Assembly (NCBI GenBank): GCA_947174335.1
Contig: CAMWIM010000001.1
Coordinates: 1 to 64,000 of the forward strand
Direction of reading: 5' to 3'
Source: an uncultured Porphyromonadaceae bacterium
Lineage (GTDB): Bacteria > Bacteroidota > Bacteroidia > Bacteroidales > Muribaculaceae
Length of the DNA: 64,000 nucleotides
In this document: positions 1-64,000 of the stretch, piece after piece
Numbering within the stretch: the first letter of the stretch is position 1
Layout of the letters: each line of letters starts with the position of its first letter
The notes under the pieces: generated by a model
What the model saw: only the letters and a program-made list of their open reading frames with translations
Databases searched by the model: none
Told to the model about the DNA's origin: nothing
Position numbers and translations under genes: made by a program

Positions 1-71
1 TTTGACCAAATTTTTGTCCGTCTTTCTTTATTTCCTCGCTGTTATTCAGACCTCTATCCGAAAAGCGAGTG

Positions 72-103
72 CAAAGTTACACACTTTTATCGTAACCACC
101 AAA
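72..103 (-). promoter_or_regulatory. Leftward promoter for a gene off the left edge
   Basis: Read on the minus strand there is TTTG (103-100), a 20-base spacer and TAACTTTG (79-72), an exact match to the Bacteroidota vegetative promoter. Transcription would start near base 65 and run off the left edge. No minus-strand ATG is visible in bases 1-65, so the gene itself lies outside the window. Confidence 0.6.
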
Positions 104-564
104 TTTTTTACGCTATTTTTGAAGAAAAATCAACACAAATATGTAAATAATTGTCAATCAGCGCATAAAACTCAAACAAAAAAAAATAAGGCCTGCAAAT
201 TACCTATTAACACAAAAAAATCCACAAAACTTACACATTATTTATATAATACTGAACAAAATATAAAAGTCTGCCTTATCATAAAGATAAACTTATCGGA
301 TAGAATAGTAATAAGAGTATTTATTTAGGAGAAAATCATCAGAATAATTTATCTAAGCGCGATACTCAAAATAGAAATATTTCATGAACATAAATTTCAT
401 AAAAGTTTTCCAAAACAAAAAATTAACAGATACTTTTAAGTAAGTCAAAAACAACAATAAATAAACAACCCACGACACCAATATTACACAAACCGCCGAC
501 TATCAATTAATTACACATTACACTAAAAAGTTATAGACATTTCATATTGTTTATTAAGAAAATA
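104..564. other. AT-rich intergenic spacer, no gene seen
   Basis: About 460 very AT-rich bases lie between the leftward promoter and the nrdJ promoter. I see no convincing coding region, hairpin-terminator or tRNA. I looked for a cobalamin riboswitch because the next gene is a B12-type reductase, and found no recognisable B12-box-like block. Confidence 0.5.
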
Positions 565-596
565 TTTGTGAGTAAAAAAAGTTTTACCGAAATTTG
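565..596 (+). promoter_or_regulatory. Promoter of the ribonucleotide reductase gene
   Basis: TTTG (565-568), 20 bases, then GAAATTTG (589-596). The -7 element differs from TAnnTTTG only at its first base. It would give a leader of roughly 65 bases before the GTG start at 667. Confidence 0.5.
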
Positions 597-666
597 CAGA
601 CACAACTAAAACAACACAGACCAATCATCTAATAAAAAAATAAAATCATAACACATTTCATTAGCC

Positions 667-3207
667 GTGGAACAAAAAAAATACAATTATGATGAAGCTT
701 TTGAGGCTACTCTACGTTATTTTAATGGGGATGAGCTTGCCGCACGTGTTTGGGTGAGCAAATATGCTTTGAAAGATTCAGATGGTAACATCTTTGAACT
801 CACACCTGACGATATGCATCATCGTCTTGCTACTGAGATAAGCCGCATAGAGGACTCCTACCCTAACCCGATGTCACATGATGAGATTTTCTCATACATG
901 AAAGACTTCAAGTACATTGTACCTCAAGGAAGCCCGATGTCGGGAATAGGTAATAATTTTCAAGTCGGATCTTTATCAAATTGTTTCGTAATCGGTATAG
1001 ATGGCGAACCAGATTCTTACGGCGGCATCATAAAGATTGACGAAGAACAGGTACAGCTAATGAAACGTCGTGGTGGTGTCGGACATGACTTATCTCACAT
1101 CCGTCCTGCCGGTTCTCCGGTTAAAAACTCGGCATTGACATCAACCGGACTTGTACCATTCATGGAACGATACTCAAATTCGACACGTGAAGTTGCACAA
1201 GGAGGTCGTCGAGGTGCGTTGATGCTTTCAGTCAGCATCAAGCATCCTGATTCAGAGTCGTTTATTGACGCAAAATTAGAGCAAGGGAAAGTAACCGGAG
1301 CAAATGTATCAGTGAGATTGACCGATGATTTTATGAAAGCAGCCCTATCAGGCGAAACATTTACTCAAGCATATCCAGTAGACTCGGATAAACCTATAAT
1401 TAAGAAAGACATTGATGCCCAGCACCTATGGAAAAAAATCATACATAATGCTTGGAAATCAGCCGAACCCGGTGTGCTTTTCTGGGATACTATCATACGC
1501 GAATCATTGCCCGACTGCTATGCCGATCTCGGATTTAAGACAATATCAACAAACCCTTGTGGTGAAATTCCTCTTTGCCCTTATGACAGCTGTCGACTTT
1601 TGGCAATTAACCTATATTCATACGTCGTAAATCCCTTTACCAAAGACGCATATTTTGATTTCGATCTATTCAAAAAACATGTTGGTAAAGCACAGCGAAT
1701 GATGGACGATATCATTGATCTTGAAATGGAAAAGATCAATACAATCTTATCAAAAGTTGAGTCAGATCCCGAACCTGAAGAAGTTAAAAAAACAGAGCGT
1801 GATTTGTGGGAAAAGATTAAGAAAAAAACGCTTAAAGGACGTCGTACCGGTGTAGGGACTACGGGTGAAGGCGATATGATTGCCGCAATGGGATTGAAAT
1901 ATGGCACAACCGAAGCTACTGATTTTTCAGAAAAAGTACATAGCGAGTTAGCTTTAGCAGCATATCGTTCATCGGTAGAATTGGCAAAAGAGCGTGGCGC
2001 ATTTGAAATATTTGATGCAAAACGCGAGATAAATAATCCATTCCTCAATCGCCTTAAAGAACGCGATGCAAAACTTATTGAAGATATGCAAAAATATGGA
2101 CGTCGTAATATTGCATGTCTTACAATTGCCCCAACCGGAACTACCAGCTTGCTTACACGGACAACTTCAGGTATTGAGCCCGTATTTATGCCCGTCTATA
2201 AACGCCGTAGAAAAGTAAATCCGAGCGATGAAAAAGTACGAGTTGATTATGTTGATGAAAACGGAGACTCATTTGAGGAATACATTGTATATCATCCAAA
2301 ATTTATCACATGGATGAATATTAATAATATTCCGGTTCATCAAGAATATAGCCAGGATGAACTTGACGAACTTATTGCAAAATCGCCATATCACGGTGCA
2401 ACCTCAAATGATGTTGACTGGGTTGAGAAGGTGAAGATGCAGGGTCGAGTTCAAAAATGGGTTGACCACTCAATTTCTGTAACAATCAACCTACCTGCCG
2501 ATGTTTCAGAGGATCTTGTAGAGCAACTATATGCCGAAGCATGGAAATCAGGATGCAAAGGTTGCACAGTCTACCGCGACGGATCTCGTTCAGGTGTCCT
2601 TATTAATATGTCAACAAAGAAAGATGGAAGCAAACTTGGACCGGTAGATATCAGACCTCATATTTTAAAACGTCCAATTGAACTTGAAGCCGATGTAGTG
2701 CGATTCCAAAATAACAAAGAAAAATGGATTGCATTTGTAGGTCTTGTTGATGGTTCGCCTTACGAAATTTTCACGGGACTTGCCGATGACGAAGATGGTA
2801 TTTTCTGTCCGAAATCGGTTAATCACGGTAAGATTATAAAAGCAATTGATGAAAACGGCAACAAGAGATATGACTTCCAGTTTGTCAACAAACGTGGCTA
2901 TAAAACCACAATCGAAGGACTTTCGGATAAATTCAATCCTGAATATTGGAACTATGCGAAATTAATTTCGGGAGTGTTACGCTATGGCATGCCAATCGAC
3001 CAAGTACTAAAACTTGTATCGGGTCTTGAACTGGATAATCAATCTATCAACACATGGAAAATGGGTGTTGAACGAGCCCTGAAAAAATACCTTCCCAATG
3101 GTACACGCGCATCAGGTCAAAAATGTCCGAATTGCGGTCAGGAAACACTCATCTATCAGGAAGGTTGCCTTATATGCACATCATGTGGTGCATCTAAATG
3201 TGGATAA
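667..3207 (+). CDS. nrdJ: Adenosylcobalamin-dependent (class II) ribonucleoside-diphosphate reductase
   Basis: This enzyme reduces ribonucleotides to deoxyribonucleotides using a B12-generated radical. The 846-residue protein has the expected landmarks: the first redox Cys in GSLSNCFVIG (C106), the NPCGE active-site motif (C298), a TSCPD-type region after about residue 670, and a C-terminal zinc-ribbon-like tail with CPNCG and CTSCG (about 819-845) ending in KCG, which likely carries the shuttle cysteines. The start is GTG at 667; no in-frame ATG lies just upstream, and the N-terminus begins where Bacteroides homologues begin. It stands alone as a single-gene unit with its own promoter and a strong terminator at 3233. 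The family call is secure; the gene symbol follows the class II naming used for this phylum. Confidence 0.93.
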   Translation: MEQKKYNYDEAFEATLRYFNGDELAARVWVSKYALKDSDGNIFELTPDDMHHRLATEISRIEDSYPNPMSHDEIFSYMKDFKYIVPQGSPMSGIGNNFQVGSLSNCFVIGIDGEPDSYGGIIKIDEEQVQLMKRRGGVGHDLSHIRPAGSPVKNSALTSTGLVPFMERYSNSTREVAQGGRRGALMLSVSIKHPDSESFIDAKLEQGKVTGANVSVRLTDDFMKAALSGETFTQAYPVDSDKPIIKKDIDAQHLWKKIIHNAWKSAEPGVLFWDTIIRESLPDCYADLGFKTISTNPCGEIPLCPYDSCRLLAINLYSYVVNPFTKDAYFDFDLFKKHVGKAQRMMDDIIDLEMEKINTILSKVESDPEPEEVKKTERDLWEKIKKKTLKGRRTGVGTTGEGDMIAAMGLKYGTTEATDFSEKVHSELALAAYRSSVELAKERGAFEIFDAKREINNPFLNRLKERDAKLIEDMQKYGRRNIACLTIAPTGTTSLLTRTTSGIEPVFMPVYKRRRKVNPSDEKVRVDYVDENGDSFEEYIVYHPKFITWMNINNIPVHQEYSQDELDELIAKSPYHGATSNDVDWVEKVKMQGRVQKWVDHSISVTINLPADVSEDLVEQLYAEAWKSGCKGCTVYRDGSRSGVLINMSTKKDGSKLGPVDIRPHILKRPIELEADVVRFQNNKEKWIAFVGLVDGSPYEIFTGLADDEDGIFCPKSVNHGKIIKAIDENGNKRYDFQFVNKRGYKTTIEGLSDKFNPEYWNYAKLISGVLRYGMPIDQVLKLVSGLELDNQSINTWKMGVERALKKYLPNGTRASGQKCPNCGQETLIYQEGCLICTSCGASKCG

Positions 3208-3232
3208 AACACTGATTAAAATAACCAACCTT

Positions 3233-3273
3233 GAGAAGAGAGACGACGTGAAGTCGTTTCTCTTCTCTTTTTT
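3233..3273 (+). terminator. Strong intrinsic terminator after nrdJ
   Basis: A 15-bp stem (3233-3247 with 3253-3267, one G-U pair) closes a 5-base loop and is followed by six T's. It sits 26 bases after the stop codon. Confidence 0.85.
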
Positions 3274-3324
3274 AAAGGAAAAACAAATTTTAATTAACAA
3301 AAAGCACAACTTTTATAGGGAATA

Positions 3325-3356
3325 TTTGTTTATATAAATAAATGATTGTAAATTTG
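3325..3356 (+). promoter_or_regulatory. rho promoter
   Basis: TTTG (3325-3328), 20 bases, TAAATTTG (3349-3356): a full consensus match. Transcription should start near 3363, leaving a leader of about 230 bases before the rho ATG. Confidence 0.75.
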
Positions 3357-3362
3357 CAGAGT

Positions 3363-3590
3363 ATTTTAGAGCGGTCTTCACTACGCTCTCGACATGACTA
3401 CAATCAAATTTCAAGGCAATCATTTCCTATTAATTTTTTTGATTTAGACTTGATTAATTTAGATTTCAGTCTTAACGATTGTCAATAAAATTCTCTTTTA
3501 ATTTTTGTAGATAAATCTGTTGGTAATCAGGCTCATATTGCGTGATACAGATTGTTAATCAGCAACAAAAGCAATTCATCCCCATACTTT
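3363..3590 (+). other. Long untranslated rho leader
   Basis: About 230 bases lie between the predicted transcription start and the rho ATG. They are AT-rich with stretches of pyrimidines and contain two similar short blocks (around 3520 and 3551, each ending in TAATCAG). Rho genes in other bacteria are autoregulated through their leaders; whether this one is cannot be told from sequence alone. Confidence 0.4.
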
Positions 3591-5711
3591 ATGTATAATA
3601 TTGACGAATTAAATTCCATGTCGGACGACGCATTAAGAGAAGTCGCCGAAAAAATGGGTCTAAAGAAGTTTAAAACTGAGGAAAAAATGGATCTTGTTTA
3701 TCAGATTCTTGATAAACAAGCCGAAGATCATGCCGCAACAGCGAAACCTATCAAATCGACAAGAGGACGTAAACCCGGTAAAGATCAAGAAAAAAATAAA
3801 ACTCAGGCTAAAGAAACCAAAACAGCAGATGCTCAACATGCTACAAACAATGATGAGCCGTCTGTCGAAATTAAGCCTCAAACAAAGAAGAGAGGTCGTC
3901 CACGTCGAGAGAATAACGCTGTTAACGAAGAAACTAAGAAACCCGAACAGCCTGCACTTCCTCTTGAATTGGAATCTCCATCATCTGTTGATGCAAATAT
4001 CTCAGCTCCTCAACAGAATGTTGAAACAAAGAAAAGAGGTCGTAAACGTCATGACGAATCTTCAGATGAGATTGTAATAACAGAAAAAAACAGTGATATT
4101 CCTGTTATTGAGAATAGCAATGAAACAGAATCCAAACTTTTAGTTGAAGCGACTGATGATGTTCCAGCTAACGCTGACGCAATTAATGTAATAAATTCAT
4201 CAAACGAACCTATTGATCAGCAATCTAAATCTGAGCAGAAGCAACAAAACCGTCGTGATTTCCGTCCAAAGAAAGATGGAGATTTCGGGTCATTCTTCCC
4301 ACGCAGTCACGGTAAACAATTCATTCCTCGCTCTCAGCGTGAACGCGAGCAACAGCAAAACTCTACTCCGACAGAAAATAATAATCAAAACATTATTCCC
4401 GTTCAGCCGATTGAACCGGAGCCATTTGTCGAAATTTTTGATGAGCCATTTGACCCAATATCATTGCCACCTCAACAAATTACCTTAACTGAACCGGGAC
4501 GTACAACACAGCAAACAGCATTACCCGGTCAAGGTAAAAAGAATAAGAAAAATCGTAATAATCATGCTGATCGTCAGGCTCCATTTATATTTGATGATTT
4601 GATTGAAGCCCAAGGTGTATTAGAAATTACGCCCGAAGGATTTGGATTTTTACGTTCAAGTGATTATAATTATCTCACATCTCCGGATGACATCTATGTT
4701 ACCCAACCTCAAATCAAACAATGGGGGCTTAAAACAGGTGATGTTGTCGAATGTACAATCAGACCACCACGCGAAGGAGATAAATACTTCCCGATGAGTA
4801 ATGTCTTGTCGGTTAATGGGCGTTCGCCTGAATTTATTCGCGATCGCGTTCCATTTGAGCATCTAACCCCCCTGTTCCCGGATGAAAAATTCAACATCTG
4901 TGATGGAACGAGTTGTAATCTGTCAACCCGTGTAGTTGATATGTTCTCGCCAATCGGGAAAGGACAACGTGGTCTTATTGTAGCACCGCCTAAAACAGGT
5001 AAAACACTCCTTTTAAAGGATATAGCAAATGCTATAGCCGAAAATCATCCTGAAACATACATCATGATTCTTCTAATTGACGAACGTCCTGAAGAGGTAA
5101 CTGATATGATGAGGAGTGTAAATGCCGAAGTAATTGCATCAACATTTGACGAACCGGCAGAACACCATGTCAAAATCGCAGGTATCGTTCTTGAAAAAGC
5201 AAAACGAATGGTTGAATGCGGACACGACGTTGTGATTTTGCTCGACTCAATAACTCGTCTTGCTCGCGCCTACAACACCGTATCTCCGGCATCAGGGAAG
5301 ATTTTATCAGGTGGCGTTGACGCCAACGCATTACAGAAACCAAAACGCTTCTTCGGAGCAGCTCGAAATATTGAAAACGGAGGTTCACTTACCATCATAG
5401 CTACCGCTCTTACCGAGACAAGCTCTAAAATGGACGAAGTCATCTTTGAAGAATTTAAAGGAACCGGTAATATGGAACTTCAACTTGATCGCAAACTGTC
5501 AAATAAACGTATATTTCCGGCAGTTGATATTATGGCATCAAGTACCCGTCGCGATGATTTACTTCTCAGAGAAGAAACACTCAGCCGCATGTGGATTTTA
5601 CGACGCTTTTTGTCTGACCGCAATTCAATTGAAGCCATGGAATTCATCAAAGATCGTATGGAACGAACTGTCGATAACGATGAATTACTCAGAACAATGG
5701 GTGACTTATAA
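3591..5711 (+). CDS. rho: Transcription termination factor Rho with large disordered insert
   Basis: This is a hexameric RNA-dependent ATPase that ends transcription. I start it at ATG 3591 (MYNIDELN), because Bacteroidota Rho proteins begin this way; an upstream TTG at 3552 would add 13 unlikely residues. The protein is 706 residues against about 420 in E. coli. Order: N-terminal helix bundle (1-45); a low-complexity region rich in Asn, Gln, Lys, Glu and Pro with three KRGR-type patches (about 50-325); the RNA-binding cold-shock fold starting at [13 protein letters not shown] (about 340); Walker A in APPKTGKT (about 465-472); Walker B in [10 protein letters not shown]; then Q- and R-loop regions. 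The gene is monocistronic, converging on fcl. In Bacteroides thetaiotaomicron such an insert has been linked to condensate formation. Confidence 0.95.
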
Positions 5712-5733
5712 TACACTAAATACAACAATAATA

Positions 5734-5764
5734 AAAGGGTGTCTTCTTATCGAGGACACCCTTT
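5734..5764. terminator. Terminator shared by rho and fcl (convergent)
   Basis: A 10-bp stem AAAGGGTGTC (5734-5743) pairs with its complement at 5755-5764 around an 11-base loop. The symmetric A/T flanks let it work in both directions; the right arm covers the fcl stop codon. Confidence 0.7.
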
Positions 5765-6704
5765 ATCTTTCAGCACGGAAAGGGTTTTCAAGAAAATCTT
5801 TGTAAGCGAGCTTAAGTCCGTCTTCAAGTTCTGTTTTATATTGCCAACCAAGAGTTCTTGATTTAGAGACATCAAGTAACTTTCGGGGAGTTCCATTAGG
5901 TTTGGAGGTATCCCACAATATTTCACCTGTATATCCGACTGTTAGCGCAACCAAACGAGTCAACTCACGTATTGAGACCTCTTTACCGGTTCCGGCATTA
6001 ACGGTTTCGTTTCCTGAGTAGTTATTCATCAAAAAGACACACAAGTCGGCAAGGTCGTCAACATAAAGGAATTCCCTCAATGGTGACCCATCTCCCCAAC
6101 AAACAACAGAATCAAGATTGTTTTCGCGTGCCTCGTGAAAACGGCGAATCAGAGCCGGAACAACATGGCTATGTGTTAGATGATAATTGTCATTCGGTCC
6201 ATAGAGATTAGTTGGCATCACACTGATAAAATCAGTTCCGTATTGGCGATTGAGATATTCACAATATTTCAAACCTGAAATCTTTGCAAGGGCATAAGCT
6301 TCGTTCGTTTTCTCAAGTGAAGATGTCAACAAACAGGATTCAGGCATTGGTTGAGGTGCCATACGTGGATATATACATGATGATCCAAGAAACAACAGCT
6401 TTTTACATTCGTTTTTCCATGCCGAATGAATAACATTCATCTCAAGCATCATATTTTGATACATAAAATCGGCAGGAGCGGTATCATTAGCCACAATACC
6501 ACCAACCTTTGCAGCAGCGAGGAACACATATTCAGGTTTCTCCTGTTCAAAAAACTTAGCAACTGCAACCTGATCGGTCAAATCCAGCTCAGCATGAGAA
6601 CGTGTTACGACATTATGATAACCAAGTTTATCAAGCTGACGTACTATTGCCGAGCCAACCATTCCGCGATGACCGGCTACATATATTTTAGATGATTTTT
6701 CCAT
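5763..6704 (-). CDS. fcl: GDP-L-fucose synthase
   Basis: This enzyme converts GDP-4-keto-6-deoxymannose to GDP-L-fucose (epimerase/reductase). At 313 residues it has the usual size. It belongs to the extended SDR family: the nucleotide-binding glycine motif GHRGMVGSA is near residue 12, and the catalytic Tyr-x3-Lys is in [11 protein letters not shown]. It lies 11 bases after gmd, which makes its substrate, so the two are one operon. GDP-fucose feeds capsule and glycoprotein fucosylation in this phylum. Confidence 0.95.
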
Positions 6705-6715
6705 TATTAATCGTG

Positions 6716-7807
6716 TTATTTTACGATACCACGTTCAAGATATTCTGCAAGATTTGTCCTAACAGATTCCCCTGCACGTTCGACAGCAACTTTTGCCATA
6801 TCGGAGTCAACCATCAGTTTGACAAGTTGTTCAAACGATGTTTTTGAAGGATTCCAACCAAGTTCACGACGAGCCTTAGATGGGTCTCCCAACAAATTAA
6901 CGACATCTGTTGGACGGTAAAAATCAGGAGAAACCTCTACAAGGACTCTGCCTGTCGCCTTATCAATTCCTTTCTCGTCAATGCCCTCGCCTTTCCATTC
7001 AAGGTCAATACCAACATGTTTAAATGCCAAAGTTGCAAAATCACGTACAGAATGTTGAACTCCTGTTGCAATTACATAATCATCGGGATGATCTTGCTGA
7101 AGAATCAGCCACATACATTCTACATAATCTTTGGCATAACCCCAGTCACGCAATGAAGATAAATTACCGAGGTAAAGTTTATCTTGTTTACCTTGAGCAA
7201 TTCGAGCAGCAGCTAACGTTATTTTACGAGTTACAAAAGTTTCACCACGTCGCTCGCTCTCATGATTGAATAAAATACCTGAACAGCAGTACATATTATA
7301 TGCTTCACGATATTCCTTCACAATCCAAAAACCATAGAGTTTGGCAACAGCATAAGGAGAATATGGATGGAATGGTGTTTCCTCACTTTGAGGGACAGCC
7401 TCAACTTTCCCATATAATTCTGAAGTTGACGCCTGATATATGCGGCATGTCTTATCCAAACCGGTTAAACGTACTCCCTCGAGAATACGAAGAACACCGA
7501 CAGCATCAACATTGGCAGTATATTCAGGAGAATCAAATGATACCTGAACATGGCTCTGAGCAGCCAGATTATAAATTTCATCAGGACGAACCTTTGAAAG
7601 CACTTGAACAACTGACATAGAATCAATCATATCAGCATAGTGCAAGTGGAAATCGGGATGTCCTTCAAGATGAGCAATACGTTCTCTAAAGTCAACAGAT
7701 GATCTACGAATCACACCATGAACTTCATAACCTTTTTCAAGCAGAAATTCAGATAAATAAGACCCGTCCTGACCTGTAACACCGGTTATTAGTGCTTTTT
7801 TTTTCAT
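6716..7807 (-). CDS. gmd: GDP-mannose 4,6-dehydratase
   Basis: This enzyme makes GDP-4-keto-6-deoxy-D-mannose from GDP-mannose, the first step to GDP-fucose. The 363-residue protein starts with the NADP-binding motif [12 protein letters not shown] and carries the catalytic YSPYAVAK block and the [11 protein letters not shown] segment typical of GMDs. It sits between the wecA-like gene (35 bases upstream) and fcl (11 bases downstream) in a three-gene minus-strand operon. Confidence 0.96.
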
Positions 7808-7842
7808 TAAAATCTAATATAAAATTATGGCTTAAGCTATAA

Positions 7843-8967
7843 TCATTCATATAAGCCGGTTTGAATATTCTTTTTTCTCTCCCGGCGACGAATAGCTTTA
7901 GTCAACAAGATATTACCAATTGTATAAACAATGATATCAATCAACACCAAGATTGTTACATTAATATATGGTGACAGGATGATATTGAAGAATATAAATA
8001 ATATTGCAACGACAAGAATCAAAATCATTGTAATTCGCTGTGGAATTCCAAGTGCAAGAAATTTATGATGGATATGACTTTTATCAGCAAGGAATGGATT
8101 ACGTTGGAACCGGATGCGATGAATATAAACTCTTACAACATCAAAACAAGGCAAAATCAAAGGAGAAAACGCAAGTACAGCAGGACTAACACCATCCTTA
8201 AGGCTAATATCACATGAATTAACCAAAAGAGAAAGGAATGATAAAATTATACCGATTGTAAGCGCCCCGGTATCACCCATGAATATTTTCTTTTGTTTTG
8301 TCGGATTTCCAAATACATTATAGTAGAAGAACGGAACTAATGTACCGAGCGTTGAGAAAGCAATCATCGAATAGATGTAATATCCGTGTGTGAAGAATAA
8401 GACACCATAAACGGTCAAGCAGACTGCACTCAAACCTGATGCAAGTCCGTCAATTCCGTCAATAAGATTGATAGCATTTGTAATGTATACTACAACAAGG
8501 ATTGTAATAATCCAAGCTAAAAAGTTAGGTATTTCATACAAAAAGAGCAGTCCATGTAAATTATATAATGCAATATTACCCAAAACAAAAAATAAAGCAG
8601 CGATAATCTGGACCAAGAATTTAGCACGATATCTAACCCCTATCAAATCATCAGCAAGTCCTACCAAAAAAAGCATAAATACAGAACATACGCCAAAGAC
8701 TATCGGTAATCCAAAATCAAAAGACTCTAAATGAACAATATTATAACGAAGTCCGAGACCAATAACCAACGAAATTGAAAAAATAATTGAAGGCATAAAT
8801 GCTATACCTCCTAAACGAGGAATAACACCATGATGAATTTTTCGGGCATCAGGTTCGTCAAATAGTTTCTTTCTAAAGGCAATAAGAAGAATCTGCGGTA
8901 TGATAATACCAGTCAGAATCAAACTTACTATGAATACTGCCAAGCAGATAATAATCCAATAATTCAT
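7843..8967 (-). CDS. WecA/MraY-family undecaprenyl-phosphate sugar-1-phosphate transferase
   Basis: This polytopic membrane enzyme would transfer a sugar-1-phosphate (probably GlcNAc-1-P or similar) from a UDP-sugar to undecaprenyl phosphate, starting a surface polysaccharide or glycan. I see about ten hydrophobic segments, the family motif NLIDGIDGLASGLS on a cytoplasmic loop, the FMGDTG motif, and the cytoplasmic His motif DKSHIHHKFL. I choose ATG 8967 (MNYWIII), giving 374 residues, over an upstream TTG at 8982. It is first in the operon with gmd and fcl and has a consensus promoter. WecA rather than MraY is inferred from context and the HIHH motif. Confidence 0.85.
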   Translation of the reverse strand: MNYWIIICLAVFIVSLILTGIIIPQILLIAFRKKLFDEPDARKIHHGVIPRLGGIAFMPSIIFSISLVIGLGLRYNIVHLESFDFGLPIVFGVCSVFMLFLVGLADDLIGVRYRAKFLVQIIAALFFVLGNIALYNLHGLLFLYEIPNFLAWIITILVVVYITNAINLIDGIDGLASGLSAVCLTVYGVLFFTHGYYIYSMIAFSTLGTLVPFFYYNVFGNPTKQKKIFMGDTGALTIGIILSFLSLLVNSCDISLKDGVSPAVLAFSPLILPCFDVVRVYIHRIRFQRNPFLADKSHIHHKFLALGIPQRITMILILVVAILFIFFNIILSPYINVTILVLIDIIVYTIGNILLTKAIRRRERKKNIQTGLYE

Positions 8968-9109
8968 GTGATCAAGATTCAATTTATTACTCTTGAAGCA
9001 CCAGACCTAAGCGTACTTAGATTTTGGTAGGGTATGTTAAAGTTTTTTTTACAGGTATAAGAACCGGTTAACATTATGACTGGAAACACCAAAAGGAATG
9101 CTTCCGATG

Positions 9110-9140
9110 CAAAGTTAACTAAATAACTTTAAAATCCAAA
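9110..9140 (-). promoter_or_regulatory. Promoter of the wecA-gmd-fcl operon
   Basis: On the minus strand: TTTG (9140-9137), 19 bases, TAACTTTG (9117-9110), a full consensus match. It predicts a leader of roughly 135 bases before ATG 8967. Confidence 0.75.
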
Positions 9141-9228
9141 GTTTTTCAGTGTATTTATTTAGACGCAAACGGGTAAAAACAAATTATTATTAAAAATATT
9201 CAATGATAACATATTACATATAATACAC

Positions 9229-9378
9229 TTAACAATCTTTTTTATTTTTTTCGCACTTGTCTTTAAATTCGCAGCAATTACATCCGGTTTGCTTCTTGCC
9301 AAACCATCCAAAGGTCAATCCGAGCGCAATTATAAGCAATAAGACAATGCCAGCCCATTGCAAAATTTGGTTTATCAT
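9229..9378 (-). CDS. Small Cys-rich single-helix membrane protein (FeoB-associated type)
   Basis: A 49-residue reading frame starts at ATG 9378, only 6 bases after the Nudix gene stop. It has a hydrophobic helix (about residues 5-25), a short basic turn (GKKQ), then the cysteine motif TGCNCCEFKDKC and a Lys-rich end finishing in DC: four cysteines in the motif plus one at the terminus. The layout matches the FeoB-associated Cys-rich membrane proteins seen next to iron transporters, but no feo gene is nearby, so the name is by resemblance only. It would be the last gene of the eight-gene tsaC operon. The tail could bind a metal or act in redox chemistry. Confidence 0.7.
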   Translation of the reverse strand: MINQILQWAGIVLLLIIALGLTFGWFGKKQTGCNCCEFKDKCEKNKKDC

Positions 9379-9384
9379 AAATTT

Positions 9385-9927
9385 TTAATCTTTAGCTATC
9401 AAAGTGTTCAGTTTTGAAAAAAAGCGATCAAACTCAAGTAAAAAATTGGGAGTGAACAACCCATTATTGCGATTAGTATTTATCTCATCAAATGAGAAAT
9501 ACCGGACTTCATCTATTTCATCTCTACTAAAATTGAATGAGTCAGCATCAAGATTACATAAGAGACCAAATGAATTAATCATTTCACGTTCAACCGGAGA
9601 TTCAAATATATATTTATCAAGCTTAACAGCGTTAAAGTCTTTGAGCCCCAACTCCTCAAAAGATTCTCTCATAAGGGCTGTTACAATATCTTCCCCATAA
9701 TCGACGTGTCCGCCAACAGCCGTATCCCATTTACCCGGCTGTATAGATTTATTCATACTTCTTTTTTGTAATAAGATTTTACCATCTTTATTGAGGACAT
9801 GAAGATGAACAACAGGGTGTAGCAATTTTAATGGCGAATGACATTCCGAGCGGGATGCACATCCAATTATGTTCCCTTTGTTATCAACCAAGGGTAACAT
9901 CTCTTTGCTTTCTATATTGGGATTCAT
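9385..9927 (-). CDS. Nudix hydrolase (YfcD/IDI-like)
   Basis: A 180-residue Nudix protein that would cleave a nucleoside-diphosphate-linked substrate. The Nudix box is clear: GGHVDYGEDIVTALMRESFEELGL-type spacing with the RESFEELG core near residues 70-94. The N-terminal part (PLVDNKGNIIGCASRSECH) resembles isopentenyl-diphosphate isomerase-like Nudix proteins such as YfcD. Substrate unknown. Its start overlaps the topB stop by one base, so it is translationally coupled to topB. Confidence 0.88.
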   Translation of the reverse strand: MNPNIESKEMLPLVDNKGNIIGCASRSECHSPLKLLHPVVHLHVLNKDGKILLQKRSMNKSIQPGKWDTAVGGHVDYGEDIVTALMRESFEELGLKDFNAVKLDKYIFESPVEREMINSFGLLCNLDADSFNFSRDEIDEVRYFSFDEINTNRNNGLFTPNFLLEFDRFFSKLNTLIAKD

Positions 9928-11981
9928 TATTTTTTTGATTTTATGGCTTTTGACAGCTGTTCGGGAGAGAGTGATTCGTCAAACTCACTAAAACTAAAGA
10001 CAGTCTTACAGCCAGTTGCATAGTTACTGCAACCAAAAGCCGATTTTCCTTTTACAATATGTCCTTTTTTACAAACCGGACAAATAATCTGATCAAAAGA
10101 TGTTATCTTAACTCTTGGCTTACGAGGAGATTTGGCTGCAGAACCATCTTTTTTACTTTTAGAACCCTGTTTTGATGGTTTATCTTCAGTTTTACCCTCA
10201 ACAACAATACGTCGAGCAGAATTATCATTTAACACATTTATAACAATTTCATTAATTTGGGATTTGAGTTCATCAATAAATTCGGTGGCAGAATAGTCAC
10301 CTCTCTCAATTCGACGTAATTTATTTTCCCAGATACCTGTCATCTTGGCACTCTTCAGCAATTCCTGATTAATCGTAGCAATCAAATCAATACCGGCCTG
10401 AGATGCCATTATATTTTTGCGTTCACGGTAGATATACCGACGCTTAAACAGAGTTTCAATGATAGCCGCACGCGTTGAAGGACGACCAATCCCGTTCTCT
10501 TTCATTGCGTCGCGTAATTCTTCATCATCAACCGTTTTTCCTGCGGTTTCCATCGCTCTGAGCAAAGTACCTTCTGTATAATATTTTGGAGGTTGAGTCG
10601 CCTTTTTCTGCAAAGATGGATCATGAGGGCCACTTTCACCCTCATCAAAATGAGGCAAAATTTTATCATCAGAGTCGTCGCTCCCCTTTTCGCCATTGGG
10701 CTGAATAACATTACGCCAACCGGGTTCAGTAATAACTTTACCATTAGCCTTAAACTCAGTATCTTCAACCTTCCCAACAACAGTTGTTGCAAGAAATTGA
10801 CAGTCAGGATAAAATGCGGCAATAAAACGAGTTGCAACAAGATGATATAATTGACGCTCATTGCCGACTAACGAAGATGGAGATTCGCCTGTAGGTATAA
10901 TTGCATGGTGATCTGTAACTTTTGAGTTATCAAACACCTTCTTTGATTTTTGTATTTTGTTAGCTAAAATAGTCTGTGTCAAAGATGCATACGGTGTCAT
11001 CTTTCTTAAAATCTCAGGTACTTTGGGGTATATATCATCGCTGAGATAAGTCGTATCTACACGCGGGTATGTAGTTACTTTCTTCTCATAAAGTGACTGT
11101 ATCAGTTTCAGCGTATCATCAGCACTCCATCCCCAACGGCGGTTACATTCAACCTGTAACGATGTGAGGTCAAACAATCTTAGAGGTGCTTCCTTACCTT
11201 TTTTTTCTGTTACAGATTGAACTATGAAAGGCTTGTCTGTTATCAGACTCAACGCCTGTTCAGCATCTTCAATCTTCATATATCGTCCGGCAGTCGAGTT
11301 AAATACTGTATCGCGGTAAACCGTTTTCAATTCCCAAAAATCTTCAGAAACGAAGTTGGCAATTTCATGATGTCTCTGAACTATCAAAGATAAGGTCGGA
11401 GTTTGAACTCGACCAATCGACAATACATTTCCGGGAGTAGAATATTTAAGAGTATATAGACGTGTAGCATTCATACCAAGAATCCAATCGCCAACAGCGC
11501 GAGAGAGTCCGGCATGATACAGATTGTTAAAATCCGATTCAGGCTTCAAATCAGCAAACCCTTTACGGATTGACTCATCAGTCAACGAAGATATCCAAAG
11601 ACGACGTACGGGACACTTGACACCAGCCTTTTGCATAACCCAACGTTGAATAAGTTCTCCCTCTTGCCCGGCGTCACCACAGTTTATAACCTCAGACGCT
11701 TGATTGACAAGAGATTCAATAACTCTGAATTGATGTTCAATGCTTTTTTCCGGAATAATCTTTATTCCAAATTTTGGTGGAAGCATCGGAAGCGAACCAA
11801 GCGACCATTTCTTCCATAACGGAGTATAATCGGCTGGTTCTTTTAAAGTACATAAGTGACCAAAAGTCCATGTAACTTTATAATCACCGCCTTCATAATA
11901 GCCATCACGACGCGTATTGGCACCGAGTATGGCTGCTATATCTTTTGCAACGCTCGGTTTCTCGGTAATACAAACTATCAC
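9927..11981 (-). CDS. topB: DNA topoisomerase III
   Basis: This type IA topoisomerase decatenates DNA. The 684-residue protein opens with the Toprim motif CITEKPSVAKDIA, has the acidic Toprim block (CGDAGQEGELI), the SIGRVQTPTLSLIVQ segment, and the active-site Tyr in TTYPRVDTTYLS. A disordered Lys/Ser-rich linker (about 605-640) precedes one C-terminal zinc finger, CPVC...CSNYATGC. The start is GTG 11981, overlapping the previous gene's stop by 4 bases (GTGA), which fits coupled translation. Chromosomal operon context rather than a conjugative element suggests a housekeeping copy. Confidence 0.94.
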   Translation of the reverse strand: MIVCITEKPSVAKDIAAILGANTRRDGYYEGGDYKVTWTFGHLCTLKEPADYTPLWKKWSLGSLPMLPPKFGIKIIPEKSIEHQFRVIESLVNQASEVINCGDAGQEGELIQRWVMQKAGVKCPVRRLWISSLTDESIRKGFADLKPESDFNNLYHAGLSRAVGDWILGMNATRLYTLKYSTPGNVLSIGRVQTPTLSLIVQRHHEIANFVSEDFWELKTVYRDTVFNSTAGRYMKIEDAEQALSLITDKPFIVQSVTEKKGKEAPLRLFDLTSLQVECNRRWGWSADDTLKLIQSLYEKKVTTYPRVDTTYLSDDIYPKVPEILRKMTPYASLTQTILANKIQKSKKVFDNSKVTDHHAIIPTGESPSSLVGNERQLYHLVATRFIAAFYPDCQFLATTVVGKVEDTEFKANGKVITEPGWRNVIQPNGEKGSDDSDDKILPHFDEGESGPHDPSLQKKATQPPKYYTEGTLLRAMETAGKTVDDEELRDAMKENGIGRPSTRAAIIETLFKRRYIYRERKNIMASQAGIDLIATINQELLKSAKMTGIWENKLRRIERGDYSATEFIDELKSQINEIVINVLNDNSARRIVVEGKTEDKPSKQGSKSKKDGSAAKSPRKPRVKITSFDQIICPVCKKGHIVKGKSAFGCSNYATGCKTVFSFSEFDESLSPEQLSKAIKSKK

Positions 11982-12427
11982 TGGTCTTTACTTCCCCTCT
12001 TTTGGTTTGTATTTTTTATATTAGCCTTAACATCGCCATACACTGTATGAAAAACGACAACAGCATCTTTTGAGAATTTTGACTGCATGGTGAAGTCTAC
12101 TTCAACATATATTTCCCCTTCATCCTCCCATTGGAAATAACGTTTAAAGTCAACACCATCTATGTCAGATGCCATAAATCTTTTAGTTCCGTTCTGAAGT
12201 GATACAGAATCAATACGAGATGATGTATGAGGGGTTGAAATCAGGAAAACACCTATACGCGATACGCCATCAGTATTGGTGTTATTTATATCTTTAACCT
12301 GAGCGACAACCTTATGTTTAGGTTGCACTAGACGAGGACTTAAGCCAGGGAATTGAGCGACCACCGGCATCGGTATTATTAGCGCAACGGCAAATAAAAT
12401 ATGTTTTGCAATAATTTTTATATTCAT
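11978..12427 (-). CDS. Exported protein of unknown function
   Basis: A 149-residue protein with a clear signal peptide (MNIKIIAKHILFAVALI...VVAQ, cleavage after about residue 25). The mature part is a small predicted beta-rich domain with no motif I recognise, ending in a Lys/Asn-rich tail. It sits between mazG (6 bases) and topB (4-base overlap), so it is co-translated with DNA-metabolism genes although it is itself exported. I cannot name its family. Confidence 0.75.
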   Translation of the reverse strand: MNIKIIAKHILFAVALIIPMPVVAQFPGLSPRLVQPKHKVVAQVKDINNTNTDGVSRIGVFLISTPHTSSRIDSVSLQNGTKRFMASDIDGVDFKRYFQWEDEGEIYVEVDFTMQSKFSKDAVVVFHTVYGDVKANIKNTNQKRGSKDQ

Positions 12428-12433
12428 CGACTT

Positions 12434-13237
12434 CTACTTTTTTAATTCTATTTTAGCTTGATTCCACAGTTGATCCATCTCCTCAATAGTCAGATCACTT
12501 ATTTTTCTACCTGTTTTTTTTGCTGCTTCCTCTATATAATTAAACCGTGCAATAAACTTTCGATTTGTTTTTTCAAGCGCATTTTCTGGCGTAATCTTAT
12601 ATAGACGTGCAGTATTGACAAGAGCAAAGAACATATCGCCCATTTCTTCTTCCATCAGCTCTTTGTCGTTTTTTTCAGCCTCGGTTTTAAATTCAGCAAT
12701 TTCTTCATCCACTTTATTCCAAACATCTTCTTTGTTTTCCCAATCAAAGCCTACATTTGCCGCCTTTTCTTGAATTCGATAAGCCTTAATCAACGCAGGA
12801 AGTGCATCGGGAACACCGGACAAGACTGTCTTATTGCCATTCTTCTCTTTCAACTTTAGTTGTTCCCAATTTTGTTCCACATCGTTAGAGTCCTTAACAC
12901 TTGTATCTCCAAAAACATGAGGATGACGGAATATAAGTTTATTGTTTAGGGCATCAGCAACATCACAAATATCGAACGAGCCTTTTTCTTCTCCTATTTT
13001 TGAATAAAATAGGATATGAAGAAGCACATCTCCAAGTTCTTTTTTGATATCATCGTTTTTATCTTTTATCAATGCATCACATAACTCGTAAACTTCTTCT
13101 ACCGTATTTGATCTTAGAGATTCATTCGTTTGCTTTGCATCCCAAGGGCATTTCACACGAAGGATGTCAAGAGTATCGATCACTCGACCAAGAGCCTCTA
13201 TTTTTTCTTGACGTGTATGGTTTATTTTACTATTCAT
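12434..13237 (-). CDS. mazG: Nucleoside triphosphate pyrophosphohydrolase MazG
   Basis: MazG hydrolyses NTPs and dNTPs to monophosphates and pyrophosphate and cleans up damaged nucleotides. At 267 residues it holds two all-alpha MazG domains: the first around LRVKCPWDAKQTNESLR...EEVYELCDAL...KKELGDVLLHILF, the second around KEDVWNKVDEEIAEFKTE...EEEMGDMFFALVN. The paired EExxE/ExxD metal sites are visible in both. It lies 9 bases after the dsbD-like gene. Confidence 0.95.
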   Translation of the reverse strand: MNSKINHTRQEKIEALGRVIDTLDILRVKCPWDAKQTNESLRSNTVEEVYELCDALIKDKNDDIKKELGDVLLHILFYSKIGEEKGSFDICDVADALNNKLIFRHPHVFGDTSVKDSNDVEQNWEQLKLKEKNGNKTVLSGVPDALPALIKAYRIQEKAANVGFDWENKEDVWNKVDEEIAEFKTEAEKNDKELMEEEMGDMFFALVNTARLYKITPENALEKTNRKFIARFNYIEEAAKKTGRKISDLTIEEMDQLWNQAKIELKK

Positions 13238-13246
13238 AGCAGTCTT

Positions 13247-15211
13247 TTATTTTATCGGAGTAAGGGCAGATTTTAGCCAATGGGCAAATCTTACCGGATT
13301 CTTTTTATAACTATATGGTACTTCTAACGGCTCACCTTCACTATTAACAACAATAAAATAAGGTAGTTCGTCAGAACCAAATCTTATATCTTGAAGCTTT
13401 GTCCACAATTCGCCATAGGTTGTAACAGTCACATGGCGTTTATCAACAGGGATAAATATTTTATGTGGCAACTTTTCCGCATCATCAACATTCAGTTTAA
13501 CAACAATAAAATTATCAAACATCAGATTGTTAACCTCCGGAATTGACAATACATTTTCGTTAAAATCTTTACAATCAAGACTGTCGGGAGCATAAAACTC
13601 AATTAAGACAGGTTTATTTTCATCTTTAGCTTTTTTCAGAGCTTCTTGATAATCAGTCAAGACAAGCGCACGTACGGCATCTTCTGATTTAAAATTTTGA
13701 TTGTATAATTGAGGAATTATTGCACTCACGCCTTTTAACGGTTTCCCAAACAATCCGGGCAAAAGGTAAACTGTTAATGCAAGTGTAGTTACCGCCAGAA
13801 ACACGCGAAAAACACTTACATTCTCGCGCCGATTATCGCCCGGAAATTTGACTATACCGAGAAGATACACAGTCAAAATAGCAAATATGGCAACCCAAAT
13901 CGAGATAAAAGTTTCGCGGGTTATTAAATTCCATCCAAATGCCATATCAGCAACTGACAAAAATTTAATTGATAAGGCAAGTTCTATAAATCCGAGGAAG
14001 ATATTTATTGCTCCTAACCAAGACCCCGCCCGAGGCAAGTGGTGTAGCCAAGCCGGGAAAATGGCAAAGAGCATAAACGGCAATGCAAGAGCAACGGCAA
14101 ACCCGCCAAAACTGAGAGCCGGACCTTCGACCATTCCCATTGAAACTGATTCAAGTAGCAACGTCCCAATAATCGGACCTGTACAAGAGAATGACATAAA
14201 CGCTAAAGCGAGAGCCATAAAGAATATCGAGACAAATCCGGCACCTTTTTCAGCCTGCATATCAACCTTTTCGGTCAATTTTGCAGGTAACGTAATTTCA
14301 AATGCGCCGAAAAACGAGATTGCAAATAACACAAGCAATACAAAGAATGCAAGATTAAACCAAGGTGACGATGCGATTCGACTCATAGTCCCGGCCCCAA
14401 AAAACAGAGTAACCGCCAAGCCGATTGCAACATAAAATATTATAATAGCCAAGCCATAACAAAATGCCTTCAATACAATTTTAATCCACTTGCTATCTCG
14501 CGAAAACAAACTCATTGTCAGCGGTACAATCGGCCACACACATGGTGTCATCAGCGCCAGTAAACCACCCAAAAATCCAAGCATAAAAATTCGCAAACCT
14601 GAATTTGAAATTACATCAGGCTGTCTATCGCGTTCAGGATAAACGACAGGTCTCCAAATAGATTCAGTATTCTTTATGACAGGCTTTTCTTCCTTGATTG
14701 ATGAAGATTGCTTAACCGAATTTTCTTCTATCGGAGCAGATGTTTTATTGATATATGAAGCCTCAAGTGAAAAATTTACACTCCGAGGAGGTATACACTT
14801 TGAATTATTACACGTTTGAAAGTTAACTCGTGCATCAAACTTAGCCGAAGTATTATCAGTCACTGTAAACGGAATGGTAAATGAAACTTCGTTTTCCCAA
14901 TAACTTAACCGAAGATGAAATATCATATCCACCCCGACATTTGGCTGGCGGGAAGGCACTACCTGTCCAAACGAAATTCCTTCGGCATTTGAGAATGAAA
15001 AAGAAGTGGCAATCGGTCCGTCTTCAGGCATGTTTAATCCATACAAATGCCAACCTTGCTTTATCGAGGCATTGAATACAACCGTTCCATTCCCACTATC
15101 AAGCATATCAATATGAGCAGTCCATTCAACAGGGTCAGACGCTTGCGCCGGCAATGAGATAAAGCCTGCTAAAACTATCGAAATATATGATAAATAACGC
15201 AATATATTCAT
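13247..15211 (-). CDS. DsbD-family thiol:disulfide interchange protein, altered C-terminal active site
   Basis: DsbD proteins carry electrons from cytoplasmic thioredoxin across the membrane. The 654 residues are arranged as: signal peptide (1-24), N-terminal DsbD-alpha-type domain with the Cys pair CNNSKCIPP (about 134-139), eight or so membrane helices with the two redox cysteines in MTPCVWP (about 222) and SFSCTGP (about 342), and a C-terminal thioredoxin fold (about 525-654). The thioredoxin site reads DSLDC: the first, nucleophilic Cys of CxxC is Ser 544, while C547 remains. The final electron relay is therefore unusual. Neighbours are ClC (6 bases) and mazG (9 bases). Confidence 0.88.
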   Translation of the reverse strand: MNILRYLSYISIVLAGFISLPAQASDPVEWTAHIDMLDSGNGTVVFNASIKQGWHLYGLNMPEDGPIATSFSFSNAEGISFGQVVPSRQPNVGVDMIFHLRLSYWENEVSFTIPFTVTDNTSAKFDARVNFQTCNNSKCIPPRSVNFSLEASYINKTSAPIEENSVKQSSSIKEEKPVIKNTESIWRPVVYPERDRQPDVISNSGLRIFMLGFLGGLLALMTPCVWPIVPLTMSLFSRDSKWIKIVLKAFCYGLAIIIFYVAIGLAVTLFFGAGTMSRIASSPWFNLAFFVLLVLFAISFFGAFEITLPAKLTEKVDMQAEKGAGFVSIFFMALALAFMSFSCTGPIIGTLLLESVSMGMVEGPALSFGGFAVALALPFMLFAIFPAWLHHLPRAGSWLGAINIFLGFIELALSIKFLSVADMAFGWNLITRETFISIWVAIFAILTVYLLGIVKFPGDNRRENVSVFRVFLAVTTLALTVYLLPGLFGKPLKGVSAIIPQLYNQNFKSEDAVRALVLTDYQEALKKAKDENKPVLIEFYAPDSLDCKDFNENVLSIPEVNNLMFDNFIVVKLNVDDAEKLPHKIFIPVDKRHVTVTTYGELWTKLQDIRFGSDELPYFIVVNSEGEPLEVPYSYKKNPVRFAHWLKSALTPIK

Positions 15212-15217
15212 AACTTT

Positions 15218-17038
15218 TTAATCTTCGGAATAGTGGCGAAGCACACGGCGGTATGAATTAAATATTTTTGATTTAGAGACAAATCCAACATAACGCCCCG
15301 ACTCTACAACAGGCAAATTCCATGCACCGGTACTGTCAAAAGTCTTCATTACACTTTCCATCGACTGTCCAACTTCAATTTTACCCGGAGGTGCACTCAT
15401 GAATTTTTCGACATACATTTTTTTGTAAAGATCAGGTCGGAACATTATATTTCTGATATCATCAAGCAAAACTATTCCGAGTAAAGTACCATTTTCATTT
15501 ACCACGGGGAACAAGTTACGATTACTTTTTGATATCACATCAACCATTTCTTTTAAATTCATTTCGGGTCTCACAGACATAAAGTCCCGCTCAATTACGC
15601 TATCCATTTTCAAGAGCGTCAAAACAGCTTTGTCTTTATGGTGGGTCAGCAATTCGCCACGACGAGCAAGACGCATTGTATAAATACTATATGGTTCGAA
15701 TACCTTTATCGTACCATAGGAGATTGTGGAGACTATCAATAACGGTAGAAACAAGTCGTAGCCACCGGTCATTTCAGCCGTAAGGAAGATTGCCATCAGC
15801 GGTGCGTGCATTACTCCGCTCATTACACCCGCCATGCCCATCAACGCAAAATTTTTGAGAGACAAATCAAGGTCTGCCCAAACAAAATTCAGCAGAAAGG
15901 CGAAGAAGAAACCGGTCATACATCCAACGTACAGAGAGGGAGCAAATGTACCACCAATACCACCTGCACCTGTTGTTGCAGATGTTGCAAAAGCCTTTAA
16001 AAGAATGATACAACCGATGAACAATATTATGAACCAAGTATTTGTTCCGTCGGAATAGAAGATAGAGCTATCGACAATTGAAGATGGCTGGCCATCAAGA
16101 AGTTGATTAATTGAAATATAACCTTCACCATATAGCGGTGGAAACAAAAAAACCAAACCGGCAATCAATGCGCCACCGATTAGAGTTTTCTTCCATTGAG
16201 TTTTCAAAGTCTTGCTGAAAAAGCTTTCCATTCTCAACATCACTCTTGTAAAGTAAAGCGAGACTACGCCACAGAACAATCCGAGTAAAATTGCATAAGG
16301 GATTCTCGAAGTCACGAAGTTTTCGCTTTGTATAAACAGAAATTCCAAATCATATCCTGTAAAAACATAAGCAATCGTTGCCGCTGTAATAGATGAAATC
16401 AACAACGGCATAACAGAAACCGTTGTCAGGTCAATCATCAAAACTTCAAGTGTAAAAAGCATTCCTGCGATCGGTGCTTTAAAAATTCCCGCAATACCCG
16501 CCGCAGCACCGCATCCTACCAAAATCATAAGGACGCGCGGTGATAGTCTAAAAAGCTGACCGACGTTAGAACCTATGGCGGCTCCGGTTGCGACAATCGG
16601 CCCCTCAGCACCAACAGAACCACCAAATCCGATAGTTACCGAGCTGGCAATTATCGACGAATACATATTGTGTGGCTTAAGACGGCTTTTATTTTGACTG
16701 ATCGCATAAAGTACACGCGTAACACCATGTGAAATATTATCCTTAACAAAATATTTCACATAAAGAACCGAAATCATAATACCGATAATCGGGCATATCA
16801 AAAATATGTAGTTGCCACCTGTCACAGCCAAGTGGGAGGTTATCAATGTCGATATTAAATGAATCAAGGCTTTAAGAAGTATCGCTGCAAAACCGCCCAA
16901 TATACCGACTACGAGTGCAAGTATGATGACAAATGTCTTTTCCTTTATATGAGATTCCCGCCAAAACACAACTTTCTGCCACCATTCCGAGTAGATGAGG
17001 TGTCGACGGGTATTATGTTCGTTTTGTTCTTTAATCAT
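15218..17038 (-). CDS. ClC-family chloride channel/transporter with C-terminal CBS pair
   Basis: A membrane ClC protein of 606 residues moving chloride or related anions. The signature regions are present: GGSVGAEGP with the gating Glu (E145), GIFKAPIAGMLFTLEVL, and the GGIGGTFAPSLYVG filter helix. Two CBS domains occupy about 455-600 and may bind nucleotides. At the place of the internal proton glutamate of ClC-ec1 (E203) there is Val 199, the residue found in ClC channels, so this may be a passive channel rather than a Cl/H exchanger. It is the second gene of the tsaC operon. Confidence 0.92.
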   Translation of the reverse strand: MIKEQNEHNTRRHLIYSEWWQKVVFWRESHIKEKTFVIILALVVGILGGFAAILLKALIHLISTLITSHLAVTGGNYIFLICPIIGIMISVLYVKYFVKDNISHGVTRVLYAISQNKSRLKPHNMYSSIIASSVTIGFGGSVGAEGPIVATGAAIGSNVGQLFRLSPRVLMILVGCGAAAGIAGIFKAPIAGMLFTLEVLMIDLTTVSVMPLLISSITAATIAYVFTGYDLEFLFIQSENFVTSRIPYAILLGLFCGVVSLYFTRVMLRMESFFSKTLKTQWKKTLIGGALIAGLVFLFPPLYGEGYISINQLLDGQPSSIVDSSIFYSDGTNTWFIILFIGCIILLKAFATSATTGAGGIGGTFAPSLYVGCMTGFFFAFLLNFVWADLDLSLKNFALMGMAGVMSGVMHAPLMAIFLTAEMTGGYDLFLPLLIVSTISYGTIKVFEPYSIYTMRLARRGELLTHHKDKAVLTLLKMDSVIERDFMSVRPEMNLKEMVDVISKSNRNLFPVVNENGTLLGIVLLDDIRNIMFRPDLYKKMYVEKFMSAPPGKIEVGQSMESVMKTFDSTGAWNLPVVESGRYVGFVSKSKIFNSYRRVLRHYSED

Positions 17039-17065
17039 AATTTACAAAGCGGATGTGATGTTTAA

Positions 17066-17635
17066 TTATGGACGTAAAATTTTTATTACGCCATTACAGC
17101 CAAGTTTGATTACACTTGAGGGCAAAGTCTTAATTACTTCGTCACGGCGAGACTCCATTATATAATCGACCGCCGATTTAATGTCATCAGAGATATCACA
17201 GAATGATGGTGCCGACGGTTGTCCACTAATATTTGCCGATGTCGATACAATAGGACGACGCAATGTCCTGCAAAGTTCTGCCGAGACTTTCTCTGACGTC
17301 ACACGAATACCGATACTCCCATCTTCCGATAAAAGCTCCGGAGCAAGATTTATCCCCTTATCATACACTATTGTAAGAGGTTTACCAGCAGCATCTATCA
17401 ACTCATATGCCACTTCCGGTATTTCATAGACATAACGTTCAAGTTGACGAATTGAATCGGTCAACACAATCAAAGCCTTAGAGTCGGCACGGTGTTTTAT
17501 ATCATAAACGCGACGGACAGCTTCCGAGCAAGTAGCATCACAACCCAGCCCCCATATCGTATCGGTCGGGTACAATATTACACCACCCCTTTTGAGGACT
17601 TCAATCGCATTTGCTATATCTTGTTCTACTGTCAT
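17066..17635 (-). CDS. tsaC: L-threonylcarbamoyladenylate synthase (short TsaC type)
   Basis: This enzyme makes threonylcarbamoyl-AMP for the universal t6A37 modification of ANN-decoding tRNAs. The 189-residue YrdC-fold protein shows GGVILYPTDTIWGLGCDA near the N-terminus, the KHRADSKAL nucleotide-binding Lys/Arg patch, and PIVSTSANISGQPS. It lacks the extra Sua5 domain. It is the first gene of an eight-gene minus-strand operon. A weaker promoter match (TTGG, 19 bases, TATTTTTG at 17687-17657) lies just upstream. Confidence 0.94.
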   Translation of the reverse strand: MTVEQDIANAIEVLKRGGVILYPTDTIWGLGCDATCSEAVRRVYDIKHRADSKALIVLTDSIRQLERYVYEIPEVAYELIDAAGKPLTIVYDKGINLAPELLSEDGSIGIRVTSEKVSAELCRTLRRPIVSTSANISGQPSAPSFCDISDDIKSAVDYIMESRRDEVIKTLPSSVIKLGCNGVIKILRP

Positions 17636-17705
17636 TATCTCTATAGATTATGACTGCAAAAATACTCAGAATTCATCAAAAAGCCAACTAAAGATTCAAA
17701 TAAAT

Positions 17706-17736
17706 TTTGGTTGACTGATTATATTATGTAAATTTG
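17706..17736 (+). promoter_or_regulatory. Promoter of the flippase-glycosyltransferase unit
   Basis: TTTG (17706-17709), 19 bases, TAAATTTG (17729-17736). The start codon of the flippase is only 12 bases beyond, so the mRNA is nearly leaderless. Confidence 0.65.
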
Positions 17737-17748
17737 CGTCAGTAAGCA

Positions 17749-19299
17749 ATGAATTACTCCGCGTCTAAAACAACTAAAAGTGTAAAAAATGGATTGGTGG
17801 CGATGTCTTTTTTCGTCATCACTATTTTTATACAATTTTACTCCAGAAAAATATTTCTTGTCGGCTTGGGAGCAGACATTCTCGGACTTAATTCAACGCT
17901 TGTCAACATGCTTGAATTTCTAAATCTTGCCGAACTTGGAGTCGGAACTGCTATAGGATTTTCGCTCTTCAAACCATTAAGCTTAAACGACTATCAATCA
18001 GTAAATGAAATAGTAACATTTCAAGGATTACTTTATAGACGTATTGCTATTTTAATTCTTGTCTGTGCAATTGTTCTGAGCTGCTTTTTCCCTCTGATTT
18101 TTGAAAAATCAGGACTACCGTTATGGTATGCTTACGCATCATTTTTCACGATGCTATTCAGCTCTATGATTGGTTATTTCTTCAATTACAGACAAGTAAT
18201 TTTATCATCATCTCAACAAGAATATAGAATAATATACAGCTACCGGTTAACTCAGTTAATAAAAATAATATTCCAGATGACAGCTGTCTATTATTCGAAT
18301 TTCGGGTACATCTGGTGGGTCATTCTCGAAGCTGTCTTTGTTGTAATTTCAGCAGTTGCATTACACTATGTCACACAAAAGGCATTTCCAGATTTAAAAA
18401 CCGGAGTGTTGTCTTATAAGGAATTATCATTAAAATATGGCAAATTGCGAACTAAAATCAAACAACTGTTTTTCCATAAAATAGGCTCTTTTGCATTATA
18501 CCAATCAAGTCCACTTATAATTTATGCCTTTATATCATTAAATGAAGTTACTCTATACATGAATTATATGTTGATTTCAGCCGGTATTTTACAACTTTTC
18601 AACGCAATATATAATGGAGTTGGAGCCGGAGTCGGAAATGTCGTCGCCCAAGGAGATTGGAACTACTCAAAAACTATATTTAATGAGATTTTCAGCCTCC
18701 GTTTTGTTTCGTCGTGGATTGTATTCGTTACTTTTTTCATGACGGCAGGTTCTTTTGTAACATTTTGGATTGGAGCTGATTATATTTTGCCAATGAATAC
18801 AACTATACTGATCGGAATAATATTATTTCTCAACTTGATCAGATATACGGTTGATACTTACATTCAGGCAAATGGAATATATGGCGATATTTATGCACCA
18901 ATATCAGAAGCAGTTATAAATTTAACGCTCTCAATATCATTAGGATATTTAATGGGATTGAACGGCATATTAACAGGTATTATTATCAGCCAAATTGCAA
19001 TCGTAATTCTTTGGAAGCCGTATTACTTACTCTCCAAATTTCCCATATTTAAATTTCGCCGATATATACTAAAACTACTATCTCATTTTTTAATGTCAAT
19101 TATTTGTACCATTCCTTCGCTAATCTTATATCAATTGATTGACAGTCACTTATATACAACCGAATTCTATCGTTTCATAACACTTACAATTATTTTATTT
19201 ACCAGTCTTATTGTGAGTAATGGTTTGGGATTTTACATCACCGGTAGTCCTTTCAAAAATGCTCTTTTTCGACTTAAATCAATACGTTCTCTAAAATGA
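17749..19299 (+). CDS. Polysaccharide flippase-like membrane protein (Wzx/MOP type)
   Basis: A 516-residue protein with 12 to 14 predicted membrane segments. It would flip a lipid-linked oligosaccharide across the inner membrane. The N-terminus (GLVAMSFFVITIFIQFYSRK..LGADILGLNSTL) is the pattern of Bacteroidota oligosaccharide flippases. It overlaps the next glycosyltransferase by 4 bases (ATGA). No complete capsule locus is present, so this two-gene pair is either an orphan unit or works with loci elsewhere. The MOP superfamily call is firm; the exact cargo is unknown. Confidence 0.82.
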   Translation: MNYSASKTTKSVKNGLVAMSFFVITIFIQFYSRKIFLVGLGADILGLNSTLVNMLEFLNLAELGVGTAIGFSLFKPLSLNDYQSVNEIVTFQGLLYRRIAILILVCAIVLSCFFPLIFEKSGLPLWYAYASFFTMLFSSMIGYFFNYRQVILSSSQQEYRIIYSYRLTQLIKIIFQMTAVYYSNFGYIWWVILEAVFVVISAVALHYVTQKAFPDLKTGVLSYKELSLKYGKLRTKIKQLFFHKIGSFALYQSSPLIIYAFISLNEVTLYMNYMLISAGILQLFNAIYNGVGAGVGNVVAQGDWNYSKTIFNEIFSLRFVSSWIVFVTFFMTAGSFVTFWIGADYILPMNTTILIGIILFLNLIRYTVDTYIQANGIYGDIYAPISEAVINLTLSISLGYLMGLNGILTGIIISQIAIVILWKPYYLLSKFPIFKFRRYILKLLSHFLMSIICTIPSLILYQLIDSHLYTTEFYRFITLTIILFTSLIVSNGLGFYITGSPFKNALFRLKSIRSLK

Positions 19300-20180
19300 T
19301 AAGCATTATCACACCAACATATAATCGCGCTAATCTGCTTGGTAGGCTTTATGAAAGTCTAAACGCTCAGAGCTGTATCGATTTTGAGTGGATTGTAGTT
19401 GATGACGGGTCAACTGATAATACAACCGAAACGATTAAGCGTTTTATTAGTGAGAATAAATTTCCAATCACGTTATTACATCAATCAAATAACGGGAAGC
19501 ATACAGCCATAAATCTGGCTATGCATCATTGCAACAAAGAATGGATATGCATTATTGACAGTGACGACCGATTGACACCAAATGCTATCGAAGTTTTATC
19601 TCATGAAGCAAAACAAATTGACTCTAACAACATCTGTGGCATAAGTGCTTTAAAAGTAACTCCTGACGGTCATACAATAGGTAAACATCCTGAAAATAGA
19701 ACCATTGATATGTCTTTTTTTGACTATTACTTCAACTATAGTTTTAAAGGAGATCGTCTTCTAATGTTCCGTTCAAATCTGATGAAATGTAATCCGTTCC
19801 CGGTATTTGAAAATGAAAAATTTATTCCTGAGGGTGTCGTTTGGCAGGGTATTACCAATGACAAACTCGTTCGTTTCATTAACTCTAAACTGAATATTTG
19901 CGAATATCTGCCTGATGGACTGACCGCGCAATATCGAGAGTTAATGGAGAAAAATCCCGTCGGTAATGCTTTATATTATAAGATTTTATCCGAAAACAAG
20001 CGTGCAACATCAATTACAAAAATTAAATGTTCGGTTTTGCACCTTTATCTAATCGAAATTGCATTAAAAAACGGGAGTGACATATCATCAATTTTACCCG
20101 ATAAAAAGCTCCGTCACTATTATTTATTAGCAAAGATATTAATGCCCATATATAAATTGAAACGTATTCTTTGGAATTAA
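19296..20180 (+). CDS. Family 2 glycosyltransferase
   Basis: A 294-residue GT-A enzyme that adds a sugar from a nucleotide donor. The N-terminus has the GT2 pattern ISIITPTYNRANLL, the donor-binding VVDDGSTDNT, and the metal-binding DSDDRL. The later half lacks membrane helices, so it acts on the cytoplasmic face. Start overlaps the flippase stop, implying both work on the same glycan. Acceptor and sugar cannot be told. Confidence 0.9.
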   Translation: MISIITPTYNRANLLGRLYESLNAQSCIDFEWIVVDDGSTDNTTETIKRFISENKFPITLLHQSNNGKHTAINLAMHHCNKEWICIIDSDDRLTPNAIEVLSHEAKQIDSNNICGISALKVTPDGHTIGKHPENRTIDMSFFDYYFNYSFKGDRLLMFRSNLMKCNPFPVFENEKFIPEGVVWQGITNDKLVRFINSKLNICEYLPDGLTAQYRELMEKNPVGNALYYKILSENKRATSITKIKCSVLHLYLIEIALKNGSDISSILPDKKLRHYYLLAKILMPIYKLKRILWN

Positions 20181-20182
20181 AC

Positions 20183-20213
20183 TTTCACGTTTTAAATTTT
20201 AGATGTATCTTTG
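20183..20213 (+). promoter_or_regulatory. Promoter of the porin-queC operon
   Basis: TTTC (20183-20186), 19 bases, TATCTTTG (20206-20213). The -7 element is a perfect TAnnTTTG; the -33 has one mismatch. The leader would be about 15 bases. Confidence 0.55.
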
Positions 20214-20234
20214 CAGGAGTTATAACAACCAATT

Positions 20235-22196
20235 ATGCGAAGAATATATATATTCATACTCATCATAGCATTTTTACCACTACTCTCGACTGCGCAAAAG
20301 AAGCCTAAGATTGAACCGGGATACGCGTGGAAACTTGAGCCTCCTCTTGGCTTACACGAGCCATCCACAATCGATACGCTTCTTTTGAACTATTATCGCT
20401 TGTCAGTTCCGTCAGATGTATCAGATGCTTACGCTACAACCGGTAACCTTGGGGCTGAAGGTCTCAACTTGATTTTTTTTGATCGCAAGCCAATGAGTGA
20501 CTTCTTCTTTAACGACGCTCTTTATCATTGGCTTCCGGCTGAATCAAAAATGAAATTCTATAACACACGTATCCCGATGACACTTCTCAGTTATAACACC
20601 GGTGGTGGTCGAGATAATGCTCAAGACAGGCTCTCAGGTGTGTTTTCAGGCAATATCAACAAACGTGCTCAAATTGGTGCACTTGTCGATTATCTGTATT
20701 CTAAAGGAAGTTATAACAATCAGGCTGACAAAGACTTTACTTGGGGATTTTCAGGTTCATACATAGGTGAAAAATATGAATTTCAAGGATACTTCAATCA
20801 TTTCAACTTCCTTAATAAAGAGAATGGTGGTATCACCGACGATTTATATATCACAGACCCGGCAGAAGTTCAAGGTGGTACAACATCTATCAAGACTAAA
20901 AATATCCCGACCCGACTCAACAACTCTCACTCAAGAGTAGTTGGAACTGATTTATATCTCAATAACCGTTATAAATTCGGTTATTACCATGAAGACCCAC
21001 CTGAAGAAGGTGATTCAGTACCTCGACGCACCTATATTCCAGTATCAAGCATAATCTGGACGTTCAAATATAATGACAACAAGCATATTTTTAATGCTAC
21101 GACCAATGAGAATAACTTTTGGGAACACTCCTACCTAAATGCTGCAAGGACATATGACCGTACAACCGCATGGTCTTTAACCAATACGGTCGGAATCTCT
21201 CTGCTTGAAGGTTTTAATAAATGGGCTAAAGCAGGTTTGTCTGCTTTTGCCACCCATCGTATAAATAAATATTTCCAAACTCCCGATACAATTACCGGAG
21301 TTTTGCCTCTGCCTGAAGGATTGACACCCAACCCATACCCCGATATTGCACCTAAAGGAACTGAAAACTTCTTTTGGATTGGAGCTCAATTGACAAAACA
21401 ACAGGGAGCTGTATTGAATTACTCGGCAACCGCACAAATCGGAATGATTGCACGTGCTGCCGGAGAAGTTAAACTTGACGGGGAGGTAAACACCCACATT
21501 CCCCTCTTCGGTGACACCGTAAGTATTTCGGGATATGGTCACTTCTACAATGTGGCCGCTCCATATTTTATGAATAACTATATTTCAAACCACTTTATCT
21601 GGAAAAATGACTTTGGCAAAAGTCGTTCATTTAAAGCAGGAGGTAATATAGATATTCCATTTTCACGAACTCATCTTGATATAGGTGTTGAAAATATCCA
21701 GAACCATATCTATTTTAATTCTGAATGTCTCCCGACTCAGTATTCAGGCAATGTTCAAATTATCTGTGCCCGACTACAACAAAATTTTAAATTCGGACCT
21801 TTGAACTGGGATAACACGGTAACCTACCAGACATCAACCCAACAAAATATTATTCCATTACCAAAACTTGCGGTCTACTCTAATCTGTATCTGTTATTTA
21901 GAGTAGCAGGCGTATTACATGTTCAAATCGGAGTAGACTGCGATTATTATACTAAATACAAGAGTGTAAATTACCAGCCAGCCACAATGAGTTTCTACAA
22001 TCAAAATCAATATGAATGTGGTAACTATCCCTTCATGAATGCCTATGCAAACATGAAGCTATCAAAAGCACGTTTCTACGTTCTTTACTCTCATGTAAAT
22101 CAAGGTTTGTTCGGGTCTAATTATTTTTCAATGCCCCACTATCCTCTCAATCCACGCCGATTCCAATTTGGTATTTCAGTAGACTTTGCCAACTAA
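20235..22196 (+). CDS. Putative outer-membrane beta-barrel porin
   Basis: A 653-residue exported protein: signal peptide MRRIYIFILIIAFLPLLSTAQ, a short linker, then a long series of alternating aromatic/polar strands typical of a large beta-barrel, ending in FQFGISVDFAN. It resembles the Bacteroidota proteins labelled putative porin. The stop codon overlaps the start of the next gene by one base (TAATG), so the barrel is translationally coupled to a periplasmic binding protein. That suggests the pair takes up one small solute. Substrate unknown. Confidence 0.8.
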   Translation: MRRIYIFILIIAFLPLLSTAQKKPKIEPGYAWKLEPPLGLHEPSTIDTLLLNYYRLSVPSDVSDAYATTGNLGAEGLNLIFFDRKPMSDFFFNDALYHWLPAESKMKFYNTRIPMTLLSYNTGGGRDNAQDRLSGVFSGNINKRAQIGALVDYLYSKGSYNNQADKDFTWGFSGSYIGEKYEFQGYFNHFNFLNKENGGITDDLYITDPAEVQGGTTSIKTKNIPTRLNNSHSRVVGTDLYLNNRYKFGYYHEDPPEEGDSVPRRTYIPVSSIIWTFKYNDNKHIFNATTNENNFWEHSYLNAARTYDRTTAWSLTNTVGISLLEGFNKWAKAGLSAFATHRINKYFQTPDTITGVLPLPEGLTPNPYPDIAPKGTENFFWIGAQLTKQQGAVLNYSATAQIGMIARAAGEVKLDGEVNTHIPLFGDTVSISGYGHFYNVAAPYFMNNYISNHFIWKNDFGKSRSFKAGGNIDIPFSRTHLDIGVENIQNHIYFNSECLPTQYSGNVQIICARLQQNFKFGPLNWDNTVTYQTSTQQNIIPLPKLAVYSNLYLLFRVAGVLHVQIGVDCDYYTKYKSVNYQPATMSFYNQNQYECGNYPFMNAYANMKLSKARFYVLYSHVNQGLFGSNYFSMPHYPLNPRRFQFGISVDFAN

Positions 22197-23017
22197 TGAA
22201 ACGAATTAAATTAACAAAGAAAAAAATACGTCGATATTCCACCGTATTGGTAATTCTGATTGTATTAGTATTCCTAATCAAACAATGTACCGCACCGTTA
22301 TCAGGCAATCATAACAGACGTGCAGGCGGAGATACAATAAACGTTGCTATCGAAATATCTCCGACGTCAATAAAGACCGATGGAGACACACTTTCGGGAT
22401 TCCATTATGAAATTCTTCAGGATTTTGCGAAGGAGAAAAATATCAACATCCAATTTTCAGGATTTTCAAATCTGAAAACCGCAATTGAAGGTTTGAATAA
22501 AGGTCGATATGACCTCATTGTCAGTGATATTCCGACCACTGCCAAACTAAAAGCCGACTATATATTTACCGACCCTATATATATTGATCGTCGCGTTCTT
22601 GTAAAACGTAAATCAGAAGATACAATTCAGTTTTCCCATATCGCGCTTGCCGGTGATACGATTTTTGTAGCGGCAGGAGCACCGGCTTCAGACCGTCTTG
22701 CCAATCTTTCCCGCGAAATCGGCGATACAATACATATTATTGAAGACCCGGAATATGGACCGGAACAGCTTGCCATTTTAGTCGCATTAGGCGAAATCAA
22801 GCAAGCTGTCGTAGGCGAGGAAATAGCCCGACATATTGCCGCAGATTATCCCAATCTTGACATTTCAAACGCAGTGTCATTCAATCAGTTTCAATCATGG
22901 ATGACAACTCCTAAACATCAAGAACTTTGCGATTCTATCAACAGTTGGTTTGCCAAATACAATAAAACCAAGCGATTCAAAAATTTAAAATCAAAATATC
23001 TACATTCCACTAAATAG
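22196..23017 (+). CDS. Membrane-anchored family 3 solute-binding protein
   Basis: A 273-residue protein with a basic N-terminus and one uncleaved-looking hydrophobic helix (about 14-28, followed by QCTAP), then a type II periplasmic binding fold: [39 protein letters not shown], and [14 protein letters not shown]. It is of the amino-acid-binding (SBP_bac_3) family, also used by MltF-like proteins, but no lytic transglycosylase domain follows. There is no permease or ATPase beside it. Coupled to the porin upstream and 14 bases before queF. Confidence 0.82.
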
Positions 23018-23031
23018 TTTTCATCTCTACT

Positions 23032-23523
23032 ATGCCACGAACCGAACAACAGTTAAAGGGAGTTACTCTACTCGGGAATACCGGTGTAAAATACCCTACC
23101 CAATATGCACCCGAAGTCCTTGAAACTTTTGATAATAAGCATCCCGAAAACGAATATCTCGTTACATTCACTTGTCCCGAATTCACTTCGCTCTGTCCTA
23201 AAACCGGGCAGCCCGATTTTGCTAAAATTGTAATCAATTACATTCCCAATATAAAGATGGTTGAAAGCAAAAGCTTGAAACTATATCTATTCAGCTTCCG
23301 CAACCATGGCGATTTTCATGAAGATTGTATAAACATCATCATGAACGACCTCGTCAAATTAATGGACCCTCGTTACATTGAAGTCATCGGTTTCTTTACT
23401 CCACGCGGTGGAATCTCTATTTATCCATTTGCTAATTATGCTGATGCTGATCACAAACAGTTGGCGCAGGACCGTCGATTGACAGCATTTAACTATGGTA
23501 TTGAAATTATAAATAAAAAATGA
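23032..23523 (+). CDS. queF: NADPH-dependent 7-cyano-7-deazaguanine reductase
   Basis: QueF reduces preQ0 to preQ1 in queuosine synthesis. The 163-residue single-domain (YkvM-type) protein has the catalytic Cys in [15 protein letters not shown] (about C55) and the NADPH-binding [21 protein letters not shown] block. Its stop overlaps the queC start by 4 bases (ATGA). QueD and QueE are not in the window. Confidence 0.95.
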
Positions 23524-24179
23524 TAGATAAAGCCGTTTTAATACTTTCAGGTGGCATGGATTCAACCACCATGCTCTATGAATTTAAAGACTCAATTGCT
23601 GCCGCCATAAATTTTAATTATGGTTCAAATCACAATCAACGGGAGGCTGAATGTGCCAGAATCCATTGCAAAAAACTTGGTATCGAGTTAATCGAAATAG
23701 ACCTCGCCTTTATCCATCAGTATTTTAAAAGTTCGTTGCTCTCCGGAGCCGACGCTATACCCGATGCCGACTATGCCGAAGAAAACTTGAAATCGACCGT
23801 TGTTCCTTTCAGGAACGGAATTATGCTTTCGATAGCTGCCGGTATAGCAGAGAGTCGTGGATTGAATACAGTTATGATGGCAAATCACTCGGGCGACCAT
23901 GCAATTTATCCCGATTGCACATCACGCTTTGTTATAGCAATGGATGCCGCTATCCAAGCCGGAACATACGCACCGGTCAAGCTAATTGCCCCTTATACCG
24001 GACTGACCAAATCTGATATCGCCAAACGCGGCAAAGAATTGGGTATTGACTACTCGCTTACTTACAGCTGTTATCGCGGCGGAAAGAATCATTGCGGAAC
24101 CTGTGCTACATGTAGAGAGCGTCGCCAATCACTACTTGAAGCAGGAATTGACGACACTACCGAATATGATTCAATTTAA
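23520..24179 (+). CDS. queC: 7-cyano-7-deazaguanine synthase
   Basis: QueC makes preQ0 from 7-carboxy-7-deazaguanine, ammonia and ATP. The 219-residue protein has the PP-loop ATP motif LSGGMDSTT near the N-terminus and the C-terminal zinc site [19 protein letters not shown] (four Cys). It is the last gene of the porin/SBP/queF/queC unit; its product feeds QueF. Confidence 0.96.
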
Positions 24180-24210
24180 AAATTATTTCTTGTAAAGCTT
24201 ATATGTCTAA

Positions 24211-25794
24211 TCAGTCGTCATAGTCATATAACAGTTCAAAATCATCAACATACAATACACTTCCACTTCCTCCGGTAAAGAAATCGCCATATTTACTTGC
24301 CGATGCAACTATAACAATATGTGTCGGGATACGATTAGTTGCGTTATAATTGAACTTAATTTCAAATTCTCTATAACTATTAACTGATTCTCCAAGCTGA
24401 AAGTTTCCGTAGGCAATCACCGAGGGGTCATTAGGACTGAACAACTGAAGATTCTTGGGGTTAGTCCTAATTATGTATGGCTCACCCTTATCAGAAAGCG
24501 CACACCATATATTACATGTGTCGGGGCGTCCCTTCAGGTATTCATATCCCGAACCTGCTGTTGAGTTTGATATTGTGGTTGATTTGTATTTAAAATAACC
24601 TCTCAATTTGGTCGGACGCTCGGTAAATTCGCGACCGAATGATAAAATACCGTTTGTACCGTCAGTTGCCACATAATATCCGGTAAAGATATTTCCGGCT
24701 GCAAGTTTTCCGATAGCACCGATACCTACAAAGCGTGTTTCAAGACAAGCAGATTTTCCGCTTCCGGTTGGAGTGTCATCACTCGGATATGTATTACTTG
24801 TACCAAGAGTTGTCGCACCTTTATTACCGGAATCCCAGAACGGGTCAGCACCTTCAGCCCACGGATTCCAAACTTTTCCGTTTAACCACCAGTTATTAAA
24901 ATCGGTATTGGGTACTTGGAGAGTAACACCGGTTGTGAAAGACAATTCAGAACCATATTCCTCATTACTGTAAGCCCTGACATGGTAAGTTGTCAAAGGT
25001 TCAAGATGAACGAGACGGCAAGTAAATGAGCCTCCGTTAGTTGTAATCCATTCTTTAGGAGCGCGTGTCCATTCAGTATCAGAATCTTTGCGATATTCAA
25101 CACCATTGTCTCTATCTTCCTCGGCTTCACCATATACCCAGCCGACACAAGTCCAGCCATCAGCACTAACAGTCGTTACCGATGCCTGGCGTGACTCAAT
25201 ATAGATATACCAAGTTTCTTTAACACCAAACTGCTCAACCTTAACTTCAACAGGACGGCTGAAATCAACCGGTCCGTCAAGCAGGTTGGTTTCAACAGTT
25301 GCTCCTTCGGGCCATAGTTTTATAGAAAGCACATTAAGAGCTGAAACATCAGCATTTGAAGATACATAGGCAATAACACGATGGGCGGGAACGTCAATTT
25401 CACTTGACCCGATTTGGTTTGCCACAGTAAAATAACGTTCTATAGGTTGGTTGGCAGTTATTGTCCAAGCATAATCCTGATACAGAGCGACTGTTACCTT
25501 TTTAGGTTCTGATAAATCAACAGGTAGCGCAGGGTCAAAGTCGACAAAATGAGATTCAGGAGTCAACGCAAAGGAGTCGACCATGACACTTCTTATGTTA
25601 ACATTTTCTTCAAGATAAACATTAACAGTCATTTCGGTTGAATCTATCTCAGCAGCCTTAAACGAGCCTGCAACATCAAAAGCACGAATATTTGCCTGTA
25701 TTCTTGGATAAGGTATATCATTTTTAATGCACCCGCTAAATACAGACAGAACTGCACAACAAAGCGGAACAAAAATATTTTTCAATCCTTTCAT
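24211..25794 (-). CDS. PCMD-domain surface lipoprotein
   Basis: A 527-residue lipoprotein: signal peptide with lipobox LSVFSGC, several N-terminal immunoglobulin-like repeats, an FN3-like stretch (GEAEEDRDNGVEYRKDSD...TYHVRAYSNEEYG), and a C-terminal PCMD domain (about 300-527; FNNWWLNGKVWNPWAEG...YVDDFELLYDYDD), the putative carbohydrate metabolism domain of Bacteroidota. It is the third gene of a unit with two beta-barrels. The glycan-related role is only the family's presumed one. Confidence 0.82.
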   Translation of the reverse strand: MKGLKNIFVPLCCAVLSVFSGCIKNDIPYPRIQANIRAFDVAGSFKAAEIDSTEMTVNVYLEENVNIRSVMVDSFALTPESHFVDFDPALPVDLSEPKKVTVALYQDYAWTITANQPIERYFTVANQIGSSEIDVPAHRVIAYVSSNADVSALNVLSIKLWPEGATVETNLLDGPVDFSRPVEVKVEQFGVKETWYIYIESRQASVTTVSADGWTCVGWVYGEAEEDRDNGVEYRKDSDTEWTRAPKEWITTNGGSFTCRLVHLEPLTTYHVRAYSNEEYGSELSFTTGVTLQVPNTDFNNWWLNGKVWNPWAEGADPFWDSGNKGATTLGTSNTYPSDDTPTGSGKSACLETRFVGIGAIGKLAAGNIFTGYYVATDGTNGILSFGREFTERPTKLRGYFKYKSTTISNSTAGSGYEYLKGRPDTCNIWCALSDKGEPYIIRTNPKNLQLFSPNDPSVIAYGNFQLGESVNSYREFEIKFNYNATNRIPTHIVIVASASKYGDFFTGGSGSVLYVDDFELLYDYDD

Positions 25795-25805
25795 AATATA
25801 TATGA

Positions 25806-26696
25806 TTATATATGGATTCCAAGTCCGAAATTGATATTGAAAATATTGAATCTAAAGTTAGCGCCCGATGAAAAACGAGTACCTTCCTCAACTTCATTTG
25901 TAATTTGTTTCTCTCGATTGAAGTTCAAGCCAAAGACGCCAAACGACACATTAAAAGAAACATTATCCATTATAAATACACATACACCCGGACTGAAATT
26001 CAAAGCTCCTGTTGTTACATTTGTACGTGTATCTTTTAATTCCTCGTTATAATAACGTTTAAAACGGCTTATTCCGCTACCCAAAGTTAAATCAACCTCA
26101 TTGAAGATAGCAAAACGTTTTGAAGCACCAAGTCCGACATAATTACGATAGAAAACCGAAGCCGAATAACTTTGTGAATAATAACTGATATTACTTATTG
26201 AAAAACTGAGATCCTCATCAATATCAACCGATAAATGCTGAAGATCAGCCATTGTCCTGACATAATTAAATTTCAAACCGATCGACTGATTATTTCTGAA
26301 GAAATATGAAATCGAAGGTCTGAGTGAATAGGCTTTTACTTTAAAATCAAGGTCGGTGATGATTGACAACATTTCAAGATCATCAGTCGAAAACTCACCA
26401 TAAGATGCAGTCAAACCAAATGCCCATTGTCCTTTGGGGATGATCAGGTAATTAAACAACCCGCGATCATATCTGCCGTAGTTTTTTTCAGGGATAATAA
26501 TACTGACCGTATCATCTCCGATTATGACCTTCTCGTCAAATCCATCGGGGCGGACAACAGTAGAATCAACCGGTATTTTTTTACGGTTCGCCATCGATTT
26601 TAAAGGATTAAATTCACTTCCAACCGGTTCAGCTACAATCTGCTGACAAAAGCCGAGACCAATTAATGCAATGATAATATATATCGCTCTTTTCAT
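25806..26696 (-). CDS. Outer-membrane beta-barrel protein, first of a tandem pair
   Basis: I start at ATG 26696 (MKRAIYIII), giving 296 residues; an ATG 3 codons upstream is possible. A signal peptide leads to a short linker and then beta-strands. It shares with the neighbour upstream the motifs IPKGQW, YRNYVGLGASKRFAIFNE and SPGVCVFI, ending in INFGLGIHI. It lies 12 bases after that paralogue and 11 bases before the PCMD lipoprotein. It is likely an outer-membrane partner of the lipoprotein. Confidence 0.75.
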   Translation of the reverse strand: MKRAIYIIIALIGLGFCQQIVAEPVGSEFNPLKSMANRKKIPVDSTVVRPDGFDEKVIIGDDTVSIIIPEKNYGRYDRGLFNYLIIPKGQWAFGLTASYGEFSTDDLEMLSIITDLDFKVKAYSLRPSISYFFRNNQSIGLKFNYVRTMADLQHLSVDIDEDLSFSISNISYYSQSYSASVFYRNYVGLGASKRFAIFNEVDLTLGSGISRFKRYYNEELKDTRTNVTTGALNFSPGVCVFIMDNVSFNVSFGVFGLNFNREKQITNEVEEGTRFSSGANFRFNIFNINFGLGIHI

Positions 26697-26708
26697 TGTC
26701 AACATAAT

Positions 26709-27452
26709 TTATAAGTAAAACACCACGCCAAACGTGATTGAAAACAGATTAACATTAAAATTGGCTGACTGTGAACGAGTGTGAGCCACATAAATCTGGT
26801 CGGTAATCGCTTTAGTTTTGTGATAAGCAAAACCGAGTACGCCGACATTAACCTCTATAGCAGAATAGTTGGTCAGGAACATACACATACCCGGAGCCAG
26901 ACCGATATCAAGCGAATAATCACGTTCAAATACTCCCGTCAGTTCTTCTCCGACACCATTAAGTAATTTTGACTCACCACCTCCAACTTGAACCTGCAGT
27001 TCATTGAACAAGCCGAAACGTTTACTGTCACCGAGACTGATATAATTACGGAATGCAGCCATTCCATAATATGTGTGGCTCAAACGATAAAGATTGGTGA
27101 TGTCATAGCTTGTTTCGCTGTCAATAATGACACTGGCGTTGCGCAGACGCGTTAACGAACGGGCATAAGCCAAACGTCCGCCGGCAGCCATGTTATCTTT
27201 GAAAGCATACATCAACATCGGTGACACTTTAAACGAATAAGTATCACCATTCAAATTTTCAATTATAAAAAACTTGTAGTTGTTTTGATCAGACTGGGTG
27301 TAACTAACACTCACACCTGTAATCCATTGCCCTTTCGGGATAAAAGAGTGTTGTTCGAGACCTCGCTTGAACACCTCCTGACTTGACAGCCCTAATGATA
27401 TACCACCTAAAAAGACTGTCAGAATCAAATATTTCAGATAGTTAGAATTCAT
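26709..27452 (-). CDS. Outer-membrane beta-barrel protein, second of a tandem pair
   Basis: Start ATG 27452 (MNSNYLKYL), 247 residues, preferred to a TTG at 27461. Signal peptide, then a barrel with IPKGQW, FRNYISLGDSKRFGLFNE and APGMCMFL, all matched in the gene downstream. The two arose by duplication. It heads the barrel-barrel-PCMD unit and is divergent from blaI across a 210-base spacer. Confidence 0.75.
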   Translation of the reverse strand: MNSNYLKYLILTVFLGGISLGLSSQEVFKRGLEQHSFIPKGQWITGVSVSYTQSDQNNYKFFIIENLNGDTYSFKVSPMLMYAFKDNMAAGGRLAYARSLTRLRNASVIIDSETSYDITNLYRLSHTYYGMAAFRNYISLGDSKRFGLFNELQVQVGGGESKLLNGVGEELTGVFERDYSLDIGLAPGMCMFLTNYSAIEVNVGVLGFAYHKTKAITDQIYVAHTRSQSANFNVNLFSITFGVVFYL

Positions 27453-27601
27453 TTCCCTCAAAACGTGTGATACATGATTATGTTTTGAAATTCAAAATTA
27501 CTCTTTTTTATTTGATAACAGAACTTATTATCAGTTAAAAAGTCTTAACCACGCTATTATGGCACTTTTTTCCATTTTTTTTAAAATTTTCTTGCATTTT
27601 T

Positions 27602-27633
27602 CTTGCATAACTAAAATTTTCGTTGTTACTTTG
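27602..27633 (+). promoter_or_regulatory. blaI-blaR1 promoter
   Basis: CTTG (27602-27605), 20 bases, TTACTTTG (27626-27633). Transcription would start near 27640, which excludes the ATG at 27636 and supports ATG 27663 for blaI. BlaI proteins usually repress their own operon; a clear operator dyad was not identified. Confidence 0.5.
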
Positions 27634-27662
27634 CGATGTTAACTAAAATAATAGTTAGAAAT

Positions 27663-28055
27663 ATGGCTAAAAAAGGAAGATTAAAAGAAATTCTAACACG
27701 TCGCGAAGAGGAACTCCTTCAAATACTTTGGAGCGCGGGCAAACCCATGGCGGTCAGAGAACTCCTCACACTGTTTCCCGAACCTCAACCCCATTTTAAC
27801 ACAGTATCAACTGTGGTACGCGGGCTCGAAGATAAAGGATATGTAAGTCATCATGAAGATCATGATGCTTTTCGTTATTTTCCGACACACGACCGTGAAT
27901 CACTTGGACGACGAAGCTTAGGCAACGTAATCAAAGGTTATTTTAATAACAGCTATCTTAATGTTGTCTCAACATTGGTTGAAGATGATACAATCTCCAT
28001 TGATGAATTAAAAGAACTCATCGAAATGATTGAACAGAAGAAAGGAGACAAATAA
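27663..28055 (+). CDS. BlaI/MecI-family transcriptional repressor
   Basis: A 130-residue winged-helix repressor: LTRREEELLQILWSAGKPMAVRELL, then the recognition-helix region HFNTVSTVVRGLEDKGYVSHH, and a C-terminal dimerisation helix. Such repressors are inactivated when the partner membrane protease BlaR1 senses a signal. The stop overlaps the leader of the next gene, with an AAAGGAG ribosome site between them. I chose ATG 27663 because the promoter places the transcript start after 27636. Confidence 0.92.
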   Translation: MAKKGRLKEILTRREEELLQILWSAGKPMAVRELLTLFPEPQPHFNTVSTVVRGLEDKGYVSHHEDHDAFRYFPTHDRESLGRRSLGNVIKGYFNNSYLNVVSTLVEDDTISIDELKELIEMIEQKKGDK

Positions 28056-28056
28056 T

Positions 28057-29802
28057 ATGGGCTCATTTACCGCATACTCATTGTCGGTGTCAGCTGTCTT
28101 GATAATATTATGGCTGATCTACCGATTTTTACTGGCTCAAGAAAATCAGCCTCGGTTTAACCGCGCTGTTTTACTCGGGATATACCTGCTTTCATTTTTA
28201 GCACCATTACACCCCTATTTTCAAACGATTATGAAGCATGGCAATGATGAGTCAGTTCAAGTAGCGATTGGCGAAATCACAGCCGAGTTAATTGAGCCGT
28301 TGGAAATTACTAATGCTTCCAACATCTCAGTTGCATCAATTATCGTGATGGTTTATATCTTTGGTGTAATTGTTTCACTCATAAATACTATAATTGGAAC
28401 AGTTAAAATTTGTCGCTTGATTTCAAGTTATGGCTATCAGACAATTAACGGCGTAAAATTGGTCATTACCGACGGGAACAAATATCCCGACCCATTCAGC
28501 TTTATGAACTACATTGTTATGTCGCGTAAAGATTATGAATCGACCGGAGCCAACCTTATCATTACCCACGAGACCCGTCACATCAAGTTGAAACATCCCA
28601 TCGACCTGTTGATTGCTCAACTCTGCATAATCTTTTGCTGGTATAATCCGGCAGCCTACCTGTTGAAGGGAGAGTTACGCGATGTCCATGAATTTCAAGC
28701 CGATATGGCAGTTTTGAATAGTGGTGCCAATATTCAGCAATATCAATTACTCTTAATAAAAAAAGCTGTTGGCAAAAAGTTTCCAGCCATCGCCAACAGC
28801 TTCAATCATAGTAAACTTAAAAAAAGATTAACAATGATGTCAAACAAAAAAACTTCGGGCCAAGGCGCAAAGTTGCGCGCTCTGGCAATCGTTCCCGCTC
28901 TGGGAGTAACCCTTTTGGCGTTAAACTGTACGCCTGTAGTCAATGCACTCTCAAAAATCTCAAATGCCGAAACAATTCATGAGATGTTCAGCGAGAAAAA
29001 CGTCGACAAAATTACATCAAATCCGGCTGATAACCAAATAATGGAGGCAGAAGAATCGCCCAACGACCAAAAAGTGTATGATTCAGTTCAGCAGATGCCC
29101 CAATTCCCCGGAGGCGAAAAAGCGCTCTTGGATTATATTATCAAAAATCTCAGATATCCCAAGTCTGAAATTAACAATCCAAAAACTGCACGTGTTATAG
29201 TTCGTTTTGTCGTTGAAGCAACAGGTAAAGTTGGCGATGTTAAAATAATTCGCGGTGCTTCAGAAGCATTTGATGCCGAAGCTATTCGCGTTGTCAAAAC
29301 ACTCCCCGATTTCATTCCGGGCAAAGAAAACGGCAAAGATGTGGCTGTATGGTACAATCTACCGATTAAGTTTGCCACCATTTCAGATAAACCGGCAACA
29401 AATGAACCGGCTTCTGTTAAAGAGCCAGTGACTTCCAAGAAGGCTGAAACTCCCGATGAATCAGGAGTCTATCGCTCAGTTGAAAAAATGCCACAATTCC
29501 CCGGAGGTGAAATGGCACTTCTCCAATATATTGCTAAAAATATGAAATATCCCGAAAGCGCGGTTAAAGCAAACGAGGAAGGCAGAGTCGTTATAAGTTT
29601 TGTAATCGGTGCCGACGGCAAGGTTGGTGAAACAAAAATTTTACGCAGCCGAGGTGAAGCGTTAGACGCTGAAGCAATCCGCGTGGTTAAATCGCTCCCC
29701 GACTTCATTCCCGGTCAATCAAATGGCAAAAACGTTCCCGTTTGGTACAATTTTCCAATCAATTTCAAGCTGACGGAGAATAAATCTTCTGATTCCAAAT
29801 AG
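28057..29802 (+). CDS. BlaR1-type M56 metalloprotease with two TonB C-terminal domains
   Basis: Start ATG 28057 (MGSFTAYSL) follows a good AAAGGAGA site; 581 residues. Domains: membrane helices (about 1-30, 35-60, 95-125), the M56 zinc site HETRH (H171, E172, H175) with the downstream HEFQAD, a further membrane helix (LRALAIVPALGVTLLAL, about 275-290), then two TonB_C domains, about 340-440 and 475-575. Each starts (S)VQQ/EKMPQFPGGE and ends WYNLPIKF/WYNFPINF. The periplasmic TonB_C pair replaces the penicillin-binding sensor of BlaR1. It probably cleaves BlaI on an envelope signal. Confidence 0.9.
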   Translation: MGSFTAYSLSVSAVLIILWLIYRFLLAQENQPRFNRAVLLGIYLLSFLAPLHPYFQTIMKHGNDESVQVAIGEITAELIEPLEITNASNISVASIIVMVYIFGVIVSLINTIIGTVKICRLISSYGYQTINGVKLVITDGNKYPDPFSFMNYIVMSRKDYESTGANLIITHETRHIKLKHPIDLLIAQLCIIFCWYNPAAYLLKGELRDVHEFQADMAVLNSGANIQQYQLLLIKKAVGKKFPAIANSFNHSKLKKRLTMMSNKKTSGQGAKLRALAIVPALGVTLLALNCTPVVNALSKISNAETIHEMFSEKNVDKITSNPADNQIMEAEESPNDQKVYDSVQQMPQFPGGEKALLDYIIKNLRYPKSEINNPKTARVIVRFVVEATGKVGDVKIIRGASEAFDAEAIRVVKTLPDFIPGKENGKDVAVWYNLPIKFATISDKPATNEPASVKEPVTSKKAETPDESGVYRSVEKMPQFPGGEMALLQYIAKNMKYPESAVKANEEGRVVISFVIGADGKVGETKILRSRGEALDAEAIRVVKSLPDFIPGQSNGKNVPVWYNFPINFKLTENKSSDSK

Positions 29803-29829
29803 TCTAATATTATATACTTACCGGAACTC

Positions 29830-30774
29830 ATGTCCGTTAGTTTCAACAAGTTGCCGAATATTCTATTAGTAATTTTATTCATCGCTTTGATATCTGATAT
29901 GCAGGCATCAGCAAAAACCTACTACTCCAAGCAGCAAACTATACCGCTTCAAAACAAGGCTGACTCATGTATCATAGCTAAAGATTGGAAGCAAGCACTT
30001 GATTTGTATATGGAAATTATTGACCACACCAAATCGCCGGAGCGCCGTATTATACAAAATGCAGCAGAGTTGTCTTCGAAATTAGGTAATATTGATTATT
30101 CAATGCAACTGCTTTGGCGACTTGTGTCATCCAACCCTAACTGGTATCTTCCAGCCCCCCTTGACGACAACTTTATGCCACTTAAGTCACATCCCGACTG
30201 GACAAGGCTTAATGACACAATCACTTCTCGCCGAAACCACATCGAAAAAGACTACGACCACACCTTGATAGCTCGCTTAAAAAGAATACGGAAAGCCGAT
30301 CAAAACGTACGTCACGAGTATTTGCAGGCAATTAAAGCCATACCGGCTGATTCGACTAAAATTGATTCGCTGGTTCGACGCATGACCTATAACGATTCAA
30401 TCAATCTGATTGAAGTCAAAGATATCCTTACGACCTACGGATGGCCACCGAGGAATATCGTTGGAAACAACGCCTCAACGTTATGGCTCGTTATCCAACA
30501 TGCCGACACAGACACTCAAAAGCAGGTTTTACCGATTCTCAAAGAAGCTGTGAAATCCAAAGCTGTCAAAGCTTCCCAAATCGCCATGCTTCAAGATCGT
30601 ATTCTCGTCAACTTGGGTAATAAACAAATTTATGGTACTCAATTATATCAGGATGATAATGGGAAATATCAATTTTACCCCATTGAAGACGCAGAAAACG
30701 TAAATGCCCGAAGATCTGAAGTCGGGCTTGAAACAATTGAAGATTACTATCTTAGAATATCAACTTTCTATTAA
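29830..30774 (+). CDS. Exported DUF6624-family protein
   Basis: A 314-residue protein with a signal peptide (hydrophobic 10-25, then ASAK), a TPR-like helical N-terminal half (DSCIIAKDWKQALDLYMEII), and a C-terminal DUF6624 domain recognised by TYGWPPRNIVGNNAST, VIQHADTDTQKQVLP, LQDRILVNLGNKQIYGTQL. The function is unknown. It follows the blaR1-like gene by 27 bases and precedes a terminator, so it belongs to the BlaI-controlled unit. Confidence 0.8.
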   Translation: MSVSFNKLPNILLVILFIALISDMQASAKTYYSKQQTIPLQNKADSCIIAKDWKQALDLYMEIIDHTKSPERRIIQNAAELSSKLGNIDYSMQLLWRLVSSNPNWYLPAPLDDNFMPLKSHPDWTRLNDTITSRRNHIEKDYDHTLIARLKRIRKADQNVRHEYLQAIKAIPADSTKIDSLVRRMTYNDSINLIEVKDILTTYGWPPRNIVGNNASTLWLVIQHADTDTQKQVLPILKEAVKSKAVKASQIAMLQDRILVNLGNKQIYGTQLYQDDNGKYQFYPIEDAENVNARRSEVGLETIEDYYLRISTFY

Positions 30775-30794
30775 ATTCATAACAAGTTAAGCGA

Positions 30795-30840
30795 ATGCGT
30801 CGGAAACTGAAGTGATTCTGTTTTCGACGCATGATTTTTT
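30795..30840 (+). terminator. Terminator of the blaI-blaR1-DUF6624 operon
   Basis: Stem ATGCGTCG (30795-30802) with CGACGCAT (30825-30832), extended inward by imperfect pairs, followed by T's (30835-30840). Confidence 0.75.
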
Positions 30841-30947
30841 ATAATTTATATAGACTGATAAATCAAATAAAATACAATGTTAAATGAACAAAATAAGGGC
30901 GAAAAGCGTAATAAGTAAAAAATCACATTATTTTTAATTACAGAAAA

Positions 30948-31538
30948 ATGAAAAATCTTAAACGAATTTTTGCTGCAGTAGCATTGGTCTGTGCAGTAGC
31001 CTTACCTTCAAGTGCTCAATTTAGATTTGGTGTTCGCGCCGGTCTCGCTGTAAACTCACTCCATGCAAGTGAAAAGACATTTGACAGTTCAAACCGTGCA
31101 GGATTTACCGGTGGTATCACATCAGAGTTTACAATTCCTATTGTCAATCTGGGTTTTGACGCATCAGTTTTATACGCCCGCCGTTCGGTAAACTTTACCG
31201 ATGATAATGGGACTACATCAAAAAATAACGATTACATCAATATTCCCATCAATCTTAAATATAAACTTTCACTCCCGGCTGTTGGTAAAATTATTGCACC
31301 GTTCATTACAACCGGTCCTGATTTCTCATTCCTCGTTTCGGGGCGAAATCTTTCGGGAGCATTGAAGCAACGCAAATTTGACACTGCGTGGACTGTTGGT
31401 GCCGGTGTTGAATTGATTTCTCATCTTCAAGTCGCAGCCAACTATGGTTTTGGTCTCAACAATCAGGTTTCGGGCAAGGATGCGCTCTACAGCTCTAAAA
31501 ACCGATGCTGGACAATCACTGCAAGTTACTATTTCTAA
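30948..31538 (+). CDS. Outer-membrane beta-barrel protein (porin-family, OmpX/PF13568-like)
   Basis: A 196-residue exported barrel: signal peptide MKNLKRIFAAVALVCAVALPSSAQ, then FRFGVRAGLAVNSL and eight or so amphipathic strands ending in CWTITASYYF with a terminal aromatic residue, as outer-membrane proteins do. It is a single-gene unit between two terminators. Its promoter is not obvious in the AT-rich 108 bases upstream. Confidence 0.85.
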   Translation: MKNLKRIFAAVALVCAVALPSSAQFRFGVRAGLAVNSLHASEKTFDSSNRAGFTGGITSEFTIPIVNLGFDASVLYARRSVNFTDDNGTTSKNNDYINIPINLKYKLSLPAVGKIIAPFITTGPDFSFLVSGRNLSGALKQRKFDTAWTVGAGVELISHLQVAANYGFGLNNQVSGKDALYSSKNRCWTITASYYF

Positions 31539-31562
31539 TAAAGAGAAAAAAATATAAAATTG

Positions 31563-31593
31563 AAAGTGCAGCCGTTTCGGTTGCACTTTTTTT
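31563..31593 (+). terminator. Terminator after the outer-membrane barrel gene
   Basis: A 12-bp stem (31563-31574 with 31578-31589, one internal G-U) around a TTT loop, followed by a run of T's. Confidence 0.85.
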
Positions 31594-31599
31594 GAAGTT

Positions 31600-31723
31600 G
31601 TTGATCTTCGATCAACTCTTATGTGTCAAGCGGCTGAACGAGCGTTCAGCCCTACACTGTTAATATGCCTCGCCAACAATGTAATACAGGCACTGTGCCA
31701 ATTTGACACAGCGCCTGCATTTT
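31600..31723. repeat. Cluster of three palindromic hairpins
   Basis: Three separate inverted repeats lie in 124 non-coding bases: GTTGATC/GATCAAC (31600-31616), GGCTGAACG/CGTTCAGCC (31632-31651, 2-base spacer) and an 11-bp stem CAGGCACTGTG (31687-31697) with 31707-31717, followed by four T's. The last could be a terminator facing right. The middle one has the look of a REP-like genomic repeat. Confidence 0.55.
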
Positions 31724-31743
31724 ATAAATAACAATTCTTTTAA

Positions 31744-32040
31744 TTACATTGCACGAACTACCATATCTTCGAGCTGAGCGATTGTTTTGTGTCCGCTTTC
31801 ACGCTGAAGTTCAAGACCTTCTTTAAAGAGAATCCATGTGGGATATTCAGTGAATCGGTATTTTTCTTTGGGCTGGCCGTTGTGAGAGCAATCATAGTCG
31901 ATTATGTGAAGTTTATCACCAAATTTAGCAGTCAACTCGTCCATAAGTTTTTTGAGTTCGGCATATTCCTGACCTTCTGACTTTTGGAAAAGTACGAGGG
32001 TCGGGGTTGTTCCTTTAACTTTATCTTCAATAGGTTTCAT
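31744..32040 (-). CDS. Thioredoxin-fold protein lacking the CxxC site
   Basis: A 98-residue protein of thioredoxin size and order: TPTLVLFQKS, a helix, LHIIDYDCSHNGQPKEKYRF, the cis-Pro motif EYPTWILFKEG, and a final helix. Where CGPC should be the sequence is KSEGQEY, with no cysteine, so it cannot be a standard dithiol reductase. It has no signal peptide, so it is cytoplasmic. It stands alone, divergent from the racemase gene. Confidence 0.75.
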   Translation of the reverse strand: MKPIEDKVKGTTPTLVLFQKSEGQEYAELKKLMDELTAKFGDKLHIIDYDCSHNGQPKEKYRFTEYPTWILFKEGLELQRESGHKTIAQLEDMVVRAM

Positions 32041-32121
32041 ATAAATATGTTTTTTAAAGTTTCTATTAAAATAACAATCAACTCACTGTTTTGGTTGGCA
32101 AAAAAATTTTAAATTTGCACT

Positions 32122-32814
32122 ATGAAAAAAGTTGGACTATTAGGAGGTATGGGTCCGGAATCGACCATAGCTTATTATCACGATATTGTTTTTGGAGTAC
32201 AAGCCGCGACCGGCAAACAGTTCTTTCCCGACCTCTCAATCGAGAGCTTAAACCTGTTTGAGATTGTAAAGTTGTGCAAAGAACAGAAGTATAACACTCT
32301 CGTCAATCTTTTCAAGACTGCAGTTGAACGATTGGCGGCAAGCGGTGCCGACTTTGCGGTCTTGACTGCCAACACCTCTCATATCGTTTTTGACCAACTG
32401 CAGGCGGTCTCCCCTCTCCCGTTGTTGAGCATAGTCGAGGCAACCTGTGACGAAGCTCAGCGTCGGGGCATAAAAAAAATTGGATTGCTTGGCACTTGTT
32501 TTACGATGGAAGAAGATTTCTTTAAAAAGCCTTTTAGAGAACGTGGAATAGACATCATTGTTCCTGACAAGCCTGAAATTGACTATGTAAGCGACAAAAT
32601 TTATTCAGAACTCGAATTTGGAGTTGTAAAGGAGTCGACACGCGCTCGTCTTCAACAAATAATCAGTGAAATGAAAGAACGCGACAATATCGAGGCAATT
32701 ATTCTCGGTTGCACCGAACTACCCCTTATTTTAAATGATGAAAACAGTCCGGTTCCATGTCTCGACACAATGAAAATCCACGTTCAAAGAATTGTAGAAG
32801 AAATTCTTTGTTAA
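32122..32814 (+). CDS. Aspartate/glutamate racemase family protein with one catalytic Cys
   Basis: A 230-residue member of the Asp/Glu racemase family: KKVGLLGGMGPESTIAYY at the N-terminus and ILGCTELPLIL near the C-terminus (C197). The partner cysteine expected in a CNTxH motif is Ala 83 (ANTSH). It may therefore act in one direction only, or have another substrate. The 3' end overlaps the convergent metallophosphoesterase by 4 bases. A partial promoter with a good TAAATTTG (32110-32117) lies just before the start. Confidence 0.88.
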   Translation: MKKVGLLGGMGPESTIAYYHDIVFGVQAATGKQFFPDLSIESLNLFEIVKLCKEQKYNTLVNLFKTAVERLAASGADFAVLTANTSHIVFDQLQAVSPLPLLSIVEATCDEAQRRGIKKIGLLGTCFTMEEDFFKKPFRERGIDIIVPDKPEIDYVSDKIYSELEFGVVKESTRARLQQIISEMKERDNIEAIILGCTELPLILNDENSPVPCLDTMKIHVQRIVEEILC

Positions 32815-33962
32815 TGCATTGACTCCAGTTCCAGCAAGACTATGCACGGCATTATGCCAAATCGGAAAGCTATATTCTGACCGATACCGGTGCTGACATA
32901 CATTTTGCGGTCGCCATGTTCATACATTCCGCCCCATTCTCTGTAGGACCATTGAGAAGGAGACCAATTCCCGACTTTGAACTGCATGGCATGAGTATGT
33001 CCGGCGAGAGTCAAATCTATGCCCTCGGTTTTAAGGACTTCACGACGCCAGTGCGACGGGTCATGCGACAGCAAGATAGTAAAATCGTCAGGCGAAATAT
33101 CTTTGACAGCCTTTGGCAAATCGGAATAATCAGGGAATTTCTTACTCCCCGCATTATCGACTCCGACAACATTAATTCGGTCTTCCCCCCGGCAAATCAC
33201 CACCGATTCATTTCTCAGTACATTCCATCCGATTTCATGCTGAGCTTTTATTATTTTTGAAAGCTCCTTAATAGGTGTATAAGGCTTTTTATATTCGCGA
33301 TAAAGACAAAAATCGTGGTTACCGAGTACCGAATAAACGCCGTCACGAGCTTTCAATTGACTTAAATCATCTTTAAAGCGGTCGATTTCCGACGCCGATA
33401 TATTAACAAGGTCGCCGGTGAAAACTATCAAGTCGGGATTAAGCGAATTTACAGTATCTACAATCAACTTGACAGTTGCCGGCGTTGAAGAATAGGTTCC
33501 GAGGTGAAAGTCAGACAAATGAACAATTCTGTAGCCATCAAACGATTTCTTTATTTTTGGAGAGCTGACTTTGACATCTTCAACTTTTACCTTATTCCAT
33601 CCCGAAGTAATACCATAAACAACTACAATAATCCAACAAATTGCAACAATCAATCCGATCACATTAAATAATAAAACCGGGAAAGAGGGCACAAACTTTG
33701 CGATAAAATTAGCGATTAACGATATTATGGTAAAAATAAATATCGGGACAACAATACACATTGACAGTCCGAAAAGCTTGTTTAATACTTTGTGACGGTA
33801 TGAAGGTGCGATAAGAGTTCTTAAAAGCACCAAAAAATAATATAGCGACGGGAGTACTACCAGAATTTTAAGCCATAAGGGCCAATTTGGAACGACATCG
33901 TTCAAAATATACGCGTCTGATAAGCACAGAATTGTGACCAATAGCAAAAAGATTGTTGCCAT
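32811..33962 (-). CDS. Membrane-anchored calcineurin-like phosphoesterase (YkuE-like)
   Basis: A 383-residue protein: four hydrophobic segments in the first 125 residues, then a metallophosphoesterase domain with all metal motifs: HLSDFHLG, FTGDLVN, VLGNHDF, LLSHDPSHW and LAGHTHAMQ. It resembles YaeI/YkuE phosphodiesterases, some of which act on lipid-linked substrates such as UDP-diacylglucosamine-type molecules; the substrate here is not known. Monocistronic; its stop overlaps the convergent racemase. Confidence 0.88.
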   Translation of the reverse strand: MATIFLLLVTILCLSDAYILNDVVPNWPLWLKILVVLPSLYYFLVLLRTLIAPSYRHKVLNKLFGLSMCIVVPIFIFTIISLIANFIAKFVPSFPVLLFNVIGLIVAICWIIVVVYGITSGWNKVKVEDVKVSSPKIKKSFDGYRIVHLSDFHLGTYSSTPATVKLIVDTVNSLNPDLIVFTGDLVNISASEIDRFKDDLSQLKARDGVYSVLGNHDFCLYREYKKPYTPIKELSKIIKAQHEIGWNVLRNESVVICRGEDRINVVGVDNAGSKKFPDYSDLPKAVKDISPDDFTILLSHDPSHWRREVLKTEGIDLTLAGHTHAMQFKVGNWSPSQWSYREWGGMYEHGDRKMYVSTGIGQNIAFRFGIMPCIVLLELESMH

Positions 33963-34167
33963 GAATTTATTTGTCTTTATAAGATTGTAGTCATTAATAC
34001 AGAATAAAATATATAGCGCAAAATAATTTATAGTGCCAATTATTCCTATACCTTTATTCCGCGTCTATAAATAATAACAAATTTAAGAAAAAAAAGATTA
34101 ATCAAAATTAGATAACTGTCGAAAAGTAGAATTTTCATTCATTATTAATCATTTAAAATATGATATT

Positions 34168-35382
34168 ATGGCATCAATCCAAGTTAAATTCCGTAAATCG
34201 TCAGTATCCGATCATCCGGGTAGTGTTTATTATTTGATTATCCACAACAGTAAGTCAAAGCAACTGACAACACCCTATCGCCTTTTTCCTGACGAATGGA
34301 ATGATTTTATAAACAAAACTACATCCTCAGTAAAAAATTCGCGAAACCCCAATATTTCAAGCATCATGTTCGCGACTGAAATTGAATTGAGACGTTTTTT
34401 GATAATCAAAGAAAACCTCACGCTGAAACGTGAGAAATATACGGTCGACGATATAATCGATGAGTTCAAAATGTTTGTCTCAAAATATTCGCTGTCAAAT
34501 TATATGGGATCATTGATAGGACAAATGGTTCAGAACTATAAGATCAGAACATCTCAGAACTACAAAACAACTCTCAACAGTTTTTGCAACTTCATTCACG
34601 AAAAATATCCTTTGCTAAACCCGACTATCGATTATCTTACCCCTGATACAATCCAGAACTATGAAGGTTGGCTTAGGCTACGAGGGGTAACGCCCAACGC
34701 ATCTTCGTTTTATATGAGAATTTTGAGAGCCGTATATAACCGTGCGGTTGATGAACAGATCATCTACAATCGAAATCCGTTTAAACATGTATATACCGGC
34801 ATTGACAAAACCATCAAACGCGCTATATCACTCAAACTTATAAGCAAAATAAAACATCTTGACTTATCTTACAACCAATCACTCGATATGGCTCGGGATA
34901 TGTTTATGATGAGTTTCTACCTGCGCGGAATGAGTTTTATTGATATGGCATATTTGAAGTACACCGACAATCAAAATGGATACATAGTCTATCGCCGTCG
35001 TAAAACCGGGCAAAAACTCACAATCAAATGGACAAGCGAAATGCAAAGGATAATTGATAAATATCCGCGCAATCAAAGTGGCTATCTTCTCCCGATTTTA
35101 GGGCTCGAAAACTGTCGTAATTATAATGCCTATCGAAGCATCGGGAGCCGCATCAATCGTAATCTGAAAATCATAGCCCGACTTGTAAACATCAACCAGA
35201 CACTCACTCTTTATGTAGCCCGACACAGTTGGGCATCGGCAGCTCAATCAAAAGGTATTCCACTTAACGTTATCAGTCAAGGAATGGGACACGATTCCGA
35301 GTCAACAACGCGCATCTATTTAAGTTCGCTTGACACATCCCTTGTCGACAAAGCGAATTCTCTAATTTTAAATAGTCTGTAA
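34168..35382 (+). CDS. Tyrosine recombinase (phage/ICE-type integrase)
   Basis: A 404-residue site-specific recombinase. Order: N-terminal arm-binding domain (about 1-105), SAM-like core-binding domain (about 110-205), and catalytic domain with R253 (YLRGMSF), the beta-hairpin Lys (RKTGQK), R352 in YVARHSWAS, His in MGHDSESTTRIYL and the nucleophile Y384. YVAR instead of HxxR is usual in Bacteroidota enzymes. It lies 142 bases before tRNA-Gln, a common target for such integrases, and next to prophage debris. It could also be an invertase; no obvious invertible repeats were seen. Confidence 0.9.
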   Translation: MASIQVKFRKSSVSDHPGSVYYLIIHNSKSKQLTTPYRLFPDEWNDFINKTTSSVKNSRNPNISSIMFATEIELRRFLIIKENLTLKREKYTVDDIIDEFKMFVSKYSLSNYMGSLIGQMVQNYKIRTSQNYKTTLNSFCNFIHEKYPLLNPTIDYLTPDTIQNYEGWLRLRGVTPNASSFYMRILRAVYNRAVDEQIIYNRNPFKHVYTGIDKTIKRAISLKLISKIKHLDLSYNQSLDMARDMFMMSFYLRGMSFIDMAYLKYTDNQNGYIVYRRRKTGQKLTIKWTSEMQRIIDKYPRNQSGYLLPILGLENCRNYNAYRSIGSRINRNLKIIARLVNINQTLTLYVARHSWASAAQSKGIPLNVISQGMGHDSESTTRIYLSSLDTSLVDKANSLILNSL

Positions 35383-35449
35383 ACTACCCGATCTATCTAT
35401 AGTTATTAATGCTCGCCATAGAATCAAATTAAAATAAATTTCAAAAAAA

Positions 35450-35481
35450 TTTGGTAGGTAAAAAAAAACTGCGTAAATTTG
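35450..35481 (+). promoter_or_regulatory. tRNA-Gln promoter
   Basis: TTTG (35450-35453), 20 bases, TAAATTTG (35474-35481), a full consensus match, 43 bases before the tRNA. Confidence 0.7.
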
Positions 35482-35524
35482 CATCGCTTTAGAGATATGA
35501 ACACATATTTTTGAGCATTAGGAT

Positions 35525-35595
35525 TGTCTTATGGTGTAATGGTAGCACTGCAGTTTTTGGTTCTGCCTGTCTTGGTTCGAATCCAGGTAAGACAA
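35525..35595 (+). tRNA. tRNA-Gln (anticodon TTG)
   Basis: A 71-base cloverleaf. The acceptor TGTCTTA pairs with TAAGACA (7 of 7), the D-loop has GG, the anticodon loop TTTTGGT gives TTG for CAA codons, and the T-stem CTTGG/CCAGG holds the standard loop TTCGAAT. One T-T mismatch closes the anticodon loop. The 3' CCA is not encoded. A consensus promoter precedes it and a terminator follows. Confidence 0.92.
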
Positions 35596-35603
35596 CTTCT
35601 TCA

Positions 35604-35645
35604 AAACCTCATCCTACTGTTTATCAGTTCGATGAGGTTTTTCTT
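35604..35645 (+). terminator. Terminator after tRNA-Gln
   Basis: A 10-bp perfect stem AAACCTCATC (35604-35613) / GATGAGGTTT (35631-35640), then a T-rich tail. Confidence 0.8.
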
Positions 35646-35804
35646 TTATACACTCTCTTATTTACAGTCATTTTAACTGAGTTGGAAATCACAAATTGTG
35701 ATGTCAATCCGATTAATATGGTTTAAACAACGCACAAGGCTTTATCTCGGCGTCCTGTAGAAATCATAACACCTGAAAAGTAAAAGCCCTAAAAAATCCC
35801 GATA

Positions 35805-35861
35805 AGACTTGAAAAAAATCAAGCCGGAATCTTAGCCCAGCTGTTTGCTCCGGCTGAATAG
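35805..35861 (+). pseudogene. 3' end of a tail chaperone T gene (prophage remnant A)
   Basis: The frame ending at TAG 35861 reads RLEKNQAGILAQLFAPAE, nearly the same as the C-terminus of the intact chaperone extension at 38321-38539 (RLENQARVLAQLFAPAE). The rest of the gene is missing upstream, where the sequence turns into non-coding DNA. This marks the left end of the prophage debris. Confidence 0.75.
35812..35855 (-). terminator. Terminator of small minus-strand ORF A
   Basis: Reading leftward, AGCCGGA (35855-35849) pairs with TCCGGCT (35828-35822); seven T's follow on the minus strand (35818-35812). It closes the small gene at 35966-35877. The loop is about 20 bases and overlaps the T-gene remnant. 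Confidence 0.55.
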
Positions 35862-35876
35862 TTAACGTTATTCGAA

Positions 35877-35966
35877 TTATTTCTTACTAAAGAAATGTTT
35901 AATAGCATCGGCATATCCGAACAGTATACCGAGAATAATCAGAACGCCTAATATATTCAGAATCAT
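35877..35966 (-). CDS. Small single-helix membrane protein A (moron-like, in prophage remnant)
   Basis: A 29-residue frame, opposite in strand to the tail genes. It is almost entirely one hydrophobic helix (MILNILGVLIILGILFGY) with a short tail ending AIKHFFSKK. It has its own promoter (36021-35990) and terminator (35855-35812), so it is a self-contained unit. A divergent homologue occupies the same place at 38559-38666. Conservation of the frame, the FFxK end and the promoter across two diverged copies argues it is real. Function unknown; a lysogen-expressed membrane protein is one possibility. Confidence 0.6.
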   Translation of the reverse strand: MILNILGVLIILGILFGYADAIKHFFSKK

Positions 35967-35989
35967 AATCTAAAAATTTTAAATTTCCC

Positions 35990-36021
35990 CAAATTTACAA
36001 ATTTAATTTGATTTACACAAG
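35990..36021 (-). promoter_or_regulatory. Promoter of small ORF A
   Basis: Minus strand: CTTG (36021-36018), 20 bases, TAAATTTG (35997-35990). The same motif pair with identical spacing precedes ORF B at 38719-38688. The -33 overlaps the tape-measure start codon. Confidence 0.6.
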
Positions 36022-36083
36022 TGGCAAGTTATAATTTTAACTATGCATTTAATATTTCACGTTACTGTAATGAAGTTATTTAG
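36021..36083 (+). pseudogene. Start of a tape-measure gene (prophage remnant A), truncated
   Basis: From GTG 36021 the frame reads ASYNFNYAFNISRYCNEVI then stops. It matches the start of the copy at 38719 (SSYNLNYSFNISGNCNAVI), which also uses GTG. Homology ends abruptly at about 36080, where an inverted head gene begins: a recombination breakpoint. Confidence 0.75.
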
Positions 36084-36250
36084 TAGGTGACAATTAGGAT
36101 TGAGCCTTTCCCTCGCTTGTTGACCTTTGAGGTTTTGGTAGCTACCCATTTTTGCCCGAAGAACCCCTGTTCACGAAAGTTGTTATTAAACATCTCGGTG
36201 AGCTTTACTCGGACATCTTTGAGTATGTCATCGTAAATATTGCGTGCCAT
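36080..36250 (-). pseudogene. Phage virion morphogenesis (Mu gpG-like) gene, C-terminally truncated
   Basis: From ATG 36250 the frame gives 56 residues: ARNIYDDILKDVRVKLTEMF, then FREQGFFGQKWVATK, then NKRGKGSILIVT. This is the N-terminal part of gpG-like virion morphogenesis proteins (DRNFERKAFFxxxW and RRGSLLxxTGxLRRS patterns). It breaks off at the point where GxLRxS should follow, at the same junction that cuts the tape-measure remnant A. Not expected to make a working protein. Confidence 0.7.
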
Positions 36251-36272
36251 TGTTTGATTTTTTTGTTTTTTG

Positions 36273-36304
36273 ATTGTTATTTAAAGAAAAAAATAGTAAC
36301 TTTG
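36273..36304 (+). promoter_or_regulatory. Promoter of a small prophage RNA
   Basis: ATTG (36273-36276), 20 bases, TAACTTTG (36297-36304). The -7 is perfect; the -33 has one mismatch. It faces opposite to the head genes on both sides. Confidence 0.55.
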
Positions 36305-36308
36305 TAAG

Positions 36309-36380
36309 GTGGTAATCGGTAGGGCTTAGAAATAGGTCGTATTCTACACCACACCCCGGCACTATGTGTCGGGTTTTTTT
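36309..36380 (+). ncRNA. Candidate structured small RNA (about 72 nt)
   Basis: Between a promoter and a terminator lies a short segment with no start codon but strong predicted structure. An outer stem GTGGT (36309-36313)/ACCAC (36348-36352) encloses GTAG (36319-36322)/CTAC (36344-36347) and a hairpin GGCTTA-GAAA-TAGGTC (36323-36338) with a GNRA tetraloop. The terminator hairpin 36355-36373 and seven T's follow. It lies between the gpG fragment and gpF, antisense to them. I do not recognise it as a known RNA family. Confidence 0.5.
36355..36380 (+). terminator. Terminator of the small RNA
   Basis: Stem CCCGGCAC (36355-36362) with GTGTCGGG (36366-36373), loop TAT, then seven T's. Its right side overlaps the stop codon region of the minus-strand gpF gene. 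Confidence 0.75.
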
Positions 36381-37411
36381 ATTTCATCAATTCTAAATGA
36401 TCCGTCCACTTGTCTAACAACACATAAAATCTTTTCAAGTATTACCTCTTTATTTTGAAGACGATCATTATTTTTAATCCATGTAGGTAGATAGTTAAAT
36501 TTATCCCAGATATAATCCACCGAATAATCCGGATGATTATGAAAATATAGTATAGCGATTTTAGCTTTTTGCGTATTTGCTCTGTTCATAGCGTAAAGAG
36601 GGTTACCATCTTCAATACCTTTAATATCCATTAAAACACCATTTAAATAGCCGTCAGGACATTTCTCACCATCAAGTTTCTTTTCACTTTGAAGAATTAT
36701 CGAATATCCATTTTGAAAAAGAGCCTGTACCGCATTCTTTTCATAATCGCCTCTTGGAATACCAAAAATGCCCTTATCTTTATCAAAATTATGTTCTATA
36801 TGGGTTGCCTTTAATCCTCCGGTAGTCGCATTGTATTCAAGATCTTTATAATGTGGATCGCTCTTTAGACAATTATATTCTCTCAACCTACCGCACTCAA
36901 CAGCCAATTTACCTACTATTGTACAAGCCCTGCATTTATCACTATTGGGGTCATAGGCAAGATTCTGATATTTTTTGCAGTCGCCACACCCCTTGGGAAA
37001 ATAAGGATGTTTCTTGGGGAACACAGTCATTTCTTGCCCGGCATTGTAGCGGAACATTCTCATTTTCGGTTCATCGGTGCAAGCGTCACCTACTGCCTTT
37101 GCCACTTCAGGATCGGACATCGGATAATCATCACGCAGAACTTGCTCGACTGTACAACGGCAGTTCCACCCATTGGGCGGTAGATAAGACTTCCAAAAGT
37201 CATCAGACGGAGGGAGTGTTGTATTGTCGAGGGCAGCGTGATCAGAACGAACACGCTCGTCGCCGGCAGTACGATATTGGAGATTGTAACGATCGCCGTC
37301 CTCCATTATGTCGTGCCACTTGACAGCCATTTGCGAGGTGTGTAGCGCATGGTTATACTCGGCGTAAAGATAGTTGATGTTATATCGTTTGTCGATAGCT
37401 GGAAAAACCAA
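36362..37411 (-). CDS. Phage head morphogenesis protein (Mu gpF / SPP1 gp7 type), N-truncated, with nuclease-like C-terminal domain
   Basis: The 349-residue frame begins at TTG 37411 in the middle of the gpF domain: VRSDHAALDNTTLP..DDFW and PPNGWNCRCTVEQVL (about 55-90) are the hallmark gp7/gpF motifs. Usual proteins have some 150 more N-terminal residues, lost at a breakpoint near 37405. A Cys-rich linker (about 145-165, CGDC...CRAC) leads to a C-terminal domain (about 195-349) with NAVQALFQNGYSIILQSE, LNGVLMDIKG and KIAILYFHNH. This looks like the CdiA-CT/PD-(D/E)xK-like nuclease tails found on some phage head proteins. Expression is doubtful. Confidence 0.72.
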   Translation of the reverse strand: MVFPAIDKRYNINYLYAEYNHALHTSQMAVKWHDIMEDGDRYNLQYRTAGDERVRSDHAALDNTTLPPSDDFWKSYLPPNGWNCRCTVEQVLRDDYPMSDPEVAKAVGDACTDEPKMRMFRYNAGQEMTVFPKKHPYFPKGCGDCKKYQNLAYDPNSDKCRACTIVGKLAVECGRLREYNCLKSDPHYKDLEYNATTGGLKATHIEHNFDKDKGIFGIPRGDYEKNAVQALFQNGYSIILQSEKKLDGEKCPDGYLNGVLMDIKGIEDGNPLYAMNRANTQKAKIAILYFHNHPDYSVDYIWDKFNYLPTWIKNNDRLQNKEVILEKILCVVRQVDGSFRIDEIKKPDT

Positions 37412-37427
37412 TAAACCAATTAAACGA

Positions 37428-37886
37428 ATGAATGCTTTAGACTCAGCCTATAATGGTGTTCCTCTGATCAATGGCGAGGAATATTCGTGGGGTGATGTTA
37501 AAGTCTGCATCAATGGTGTGCAAGTCTTGGGTATCACTGCAATCTCTTACAGCGATAAACAAGATAAACAAAACAACTATGGTGCAGGACGCCACCCTGT
37601 TAGTCGAAGCCGTGGACGCATCACTCCCGAAGCTAAAATCACTCTCTACATGAGTGAAGTTGTGGCAATCTCGCGCACCTCGGCAACCGGACGTATCCAG
37701 GACATCGCTCCGTTTGACATCGAAGTGGCTTACATGCCCCCTAACGGTATAATCGTGGTTGACAAAATCCGCAACTGCGAGTTTACCGAAAACGTACGCA
37801 ACTGGAAAGAGGGCGACATGAATCAGCAGGTAGAATTACCTCTGCTTCCGAGCCATATCGAATATGGCAAGCCCGACGGCGTATAA
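37428..37886 (+). CDS. Phage tail tube-like protein
   Basis: Start ATG 37428 (MNALDSAYNG), 152 residues. The content is beta-rich with GVPLINGEEYSWGDVKVCINGVQVLGITAI at the start, RSRGRITPEAKITLY in the middle and NWKEGDMNQQVELPLL near the end; size and place just before the tail chaperones fit the tail tube of Mu-like phages of Bacteroidota. The 5' flank is cut by the gpF breakpoint about 20 bases upstream, so the original promoter and sheath gene are gone. The reading frame itself is intact. Confidence 0.7.
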   Translation: MNALDSAYNGVPLINGEEYSWGDVKVCINGVQVLGITAISYSDKQDKQNNYGAGRHPVSRSRGRITPEAKITLYMSEVVAISRTSATGRIQDIAPFDIEVAYMPPNGIIVVDKIRNCEFTENVRNWKEGDMNQQVELPLLPSHIEYGKPDGV

Positions 37887-37961
37887 TCAACAGACCCATT
37901 TATTTAACAACCGTAGGAGCGGTGCAACATCCGCTCCTACTTTAACAAACAAAAAAACATT

Positions 37962-38327
37962 ATGGATAACGAAAACAAGACATTAGACATCAACACCGAA
38001 AACTATAAAGTCATCAATGGTGACGTAACCGCAGAACAAATTAATGAATGGAAAAACCGCAATGGTCGCATTCATGAAGTGGAAGTTGCCGATACTGAAT
38101 TTGAGGAACTCCACCGTGGTTATTTCCGTCGTCCCGACATGAAAACCATGCAAGCATTCTCAGCAGCTGCCAAGACAAACGAAATCAAAGCAGCCGAAGT
38201 GATGTTTGATAACTGTTGGCTCGGTGGTTCATCTGCAATGAAATCCGACGCTGTCTATAAAATGCAAGCAATCGGTGAATTACAAAATATCTTTGGTAAG
38301 TGTGTCTCTAAGTTAAAAAACTTGTAG
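37962..38327 (+). CDS. Phage tail assembly chaperone G
   Basis: A 121-residue protein in the position of the tail assembly chaperone, 75 bases after the tail tube and before the tape measure. Residues about 40-115 (EFEELHRGYFRRPDMKTMQAFSAA.. EVMFDNCWLGGSSAMKSDAVYKMQAIGEL) are typical of these chaperones. The last codons are TTA AAA AAC TTG TAG, holding an A AAA AAC slip site that would let some ribosomes continue into the T frame. Chaperones of tailed phages are regularly made as G and G-T forms this way. Confidence 0.75.
   Translation: MDNENKTLDINTENYKVINGDVTAEQINEWKNRNGRIHEVEVADTEFEELHRGYFRRPDMKTMQAFSAAAKTNEIKAAEVMFDNCWLGGSSAMKSDAVYKMQAIGELQNIFGKCVSKLKNL
38315..38321 (+). promoter_or_regulatory. 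Programmed -1 ribosomal frameshift site
   Basis: The heptamer A AAA AAC is in phase with the G reading frame, two codons before its stop. A -1 slip joins the frame at CTT 38321, open with no stop to 38539. A 9-bp stem-loop (GGCG-GGATC 38348-38357 with GATCC-CGCC 38363-38371, one bulged T) lies 26 bases downstream, farther than usual stimulators. The fusion would be about 192 residues. Confidence 0.75.
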
Positions 38328-38539
38328 AGGCGTATCAACTTGGTGGAGGCGTGGATCAGAACGATCCCGCCGAAATCGCCAAGGGGTGCGCCTTGATTCG
38401 GGCGAATTTCCACATCGACCCGACAACGCTACCACACGATGAGTGGGCTATGCTTTTTCAGCAAGCCGTTTGGTTAGAAAATTTCCGCCTTGAAAATCAG
38501 GCGCGAGTCTTAGCCCAGCTGTTTGCTCCAGCAGAGTAG
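38321..38539 (+). CDS. Phage tail chaperone T extension (made by -1 frameshift)
   Basis: In the -1 frame after the slip site the reading continues LVEAYQLGGGVDQNDPAEI and ends RVLAQLFAPAE at 38539, adding 72 residues to the 120 of G. A GTG at 38351 (MDQNDPAEI) could serve as an independent start but has no good ribosome site. The final 17 residues recur in remnant A at 35805-35861. In other phages the T part recruits the tape measure, whose gene follows here. Confidence 0.7.
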   Translation, partial: LVEAYQLGGGVDQNDPAEIAKGCALIRANFHIDPTTLPHDEWAMLFQQAVWLENFRLENQARVLAQLFAPAE

Positions 38540-38558
38540 CAGGTTATCTTTTGGGGAA

Positions 38559-38666
38559 CTATTTCTCAAAGAATGTCCTAATTAGTTCAGCGAACCAAGA
38601 AAAGATTCCGATTAGAAAAAGCCCAAGAAGAATAAAACCAATAATCTGAATAATAATCGAAAGCAT
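38559..38666 (-). CDS. Small single-helix membrane protein B (moron-like, in prophage remnant)
   Basis: A 35-residue frame from ATG 38666, opposite to the tail genes: MLSIIIQIIGFILLGLFLIG, then IFSWFAELIRTFFEK. It is a diverged homologue of small ORF A (same helix plus basic/aromatic end with FFxK) and sits at the same place between T and the tape measure. Its promoter (38719-38688) has the same elements and spacing as that of A. No clear terminator was seen after it. Confidence 0.6.
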   Translation of the reverse strand: MLSIIIQIIGFILLGLFLIGIFSWFAELIRTFFEK

Positions 38667-38687
38667 ACTTAATTTTTTTTAGTTCCC

Positions 38688-38719
38688 CAAATTTACAAAC
38701 TAATTTTGATATTAGCAAG
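38688..38719 (-). promoter_or_regulatory. Promoter of small ORF B
   Basis: Minus strand: CTTG (38719-38716), 20 bases, TAAATTTG (38695-38688), the same arrangement as for ORF A although much of the surrounding sequence has diverged. Confidence 0.6.
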
Positions 38720-39063
38720 TGTCAAGCTATAATTTAAATTACAGTTTTAATATTTCCGGTAACTGTAATGCAGTTATTCAAGAAGTAACACAAAATATGG
38801 TTATCCTTCAAAATAAGGTGGAGGAGACCCAAGGTGTGTTTTCTAAATTGGGGGATTTCATAATAAAGTTTAACCAAGGGGCACAATGGATTTCAAACTT
38901 ATCATCAACTTTTAGGGAGACTCTTGCTCCTGGTGCAGAACTAAACTATAAATTAGCCGAATTGGTTGCTATTGCTGGTCCGACCGCTGAGGAACTTGCC
39001 CTCGTTGAAAAATCTGCCCGAGAAACAGCAAATTTCAATAAAGTTTATTTCTGTTTTACTTAA
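38719..39063 (+). pseudogene. Tape-measure protein gene, 5' fragment (prophage remnant B)
   Basis: From GTG 38719 the 114 residues read SSYNLNYSFNISGNCNAVIQE, then a helical stretch with WISNLSSTFRETLAPGAELNYKLAELVAIAGPTAEEL, which is the N-terminal region of tape-measure proteins in this phage group. A full protein would be several hundred residues or more. The frame ends about where the convergent chromosomal hydrolase gene begins, so the right prophage boundary is a deletion near 39050. Confidence 0.72.
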
Positions 39064-40414
39064 TCGACTGAATAAATGAAGTAATATCAGCAAGGACTTC
39101 CTGTGAAAAAGTTTCTTCGAGGATTTTATATTCTTCGACATTACCGGTTATAGCGTGTTGCATCATGTGATTTAGACCCGGATAGGTTACAACTTTTGCT
39201 TGATGAGCAAGTTGAGTTGCTAAATCATAATTTAGCGAAGGCGGAACCTGAGTGTCTTTTTCGCCATAAATGATAAATGCCGGAATTTTCAGAGACTTTA
39301 AGTCTTTTGCCGGGTCATATCCAAGAAAATACATCATCCAATAGTTATCGGCTTTTGCAGTCAATACACTCTTCAGCTGTGCAGCAAGATTGATTGTCAA
39401 CGCACTCGATTTATAGCCTGGATAAAACTCCTCAAGCTTTTCATCATCAATTGAGTTACATTCGGGGGTTTTCAACCTATATTCAAAAACTTTGGCTATT
39501 GCATTTCTAAATTTCTCAGCTTCAGGTTCAGAAACACCCGATTTCATCAAAGCTACTTTATTTTGCCATGCAATAATTTCTTTACCTTGAATTGACGGAC
39601 CTGCTATTGAGATTATAAAATCAGGTCTATCGCTCTTTGCACCAAGCATATAAGCAATCAGTCCACCCTCACTATGACCGAGAATACCTATTTTGCCAAA
39701 GCGTTCATTTTCTCGAATCCAGTTCATCACAGTAGCGGCATCTTCAGCAAAATCGGCAGTTGTTGAGTTCAAAATATCGCCTGTCGATTTTCCAACACCT
39801 CGGTCATCATATCTAAAAGAAGCAATTCCGTTCCGTGCCAAATAATCAGCAATCACAGCAAAAGGTTTATGCTCAAACAATTCTTCATCGCGATTTTGCT
39901 GACCGCTACCAGTTACCATAACAACTATCGGAGTCGATGAACCAGCATCTTCAGGAATTGTCAATGTACCCACAAGTGTTGAACCTCCTTTAACGTTATT
40001 GATAGATATTTCTTTGGTTTGATATGGGAATGGAGGTTGTGGCGTTTGAGGGCGATTAGTCTTTTTATTTTCAGATTTTGACAGATTCAAAGGCAGTTTT
40101 ACAGGACCTTGATTAAAAGTTCCTGTTATACTGTCTCCTTTCAGACTTCCGGAGTAAGCAACACCAAGTTTCTTAACTGTTAAGTTTAAAGAGTCATCCG
40201 ATAAAAATATAGTCTCACAATCGATTGACTTAACTCCTTGATCGGGAGAATCCATTATTATTTTTCCAGGAGAGATATGAAATACGAGCTTCAATGAACG
40301 GTTACCCAAATTAAGCTTTCCTTCCCACGAACCTTCAATCGTTTGAGCTCGGCAAGCCGATAAAGAGACAACAAGCATCAGAGATATTATCAGATAATCG
40401 AATAATTTTCGCAT
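39056..40414 (-). CDS. Exported alpha/beta-hydrolase (esterase/peptidase-like lipoprotein)
   Basis: Start ATG 40414 (MRKLFDYLI), 452 residues. An upstream start at 40483 would lie before the predicted transcript start. Signal peptide with lipobox-like LSAC; an N-terminal beta-rich domain (TIEGSWEGKLNLGNRSLKLVFHI, about 25-110); then an alpha/beta-hydrolase fold with GSGQQNRDE, nucleophile elbow GHSEGG, Asp in YGEKDTQVP and His in LNHMMQHA. Such two-domain hydrolases are common in Bacteroidota; the substrate is unknown. Its 3' end touches the prophage tape-measure fragment, overlapping by 8 bases. Confidence 0.85.
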   Translation of the reverse strand: MRKLFDYLIISLMLVVSLSACRAQTIEGSWEGKLNLGNRSLKLVFHISPGKIIMDSPDQGVKSIDCETIFLSDDSLNLTVKKLGVAYSGSLKGDSITGTFNQGPVKLPLNLSKSENKKTNRPQTPQPPFPYQTKEISINNVKGGSTLVGTLTIPEDAGSSTPIVVMVTGSGQQNRDEELFEHKPFAVIADYLARNGIASFRYDDRGVGKSTGDILNSTTADFAEDAATVMNWIRENERFGKIGILGHSEGGLIAYMLGAKSDRPDFIISIAGPSIQGKEIIAWQNKVALMKSGVSEPEAEKFRNAIAKVFEYRLKTPECNSIDDEKLEEFYPGYKSSALTINLAAQLKSVLTAKADNYWMMYFLGYDPAKDLKSLKIPAFIIYGEKDTQVPPSLNYDLATQLAHQAKVVTYPGLNHMMQHAITGNVEEYKILEETFSQEVLADITSFIQSIK

Positions 40415-40452
40415 AATTGTAAAATTTATAAATAAGTTACGGTTTTTGTTTG

Positions 40453-40484
40453 CAAAAATAAAAAATATTATATGACTATACAAT
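40453..40484 (-). promoter_or_regulatory. Promoter of the exported hydrolase gene
   Basis: Minus strand: ATTG (40484-40481), 20 bases, TATTTTTG (40460-40453). It places the transcript start near 40446, 30 bases before ATG 40414, and settles that start. Confidence 0.55.
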
Positions 40485-40506
40485 AATACGTTACAAAAAG
40501 AATTGA

Positions 40507-41277
40507 TCAGGCTGTTGTAAACACGATTGTATTCTTGTCGGTAATTTCTTTACCTGAAATATAATTTTTGCCTTCAAGCAAACACAAGTCGTTTAGATGT
40601 TCAATCTTCTCGGTCACAATTTGACGCAACAACTCCCCTCTCAACGTTTTCAAACGGTTGGCACCCGGAGATCTGACGTTATTACCGCCCAACAGTTCAA
40701 CAAACTCAGCCCTAACGACTTTAGCCTTTGCAGCAAGCAATTTCATATCAAATTCACGCTCTGCATCAGCCGGTAGCAGATTGAGAATTTCATTATTGCC
40801 TGTTTGTGCCATTCCACTGATAATCAAACGTGTCACATCTTCACGCCAATAACTTGACATCGTTTCATTTCCCGGCGCAAGTTTGGTCGTGAAATCAAAA
40901 CGATAAGCCTTGATAATATCATCGGGACGCAAGTAGCCGTAAAGTGATGAAATAATTCTCACTTTTTTGTTGGTAAAATCTTTTCCTGTCTCACTCAACG
41001 TGTCGTATTTAAACGCTTTGAATACTACTCCGGTAAAAGCCTCTATCGCCCGGGCTCCATGCCGTTTGTCTTCAAATTCGTATATCATTTCATGCAATCG
41101 GAGAGCCATAGGCAAGCTGATTTTAACAGCCGCAGCCAATTGTTCGGCTGACATTCCCCTCAAAGAGAACATTAACTCATTAGCTTTTTCATCTAAAAGA
41201 GGTTTATTATCGGCTGACACAGTTACAACATCGTTGCACTGAGTCATAGTTTTTGATTCGGCGATGAGAATTAACAT
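40507..41277 (-). CDS. yaaA: YaaA-family peroxide stress protein
   Basis: A 256-residue cytoplasmic protein of the YaaA (UPF0246/DUF328) family, which lowers free iron and limits oxidative DNA damage in E. coli. Recognisable parts: MLILIAESKTM at the start, AIEAFTGVVFKAFKYDTLS, KKVRIISSLYGYLRPDDIIKAYRFDF, and a SYWREDVTRL block. It is a single-gene unit divergent from the hydrolase-Mur-ligase cassette. Confidence 0.92.
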   Translation of the reverse strand: MLILIAESKTMTQCNDVVTVSADNKPLLDEKANELMFSLRGMSAEQLAAAVKISLPMALRLHEMIYEFEDKRHGARAIEAFTGVVFKAFKYDTLSETGKDFTNKKVRIISSLYGYLRPDDIIKAYRFDFTTKLAPGNETMSSYWREDVTRLIISGMAQTGNNEILNLLPADAEREFDMKLLAAKAKVVRAEFVELLGGNNVRSPGANRLKTLRGELLRQIVTEKIEHLNDLCLLEGKNYISGKEITDKNTIVFTTA

Positions 41278-41411
41278 TTTTCTTACATATTTTTGAAAAT
41301 GTAAAGGTAATAATTCTCTTTAAAACATACAAAATTACCCAAAGAATAATTTAATTATTAACAATCAGCCTATTTTTTAATTTTAACAACAAAAAATCAA
41401 GTAATTTTATG

Positions 41412-41419
41412 TAACTTTG
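41412..41419 (+). promoter_or_regulatory. -7 element of the hydrolase/Mur-ligase/Ddl cassette
   Basis: TAACTTTG, a perfect -7; no clear TTTG at the -33 distance. The start near 41426 rules out the TTG at 41417 and supports ATG 41444 for the first gene. Confidence 0.5.
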
Positions 41420-41443
41420 TGGAAAATTTCGATATCCCCTATA

Positions 41444-42205
41444 ATGGAAAAAGATTTGACCCTTGACGGCATAAATATTCATTACACAGTTGAAGGCTCG
41501 GGAGCTCCGCTCATCCTAATGCATGGATGGGGCTGTGACCACTCGACTGTTGCGTCAGTGGCTCGCACAGCTTCCCAAACCCATACTGTTTACAACATAG
41601 ATTTTCCCGGCTTTGGAAAATCGACTGAACCGACCGAAGTTTGGGGTGTTGAACGCTATACACGTTTAATTGAAGATTTTTGTAAGGCTCTAAATATAGA
41701 AAAACCATCGTTAGCCGGGCACTCATTCGGTGGACGTGTCGCAATCGTATTTGCATCACGCAACCCGGTTGACAAGTTGATTTTGATTGATGCGGCAGGT
41801 GTAAAACCAAAACGCTCGATGAAGTATTACGTCAAAGTTTACTCGTTTAAACTCTCAAAATTGATATACAAAATCTTGTTGGGAGCTGAAAAAGCGAAAG
41901 AACGTATCGAAAAAGAGCGTTCGCGCAGAGGGTCGTCAGACTATCGAAATTCGTCGCCTCAAATGAGAGCCATTATGAGTAAAGTTGTCAATGAAGATTT
42001 ATGTCATCTTATGCCTGAAATTTCAGCACCAACTTTATTGATCTGGGGTGAGAACGACACAGCGACACCTCTTTCCGATGCAAAAAAAATGGAACGTCTC
42101 ATTCCTGATGCCGGACTTGTAAGCTTTCCCGGTTGCGGGCACTACAGTTTCCTTGACAATCCCGGTCAATTTGCCGCGGTACTGAACAGTTTTTTGAAAT
42201 CATAA
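41444..42205 (+). CDS. Alpha/beta-hydrolase of the Mur-ligase/Ddl-like cassette
   Basis: Start ATG 41444 (MEKDLTLDGINIHY), 253 residues. A cytoplasmic alpha/beta-hydrolase: oxyanion region LMHGWGCDHS, nucleophile elbow GHSFGG, acid in WGENDTATPL, and catalytic His in GCGHYSFLDNP. A basic lid region (AEKAKERIEKERSRRGSSDY) lies at about 150-175. It precedes the Mur-ligase-like gene by 13 bases; the trio recurs, as I recall, in Firmicutes and Bacteroidota, so it should act on the cassette's product or intermediate. Confidence 0.87.
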   Translation: MEKDLTLDGINIHYTVEGSGAPLILMHGWGCDHSTVASVARTASQTHTVYNIDFPGFGKSTEPTEVWGVERYTRLIEDFCKALNIEKPSLAGHSFGGRVAIVFASRNPVDKLILIDAAGVKPKRSMKYYVKVYSFKLSKLIYKILLGAEKAKERIEKERSRRGSSDYRNSSPQMRAIMSKVVNEDLCHLMPEISAPTLLIWGENDTATPLSDAKKMERLIPDAGLVSFPGCGHYSFLDNPGQFAAVLNSFLKS

Positions 42206-42218
42206 ATAAAATCCCATA

Positions 42219-43820
42219 ATGTCTACCGTCTATACATCAACAGTCTATATCGTCGCAGGGCTTACAGCTTTGTTTTTCTGGATTCCTGCGATTTTCATGA
42301 CTTTGAAACGAGATTTAATGATGTTCCAGCAAAATTCATATCGTCCGGAACGATACTCCCGCTGGGCATCTCAAACAGGAGAATCAACAACAATTGCACG
42401 TTGTTTCTATCTTTTTGCCACAGCCTTTTTGCTGGTTCCGATGATTCCATTTATCATTTCGGCTCCCGTTGCCGCCTTAGTCGCAATATGGTTTACCCTT
42501 TCTTTATTAAAGGCAAAATATAAGAAGCCATTAGTATTTACTCCGCGTGCAAAACGACTGATGGGAGTGGCTTTAACATTGGCTACCGTCTTAGTTGCAA
42601 TCGCATGGTTGCTGACCGGATTGAAAGGGGCATGTGTTGTTGCATACGCCCTATTGTTTTTATCTCAGTTCGTCTTGTTGAGTTCTTATACAATCCTTAT
42701 TCCGGTTGAAAAATCAATCAATAAGAAATATTACAATGAAGCCGCCTCAATTCTGAAGGCGATGCCCGACCTCAAAATCATTGGTATTACAGGCAGTTAC
42801 GGCAAGACAAGCACCAAGCACTATCTGCAACGTATTTTATCTGAGAAATATGAGACATTAATGACGCCGGGCAGCTACAACACAACCCTTGGTGTTGTGC
42901 GTACAATCCGTGAATATCTTAAGCCATATACAGAAATATTCATTGTCGAGATGGGTGCCAAACAGCCGGGCGACATCAAAGAAATTTGTGATCTCGTTCA
43001 CCCTCAGGATGCTATCATTACCGCCGTAGGTGAACAACACCTTGAAACATTCAAAAGCATCGAAAATGTTCAGCGCACCAAATTTGAACTTTTCGATTCA
43101 CTCCCGAGCAACGGTCTTGCTGTCATCAATAACGACTTTGCGATGATTGCCTCCCGACCGACAAACAATGGTCCTGAAACTATTCGTTATGCCATCAACG
43201 ATGCAAACGGTTGTGACGTGACGGCTAAAGATATTGAATATGACCGACACGGTTCGTCATTTACTTATGCCGGACCTGCCGGAGAAATCAGGTTCCGCAC
43301 TCCACTTGTCGGGCAATGCAACATCTCGAATTTGCTCGCAGCAATCAGCATGGCACTCAAACTCGGTGTTCCTGTTGAAAAAATTAAATATGCTGTTGAG
43401 ACAATGGAACAAGTTGAACACCGTCTCAATATGAAACATACACCCGGAGGTCTGACAATCATTGATGACGCTTTCAACTCAAATCCCGACGGCTCACGCA
43501 TGGCTCTTGAAGTTTTGTCATACATGACCGGAGGTCGTCGCATCGTTATAACCCCGGGAATGATTGAACTTGGCGAGCGTCAGGAAGAACTCAACAATCT
43601 TTTCGGTCAACGCATTGCCAAGTCAGCCGATATTGCGATTGTCGTCGGACAATATAACCGCGATGCAATTTCTGACGGTATCAAAGCCGACAATTCATTT
43701 GATACAAACAATCTATATATTGTTGATTCATTTACCGAAGCTCAACAACTTTTGGCAGGGCTTGCAAAACCCGGAGACACCGTACTCTATGAGAACGATC
43801 TCCCCGACACATTTAAGTAA
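42219..43820 (+). CDS. Membrane-anchored Mur-ligase family protein (MurF-like paralogue)
   Basis: A 533-residue protein with 5 or so membrane segments in the first 170 residues, then a Mur ligase core: the ATP-binding GITGSYGKTSTKHYL, NTTLGVVRTI, VEMGAKQPGDIKEI, AVGEQHLETF, and DDAFNSNPDGSRMAL. These match MurF-like ATP-dependent amide ligases. The C-terminal VLYENDLPDTF differs from canonical MurF and is what I recall from the family called Mur ligase family protein. It lies between a hydrolase and a Ddl-like gene, away from a cell-division cluster, so it is probably not the essential MurF. The membrane domain is not found in MurF. Confidence 0.85.
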   Translation: MSTVYTSTVYIVAGLTALFFWIPAIFMTLKRDLMMFQQNSYRPERYSRWASQTGESTTIARCFYLFATAFLLVPMIPFIISAPVAALVAIWFTLSLLKAKYKKPLVFTPRAKRLMGVALTLATVLVAIAWLLTGLKGACVVAYALLFLSQFVLLSSYTILIPVEKSINKKYYNEAASILKAMPDLKIIGITGSYGKTSTKHYLQRILSEKYETLMTPGSYNTTLGVVRTIREYLKPYTEIFIVEMGAKQPGDIKEICDLVHPQDAIITAVGEQHLETFKSIENVQRTKFELFDSLPSNGLAVINNDFAMIASRPTNNGPETIRYAINDANGCDVTAKDIEYDRHGSSFTYAGPAGEIRFRTPLVGQCNISNLLAAISMALKLGVPVEKIKYAVETMEQVEHRLNMKHTPGGLTIIDDAFNSNPDGSRMALEVLSYMTGGRRIVITPGMIELGERQEELNNLFGQRIAKSADIAIVVGQYNRDAISDGIKADNSFDTNNLYIVDSFTEAQQLLAGLAKPGDTVLYENDLPDTFK

Positions 43821-43861
43821 ACAAAAATATTAACGATATTCATTCTGTTTCAAATACATTT

Positions 43862-45037
43862 ATGAAAACCAACATTGCCGTATTTTTTGGCGGTCGCTCA
43901 ACTGAGCACGAAATTTCAGTTATTTCTGCAAATCAGGCTATGCATGCCATAAACCGTGACCGTTTTAACGTAACTCCGATATATATATCTAAAGATGGTC
44001 GCTGGTACACCGGCGATGCTCTTTTTGACATTAAGGAATATAAATATCCCAAAGCACTTATTGCAAAATGTAAAGAAGTTTATATGCGTCCCATTCACGG
44101 CGATTATAAACTTTATTCGGTAAAGAAACCAATGTTTGGAAGTGATGTGGTTTCAAATATTGATGTCGTAATTCCGATTCTTCACGGTTCAAACGGTGAA
44201 GACGGTATTTTTGAAGGTGTACTTGAAACCATTGGAATTCCCTACGCCGGTTGCAACACATTGTCATCGGCAAACGGTATGGATAAAATCACAATGAAAA
44301 TGATTTTACAAGCTAATGATATTCCCGTTGTTAAATATGTTTGGTTCACTGATAAACAATGGCGTGCTCAGCGTGATGAACAAATCAAAAAAATTGAAGA
44401 AAAAATCGGCTATCCCGTCATTGTAAAACCTGCCAATCTTGGTTCATCTGTCGGTATCAGCCGTGCAGCCGACCGTGAAACTCTCATCTCGGCTGTTGAA
44501 ACCGCAAGCCGTTATTCAACCCGTATTATTGTTGAAATGATGGTTGACAACCTCCAGGAAATAAACTGCTCAGTTCTCGGCGACTGCGACGAATACACAA
44601 TGTCGGTTTTGGAAGAACCTATTAAATCAGGCGAATTCCTAACATACGAAGATAAATATGTTGGCGGAACCAAAGGCGCAAAAGGAATGCAGGCATCTCA
44701 AAAACGTATTCCTGCCGAACTCCCCGAAAACGAAACCGAACGCATCAAATATCTTGCAGGCGAGACATTCCGTGTGCTTTCATGTCATGGTGTAAGCCGT
44801 GTTGACGTCATTGTCGACAGCAAGACTCGCGATATCTACGTTAACGAAATCAACACAATCCCCGGCTCTCTCTCTTTCTATCTTTGGGAAGCTACAGGCT
44901 TGAAATTTGACCAATTGATGGAACGTCTTGTTCAGCTTGCGCTGAAACGTAATCGTGAAATGTCACACAAGACCGTATCATACGACCAAAACATCTTTGC
45001 GATGGGTGGTGGAGTAAAAGGTGGAATCAAAAAATAA
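43862..45037 (+). CDS. D-alanine--D-alanine ligase family (ATP-grasp) protein
   Basis: A 391-residue ATP-grasp ligase. Visible: AVFFGGRSTEHEIS, PILHGSNGEDGIFEG, KPANLGSSVGIS, the acidic metal region (VDVIVDSKTRDIYVNEIN) and NEINTIPGSLSFYLWEATG. The family joins two D-amino acids or a D-amino acid to a hydroxy acid. It follows the MurF-like gene by 41 bases and has a Lys-rich C-terminal tail. A paralogue rather than the essential Ddl is likely given the cassette, but this could be the cell's only Ddl; one genome-wide check would tell. Confidence 0.85.
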   Translation: MKTNIAVFFGGRSTEHEISVISANQAMHAINRDRFNVTPIYISKDGRWYTGDALFDIKEYKYPKALIAKCKEVYMRPIHGDYKLYSVKKPMFGSDVVSNIDVVIPILHGSNGEDGIFEGVLETIGIPYAGCNTLSSANGMDKITMKMILQANDIPVVKYVWFTDKQWRAQRDEQIKKIEEKIGYPVIVKPANLGSSVGISRAADRETLISAVETASRYSTRIIVEMMVDNLQEINCSVLGDCDEYTMSVLEEPIKSGEFLTYEDKYVGGTKGAKGMQASQKRIPAELPENETERIKYLAGETFRVLSCHGVSRVDVIVDSKTRDIYVNEINTIPGSLSFYLWEATGLKFDQLMERLVQLALKRNREMSHKTVSYDQNIFAMGGGVKGGIKK

Positions 45038-45055
45038 TTATAACAAGAATTTTTG

Positions 45056-45063
45056 TAACTTTG
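45056..45063 (+). promoter_or_regulatory. -7 element before ileS
   Basis: TAACTTTG 30 bases before the ileS ATG. No matching -33 is seen, so ileS may also be read through from the Ddl-like gene. Confidence 0.45.
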
Positions 45064-45092
45064 CGAAAAATTTAGCATATTGAGATTTTCTC

Positions 45093-48000
45093 ATGAAAAA
45101 ATTTACAGAATATAATAACTTCAATCTCTCGGAAATCAACCATCGTGTTCTTGCCGATTGGAACGAGAAAGCATTATTTGAACAGAGTATTAAGGAACGT
45201 GAAGGTTGTCCTTCATTTGTATTCTTTGAAGGACCGCCATCGGCAAACGGTATGCCGGGTATTCACCACGTCTTGGCTCGTACCATCAAAGATATCTTCT
45301 GCCGATATAAAACAATGCAAGGATTCCATGTAAAACGTAAGGCAGGATGGGATACCCACGGGCTTCCTGTTGAACTCGGGGTTGAAAAATCTCTTGGAAT
45401 CACCAAAGAAGATATCGGAACCAAAATCTCTGTTGACGACTATAACGAAGCTTGTCGCCGTGAGGTTATGAAATATACCCGTGAATGGGAAACGCTCACC
45501 AACTCCATGGGTTATTGGGTGGATATGAACGACCCGTATATCACATACGATAACCGTTATATTGAATCTGTATGGTGGTTACTTGGTCAAATCTACAATA
45601 AAGGTTTACTTTATAAAGGCTATACAATCCAACCTTATTCGCCGGCTGCCGGCACAGGGCTCAGTTCTCATGAGCTTAATCAGCCCGGTTGCTATCGCGA
45701 TGTAAAAGATACAACTTGCATTGCTCAATTTCTCGCAACCGATCCTATCGAACCAATGAAAGGATGGGGCGAACCCTATTTCCTTGCATGGACAACTACC
45801 CCGTGGACTCTCCCCTCTAACACCGCTTTGGCTGTAGGTCCTCAAATTGAATATGATATTGTTAGAACATATAATCCATATTCCGGTAAAAAGGTCACTG
45901 TAGTTGTGGCTGATGCTTTATTATCAACTATTTTTAATCCTAAGGCAAAAGATATCGCACTTGACGACTACAAACCGGGTGATAAACTCATTCCCTACGA
46001 AGTCGTTGCCAAAGTCAAAGGGTCTGACCTTGCCGGATTACATTATCAACAACTTTTACCTTGGGTAAAAGCTGAAGATGGCGCATTCCGTGTAATCCCC
46101 GCCGACTATGTAACCGTTGAAGATGGTACAGGTATCGTCCATATAGCCGGTACATTTGGTGCTGATGACCTTCGCGTATCAAAACTCAATGGTATTCCCC
46201 CGTTGCACCTTATCGACCGCGACGGAAACCTCCGTCCGATGGTCGATCTCAAAGGTCGTTTCTATATGCTTGATGAACTCGACCCTGAGTTTGTAAAAAA
46301 TCGCATTGATGTAGAACAATACAAACAGTGGGAAGGTAAATATGTCAAAAATGCTTATGATGCTACAAAGACCGAAAACGATGAAACTCTCGACATCGAA
46401 CTTTGTATGTTCATGAAGCAGACCGATCGCGTTTTCAAAATCGAAAAACATGTTCACAACTATCCCCATTGCTGGCGTACAGATAAACCTGTACTCTACT
46501 ACCCTCTTGACAGCTGGTTTATCAAATCGACTGCTGTGCGCGAACGCTTGATGGATTTGAACAAAGAAATCAAGTGGAAGCCCGAAGCAACCGGTACAGG
46601 TCGTTTTGGTAAATGGCTTGAGAACCTCCAGGACTGGAACCTTTCCCGTAGCCGTTATTGGGGAACACCCCTCCCGATCTGGCGTTCGGAAGACGGTAAA
46701 TCAGAAATCTTTATTGATTCAGTAGAGAAACTCTACAACGAAATTGATAAATCGGTGGCTGCCGGTGTAATGAAGTCAAATCCGCTGAAAGACAAAGGTT
46801 TTATTCCCGGCGTAATGACCAAAGAAAATTACGAGAAGATTGACCTCCACCGTCCCTATGTTGATGATATCGTTCTTGTTGACGCCAACGGAAACCCGAT
46901 GAAACGTGAGCTTGACCTTCTTGATGTTTGGTTTGACTCCGGTTCTATGCCTTACGCTCAACACCACTATCCGTTTGAGAATAAAGAAGCTATTGAATCA
47001 GGCGAACTCTTCCCTGCCGACTTCATCGCCGAAGGTGTTGACCAAACCCGTGGTTGGTTCTTTACACTCCATGCAATTGCCGGAATGGTATTTGACCGAA
47101 ACTCTTATAAAGCCGTTATCTCCAATGGTCTTGTACTCGACAAAAACGGTAACAAGATGTCAAAACGTCTTGGCAATGCAGTCAATCCGTTTGAGACTAT
47201 CGAACAATATGGATCTGACCCTGTAAGGTGGTATATGATTGCCAACTCATCACCATGGGATAATCTTAAGTTTGACACAATGGGTGTTCAAGAAGTTGCT
47301 CGTAAACTTTTTGCAACACTGTTCAACACATATAAATTCTTTGCACAGTATGCCAACCTCGATGGTTTTACCGGTGCAGAACCTCAAGTTCCACTGAAAG
47401 ACCGTCCCGAGTCAGACCGTTGGATTATCTCGCTTCTTAACACATTAATTATAAATGTTCAGGAAGCCCTTGATGATTACGAGCCAACTAAAGCCGCACG
47501 TGCAATTAATGAATTTATCGGTGACAATCTCTCTAACTGGTATGTTCGTCTAAACCGTAAACGTTTCTGGGGTAGCGACAATGACAGCGATAAACTTTCG
47601 GCTTATCAAACTCTGTATCAATGCCTTGAAACAATTGCATTGTTGATGGCTCCTATCGCACCGTTCTATTCTGACCAACTTTATCGCGACTTGACTTCTG
47701 TTTCAGGACGTGATAACAAGTCGGTTCACCTTGCCCAGTTCTCTAAAGCTGACAAAAGCGCAATTGACAAGGAACTTGAAACGAGAATGGACATTGCGCA
47801 GCGACTCACATCTATGATTCTTGCACTGCGTCGTAAAGCAAACATCAAAGTCCGTCAGCCACTTCAAGCAATGATGGTTCCGGCAACCGACAAAAAACAA
47901 CGTACTGAAATCGAATCAGTTAAAGACCTTATTCTTACAGAGGTTAACGTCAAGTCGCTCCAAATTCCTGACGACGACGAGAATATTCTTGTTAAACGTG

Positions 48001-48521
48001 TTAAACCCGATTTCAAGAAACTTGGTCCGAAACATGGTAAAGCAATGAAACAAGTTGCTAATACCATAATGTCGCTTACTCAGTCTCAAATCAGAGAGCT
48101 CGAACGTGACGGATCAATCAAGATTGTGCTTCCCGACAACTCCGAAGCTATTGTTGACGGTACTGATGTTGAAATCATCTCTGAAGATATTCCCGGATGG
48201 ATGGTTGCAAACGAAGGTAACCTTACTGTTGCTCTTGACATCACCGTTACTCCCGAACTACGTCGTGAAGGTATCGCTCGAGACCTCATCAACCGCGTTC
48301 AAAATATTAGAAAATCTCGTGATTATAATATAACCGACCGTATTACTGTTGTTATCGAGCCAAACGAACTGACCGATAATGCAGTCAAAGAATATGGCTC
48401 GTACATCGCCACTCAGGTACTCGCCAATGCCGTTGTTACAGGTAAGGTTGATTCTCCTGCGGACGATGAACGACTCGATATTGACGGAACAGAGGTTAAT
48501 GTTAAAATTTCACTCGCCTAA
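45093..48521 (+). CDS. ileS: Isoleucyl-tRNA synthetase (long, eukaryote-like IleS2 type)
   Basis: The enzyme charges tRNA-Ile. At 1142 residues it is longer than E. coli IleRS (about 940). Class I motifs: HIGH-equivalent GIHHVLAR (about 55-60) and KMSKR in NGNKMSKRLGN (about 686-690). Between them lies the large editing domain (TGLSSHEL..PGCYRDVKDT..., WTTTPWTLPSNTALAV). The C-terminal extension (about 930-1142) replaces the zinc-binding end of the short type. This IleS2 group tends to resist mupirocin. It heads an operon with a TraR/DksA-like gene, lspA and a DUF4296 gene. Confidence 0.97.
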   Translation: MKKFTEYNNFNLSEINHRVLADWNEKALFEQSIKEREGCPSFVFFEGPPSANGMPGIHHVLARTIKDIFCRYKTMQGFHVKRKAGWDTHGLPVELGVEKSLGITKEDIGTKISVDDYNEACRREVMKYTREWETLTNSMGYWVDMNDPYITYDNRYIESVWWLLGQIYNKGLLYKGYTIQPYSPAAGTGLSSHELNQPGCYRDVKDTTCIAQFLATDPIEPMKGWGEPYFLAWTTTPWTLPSNTALAVGPQIEYDIVRTYNPYSGKKVTVVVADALLSTIFNPKAKDIALDDYKPGDKLIPYEVVAKVKGSDLAGLHYQQLLPWVKAEDGAFRVIPADYVTVEDGTGIVHIAGTFGADDLRVSKLNGIPPLHLIDRDGNLRPMVDLKGRFYMLDELDPEFVKNRIDVEQYKQWEGKYVKNAYDATKTENDETLDIELCMFMKQTDRVFKIEKHVHNYPHCWRTDKPVLYYPLDSWFIKSTAVRERLMDLNKEIKWKPEATGTGRFGKWLENLQDWNLSRSRYWGTPLPIWRSEDGKSEIFIDSVEKLYNEIDKSVAAGVMKSNPLKDKGFIPGVMTKENYEKIDLHRPYVDDIVLVDANGNPMKRELDLLDVWFDSGSMPYAQHHYPFENKEAIESGELFPADFIAEGVDQTRGWFFTLHAIAGMVFDRNSYKAVISNGLVLDKNGNKMSKRLGNAVNPFETIEQYGSDPVRWYMIANSSPWDNLKFDTMGVQEVARKLFATLFNTYKFFAQYANLDGFTGAEPQVPLKDRPESDRWIISLLNTLIINVQEALDDYEPTKAARAINEFIGDNLSNWYVRLNRKRFWGSDNDSDKLSAYQTLYQCLETIALLMAPIAPFYSDQLYRDLTSVSGRDNKSVHLAQFSKADKSAIDKELETRMDIAQRLTSMILALRRKANIKVRQPLQAMMVPATDKKQRTEIESVKDLILTEVNVKSLQIPDDDENILVKRVKPDFKKLGPKHGKAMKQVANTIMSLTQSQIRELERDGSIKIVLPDNSEAIVDGTDVEIISEDIPGWMVANEGNLTVALDITVTPELRREGIARDLINRVQNIRKSRDYNITDRITVVIEPNELTDNAVKEYGSYIATQVLANAVVTGKVDSPADDERLDIDGTEVNVKISLA

Positions 48522-48532
48522 ACCAATAAGCT

Positions 48533-48913
48533 ATGGAAGAAAAAACAAGATATTCTGACGAAGAACTTCTCGAATTCAAAGAAATTATCCTCAAAAAACT
48601 TGAGAAAGCTCAAAGAGAATATGACTTGATAATGTCTGAGTTGAACAACGCCAACGAAAATGGCACTAACGATACGTCTCCAACCTTTAAAACATTGGAA
48701 GAAGGTGCATCGACACTCGGAAAAGAAGAAGCAGTGCGCATGGCTCAACGTCAAGGAAAGTTCATTCAGCATTTGAAAGCTGCATTAATGAGAATTGAGA
48801 ATAAAACCTATGGCATTGACCGAGCCACCGGTAAACTCATTCCCAAGGAACGACTTAGAGCTGTACCTCACGCAACCCTGAGCATTGATCAAAAAAATGC
48901 AGGCAAACACTGA
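48533..48913 (+). CDS. TraR/DksA-family protein without the zinc-finger cysteines
   Basis: A 126-residue protein with a coiled-coil N-terminal part (EELLEFKEIILKKLEKAQREYDLI) and the DksA-type end YGIDRATGKLIPKERLRAVPHATLSIDQK. In DksA the four zinc cysteines sit at the places here taken by D, A, S and Q, so there is no zinc site. The coiled coil could still enter the RNA polymerase secondary channel. It lies 11 bases after ileS and 15 before lspA. Confidence 0.85.
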   Translation: MEEKTRYSDEELLEFKEIILKKLEKAQREYDLIMSELNNANENGTNDTSPTFKTLEEGASTLGKEEAVRMAQRQGKFIQHLKAALMRIENKTYGIDRATGKLIPKERLRAVPHATLSIDQKNAGKH

Positions 48914-48928
48914 TATTGCTTCAATCTA

Positions 48929-49579
48929 ATGAAATCAAAAGGACTTTTAGCACTTATCATAATTCTGTCGGTAATACTTGTCGATCAGATTGTAAAGATC
49001 TATATAAAAACCCACTTCTACCTCGGCGAAAGTGTAGAGGTAGCCTCGTGGTTTAAAATTCTGTTTATCGAGAATAACGGAATGGCGTTCGGTATGGAGC
49101 TTGGCAGCAAAATATTCCTGACTTTACTTCGCATCGTCGTTGTCGGATTAGTAATTTATTACGTTTGTCATATCAAAAATAATCCAAAACTAAAAACCGG
49201 ATACTTAATTTCATTGTCACTTATCATAGCCGGAGCTGCCGGAAACATTATTGACTCAATGTTTTATGGCATCATTTTCAATGACCCCATTCCTCCGACT
49301 ATAGCAGAAATGTTTCCCGAAGATGGCGGATACGCTCCGTTTTTATATGGACGCGTGGTAGATATGCTCTATTTCCCTTTATTCAGCTTTAACTGGCCCG
49401 ACTGGATACCATTTATCGGTGGAGATTTATTTATCTTTTTTCAACCGGTATTCAATATTGCCGATGCTGCAATTACTGTTGGTATTCTTATGCTGATTCT
49501 CTTTTACTCAAGCCAATTGACTGAACTTCAACAGAAACCCAAAAACTCTGAAGAAGAAAACAAAGTTATCGCCGAATAA
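48929..49579 (+). CDS. lspA: Lipoprotein signal peptidase
   Basis: LspA cuts lipidated prolipoproteins at the lipobox. The 216-residue, four-helix membrane protein has the family motifs VDQIVKIYI, ENNGMAFGM, AGNIIDSMFYG, and the catalytic aspartates D145 (GRVVDML) and D179 (FNIADAAI). It is longer than E. coli LspA because of a loop (about 115-140), usual in Bacteroidota. The next gene encodes a lipoprotein. Confidence 0.95.
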   Translation: MKSKGLLALIIILSVILVDQIVKIYIKTHFYLGESVEVASWFKILFIENNGMAFGMELGSKIFLTLLRIVVVGLVIYYVCHIKNNPKLKTGYLISLSLIIAGAAGNIIDSMFYGIIFNDPIPPTIAEMFPEDGGYAPFLYGRVVDMLYFPLFSFNWPDWIPFIGGDLFIFFQPVFNIADAAITVGILMLILFYSSQLTELQQKPKNSEEENKVIAE

Positions 49580-49590
49580 ATTTTAATCTT

Positions 49591-50391
49591 ATGCACGATT
49601 TGAATAATACGTTCAGTATAATTATTGTATCGATAATTATGTCGATAGCTTTATCGTCGTGCCATAATACACCTAAAGGAGTTTTGTCAGAAAAAAAAAT
49701 GACAGAACTTCTCATTGACCTGCATAAAGCCGAGGCTTTGAGCGAAATTAAATATCGTGATTTTCCCAATGACTCGGCAAAACTTCAACTGAAACAAGCG
49801 GTTTATAACCTTCACCAAACCGATCAGGCAACATTTGATTCATCGTTAAGATGGTATGGTTATCATGTTGACAAACTCAGCGAGGTATATGACAACGTTA
49901 TCAAAGAGCTTGAAGCCGAAGTTGAAAAAGCCGGAAGTGTTGCCGTTCTCTCAACCTCAATTATGGGCGACTCGGTAAATGCATGGACCGGAGCTTCAAG
50001 TTATGTCTTTAATAGATTGTCTCCCGTTAACCGTTTGGATTTCACCCTCAAAAAAGATAATGCGTGGGAAAAAGGAGACAGCTACACATTCCAATTCAAG
50101 ACTTTAAATAAAGCAAATCCGGGAAACGTAGCAATATTTATTGATTATGATAATAACACAACCGATTATGTTTCCCACTCGATTGAAGATGATAGCTGGA
50201 CACGTCTTACAGCCGTAATGGACACACTCCGTAACCCTGTAAGCGTGTACGGTTTTGTCTCATTTGACATGAACCAAAACGAAGAAATTTTCGTTGACTC
50301 GCTCAGTCTTGTACGACGCCGTTTCGATACATCAAGCTATCGACGCAGATATAATCAACAACAATTTAATTTTAAATCAGAAAAGCGATAA
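49591..50391 (+). CDS. DUF4296-family lipoprotein
   Basis: A 266-residue lipoprotein: hydrophobic signal followed by lipobox LSSC (about residue 24), then a DUF4296 domain (about 30-110; LSEKKMTELLIDLHKAEALSEIKY...WYGYHVDKLSEVYDNVIKEL), then a beta-rich domain about 130-250 (carbohydrate-binding-like look). The pairing lspA then DUF4296 is common in the phylum. Function unknown. Confidence 0.85.
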   Translation: MHDLNNTFSIIIVSIIMSIALSSCHNTPKGVLSEKKMTELLIDLHKAEALSEIKYRDFPNDSAKLQLKQAVYNLHQTDQATFDSSLRWYGYHVDKLSEVYDNVIKELEAEVEKAGSVAVLSTSIMGDSVNAWTGASSYVFNRLSPVNRLDFTLKKDNAWEKGDSYTFQFKTLNKANPGNVAIFIDYDNNTTDYVSHSIEDDSWTRLTAVMDTLRNPVSVYGFVSFDMNQNEEIFVDSLSLVRRRFDTSSYRRRYNQQQFNFKSEKR

Positions 50392-50392
50392 A

Positions 50393-50719
50393 ATGAATTT
50401 TTCGCCCAAACATAAAGCAGTTTTATCGCGCATAGTTATTAATTGTGGCGAAATCAAACAATTGAGCGTTGTAAAACGAAACAACAACCAAGATTGCCAC
50501 CATAAATACATCATCAAGCCATTTGAGATGGAAACAGAATCAACTGTTTTTGTTGATTCCCCGATTGCGCTTCTAAACAAAGAAATGAATGAGCAATTTA
50601 CACAATCATCTGATGTCAACACCCTCATCAAAAAGGCTCAACAACTTTCGTCAACAATAACCAATCCCGATTCAATTTTTTTACTTTCACCCGGTAAAAT
50701 ATCAATACTCGACATCTAA
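50393..50719 (+). CDS. Protein of unknown function
   Basis: Start ATG 50393 (MNFSPKHKAVL), one base after the DUF4296 stop, 108 residues. Mixed alpha/beta composition with VINCGEIKQLSVVKR, YIIKPFEMETESTVFVD, and a terminal SPGKISILDI. No signal peptide. I cannot assign a family. Position and spacing make it the fifth gene of the ileS operon. Confidence 0.65.
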   Translation: MNFSPKHKAVLSRIVINCGEIKQLSVVKRNNNQDCHHKYIIKPFEMETESTVFVDSPIALLNKEMNEQFTQSSDVNTLIKKAQQLSSTITNPDSIFLLSPGKISILDI

Positions 50720-50787
50720 AATTGATTTAAAGTCAATTCATCATAAAAGCTTTTTGCTCTATTTTTTTCTATTTCAGTAATTTTAGC

Positions 50788-50795
50788 TAACTTTG
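50788..50795 (+). promoter_or_regulatory. -7 element before nusB
   Basis: TAACTTTG, 35 bases before the nusB ATG; at the -33 distance only a TTTT run is present. Confidence 0.5.
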
Positions 50796-50830
50796 CAAGG
50801 TCAAAGTCAAATCTGAAGACAGAGAAAGAA

Positions 50831-52255
50831 ATGATAAATCGCACATTAATAAGATTGAAAGTAGTACAGATGCTATACTCATATCTATTGACAAAGAGTG
50901 AGTTCAGCCTCTTACCCGCGCCGGAGAAACAGACTCGCGACAGTCGCGCAGCCTATTCGATCTACCTTGACTTAATTCCTCTTATTCTTGAACTGACAGG
51001 AACTCAAGTAGTCAACGATTCAAAATCACCAATGGCAGGTATTCCGGTTGCAAAGAAAATTTCGTCATCTAAAATTGCAAAATCTCTGTCGTCTGACAAC
51101 GATATCAAATCGCTTGCAATTAAACGAAATGAGTATATCCAAAAATATAGTACCGCCCTCCCCGCTTTATATCAACGAATAATTGATTCAGCAGCATTTG
51201 CCGATTACTCTAAAATCAAAAATGCAGAACTGTCTGATGACGTTAAATTTTGGTCGGTTATCATTAAAACTATTTTTGTAACTGATCAAGGTCTTAAAGA
51301 TGCGGCTCGTCAAAGTGAAGATTTTACAGGTGTCGGTTTCGATAATGCAATCTCAATGCTCGACCAAACATTGCGAGAATTTACCGATACAAAATCGACA
51401 ATGCTATATGCTCGTAAATCACTCGATCAAGCACTTTCAACAGCATACGATTTATACCACGCACTTTTCCTGTTGATGATTAATATCACTCGCGAACAAG
51501 CACGTCGCATCGAATCGGCTAAAGAAAAATATTTACCTTCAGCTCAGGAACTTAATCCCAACATGAGATTTGTTGATAACAAATTCATTGAAGCATTGAA
51601 GGGTAGTAAAATTCTTCAGGATGCAGCAAAATCAGAGCTCAACAGTTGGGATAATGACGTTTATCTCGTTCGTGATTTGCTTGATTCAATCTTATCGTCA
51701 GATATTTATCGTGAATATATGGATGGTCCACAGCCCGATTTCGCAGCCGATTGTGAACTTTGGCGTAATATTCTTAGAAACATCATCCTCCCATCAGACG
51801 AGCTTGCCGACACTCTTGAGGCTAAATCGGTTTTCTGGAACGATGACCTTGATATAATGGGTACTTTTGTTGCAAAAACAATCAAGCAATGGGCAACCAC
51901 AGGCAATGACTCGCCCGGATTTCTCCCAAAATATAAAGATGAAGAGGATGCTCAGTTTGGACCAACTCTTTTTGTTGACGCAATCAACAACCGCGATTTA
52001 TATCGCACATATATTGACAAATTTATCAATGAAAAGCAGTGGGACACTGAGCGTCTGGCATTTATGGACATCGTGATTATGGATGCTATTCTTGCAGAAC
52101 TCATCAATTTCCCCGCAATACCGGTTGCTGTTACCCTCAACGAATATATTGAAATCGCCAACCGCTATTCTACCCCAAAAAGCGGACAATTTATCAATGG
52201 TGTAATGTATAACATCATACGATTGCTCAAAGAGGAAGGCAAAATTAACAAATAA
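50831..52255 (+). CDS. nusB: Transcription antitermination factor NusB, extended form
   Basis: The 474-residue protein ends with a clear NusB domain (about 330-474: EKQWDTERLAFMDIVIMDAILAELINFPAIPVAVTLNEYIEIANRYSTPKSGQFINGVMYNIIR). It begins with MINRTLIRLKVVQMLYSYL, the normal NusB N-terminal helix. Between them is about 300 residues of helical sequence, much more than the 140-residue E. coli protein; Bacteroidota forms are already long (about 300). NusB with NusE binds boxA in rRNA leaders. First gene of a nusB-yajC-ybbR-coaE unit. Confidence 0.9.
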   Translation: MINRTLIRLKVVQMLYSYLLTKSEFSLLPAPEKQTRDSRAAYSIYLDLIPLILELTGTQVVNDSKSPMAGIPVAKKISSSKIAKSLSSDNDIKSLAIKRNEYIQKYSTALPALYQRIIDSAAFADYSKIKNAELSDDVKFWSVIIKTIFVTDQGLKDAARQSEDFTGVGFDNAISMLDQTLREFTDTKSTMLYARKSLDQALSTAYDLYHALFLLMINITREQARRIESAKEKYLPSAQELNPNMRFVDNKFIEALKGSKILQDAAKSELNSWDNDVYLVRDLLDSILSSDIYREYMDGPQPDFAADCELWRNILRNIILPSDELADTLEAKSVFWNDDLDIMGTFVAKTIKQWATTGNDSPGFLPKYKDEEDAQFGPTLFVDAINNRDLYRTYIDKFINEKQWDTERLAFMDIVIMDAILAELINFPAIPVAVTLNEYIEIANRYSTPKSGQFINGVMYNIIRLLKEEGKINK

Positions 52256-52286
52256 ACTGAATAATTAATTTTAATACCAATAACTT

Positions 52287-52622
52287 ATGGAACAACTTTT
52301 CATTCTTCTCCAAGCTCAAGGCGCAGGAAAAGCAGACTTTTCAGGTATCATTATGATTGTGGCTCTTATCGCCATCTTCTACTTTATGATGATTCGCCCT
52401 CAGCAGAAAAAACAAAAAGAAATTCGTAAATTCCGCGATTCACTCAAAGCCGGTGACAACGTTATTTCAGCCGGTGGTATCTATGGCAAAATCAAATCAA
52501 TCAAAGACAACTATGTTGTTCTTGAAATTGCATCAGGCGTAACTATCCGCATTGATAAAGGCTCTATCTATGCAGCTCCCGCCGATGTACCTGCTGCTGA
52601 AAACGCCGAAGGTAAACTCTAA
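52287..52622 (+). CDS. yajC: Preprotein translocase accessory subunit YajC
   Basis: A 111-residue single-helix protein (DFSGIIMIVALIAIFYFMMIRPQQKKQKEI), then the cytoplasmic domain LKAGDNVISAGGIYGKIKSIKDNYVVLEIASGVTIRIDKGSI. Part of the SecDF-YajC holocomplex. 31 bases after nusB; a C-rich hairpin without T-run (GCAGAC/GTCTGC at about 52648-52672) lies before the next gene. Confidence 0.96.
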   Translation: MEQLFILLQAQGAGKADFSGIIMIVALIAIFYFMMIRPQQKKQKEIRKFRDSLKAGDNVISAGGIYGKIKSIKDNYVVLEIASGVTIRIDKGSIYAAPADVPAAENAEGKL

Positions 52623-52711
52623 AAAACTCATTATAATACCCGACAAAGCAGACCTGTTTTTCAATAGTCTGCCACGTTGGGTTTTATTTTAAAGTTAAAT
52701 TGTTTTCATCA

Positions 52712-53710
52712 ATGAAACCGTTGAATCTTAATCATCTGAATCTAAATTTGAATGACTTAAAGAAAACTTTGATTGATTTTTTCAAATCGGTCAAAGGACG
52801 TAATTTTTTAACGTTGCTCATTTTTGTAGCCATAGCTACATTCTTTTGGATTCTTATGGCGTTAAACGATGAACTCCAACGCGACTTTGAACTCCCGGTC
52901 GAATTCAATGATGTTCCCCGCGATGTGACCCTTCTGACCAGTCAACCTGTGATTCTCAATGTATCTCTAAAAGACAAAGGAAGCTCATTAATTAGATATG
53001 GCTGGGGTAAACCTCCGACAGTGCAGTTTAACTTTAACGATGTAAAGACCAAAAACGAGAGAATTATTATCAATCCGCTCAAAATTAATAATGCTATACG
53101 TGGAATTTTCGGACAAGCAACAGTTGTGGCACTCAAGCCTGATTCAGTTGTAATACCCTATACTCGCCGACCGGGTAAAATTGTGAAAGTCAAGGTCATC
53201 ACAGGTGACATTACGACAACCGGACAGGCTGTTGTCTCAGGAGAAATAAGAGCCGACATAGACACTGTACGACTTTATTCATCATCAAAAATACCTGCAA
53301 ATCTCCGCACAGTTGACACCGAACCTATTAACGCTGAATATCTCGATGATACAACTCATATTCAAGTGAGACTTGTACCACCTGAAGGAATGATTGCAAT
53401 TCCATCAACTGTCAGCGTTCGTATACCGGTAGAGCCTCTACTCTCAAGAGAAATTACTGTTCCGGTTGAAGTTACCAATGCGCCTTCCGGCAAAAACATT
53501 GTAACCTTTCCATCGTCAGTAAAAGTAAGTTTTTTAATGCCAATGAGCATATACAATAATTCAAACGAAGCTCGTTTTATTGTTTCGGCCAACTATTCTC
53601 AGCGTTCTAGCACTAAACTTCCTCTGAAAATTAGCGGTGTTCCACCTGCATTTCATAATGTAGAGATTCACACCGACAGCGTTGAATATCTTATAGAACA
53701 ACATCAATAA
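52712..53710 (+). CDS. YbbR-like (CdaR-type) domain protein
   Basis: Start ATG 52712 (MKPLNLNHLNLNLN), 332 residues. A basic segment, one membrane helix (NFLTLLIFVAIATFFWILMAL), then YbbR-type repeats outside the cytoplasm (PVEFNDVPRDVTLLTSQP, KVITGDITTTGQAVVSGEIRA, ITVPVEVTNAPSGKNIVTFP). In Firmicutes YbbR/CdaR controls a diadenylate cyclase; in Bacteroidota the role is unproven. It lies 4 bases before coaE. Confidence 0.87.
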   Translation: MKPLNLNHLNLNLNDLKKTLIDFFKSVKGRNFLTLLIFVAIATFFWILMALNDELQRDFELPVEFNDVPRDVTLLTSQPVILNVSLKDKGSSLIRYGWGKPPTVQFNFNDVKTKNERIIINPLKINNAIRGIFGQATVVALKPDSVVIPYTRRPGKIVKVKVITGDITTTGQAVVSGEIRADIDTVRLYSSSKIPANLRTVDTEPINAEYLDDTTHIQVRLVPPEGMIAIPSTVSVRIPVEPLLSREITVPVEVTNAPSGKNIVTFPSSVKVSFLMPMSIYNNSNEARFIVSANYSQRSSTKLPLKISGVPPAFHNVEIHTDSVEYLIEQHQ

Positions 53711-53714
53711 AATA

Positions 53715-54329
53715 ATGCCTGAACAGGTTAAACTCATAGCAATTACCGGAGGAATTGGCTCTGGTAAATCAGTTGTAAGCCAAATTTTAAGGAAACTTGG
53801 CTTTCCTGTCTATGATTCAGACACCGAGGCTCGACAATTAATGGATAATTCCATAATTATTAAAAATGAGATTCGCGAAAAGATAGATTCGGCGGTTATT
53901 GAAAAAGATGGCTCTATCAACCGAAAAAAATTGAGCGAAATAGTCTTTAATAATGCTGCAAAATTGAATACCTTGAATCATATTGTTCACTCTGCCGTGC
54001 GTAATGACTTACAACAATATGTCAAGAGCTGCAATTGTCCTGTTGTCTTTGTCGAAACAGCGATCCTTTATCAAAGTGAAATTGACCGAATGGTATATGC
54101 AGTCTGGGATGTCTACGCTCCGGTTGATGTCAGAATCAAACGAGTTATGAAACGTAATTCTCTAACAGCCGAGGAAGTAAAAAAAAGAATTAAATCTCAG
54201 GAATTTATGCCTGAACAAGTTCATAAAAGAACCATGATTATCATAAATGATGACAAAACGGCGATTCTGCCTCAAATTGAAACTTTTCTTTCTGACATAA
54301 CGCCTTGTCCTTCTGATACAACTTTATAA
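53715..54329 (+). CDS. coaE: Dephospho-CoA kinase
   Basis: The enzyme does the last step of coenzyme A synthesis. A 204-residue P-loop kinase: Walker A GGIGSGKSVVSQIL, substrate-binding YDSDTEARQLM, the lid RVMKRNSLTAEEVKKRIKSQ, and FVETAILYQSE. Last gene of the nusB operon; a terminator follows 25 bases later. Confidence 0.96.
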   Translation: MPEQVKLIAITGGIGSGKSVVSQILRKLGFPVYDSDTEARQLMDNSIIIKNEIREKIDSAVIEKDGSINRKKLSEIVFNNAAKLNTLNHIVHSAVRNDLQQYVKSCNCPVVFVETAILYQSEIDRMVYAVWDVYAPVDVRIKRVMKRNSLTAEEVKKRIKSQEFMPEQVHKRTMIIINDDKTAILPQIETFLSDITPCPSDTTL

Positions 54330-54353
54330 TACAGAATATGACGTGAAAAGAAA

Positions 54354-54388
54354 TCCGTACTTTCAAATTGTAAGTGCGGACTTTTTTT
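54354..54388 (+). terminator. Terminator of the nusB-coaE operon
   Basis: Stem TCCGTACTT (54354-54362) with AAGTGCGGA (54372-54380, one G-U), then seven T's. Confidence 0.8.
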
Positions 54389-54410
54389 ATTCATATTTTA
54401 ATGAATAAAA

Positions 54411-54442
54411 TTTGGGGAAATAAATAATTATTTATAATTTTG
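54411..54442 (+). promoter_or_regulatory. Promoter of the Lrp-family regulator gene
   Basis: TTTG (54411-54414), 20 bases, TAATTTTG (54435-54442): full consensus. Leader about 50 bases. Confidence 0.7.
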
Positions 54443-54499
54443 TATCATCTACAATAAATCCTTAAACGAAAATTAAACTAATCCTAACATTTCAACATT

Positions 54500-54973
54500 A
54501 TGTCACAACAAATAGACAATCTTGATATAAAACTTCTCCAACTTTTATCAGAAAACGCTCGAAAACCTTACCTTGAAATAGCCCGTGAAACCGGAGTGTC
54601 AGGCGCGGCTATTCATCAGCGTATGAGCAAACTCCAGTCAATGGGAATAGTGAAAGGTTCCGAGACTATAATTGACCACGCAGCAGTCGGATATTCAACA
54701 TGTGCATATCTTGGTATTACATTTACCGATATAGAATATCTTGACGACCTTATCGATGGTCTATTGAAAGTTCCAGAAGTAGTTGAATGTCATCTCACTA
54801 CAGGTCAATATGATATGATTCTCAAACTTTACGCTAAAAATAACGAACATCTTTTGAGCGTCATCCGAGAAAAAATCCACCCACTCAATATTGGTCGATC
54901 TGAAACGATCATCTCTTTTAAAGAAGTTTTCAAAAGACAACTTCCTATTAAAGAAGAAACTATTATAGGCTGA
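54500..54973 (+). CDS. Lrp/AsnC-family transcriptional regulator
   Basis: A 157-residue protein: N-terminal helix-turn-helix (DNLDIKLLQLLSENARKPYLEIARETGVSGAAIHQRMSKLQSMGIV) and C-terminal RAM ligand-binding/assembly domain (about 65-150; VPEVVECHLTTGQYDMILKLYAKN). Such proteins sense amino acids and control metabolism or transport. It is 31 bases before an M64 peptidase gene and may share its transcript. Ligand unknown. Confidence 0.93.
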   Translation: MSQQIDNLDIKLLQLLSENARKPYLEIARETGVSGAAIHQRMSKLQSMGIVKGSETIIDHAAVGYSTCAYLGITFTDIEYLDDLIDGLLKVPEVVECHLTTGQYDMILKLYAKNNEHLLSVIREKIHPLNIGRSETIISFKEVFKRQLPIKEETIIG

Positions 54974-55004
54974 TATTCTTGTATAACTTACAGTAAAAAA
55001 TATC

Positions 55005-56306
55005 ATGAATGCAATCAAAAAAGGATTAATCACTCTTTCTTTATCAGTTGTTGCCTTGACCGGCTTTGCTAAAGATAATTTTGATAAAGTTTTCAATGAT
55101 TCGACCCTGCGTCTTGATTATATCTTTTCAGGTAACAGTGGCAATCAATACGTTTCACTTCAAGCCATGCACGCCTCAGACGGTTGGTATGGTCGTCGCC
55201 ACAATCTTGACCGTATTCCTCTACTCGGGAACGGACAACTTATAATGACTGACGTTGCGACCGGCGATACAATTTATCGAACATCGTTCTCCGACCTATT
55301 TCTTGAATGGCTTGAAACCGACGAAGCACAAACTACAACTCGCGCGATGCAGGCTACTCAAAATGTACCTATGCCAAAACAAAAAGCCAATGTCACTGTC
55401 ACATTATTCAATCATCGTAACGAGCCGACAACTTCATTAACCCACTTTGTTGACCCAAAAGATATTCTTATCAAACGTCATAAACCGACTAACATAACAC
55501 CTCACCGTTACATTCATCAATCAGGTTCGCCCAAAGAAAAAATCGATGTTGCAATACTTGCCGAAGGTTATACCGAAGCTGAGATGGATTCATTCTATGT
55601 TCACGCTCAAAAGGCAGTCGAAAGCATTTTGTCCCATTCTCCATTCAAAGATATGGCTGACCGATTTAACTTTGTAGCAGTTGCGTCTCCTTCAAAAGAT
55701 TCAGGCGTAAGCATTCCTCGTTTTAACGACTGGAAATCGACTGCGTTTTCATCGCATTTCTCAACCTTTTACAGCAACCGCTATCTGACAACATCTAACG
55801 TGTATGATATACACAACGTATTGGCAGGAATACCCTATGAACACTTGGTTATTCTTGCAAATACACCCGAATATGGTGGCGGAGGTATATACAATGCATA
55901 TACACTCACAACAGCTCGTAACCCAATGTTCTGGCCTGTTGTAACTCACGAATTCGGACACAGTTTCGGTGGACTTGCCGACGAATATTTCTATGAGCAT
56001 CAAGACACGATGAACGATACATATCCCCTTGATGTTGAACCTTGGGAACAAAACGTTACCACAATGGTTGATTTCGATTCCAAATGGAAAGACATAATAA
56101 AAAAAGGCACTCCAATTCCAACACCTGCCGATAAAGCTGAAAAATATGGAGTCGGAGCTTATGAAGGTGCCGCTTACTCGACAAAAGGCATCTATCGACC
56201 TGTTGACCACTGCCGCATGCGTGACAACGCGACCAAGGACTTTTGCCCTGTCTGCGCACGTTCAATAGAGCGAATAATAAATTTTTACACTGTCAACGAT
56301 AAATAA
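55005..56306 (+). CDS. Secreted M64-family metallopeptidase
   Basis: A 433-residue exported protein (signal peptide to about residue 22, TGFAK) with an N-terminal beta-rich domain and a C-terminal M64 catalytic domain: EKIDVAILAEGYTEAEMDSF, then the zinc motif THEFGHSFGGLADEY (H315, E316, H319). The prototype of M64 is an IgA peptidase of Clostridium ramosum; homologues in gut Bacteroidota are common and their targets mostly unknown. Cys pairs near the end (CRMR..FCPVC) may form disulfides. Confidence 0.9.
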   Translation: MNAIKKGLITLSLSVVALTGFAKDNFDKVFNDSTLRLDYIFSGNSGNQYVSLQAMHASDGWYGRRHNLDRIPLLGNGQLIMTDVATGDTIYRTSFSDLFLEWLETDEAQTTTRAMQATQNVPMPKQKANVTVTLFNHRNEPTTSLTHFVDPKDILIKRHKPTNITPHRYIHQSGSPKEKIDVAILAEGYTEAEMDSFYVHAQKAVESILSHSPFKDMADRFNFVAVASPSKDSGVSIPRFNDWKSTAFSSHFSTFYSNRYLTTSNVYDIHNVLAGIPYEHLVILANTPEYGGGGIYNAYTLTTARNPMFWPVVTHEFGHSFGGLADEYFYEHQDTMNDTYPLDVEPWEQNVTTMVDFDSKWKDIIKKGTPIPTPADKAEKYGVGAYEGAAYSTKGIYRPVDHCRMRDNATKDFCPVCARSIERIINFYTVNDK

Positions 56307-56389
56307 TTCGCTTTTCATTTGGAATTTTATAAACTTTGTATGAAATTTGCATTAAATAAATTGAACTAACAATTATAAAACGCAATATA

Positions 56390-56950
56390 ATGATTTATAA
56401 TTTCCGCATGGTTTCAGACGAAGTTCCTAACTTCCGTCGCGAGATTGAAATTGACGCCGATGCAACTTTTGCCGATCTCAAAAATGCAATTTGTGATTCG
56501 GTAAACTATGACAAAAACCAAATGTCATCGTTCTTTATTTGCGCCGACAATTGGGAAAAAGAAAAAGAGATTACTCTTGAAGATATGGGGTCTGATTCAG
56601 ACCAGGACGTTTATCTTATGGAAGACTCTTATCTTAGCGATTTTATCGAAGATGAAGGTCAACACCTGATGTTCACATTTGACTACATGACCGATCGTTC
56701 ATTTTTCCTTGAAATGAAAGAAATCATCACTCGTAAAAATCTTATGGATCCGGTATGTACACTTGCTGTTGGAAATCCCCCGGCACAGGTAGTCGATATT
56801 GATATGTTTGACCCGGAGCCCGTAAAGAAAGGGAAAGAGGCAGCCGACCTGAATGTTGATGAACTTGACGAGTCATTCTACGGCTCTGAAGAATTCAACG
56901 AAGATGAATTTGACGAAGATGCATTTGGCGAAATGCCTCTTGATGAATAA
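56390..56950 (+). CDS. pRiA4b ORF-3-like / IS1096 passenger-type protein
   Basis: A 186-residue cytoplasmic protein. The N-terminal ubiquitin-like fold (MIYNFRMVSDEVPNFRREIEIDADATFADLKNAI.. SSFFICADNWEKEKEITL) and FTFDYMTDRSFFLEMKEI match the pRiA4b ORF-3-like family, often annotated as IS1096 passenger protein. The C-terminus is a very acidic tail (about 155-186, DELDESFYGSEEFNEDEFDED). Despite the family name there is no transposase or inverted repeat around it. Function unknown. Confidence 0.82.
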   Translation: MIYNFRMVSDEVPNFRREIEIDADATFADLKNAICDSVNYDKNQMSSFFICADNWEKEKEITLEDMGSDSDQDVYLMEDSYLSDFIEDEGQHLMFTFDYMTDRSFFLEMKEIITRKNLMDPVCTLAVGNPPAQVVDIDMFDPEPVKKGKEAADLNVDELDESFYGSEEFNEDEFDEDAFGEMPLDE

Positions 56951-56980
56951 TATCTCGAATTTTATTTCACAATAAATAAC

Positions 56981-57014
56981 AATGGTGCTTCACTTGAGGC
57001 ACCATTATTTTTTT
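56981..57014. terminator. Terminator between the pRiA4b-like gene and the MFS gene
   Basis: An 11-bp stem (56981-56991 with 56996-57006, one G-U) with loop ACTT, followed by T's to 57014. The T-run overlaps the stop of the convergent MFS gene. Confidence 0.75.
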
Positions 57015-58386
57015 AGAGATGTAGTTCGCTTTTGTGTCCCAATGTTCTCGTGTAGCTGAAAACACCTGCACATAAAGCAAAACCGATACTGAAATACAAG
57101 CAAAAATGAACTGCATTTAGTTCATTCGCGATAATTGCAAAAATCGAACTTACCAAAGTTGCTCCTAAAGTTTGACCGACCAGTCGAGCTGTACTTTGTA
57201 CACCTCCTGCCCCACCAGTACGATGCATCGGTGTCGCCATAACCATCACGATATTATTCGGAGTTTGGAACATACCAAATCCGACACCACAAATAGCCAT
57301 TCGCCAAGCAATATTCCATTCAGCCGGAGAACTACCGGTATATAATAGCAATAGAACGCCAACAACAAATACACCCATTCCCACTGCGGCGGTAACACCC
57401 GGATTATGACGTTCAACAAAACGTGCGGCTATTGGTGAAACAATCATCGTTGCCAATGGCCACGGAGTCATCAACAATCCGGTTGTGATGGTACTGAAAT
57501 GATAACTGTTCAAGTAAATGAAAGGCAATGCAATCATTGTTATGTTTTGAGCCATAAACGAGCAGACCGAAGTCATAATACTCATCGTGTACATCGAGTT
57601 ATTAAACAAATCAACAGGCAAGAGAGGTTGCTCATGTTTGAATTGACGACGTACATAGAAATATCCGATAAACAAGCCGATAATCAGCAATACACCACTC
57701 AGAACAACATCTCCTTTTCGCGTGAAATTACCAAGTGCATAGAAAATCAATCCAAACACAATCATATTTTCAACCGCGCTTACACGGTCAAATCTCGGTT
57801 TATGATCTACCGCCGGATTTTGTGGCAACAATTTCCAACCGATGAAAAAAGCAGTGATGCCGAGCGGAACATTTATAAGGAACAGCCAATGCCAGGTCGC
57901 AACAGAAAGAATCGCGCCAGCGATTGTCGGACCTGCTGCTGTTGCTATTGCAATACACATTGCATTCACAGCCATACCACGACCGAGAATCTCTCTCGGA
58001 TAAATCAATCTTACCAGTGCAATATTCACACCCATTACACACGCAGCTCCAACGCCTTGTACCGCACGCGATACGACAAGCATTGTGAAGTTGCTTGATA
58101 ATGCGCATAAAGCCGATGCCGATGTAAAAACGACAACACCAATCAAAAAGGTGCGTTTATAACTATGAAGGTCACCTATCGAACTGACCGGCAATAACAG
58201 CATAGTTATAATTAACTGATAGATTGTAACTATCCAGACGACAGTCGAGCTACTTATATGAAAATTATCGGCAAGAACAGGTAACGCGACGTTAACGAGT
58301 GTAACATCCAATACAGTCATTACCATTACAATTTGTAGGGCTATTACAGCAATATACTTGCGATATGAAAATTTAATTGATTGCAT
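57013..58386 (-). CDS. MFS multidrug exporter (DHA2, EmrB/QacA type)
   Basis: A 457-residue membrane protein with about 14 helices. Motifs of the 14-helix drug/proton antiporters: LDVTLVNVALPVLADNFHISSSTVVWIVTIYQL near the N-terminus (the DxTxVNVALP motif), the loop-2 region SSIGDLHSYKRTFLIGVVVFTSASALCALS, and motif C-like GAACVMGVNIALVRL. No EmrA-type partner is adjacent. Substrate unknown; it stands alone. Confidence 0.9.
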   Translation of the reverse strand: MQSIKFSYRKYIAVIALQIVMVMTVLDVTLVNVALPVLADNFHISSSTVVWIVTIYQLIITMLLLPVSSIGDLHSYKRTFLIGVVVFTSASALCALSSNFTMLVVSRAVQGVGAACVMGVNIALVRLIYPREILGRGMAVNAMCIAIATAAGPTIAGAILSVATWHWLFLINVPLGITAFFIGWKLLPQNPAVDHKPRFDRVSAVENMIVFGLIFYALGNFTRKGDVVLSGVLLIIGLFIGYFYVRRQFKHEQPLLPVDLFNNSMYTMSIMTSVCSFMAQNITMIALPFIYLNSYHFSTITTGLLMTPWPLATMIVSPIAARFVERHNPGVTAAVGMGVFVVGVLLLLYTGSSPAEWNIAWRMAICGVGFGMFQTPNNIVMVMATPMHRTGGAGGVQSTARLVGQTLGATLVSSIFAIIANELNAVHFCLYFSIGFALCAGVFSYTRTLGHKSELHL

Positions 58387-58436
58387 TGAAATTATAGAAA
58401 GCGTACATTTGTGCGTAAAATTACAAAAAATCTTTG

Positions 58437-58444
58437 TAACTTTG
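58437..58444 (+). promoter_or_regulatory. -7 element of the 6S-like RNA
   Basis: TAACTTTG. A TTTG at 58408-58411 is at a wider spacing (25 bases) than usual. The transcript would begin near 58450. Confidence 0.5.
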
Positions 58445-58449
58445 TGCAG

Positions 58450-58640
58450 TCTTCAAATAGACTAAAATTGAAAAGTGCCTTATTTCTTGTGAAATCGCCA
58501 ATTTAACAAAGAATACACGAGGCATAGTAACAGTTCATATAAAGTGGACTGTCTATCTATGCGTGTATTCAGGTGTTTGGCGATACCTACAAGAGTGCAA
58601 GGATAGCAGCCCACTTTTCTATATATAACTCAAGTAAAAA
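58450..58640 (+). ncRNA. ssrS: Probable 6S RNA
   Basis: A long self-complementary non-coding segment. Closing stem AAAAGTG (58471-58477)/CACTTTT (58612-58618); a large, loosely paired bubble; then ATCGCCAA (58494-58501)/TTGGCGAT (58577-58584), GAATACAC (58511-58518)/GTGTATTC (58563-58570), GCATAG (58522-58527)/CTATGC (58557-58562), ACAGT/ACTGT at the tip. A rod with a central bubble flanked by stems is the 6S RNA shape, which mimics an open promoter and binds RNA polymerase. It has a -7 element just upstream. The 3' end is uncertain; the name rests on shape and size. Confidence 0.55.
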
Positions 58641-58695
58641 AAGTTCTCCAATATTAGGCTGCTTGAGGGGGTAAAACTCTTGTAAAATTCGCCTT

Positions 58696-59175
58696 ATGAA
58701 AAGAGTATTTTTAATGATTATGACTGTCATAGTGTGCAGTCTAAGCGCATGGTCTCAATCATCTATGATTGTTGAACTAGGTACGGAGGTTATTGAAAAC
58801 AATTCCTTTTCCTCTGCTTATGAAAATTTCAGAAAGCATGGAATGCCTCTACATGAAATGCCTTCTGGCAAGTACGGATACATGTCTGAAAGGCCACTTC
58901 TAATGGCGGTTCTTGATGAAACAGGCAGTGAGGTTAATGAAGTTGACTTCTTATGTGGTGCAGCAATGTGGTGGGGGATAGATTCACATTTAGAAGAGAA
59001 TGGGTATTCTCTTACTAAGGAGGGATATACAACTCTTGGAAATGGAGCATCTGTATCACAGAAAACCTTCTTAAAAGGAAATATCATATGCCTTGTACAA
59101 ACGCTTGATAACGATATGAAACAAGTTATATTCAAGCGAAAGCCTACATCACAAAAAAAGAGAACGACAAGATAG
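58696..59175 (+). CDS. Exported protein of unknown function
   Basis: A 159-residue protein with a signal peptide (MKRVFLMIMTVIVCSLSAWSQ). The mature part carries HEMPSGKYGYMSERPLLMAVLDE and AAMWWGIDSHLEENGYSLTKEGYTTLGNG, possibly a small mixed alpha/beta domain, and a very basic Lys/Arg end. I do not recognise its family. It lies just after the 6S-like RNA and before a bidirectional terminator. Confidence 0.72.
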   Translation: MKRVFLMIMTVIVCSLSAWSQSSMIVELGTEVIENNSFSSAYENFRKHGMPLHEMPSGKYGYMSERPLLMAVLDETGSEVNEVDFLCGAAMWWGIDSHLEENGYSLTKEGYTTLGNGASVSQKTFLKGNIICLVQTLDNDMKQVIFKRKPTSQKKRTTR

Positions 59176-59253
59176 CAGTAACTATACATTACTGAAATAA
59201 ATCTCTTAAATAAATCTAATAATGCGAGTTCGAGTTGAAAACGAACTACAATA

Positions 59254-59290
59254 AAAAACTCGGGAATCTATAAAGAAACCCGAGTTTTTT
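59254..59290. terminator. Bidirectional terminator
   Basis: An 11-bp stem AAAAACTCGGG (59254-59264) / CCCGAGTTTTT (59279-59289) with A's before and T's after, between convergent genes. Confidence 0.8.
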
Positions 59291-59305
59291 TGACTATTGA
59301 TTTTA

Positions 59306-60004
59306 TTAATCTTCGAGGTAGAACTGAATGTTAGAGACGACTCTCACCTTTTTAATATAAGGGGTGTTTTCGTCACGATCTTCAATCGAGAATTGACCTT
59401 GACTTGCAGTCTTGATTTTACCAAGTCGGCTTTTTGAATCAGTTGCGAATTGTTGACCGGCTTCTCGTGCTTTTGCAGTAGCAGTAGCAATCATTTCGGG
59501 CTTAATCGAATTCAAGTCAGTATATTCATACTTAATCGGATACTGATAACCGCCGTTGATAATTGCGATGCCGTCGCGAAGCAATTCCATTTGCTTTGAA
59601 ATCAAACTTCTAACCAAATCAACTTTTGAAGATGACACTACAATCACCGAAGTCAAATTGTAGTTATACATAATCGGACTGCTGTTATAACGGTCGGTTC
59701 GATTATCAACCAATTCAGGTGCATTTACCGAAATTTCACTCTCTTCAATACCGTTAGATTTGAGAAAGTCGATAATGGTAGAGTTTGATTTTTGCACAGC
59801 CGAATAAATTTCGTTGAGACTGTTGCCGACTTGTTTAATAACGATAGGCCACGTAACTTTATTTGCATTGACCTCTTTCTCAGCAAGACCGCGAACCGAA
59901 ACGATACGGTCTCTATAAGAGAAATTATCCATTCCGGCTTTAATTGTCAAGCCAAGTAATACTATCGCAATAGCGATAATCAAATATGGAATTTGGTTTT
60001 TCAT
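59306..60004 (-). CDS. SIMPL-domain (DUF541) membrane-anchored protein
   Basis: A 232-residue protein: one N-terminal hydrophobic helix (YLIIAIAIVLLGLTI), then a SIMPL domain: RIVSVRGLAEKEVNANKVTWPIVI, LKSNGIEESEISVNAPELVDN, and NGGYQYPIKYEYTDLNSIKPEMIATATAKAREAGQQFA. SIMPL proteins are periplasmic (BP26/Omp28 in Brucella) and of unclear function. It lies one base after the metallophosphoesterase-PQQ gene, in one operon. Confidence 0.88.
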   Translation of the reverse strand: MKNQIPYLIIAIAIVLLGLTIKAGMDNFSYRDRIVSVRGLAEKEVNANKVTWPIVIKQVGNSLNEIYSAVQKSNSTIIDFLKSNGIEESEISVNAPELVDNRTDRYNSSPIMYNYNLTSVIVVSSSKVDLVRSLISKQMELLRDGIAIINGGYQYPIKYEYTDLNSIKPEMIATATAKAREAGQQFATDSKSRLGKIKTASQGQFSIEDRDENTPYIKKVRVVSNIQFYLED

Positions 60005-60005
60005 T

Positions 60006-61829
60006 TTATTTAATTCTTACAATTACACCTTCGATTAACGATGCATAAACATCTCCTGTATATGGGTCAATATCAATTCCGTTAATTTCAGATACACCGA
60101 CCGGAACTGACCACAAAACTTTTTGAGCGACAGGGTCAACGGCAGTGATGAGACCACGGCGTGAGCCGGCATAAACTATACCATTGCTTTCAGCGACGAT
60201 ACATGGAGCGTGTTCATATCCGAGTCCCATATCAACGGTCCAAAGTTCCTTGAAATCGGGAGCAGAGATATCGACTGCGACGAGTTCGCCATCCATAGTT
60301 TTAGCGTATGCAGTTTTGCCGTCTTCGCTAACGCCGAGACTTTCACGATAACGATGATCGTTGTTGCGCCATATTGTTTTACCTGTTTTACGATCAATAG
60401 CAGTCATAAAGCGGTCGGGCGCTACGATAATAACTTTAGAATCGGTAACAACAGGAACAACGTTACCTGGACCGAGAAGGTTGGCAGTTTTACCGTTATT
60501 CCAAACCCATTTGAGTTTACCGGTTTTAGCATCAATACAACGCAAATTAGTGTCCCACGCGCCAAAAATAACTTCTCCATTATCAACTACGGGCGACGCC
60601 TGGCAATAGTTGAAGAGCGAATCGTAAGACCAGATGAGCGAACCATCTTTAGCGTTGAATTTTTCAAACTTCTTGTAGCCACCCTGATAGAGGTTTCCAT
60701 CAACGATAACACCATCAGCAACGTATGCGCCGTTTGATGGGATTTCCTTAGCAATCTTACCTGTTTTGCTGTCTATCATAAGCATTGCCTTTGATGCGGC
60801 AGGGACGAATACATATTTATCAGTAGCCGAAGGACGGGCAAACAGTGATGCACCGGTTTGAGTTGACCAGTTGAGTTTGTTGTTTTTCTTTGACAAGCTA
60901 CGGGCAAAGCCAAGCGAGTTACCAAAATAAACGTTGTTTTTGTCAAATCCCAATCGGGTAAAGATTGATGCGCTATCAGTCCATACTTTTTCAACCGAAA
61001 ATCCGTCCGGATTAGATGTCATATTTACCGACTGAAGTTCAATAGGCTTATTGACTGTCTTTACTTCGTATGTATGAACTTCCTTAGGCTCTTTCCCAAG
61101 ATCTTTTCTGTAAAATGTAATATTATCGTCACCAAAATCAACAATTGTATAACCATATACACCTTTACCACGGTCGAGCGCACCAACCATCATTGATGGA
61201 ATATCGCCTGACATATAAGGTGTATAGTTGTGATAGTGTCCGTTGATGTGAACAATCACCGGATATTTTTCTAGAACCTTGATGTAGTCAACATAGTTGT
61301 CGAGATCGTCTTTGCGCAAAGGATAGTGGTTGAACGAAATAACTTTCTTTCCGGCTTTAACTTTCTCTTTGAGCACTGAGTCGAGCCAGTGAAGGTCTTC
61401 TTGTTTAACGTGACCGTCACCCATTTTCATAAACGGACCACAGTTTGCACCAACAATGATATAGTCACCGATTTCATCAACAAAACGGTCGTTACCCCAA
61501 ATGTCAATGAAAGTTTTAGTAGCGCTCTGTGACCAGTTGTTCTCGTGGTTTCCGGGAATAACATAGAGAGGATGCTTGATATTGTCGAGAAGACGTTTTA
61601 CATTTTGAAGTTGTTCGTCTGAGCCTTCGTTTGTAAGGTCACCGTCCAAAACAACAAAATCAACATCAGTCATTGCGTTGATTTCATTGATAGCCTCAAT
61701 CAGTTTTGCCTCATTTTCATTTCCGGGACAAACGTGAATGTCGGCAAGAATCACCGCTCGTTTATTAGCGGATGCAAAATTGAATGCCATCACGGCAATC
61801 AAAAGTAATAATAATCGATTTATTCGCAT
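60006..61829 (-). CDS. Exported metallophosphoesterase fused to a PQQ-like beta-propeller
   Basis: A 607-residue exported protein: signal peptide (to about residue 22), calcineurin-like phosphoesterase domain (about 23-260: LADIHVCPG, VLDGDLTNEG, VIPGNHENNW, FNHYPLR, HINGHYHNY), then seven or so PQQ-type blades (about 275-607; repeats of the form DSKTGK, DAKTGKLKWVW, DRKTGKTIWRN, DPVAQKVLWSV). Possibly a periplasmic phosphodiesterase with a substrate- or partner-binding propeller. Substrate unknown. First gene of a two-gene unit with the SIMPL gene. Confidence 0.88.
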   Translation of the reverse strand: MRINRLLLLLIAVMAFNFASANKRAVILADIHVCPGNENEAKLIEAINEINAMTDVDFVVLDGDLTNEGSDEQLQNVKRLLDNIKHPLYVIPGNHENNWSQSATKTFIDIWGNDRFVDEIGDYIIVGANCGPFMKMGDGHVKQEDLHWLDSVLKEKVKAGKKVISFNHYPLRKDDLDNYVDYIKVLEKYPVIVHINGHYHNYTPYMSGDIPSMMVGALDRGKGVYGYTIVDFGDDNITFYRKDLGKEPKEVHTYEVKTVNKPIELQSVNMTSNPDGFSVEKVWTDSASIFTRLGFDKNNVYFGNSLGFARSLSKKNNKLNWSTQTGASLFARPSATDKYVFVPAASKAMLMIDSKTGKIAKEIPSNGAYVADGVIVDGNLYQGGYKKFEKFNAKDGSLIWSYDSLFNYCQASPVVDNGEVIFGAWDTNLRCIDAKTGKLKWVWNNGKTANLLGPGNVVPVVTDSKVIIVAPDRFMTAIDRKTGKTIWRNNDHRYRESLGVSEDGKTAYAKTMDGELVAVDISAPDFKELWTVDMGLGYEHAPCIVAESNGIVYAGSRRGLITAVDPVAQKVLWSVPVGVSEINGIDIDPYTGDVYASLIEGVIVRIK

Positions 61830-61858
61830 ATTAAATTTTATTAGTTTATTTTATGGCT

Positions 61859-61897
61859 CAAAGTTACGCATTAAATCGCATTTTTTAATTAACTTTG
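61859..61897. promoter_or_regulatory. Back-to-back -7 elements (metallophosphoesterase gene and dnaG)
   Basis: TAACTTTG reads leftward at 61866-61859 and rightward at 61890-61897, 23 bases apart. Neither has a clear TTTG at -33. They would drive divergent transcription from the same small region, so the polymerases may compete. Confidence 0.5.
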
Positions 61898-61917
61898 TAG
61901 AAAAATTTCTCCAAATA

Positions 61918-64000
61918 ATGTATAAAATTGATAACGAAACTGTACGTAGAATCATCGATACAGCCGATATTGTTGAAGTTGTCAGCGACTTTGTCAGCCT
62001 AAAACGTCGCGGCGCCAACTATATCGGTCTTTGCCCGTTTCACAACGAGCGTACGCCATCGTTTTCGGTATCAAAATCAAAAGGCATTTGTAAGTGTTTC
62101 AGTTGTGGCAAAGGTGGCTCACCCGTTAACTTCATCATGCTTCACGAGCAGATGAGCTATCAGGAGGCTCTCCGCTATCTGGCAAAAAAATATAACATTG
62201 AAATCAAGGAGCACGAGATGTCAGACAAAGAACGTCTCGAAGAATCTGAACGCGAAAGTCTTTTTGCGGTCAACGAATTTGCACTCCTTCATTTCTGTAA
62301 CAACCTCAAAGAAACCAAACAAGGTCACGATATAGGTCTCGCCTATTTCCGCGAACGCGGCATCAACGATGCTATGATTGAAAAATTCAGACTCGGGTAT
62401 GCACTTGACAATCGTGACGAATTTTTACAATCGGCTCGTAGCAAAGGTTATAAAGATGAGAACTTAATTACAACCGGACTCATAGGCAAAACTGATCGCG
62501 GAGATCTCTACGACCGTTTCCGCGGGCGTGTAATATATCCTGTTTTTAAAGTTTCGGGAAAGGTAGTTGCCTTTGGCGGACGTACACTCAGAACCGATAA
62601 AGTCGGTGGAAAATATGTCAACTCTCCCGAGTCTATAATATATAGCAAAAGTAACGAGCTTTATGGCTTATACCAAGCCAAACCTGCTATCGTTAAAAAT
62701 GACAAATGTATTCTTGTCGAGGGCTATATGGACGTTATTTCGATGTTCCAAAAAGGTATTGAAAACGTTGTCGCTTCGTCGGGTACTTCATTAACTGACG
62801 GGCAGGTCAGACTCATTCACCGATTTACGTCAAATATTACCGTTATCTATGACAGCGATGCGGCAGGAATCAAAGCCTCGCTCCGAGGAATCGATATGTT
62901 GTTAGCTGAAGGTCTTGATGTTAAAGTGTTAAGCTTGCCGGACGGGGAAGACCCCGACTCATTTGCCCAATCTCACACTTCAACCGAAGTCGAAGAATAT
63001 ATAAAGAACCACGAGGTTGACTTCATAAAATTTAAGACTGACATTTTGCTAAAAGGAACTGAAAACGATCCAATCCAACGTGCAAAAGTCATTTCAGATA
63101 TTGTCGTATCAATTTCAGTTATTCCCGACCCAATCAAACGCGACATTTATATTAAAGAATGTAGCATCCGCCTTAACGTTGACGATCGCGTCCTCGGTAA
63201 CGAAGTTTTAAAATGTATTGAAAAACTCCGCACCGAAGACTATAAAAAAATGCTTGTCGAGCGAGCAAAGGTCAAAGCTGCTGAGAGCGAAATAATAACC
63301 GAAAAAGCACAATCGACTAAATCTCTTGAGACACCGGAAACGACAGCCGAATCAAAAGAAAACGAAAGCACGCCTACTTCATATCAGGTTGAAGCCCAAA
63401 TTCCTGCAATTGAAACACCATCGGTAAATCTTGAGCCTTACGAACGCCAAGTAATCCGCTATGTGCTGAAATATGGAATGGTTCCTATCGAATCACCGGT
63501 GGAAGATGCCAATGATACCGATCCCGATGCATCGGTCTACCGTACAATTGATTTTATTAACGATGAATTGTCGGTTGACGGAATCACGTTTACCAATCAA
63601 AAATATGGTATGTTGTTTGCGATGGCACTCGCTGTTTCGACAGGGTTTTATGATGACTTGAAACAATTCGAACAAAAGGCTCTTGACCAACGAGCACTAA
63701 TGTGGCAAGACGGTGAAGCCGAGATTGCCAGAACTGCTGCTACCTCAGAGGAAATTGAAAAGCGTCGTAAAAAGTTGAACGAAAAATGCGATGCTCACTA
63801 TGCCAAAGCTGTCTCTGATTTTGAAGCGAACTATATTGAACGCACCTTGTCATCATCTCCCGATGATCTTGCTCGAAATCTCACACTTGAACTGACAAGC
63901 GACAAATATGTTTTGAGCAAAATTCACACCCGTTTTTCTCAACTTGAAGATGATAAAGATAATCTTTATCGATTATTGCCACGCGCAATTAATGAGTTGC
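61918..64000 (+). CDS. dnaG: DNA primase (partial, runs off the right edge)
   Basis: Starts ATG 61918 and is open for 694 codons to the window end. Primase makes RNA primers for replication. Visible: the zinc-binding CHC2 domain (CPFHNERTPSF, KCFSCGKGGSPVNF, about 39-70), the RNA-polymerase core (AFGGRTL, SPES), and the TOPRIM block VEGYMDVISMFQKGIENVVASSGTSLT with YDSDAAG (about 265-325). A Glu/Thr/Ser-rich linker follows at about 450-500. The C-terminal helicase-binding domain is cut by the window end. Confidence 0.96.
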   Translation, partial: MYKIDNETVRRIIDTADIVEVVSDFVSLKRRGANYIGLCPFHNERTPSFSVSKSKGICKCFSCGKGGSPVNFIMLHEQMSYQEALRYLAKKYNIEIKEHEMSDKERLEESERESLFAVNEFALLHFCNNLKETKQGHDIGLAYFRERGINDAMIEKFRLGYALDNRDEFLQSARSKGYKDENLITTGLIGKTDRGDLYDRFRGRVIYPVFKVSGKVVAFGGRTLRTDKVGGKYVNSPESIIYSKSNELYGLYQAKPAIVKNDKCILVEGYMDVISMFQKGIENVVASSGTSLTDGQVRLIHRFTSNITVIYDSDAAGIKASLRGIDMLLAEGLDVKVLSLPDGEDPDSFAQSHTSTEVEEYIKNHEVDFIKFKTDILLKGTENDPIQRAKVISDIVVSISVIPDPIKRDIYIKECSIRLNVDDRVLGNEVLKCIEKLRTEDYKKMLVERAKVKAAESEIITEKAQSTKSLETPETTAESKENESTPTSYQVEAQIPAIETPSVNLEPYERQVIRYVLKYGMVPIESPVEDANDTDPDASVYRTIDFINDELSVDGITFTNQKYGMLFAMALAVSTGFYDDLKQFEQKALDQRALMWQDGEAEIARTAATSEEIEKRRKKLNEKCDAHYAKAVSDFEANYIERTLSSSPDDLARNLTLELTSDKYVLSKIHTRFSQLEDDKDNLYRLLPRAINEL

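Follow-up and report, generated by a model that had tools for sequence, protein, structure and literature searches.

Escape from the known siphophage exclusion proteins is via the tape measure protein (TMP) (PMC10883804). HK97 gp15 is an established superinfection-exclusion protein, and hybrids carrying the tail tube and TMP of HK022 escape it (PMC10883804). It is small (62 amino acids), with one N-terminal transmembrane (TM) helix and a polar C-terminal tail, and its gene, annotated as a moron, lies in the slot between the frameshifted chaperone genes gp13/gp14 and the TMP gene gp16. TP-J34 Ltp is escaped by changes in the TP-J34 TMP (PMC10883804). Both Ltp and Sie2009 of Tuc2009 are membrane proteins expressed from the prophage that block DNA entry. 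They come from phages of Gram-positive bacteria, and we take Ltp to be a lipoprotein, and the position and promoter of both genes to differ from those described below. SNIPE is a membrane nuclease, and TMP residues 100-150 set the escape of Bas14 from its enhanced mutants (PMC13190303). It meets the TMP at the inner membrane during injection, as the proteins described here would, but it has a nuclease activity with a DUF4041, whereas our morons have 28-101 amino acids, mostly one helix, and no recognised enzymatic domain. They share the slot, small size and single helix of gp15, but gp15 is encoded on the same strand as the late genes whereas the morons of the Bacteroidales phages are antisense.

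The window analyzed is a stretch of 64,000 nucleotides at the start of contig CAMWIM010000001.1, from an uncultured bacterium of the Bacteroidales. It contains ORF A (35877-35966, minus strand), encoding a 29-amino acid protein with a single TM helix (MILNILGVLIILGILFGYADAIKHFFSKK), for which the charge distribution predicts an N-out/C-in topology. A preliminary description had placed such an ORF between the end of a chaperone gene and the start of a TMP gene, and that is where it is found. The plus-strand flanks are the 3′ end of the tail-assembly chaperone GT (35815-35861, ending in QAGILAQLFAPAE and a stop codon) and a TMP start with a GTG codon (36021-36083, ASYNFNYAFNISRYCNEVI, followed by a stop). 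ORF A lies opposite phage tail genes, but both flanks are fossils in a decayed prophage, comprising about 15 codons of the chaperone 3′ end and about 20 codons of the TMP start, and an intact tail operon around it can be rejected. The promoter reads exactly as had been claimed, CTTG-N20-TAAATTTG (about 35990-36021, minus strand), with the same geometry as in relatives. The CTTG overlaps the fossil TMP start codon, and the promoter ends ~23 nt upstream of the start codon of ORF A. The hairpin with a run of seven T proposed as its terminator is present 3′ of ORF A (minus strand, 35812-35855, or 35842-35812 as detected with its T tail; one found against 0.2 expected from shuffled sequences), and is built of fossil chaperone codons. 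A terminator-like hairpin was found in 7 of 55 cases among the relatives, and a general role as terminator of the family is rejected.

A tRNA-Gln gene and an integrase flank ORF A to one side, and remnants of head genes to the other. The Mu-like remnant extends for ~3.4 kb between tRNA-Gln (35525-35596) and a hydrolase gene. It contains a fragment of a virion-morphogenesis/neck gene (36080-36250, minus strand), which is an intact 190-amino acid ORF in a relative (L131, 10539-11111), followed by a truncated Mu F-like minor head gene (36362-37411, minus strand; domain match to PF04233). The minus strand is the usual orientation of Mu F in Bacteroidales Mu-like phages, for example Bacteroides phage p00. 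On the plus strand are the 3′ part of a tail/major head gene (37374-37886; phrog_4579 and phrog_9206), the tail chaperone G (37962-38327; phrog_19076) and the GT extension (38351-38539). The slippery sequence A-AAA-AAC at the end of chaperone G (38315-38321) fits a presumed −1 frameshift into the extension, the −1 register of which is conserved in most relatives. Next to it is a second copy of the moron, ORF B (38559-38666, minus strand), encoding 35 amino acids with a single TM helix (MLSIIIQIIGFILLGLFLIGIFSWFAELIRTFFEK). Its layout and promoter are the same as those of ORF A, the promoter (CTTG-N20-TAAATTTG; 38688-38719, minus strand) overlapping the TMP start codon. The TMP remnant that follows encodes 114 N-terminal amino acids (38719-39063, plus strand). 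The flanks that the two copies share are 85 and 76% identical, the chaperone end beside ORF A being 85% identical to 38493-38539, and a search of the source genome revealed no further copy of the moron beyond A and B. A tyrosine integrase gene (34168-35382) lies directly upstream of tRNA-Gln. Its syntenic place is kept in a genome of the same genus (G058), so it is an old resident and is not necessarily linked to the Mu-like remnant.

Relatives of the locus were fetched with a profile of chaperone G, giving 58 viral and 37 genomic loci, mostly from Bacteroidales. In each we located the start of TMP and the GT extension in the −1 frame, and 59 distinct loci or prophages were analyzed. A first query of viral contigs with the TMP sequence and a search of phage DNA gave no matches, and the chaperone search matched only two phage records, both unannotated. 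The gap between chaperone and TMP genes is bimodal, being −8 to +21 nt in 10 of the 59 and 103-384 nt in the remaining 49. Every one of the 49 wide gaps contains an antisense ORF with a single TM helix, with products of 28-101 amino acids; 48 were identified by an automatic cut, and the ORF of L083, just below the cut, is intact on inspection. A sense-strand ORF of the same kind occurs in one of the 49, and shuffled sequences gave a mean of 5.45 and a maximum of 12. One of the ten closed gaps (L076) has an antisense hydrophobic ORF inside GT at the level expected by chance. The stop codon of the moron overlaps that of GT by 3 nt in 33/49. At this one site, in the slot of the gp15-type exclusion proteins between tail chaperone and TMP, some phages carry the gene and others close to them cleanly lack it, as expected of a moron. 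In L114 (genome G215) several kb are inserted between GT and the TMP gene, from about 4431, starting with a 316-amino acid ORF.

The moron sequences are hyperdiverse, with at least 15 types of protein. Searches against Pfam, NCBIfam and PADLOC gave no matching family, and the matches to PHROGs were weak and to groups of unknown function. The annotation of hankyphage p00 has no antisense gene next to TMP. ORF A is a fossil member of a widespread family of tiny membrane proteins in gut Mu-like phages that had not been annotated before. Selection on the family is strongly purifying, with pS = 0.53, pN = 0.14 and pN/pS = 0.27 over 11 disjoint pairs (Fisher p about 1e-47). The proposal that ORF A is a moron overlooked by gene calling, possibly for superinfection exclusion, is therefore supported both by the position conserved in intact relatives and by the comparison of synonymous and non-synonymous change.

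A Bacteroidota-type −7 box, TAnnTTTG, lies upstream of the moron in 45 of 50 cases (A and B included); on the opposite strand it occurs in 2/50, and among random windows in 2.9%. Its median distance to the first TMP base is 16 nt, and 34 of the 50 promoter matches have a TTG 20-24 nt upstream of the box; this −33 TTG is commonly inside TMP codons 2-3. By match to the consensus, the moron appears to have a promoter of its own. The C side of the helix is basic in 44 of the 49 morons (net charge +2.0, against −0.1 on the N side), and the predicted product is a small inner-membrane protein with one hydrophobic helix and a basic C flank. A leftward promoter, together with the 3-nt overlap of the moron and GT stop codons, might be expected of a regulatory antisense RNA directed against the GT/TMP mRNA, in which the ORF is incidental. 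This is scarcely probable, given the pN/pS of 0.27 over the 11 pairs and the presence of a TM helix in every member of the family.

On balance we favor the reading of A and B as fossil copies of a superinfection-exclusion gene of Bacteroidales Mu-like phages, which would be expressed from the prophage and lies antisense between GT and TMP. A small hydrophobic toxin is another candidate. Type I toxins such as TisB are about 30 amino acids in length with a single basic-tailed helix; they have no coupling to a structural gene, and require an antitoxin RNA. The morons resemble them in size and helix, the late GT-TMP transcript that overlaps them could be the antisense partner, in a toxin-antitoxin or an abortive infection system, and one remnant (in G058) contains five copies. 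Yet such a toxin should be silent in lysogens, whereas the moron promoter is near consensus, and a toxin leaves the coupling to TMP residues 13-72 described below unexplained. A scan of 35000-39200 for Rfam families, which RNAs outside Rfam would escape, revealed only the tRNA and no antitoxin RNA in the remnant region. We regard a toxin as quite improbable.

The exclusion reading draws on a relationship between the moron and the adjacent end of TMP. Phages that are near-identical elsewhere may carry unrelated morons, and six such pairs were compared. In all six a divergent island extends through the moron and the start of TMP, ending 65-80 codons into TMP. It begins at the GT stop codon in five of the six; L085 has an extra insertion there. 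Two segments of the N-terminal part of TMP were compared, residues 13-72 (T1) and 80-140 (T2). In pairs with matching TMP backbones, the similarity of T1 separates pairs with the same moron from those with different morons with an AUC of 1.000, compared with 0.506 for T2 and 0.626 for the GT C-terminus. In a looser set of pairs the corresponding values are 0.999, 0.693 and 0.794, and a locus-level permutation for T1 in this set gave p = 0.001, with a best permuted value of 0.81. A profile of windows along the genes gave AUC values of 0.55-0.68 in G and GT, 0.63 in TMP residues 1-13, 0.88-0.97 in residues 13-72 and 0.45-0.66 in residues 73-152, with 0.49-0.66 in the first part of the latter (73-102). 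Coupling of the moron to the whole TMP is weak (partial r = 0.26) and was rejected, since the signal sits in residues 13-72. Over all pairs GT and T1 correlate about equally with the moron, because whole lineages share ancestry; the GT flank is uncoupled in backbone-matched pairs, and a symmetric linkage was also rejected. In the intact loci a second, weaker stretch tracks the type of moron at TMP residues 380-419 (AUC = 0.75). The TMP N-terminus is predicted to be entirely helical, but with a pLDDT of 60 the model is uninformative.

The moron and T1 also stay together on different backbones and diverge together. L127 has a moron and T1 of the L049 type (L049/L103) on an unrelated TMP backbone, and L098 and L104 are a second case, with the same moron and similar T1 on unrelated backbones. 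Within one moron type the divergence of the moron follows that of T1 (rho = 0.76, p = 0.0002) but not that of the backbone (−0.05). A later, independent TMP query added a small set of loci, partly close to or redundant with the first, in which T1 similarity is high in pairs of the same type and does not exceed 0.58 in 55 pairs of different type with matching backbones; these loci show the slot in further families of the order. A single T1 allele (LWDSFEGK..) is common to the moronless phages of the clade closest to A and B, and differs from the T1 of the moron-bearing phages. L076 and L124 are moronless, yet have a T1 of moron type. At the level of sequence comparison, these data show that the moron and TMP residues ~13-72, which are present in the remnant beside copy B, have been exchanged as one cassette. 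In the literature searched we found no account of the Bacteroidales chaperone-TMP slot or of moron-T1 coupling, and the coupling to T1 is new.

Such joint exchange could be a matter of linkage alone. The moron and the TMP N-terminus would then be unrelated variable segments that lie between conserved recombination flanks (the 3′ end of GT, and TMP from codon ~73 onward), and the moron would serve the lysogen in another way. Both breakpoints are indeed in conserved sequence, and only a short conserved patch (12 TMP codons, with 81% DNA identity in pairs of different type) separates the two halves, so that recombination within it may be rare. However, TMP residues 1-13 and the promoter are conserved enough for recombination, and the last 30 residues of GT, which are physically closer to the moron, are uncoupled (AUC = 0.58). 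Nor would linkage be expected to keep the moron and T1 joined on unrelated backbones, or to generate the fine-scale co-divergence within one moron type, and the hypervariability of T1 would still need a cause. We consider linkage alone, the main alternative, rather unlikely. The HK97 relatives nevertheless count against the favored reading, since the known exclusion case has no such coupling. In SW-37 and SaltyDalty/AsXd-1 the slot gene changes, and the TMP N-terminus of SW-37 is near-identical. Coupling of the T1 type was looked for and not found in these relatives, where no hyperdiverse cassette was seen: the gene in the slot varies, but the start of TMP does not. In the HK97-like slot (L228 1-1000, L226 5204-5497) gp15 is replaced by a lipoprotein-like product in SW-37 and a signal-peptide-like product in SaltyDalty and AsXd-1. 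The chaperone-TMP slot in HK97-like phages is a general cargo slot adjoining the TMP gene.

Coupling to T1 would also be accounted for by a factor for tail assembly, a small protein that aids the folding or solubility of its cognate TMP N-terminus, and the moron does adjoin the TMP chaperone genes. Against this, the moron runs opposite to the late operon and has a vegetative-type promoter of its own, it is absent in 10 of the 59 phages, two of which have a moron-type T1, and its product is a membrane protein, although the site of tail assembly is the cytosol. An assembly factor is therefore highly doubtful. We infer instead an exclusion function, strengthened by the slot shared with HK97 gp15 and by the coupling of the cassette to the TMP N-terminus. 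A tblastn search of the phage collection with gp15 matched only Escherichia or Klebsiella phages and none from Bacteroidales, so that membership by homology fails; by analogy, the Bacteroidales morons, which occupy the gp15 slot, probably act as that protein does.

Genomes with several prophages bear on such a function. G130 contains six Mu-like prophages (L231-L236), five of which are 100% identical over the 5.2 kb compared and are presumably recent copies generated by intracellular transposition. The sixth is 98.1% identical to them up to the end of GT, has an unalignable moron and TMP codons 1-66, and is then 90.8% identical. Thus in L231 and L232 the flanks are 98 and 91% identical and the cassette differs, and both kinds of prophage are found on one contig. 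In G096 there are three prophages with three cassettes. The pattern in these two genomes is what exclusion of the same type predicts. L102 and L103, of the same type in one MAG labelled Clostridia that is probably mis-binned, provide a counter-example.

Prophage remnants with such ORFs are also found in other genomes. G058, from the same genus, is syntenic on both sides of the remnant (84 and 76%), and its own remnant is on the opposite side of the hydrolase gene. It contains five intact small moron-like ORFs (L131 7828-7911, 8195-8290, 8981-9073, 9187-9285 and 11454-11564). In L131 7828-11564, a single decayed prophage region, the five antisense morons are thus all intact and differ from one another, and most have a promoter-like sequence; the array is possibly a fossil or a host-kept collection of exclusion types. 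G240 has two more small ORFs of this kind. The fossil chaperone ends that were examined (in the window, G058 and G240) all adjoin an intact small ORF, which is suggestive, but simulation is compatible with neutral survival. Retention of A and B was rejected as proof of domestication, the neutral survival of both B orthologues being 0.18-0.28 (Fisher p = 0.058).

Since the moron and the N-terminal ~70 residues of TMP are exchanged as a pair, the moron probably decides which other phages a lysogen keeps out. The protein would be made in the lysogen and inserted into the inner membrane with its basic tail inside, where it may recognize the N-terminal segment of a TMP of the same type on arrival, and this recognition would block DNA entry. 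Swapping both halves would generate a new exclusion type, whose entry into lysogens of the old type would not be stopped. Late read-through from GT into TMP would silence the antisense moron. The chances seem to us evenly balanced that this amounts to a two-part exchangeable cassette for exclusion specificity, in which an antisense membrane protein would be passed on and exchanged as one piece with its cognate target, TMP residues ~13-72, splitting otherwise near-identical gut phages into many mutual-exclusion groups that can be co-resident only across groups.

The morons provide a natural swap series for how TMP-directed exclusion proteins choose their victims. Every type seen more than once goes with a TMP N-terminal allele of its own while the backbone is shared, so that moving about 60 codons would test the determinant. 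The family is an indication that gut phages encode a whole class of small antisense proteins missing from annotations, which would bear on the combinations of prophages possible in one gut bacterium.
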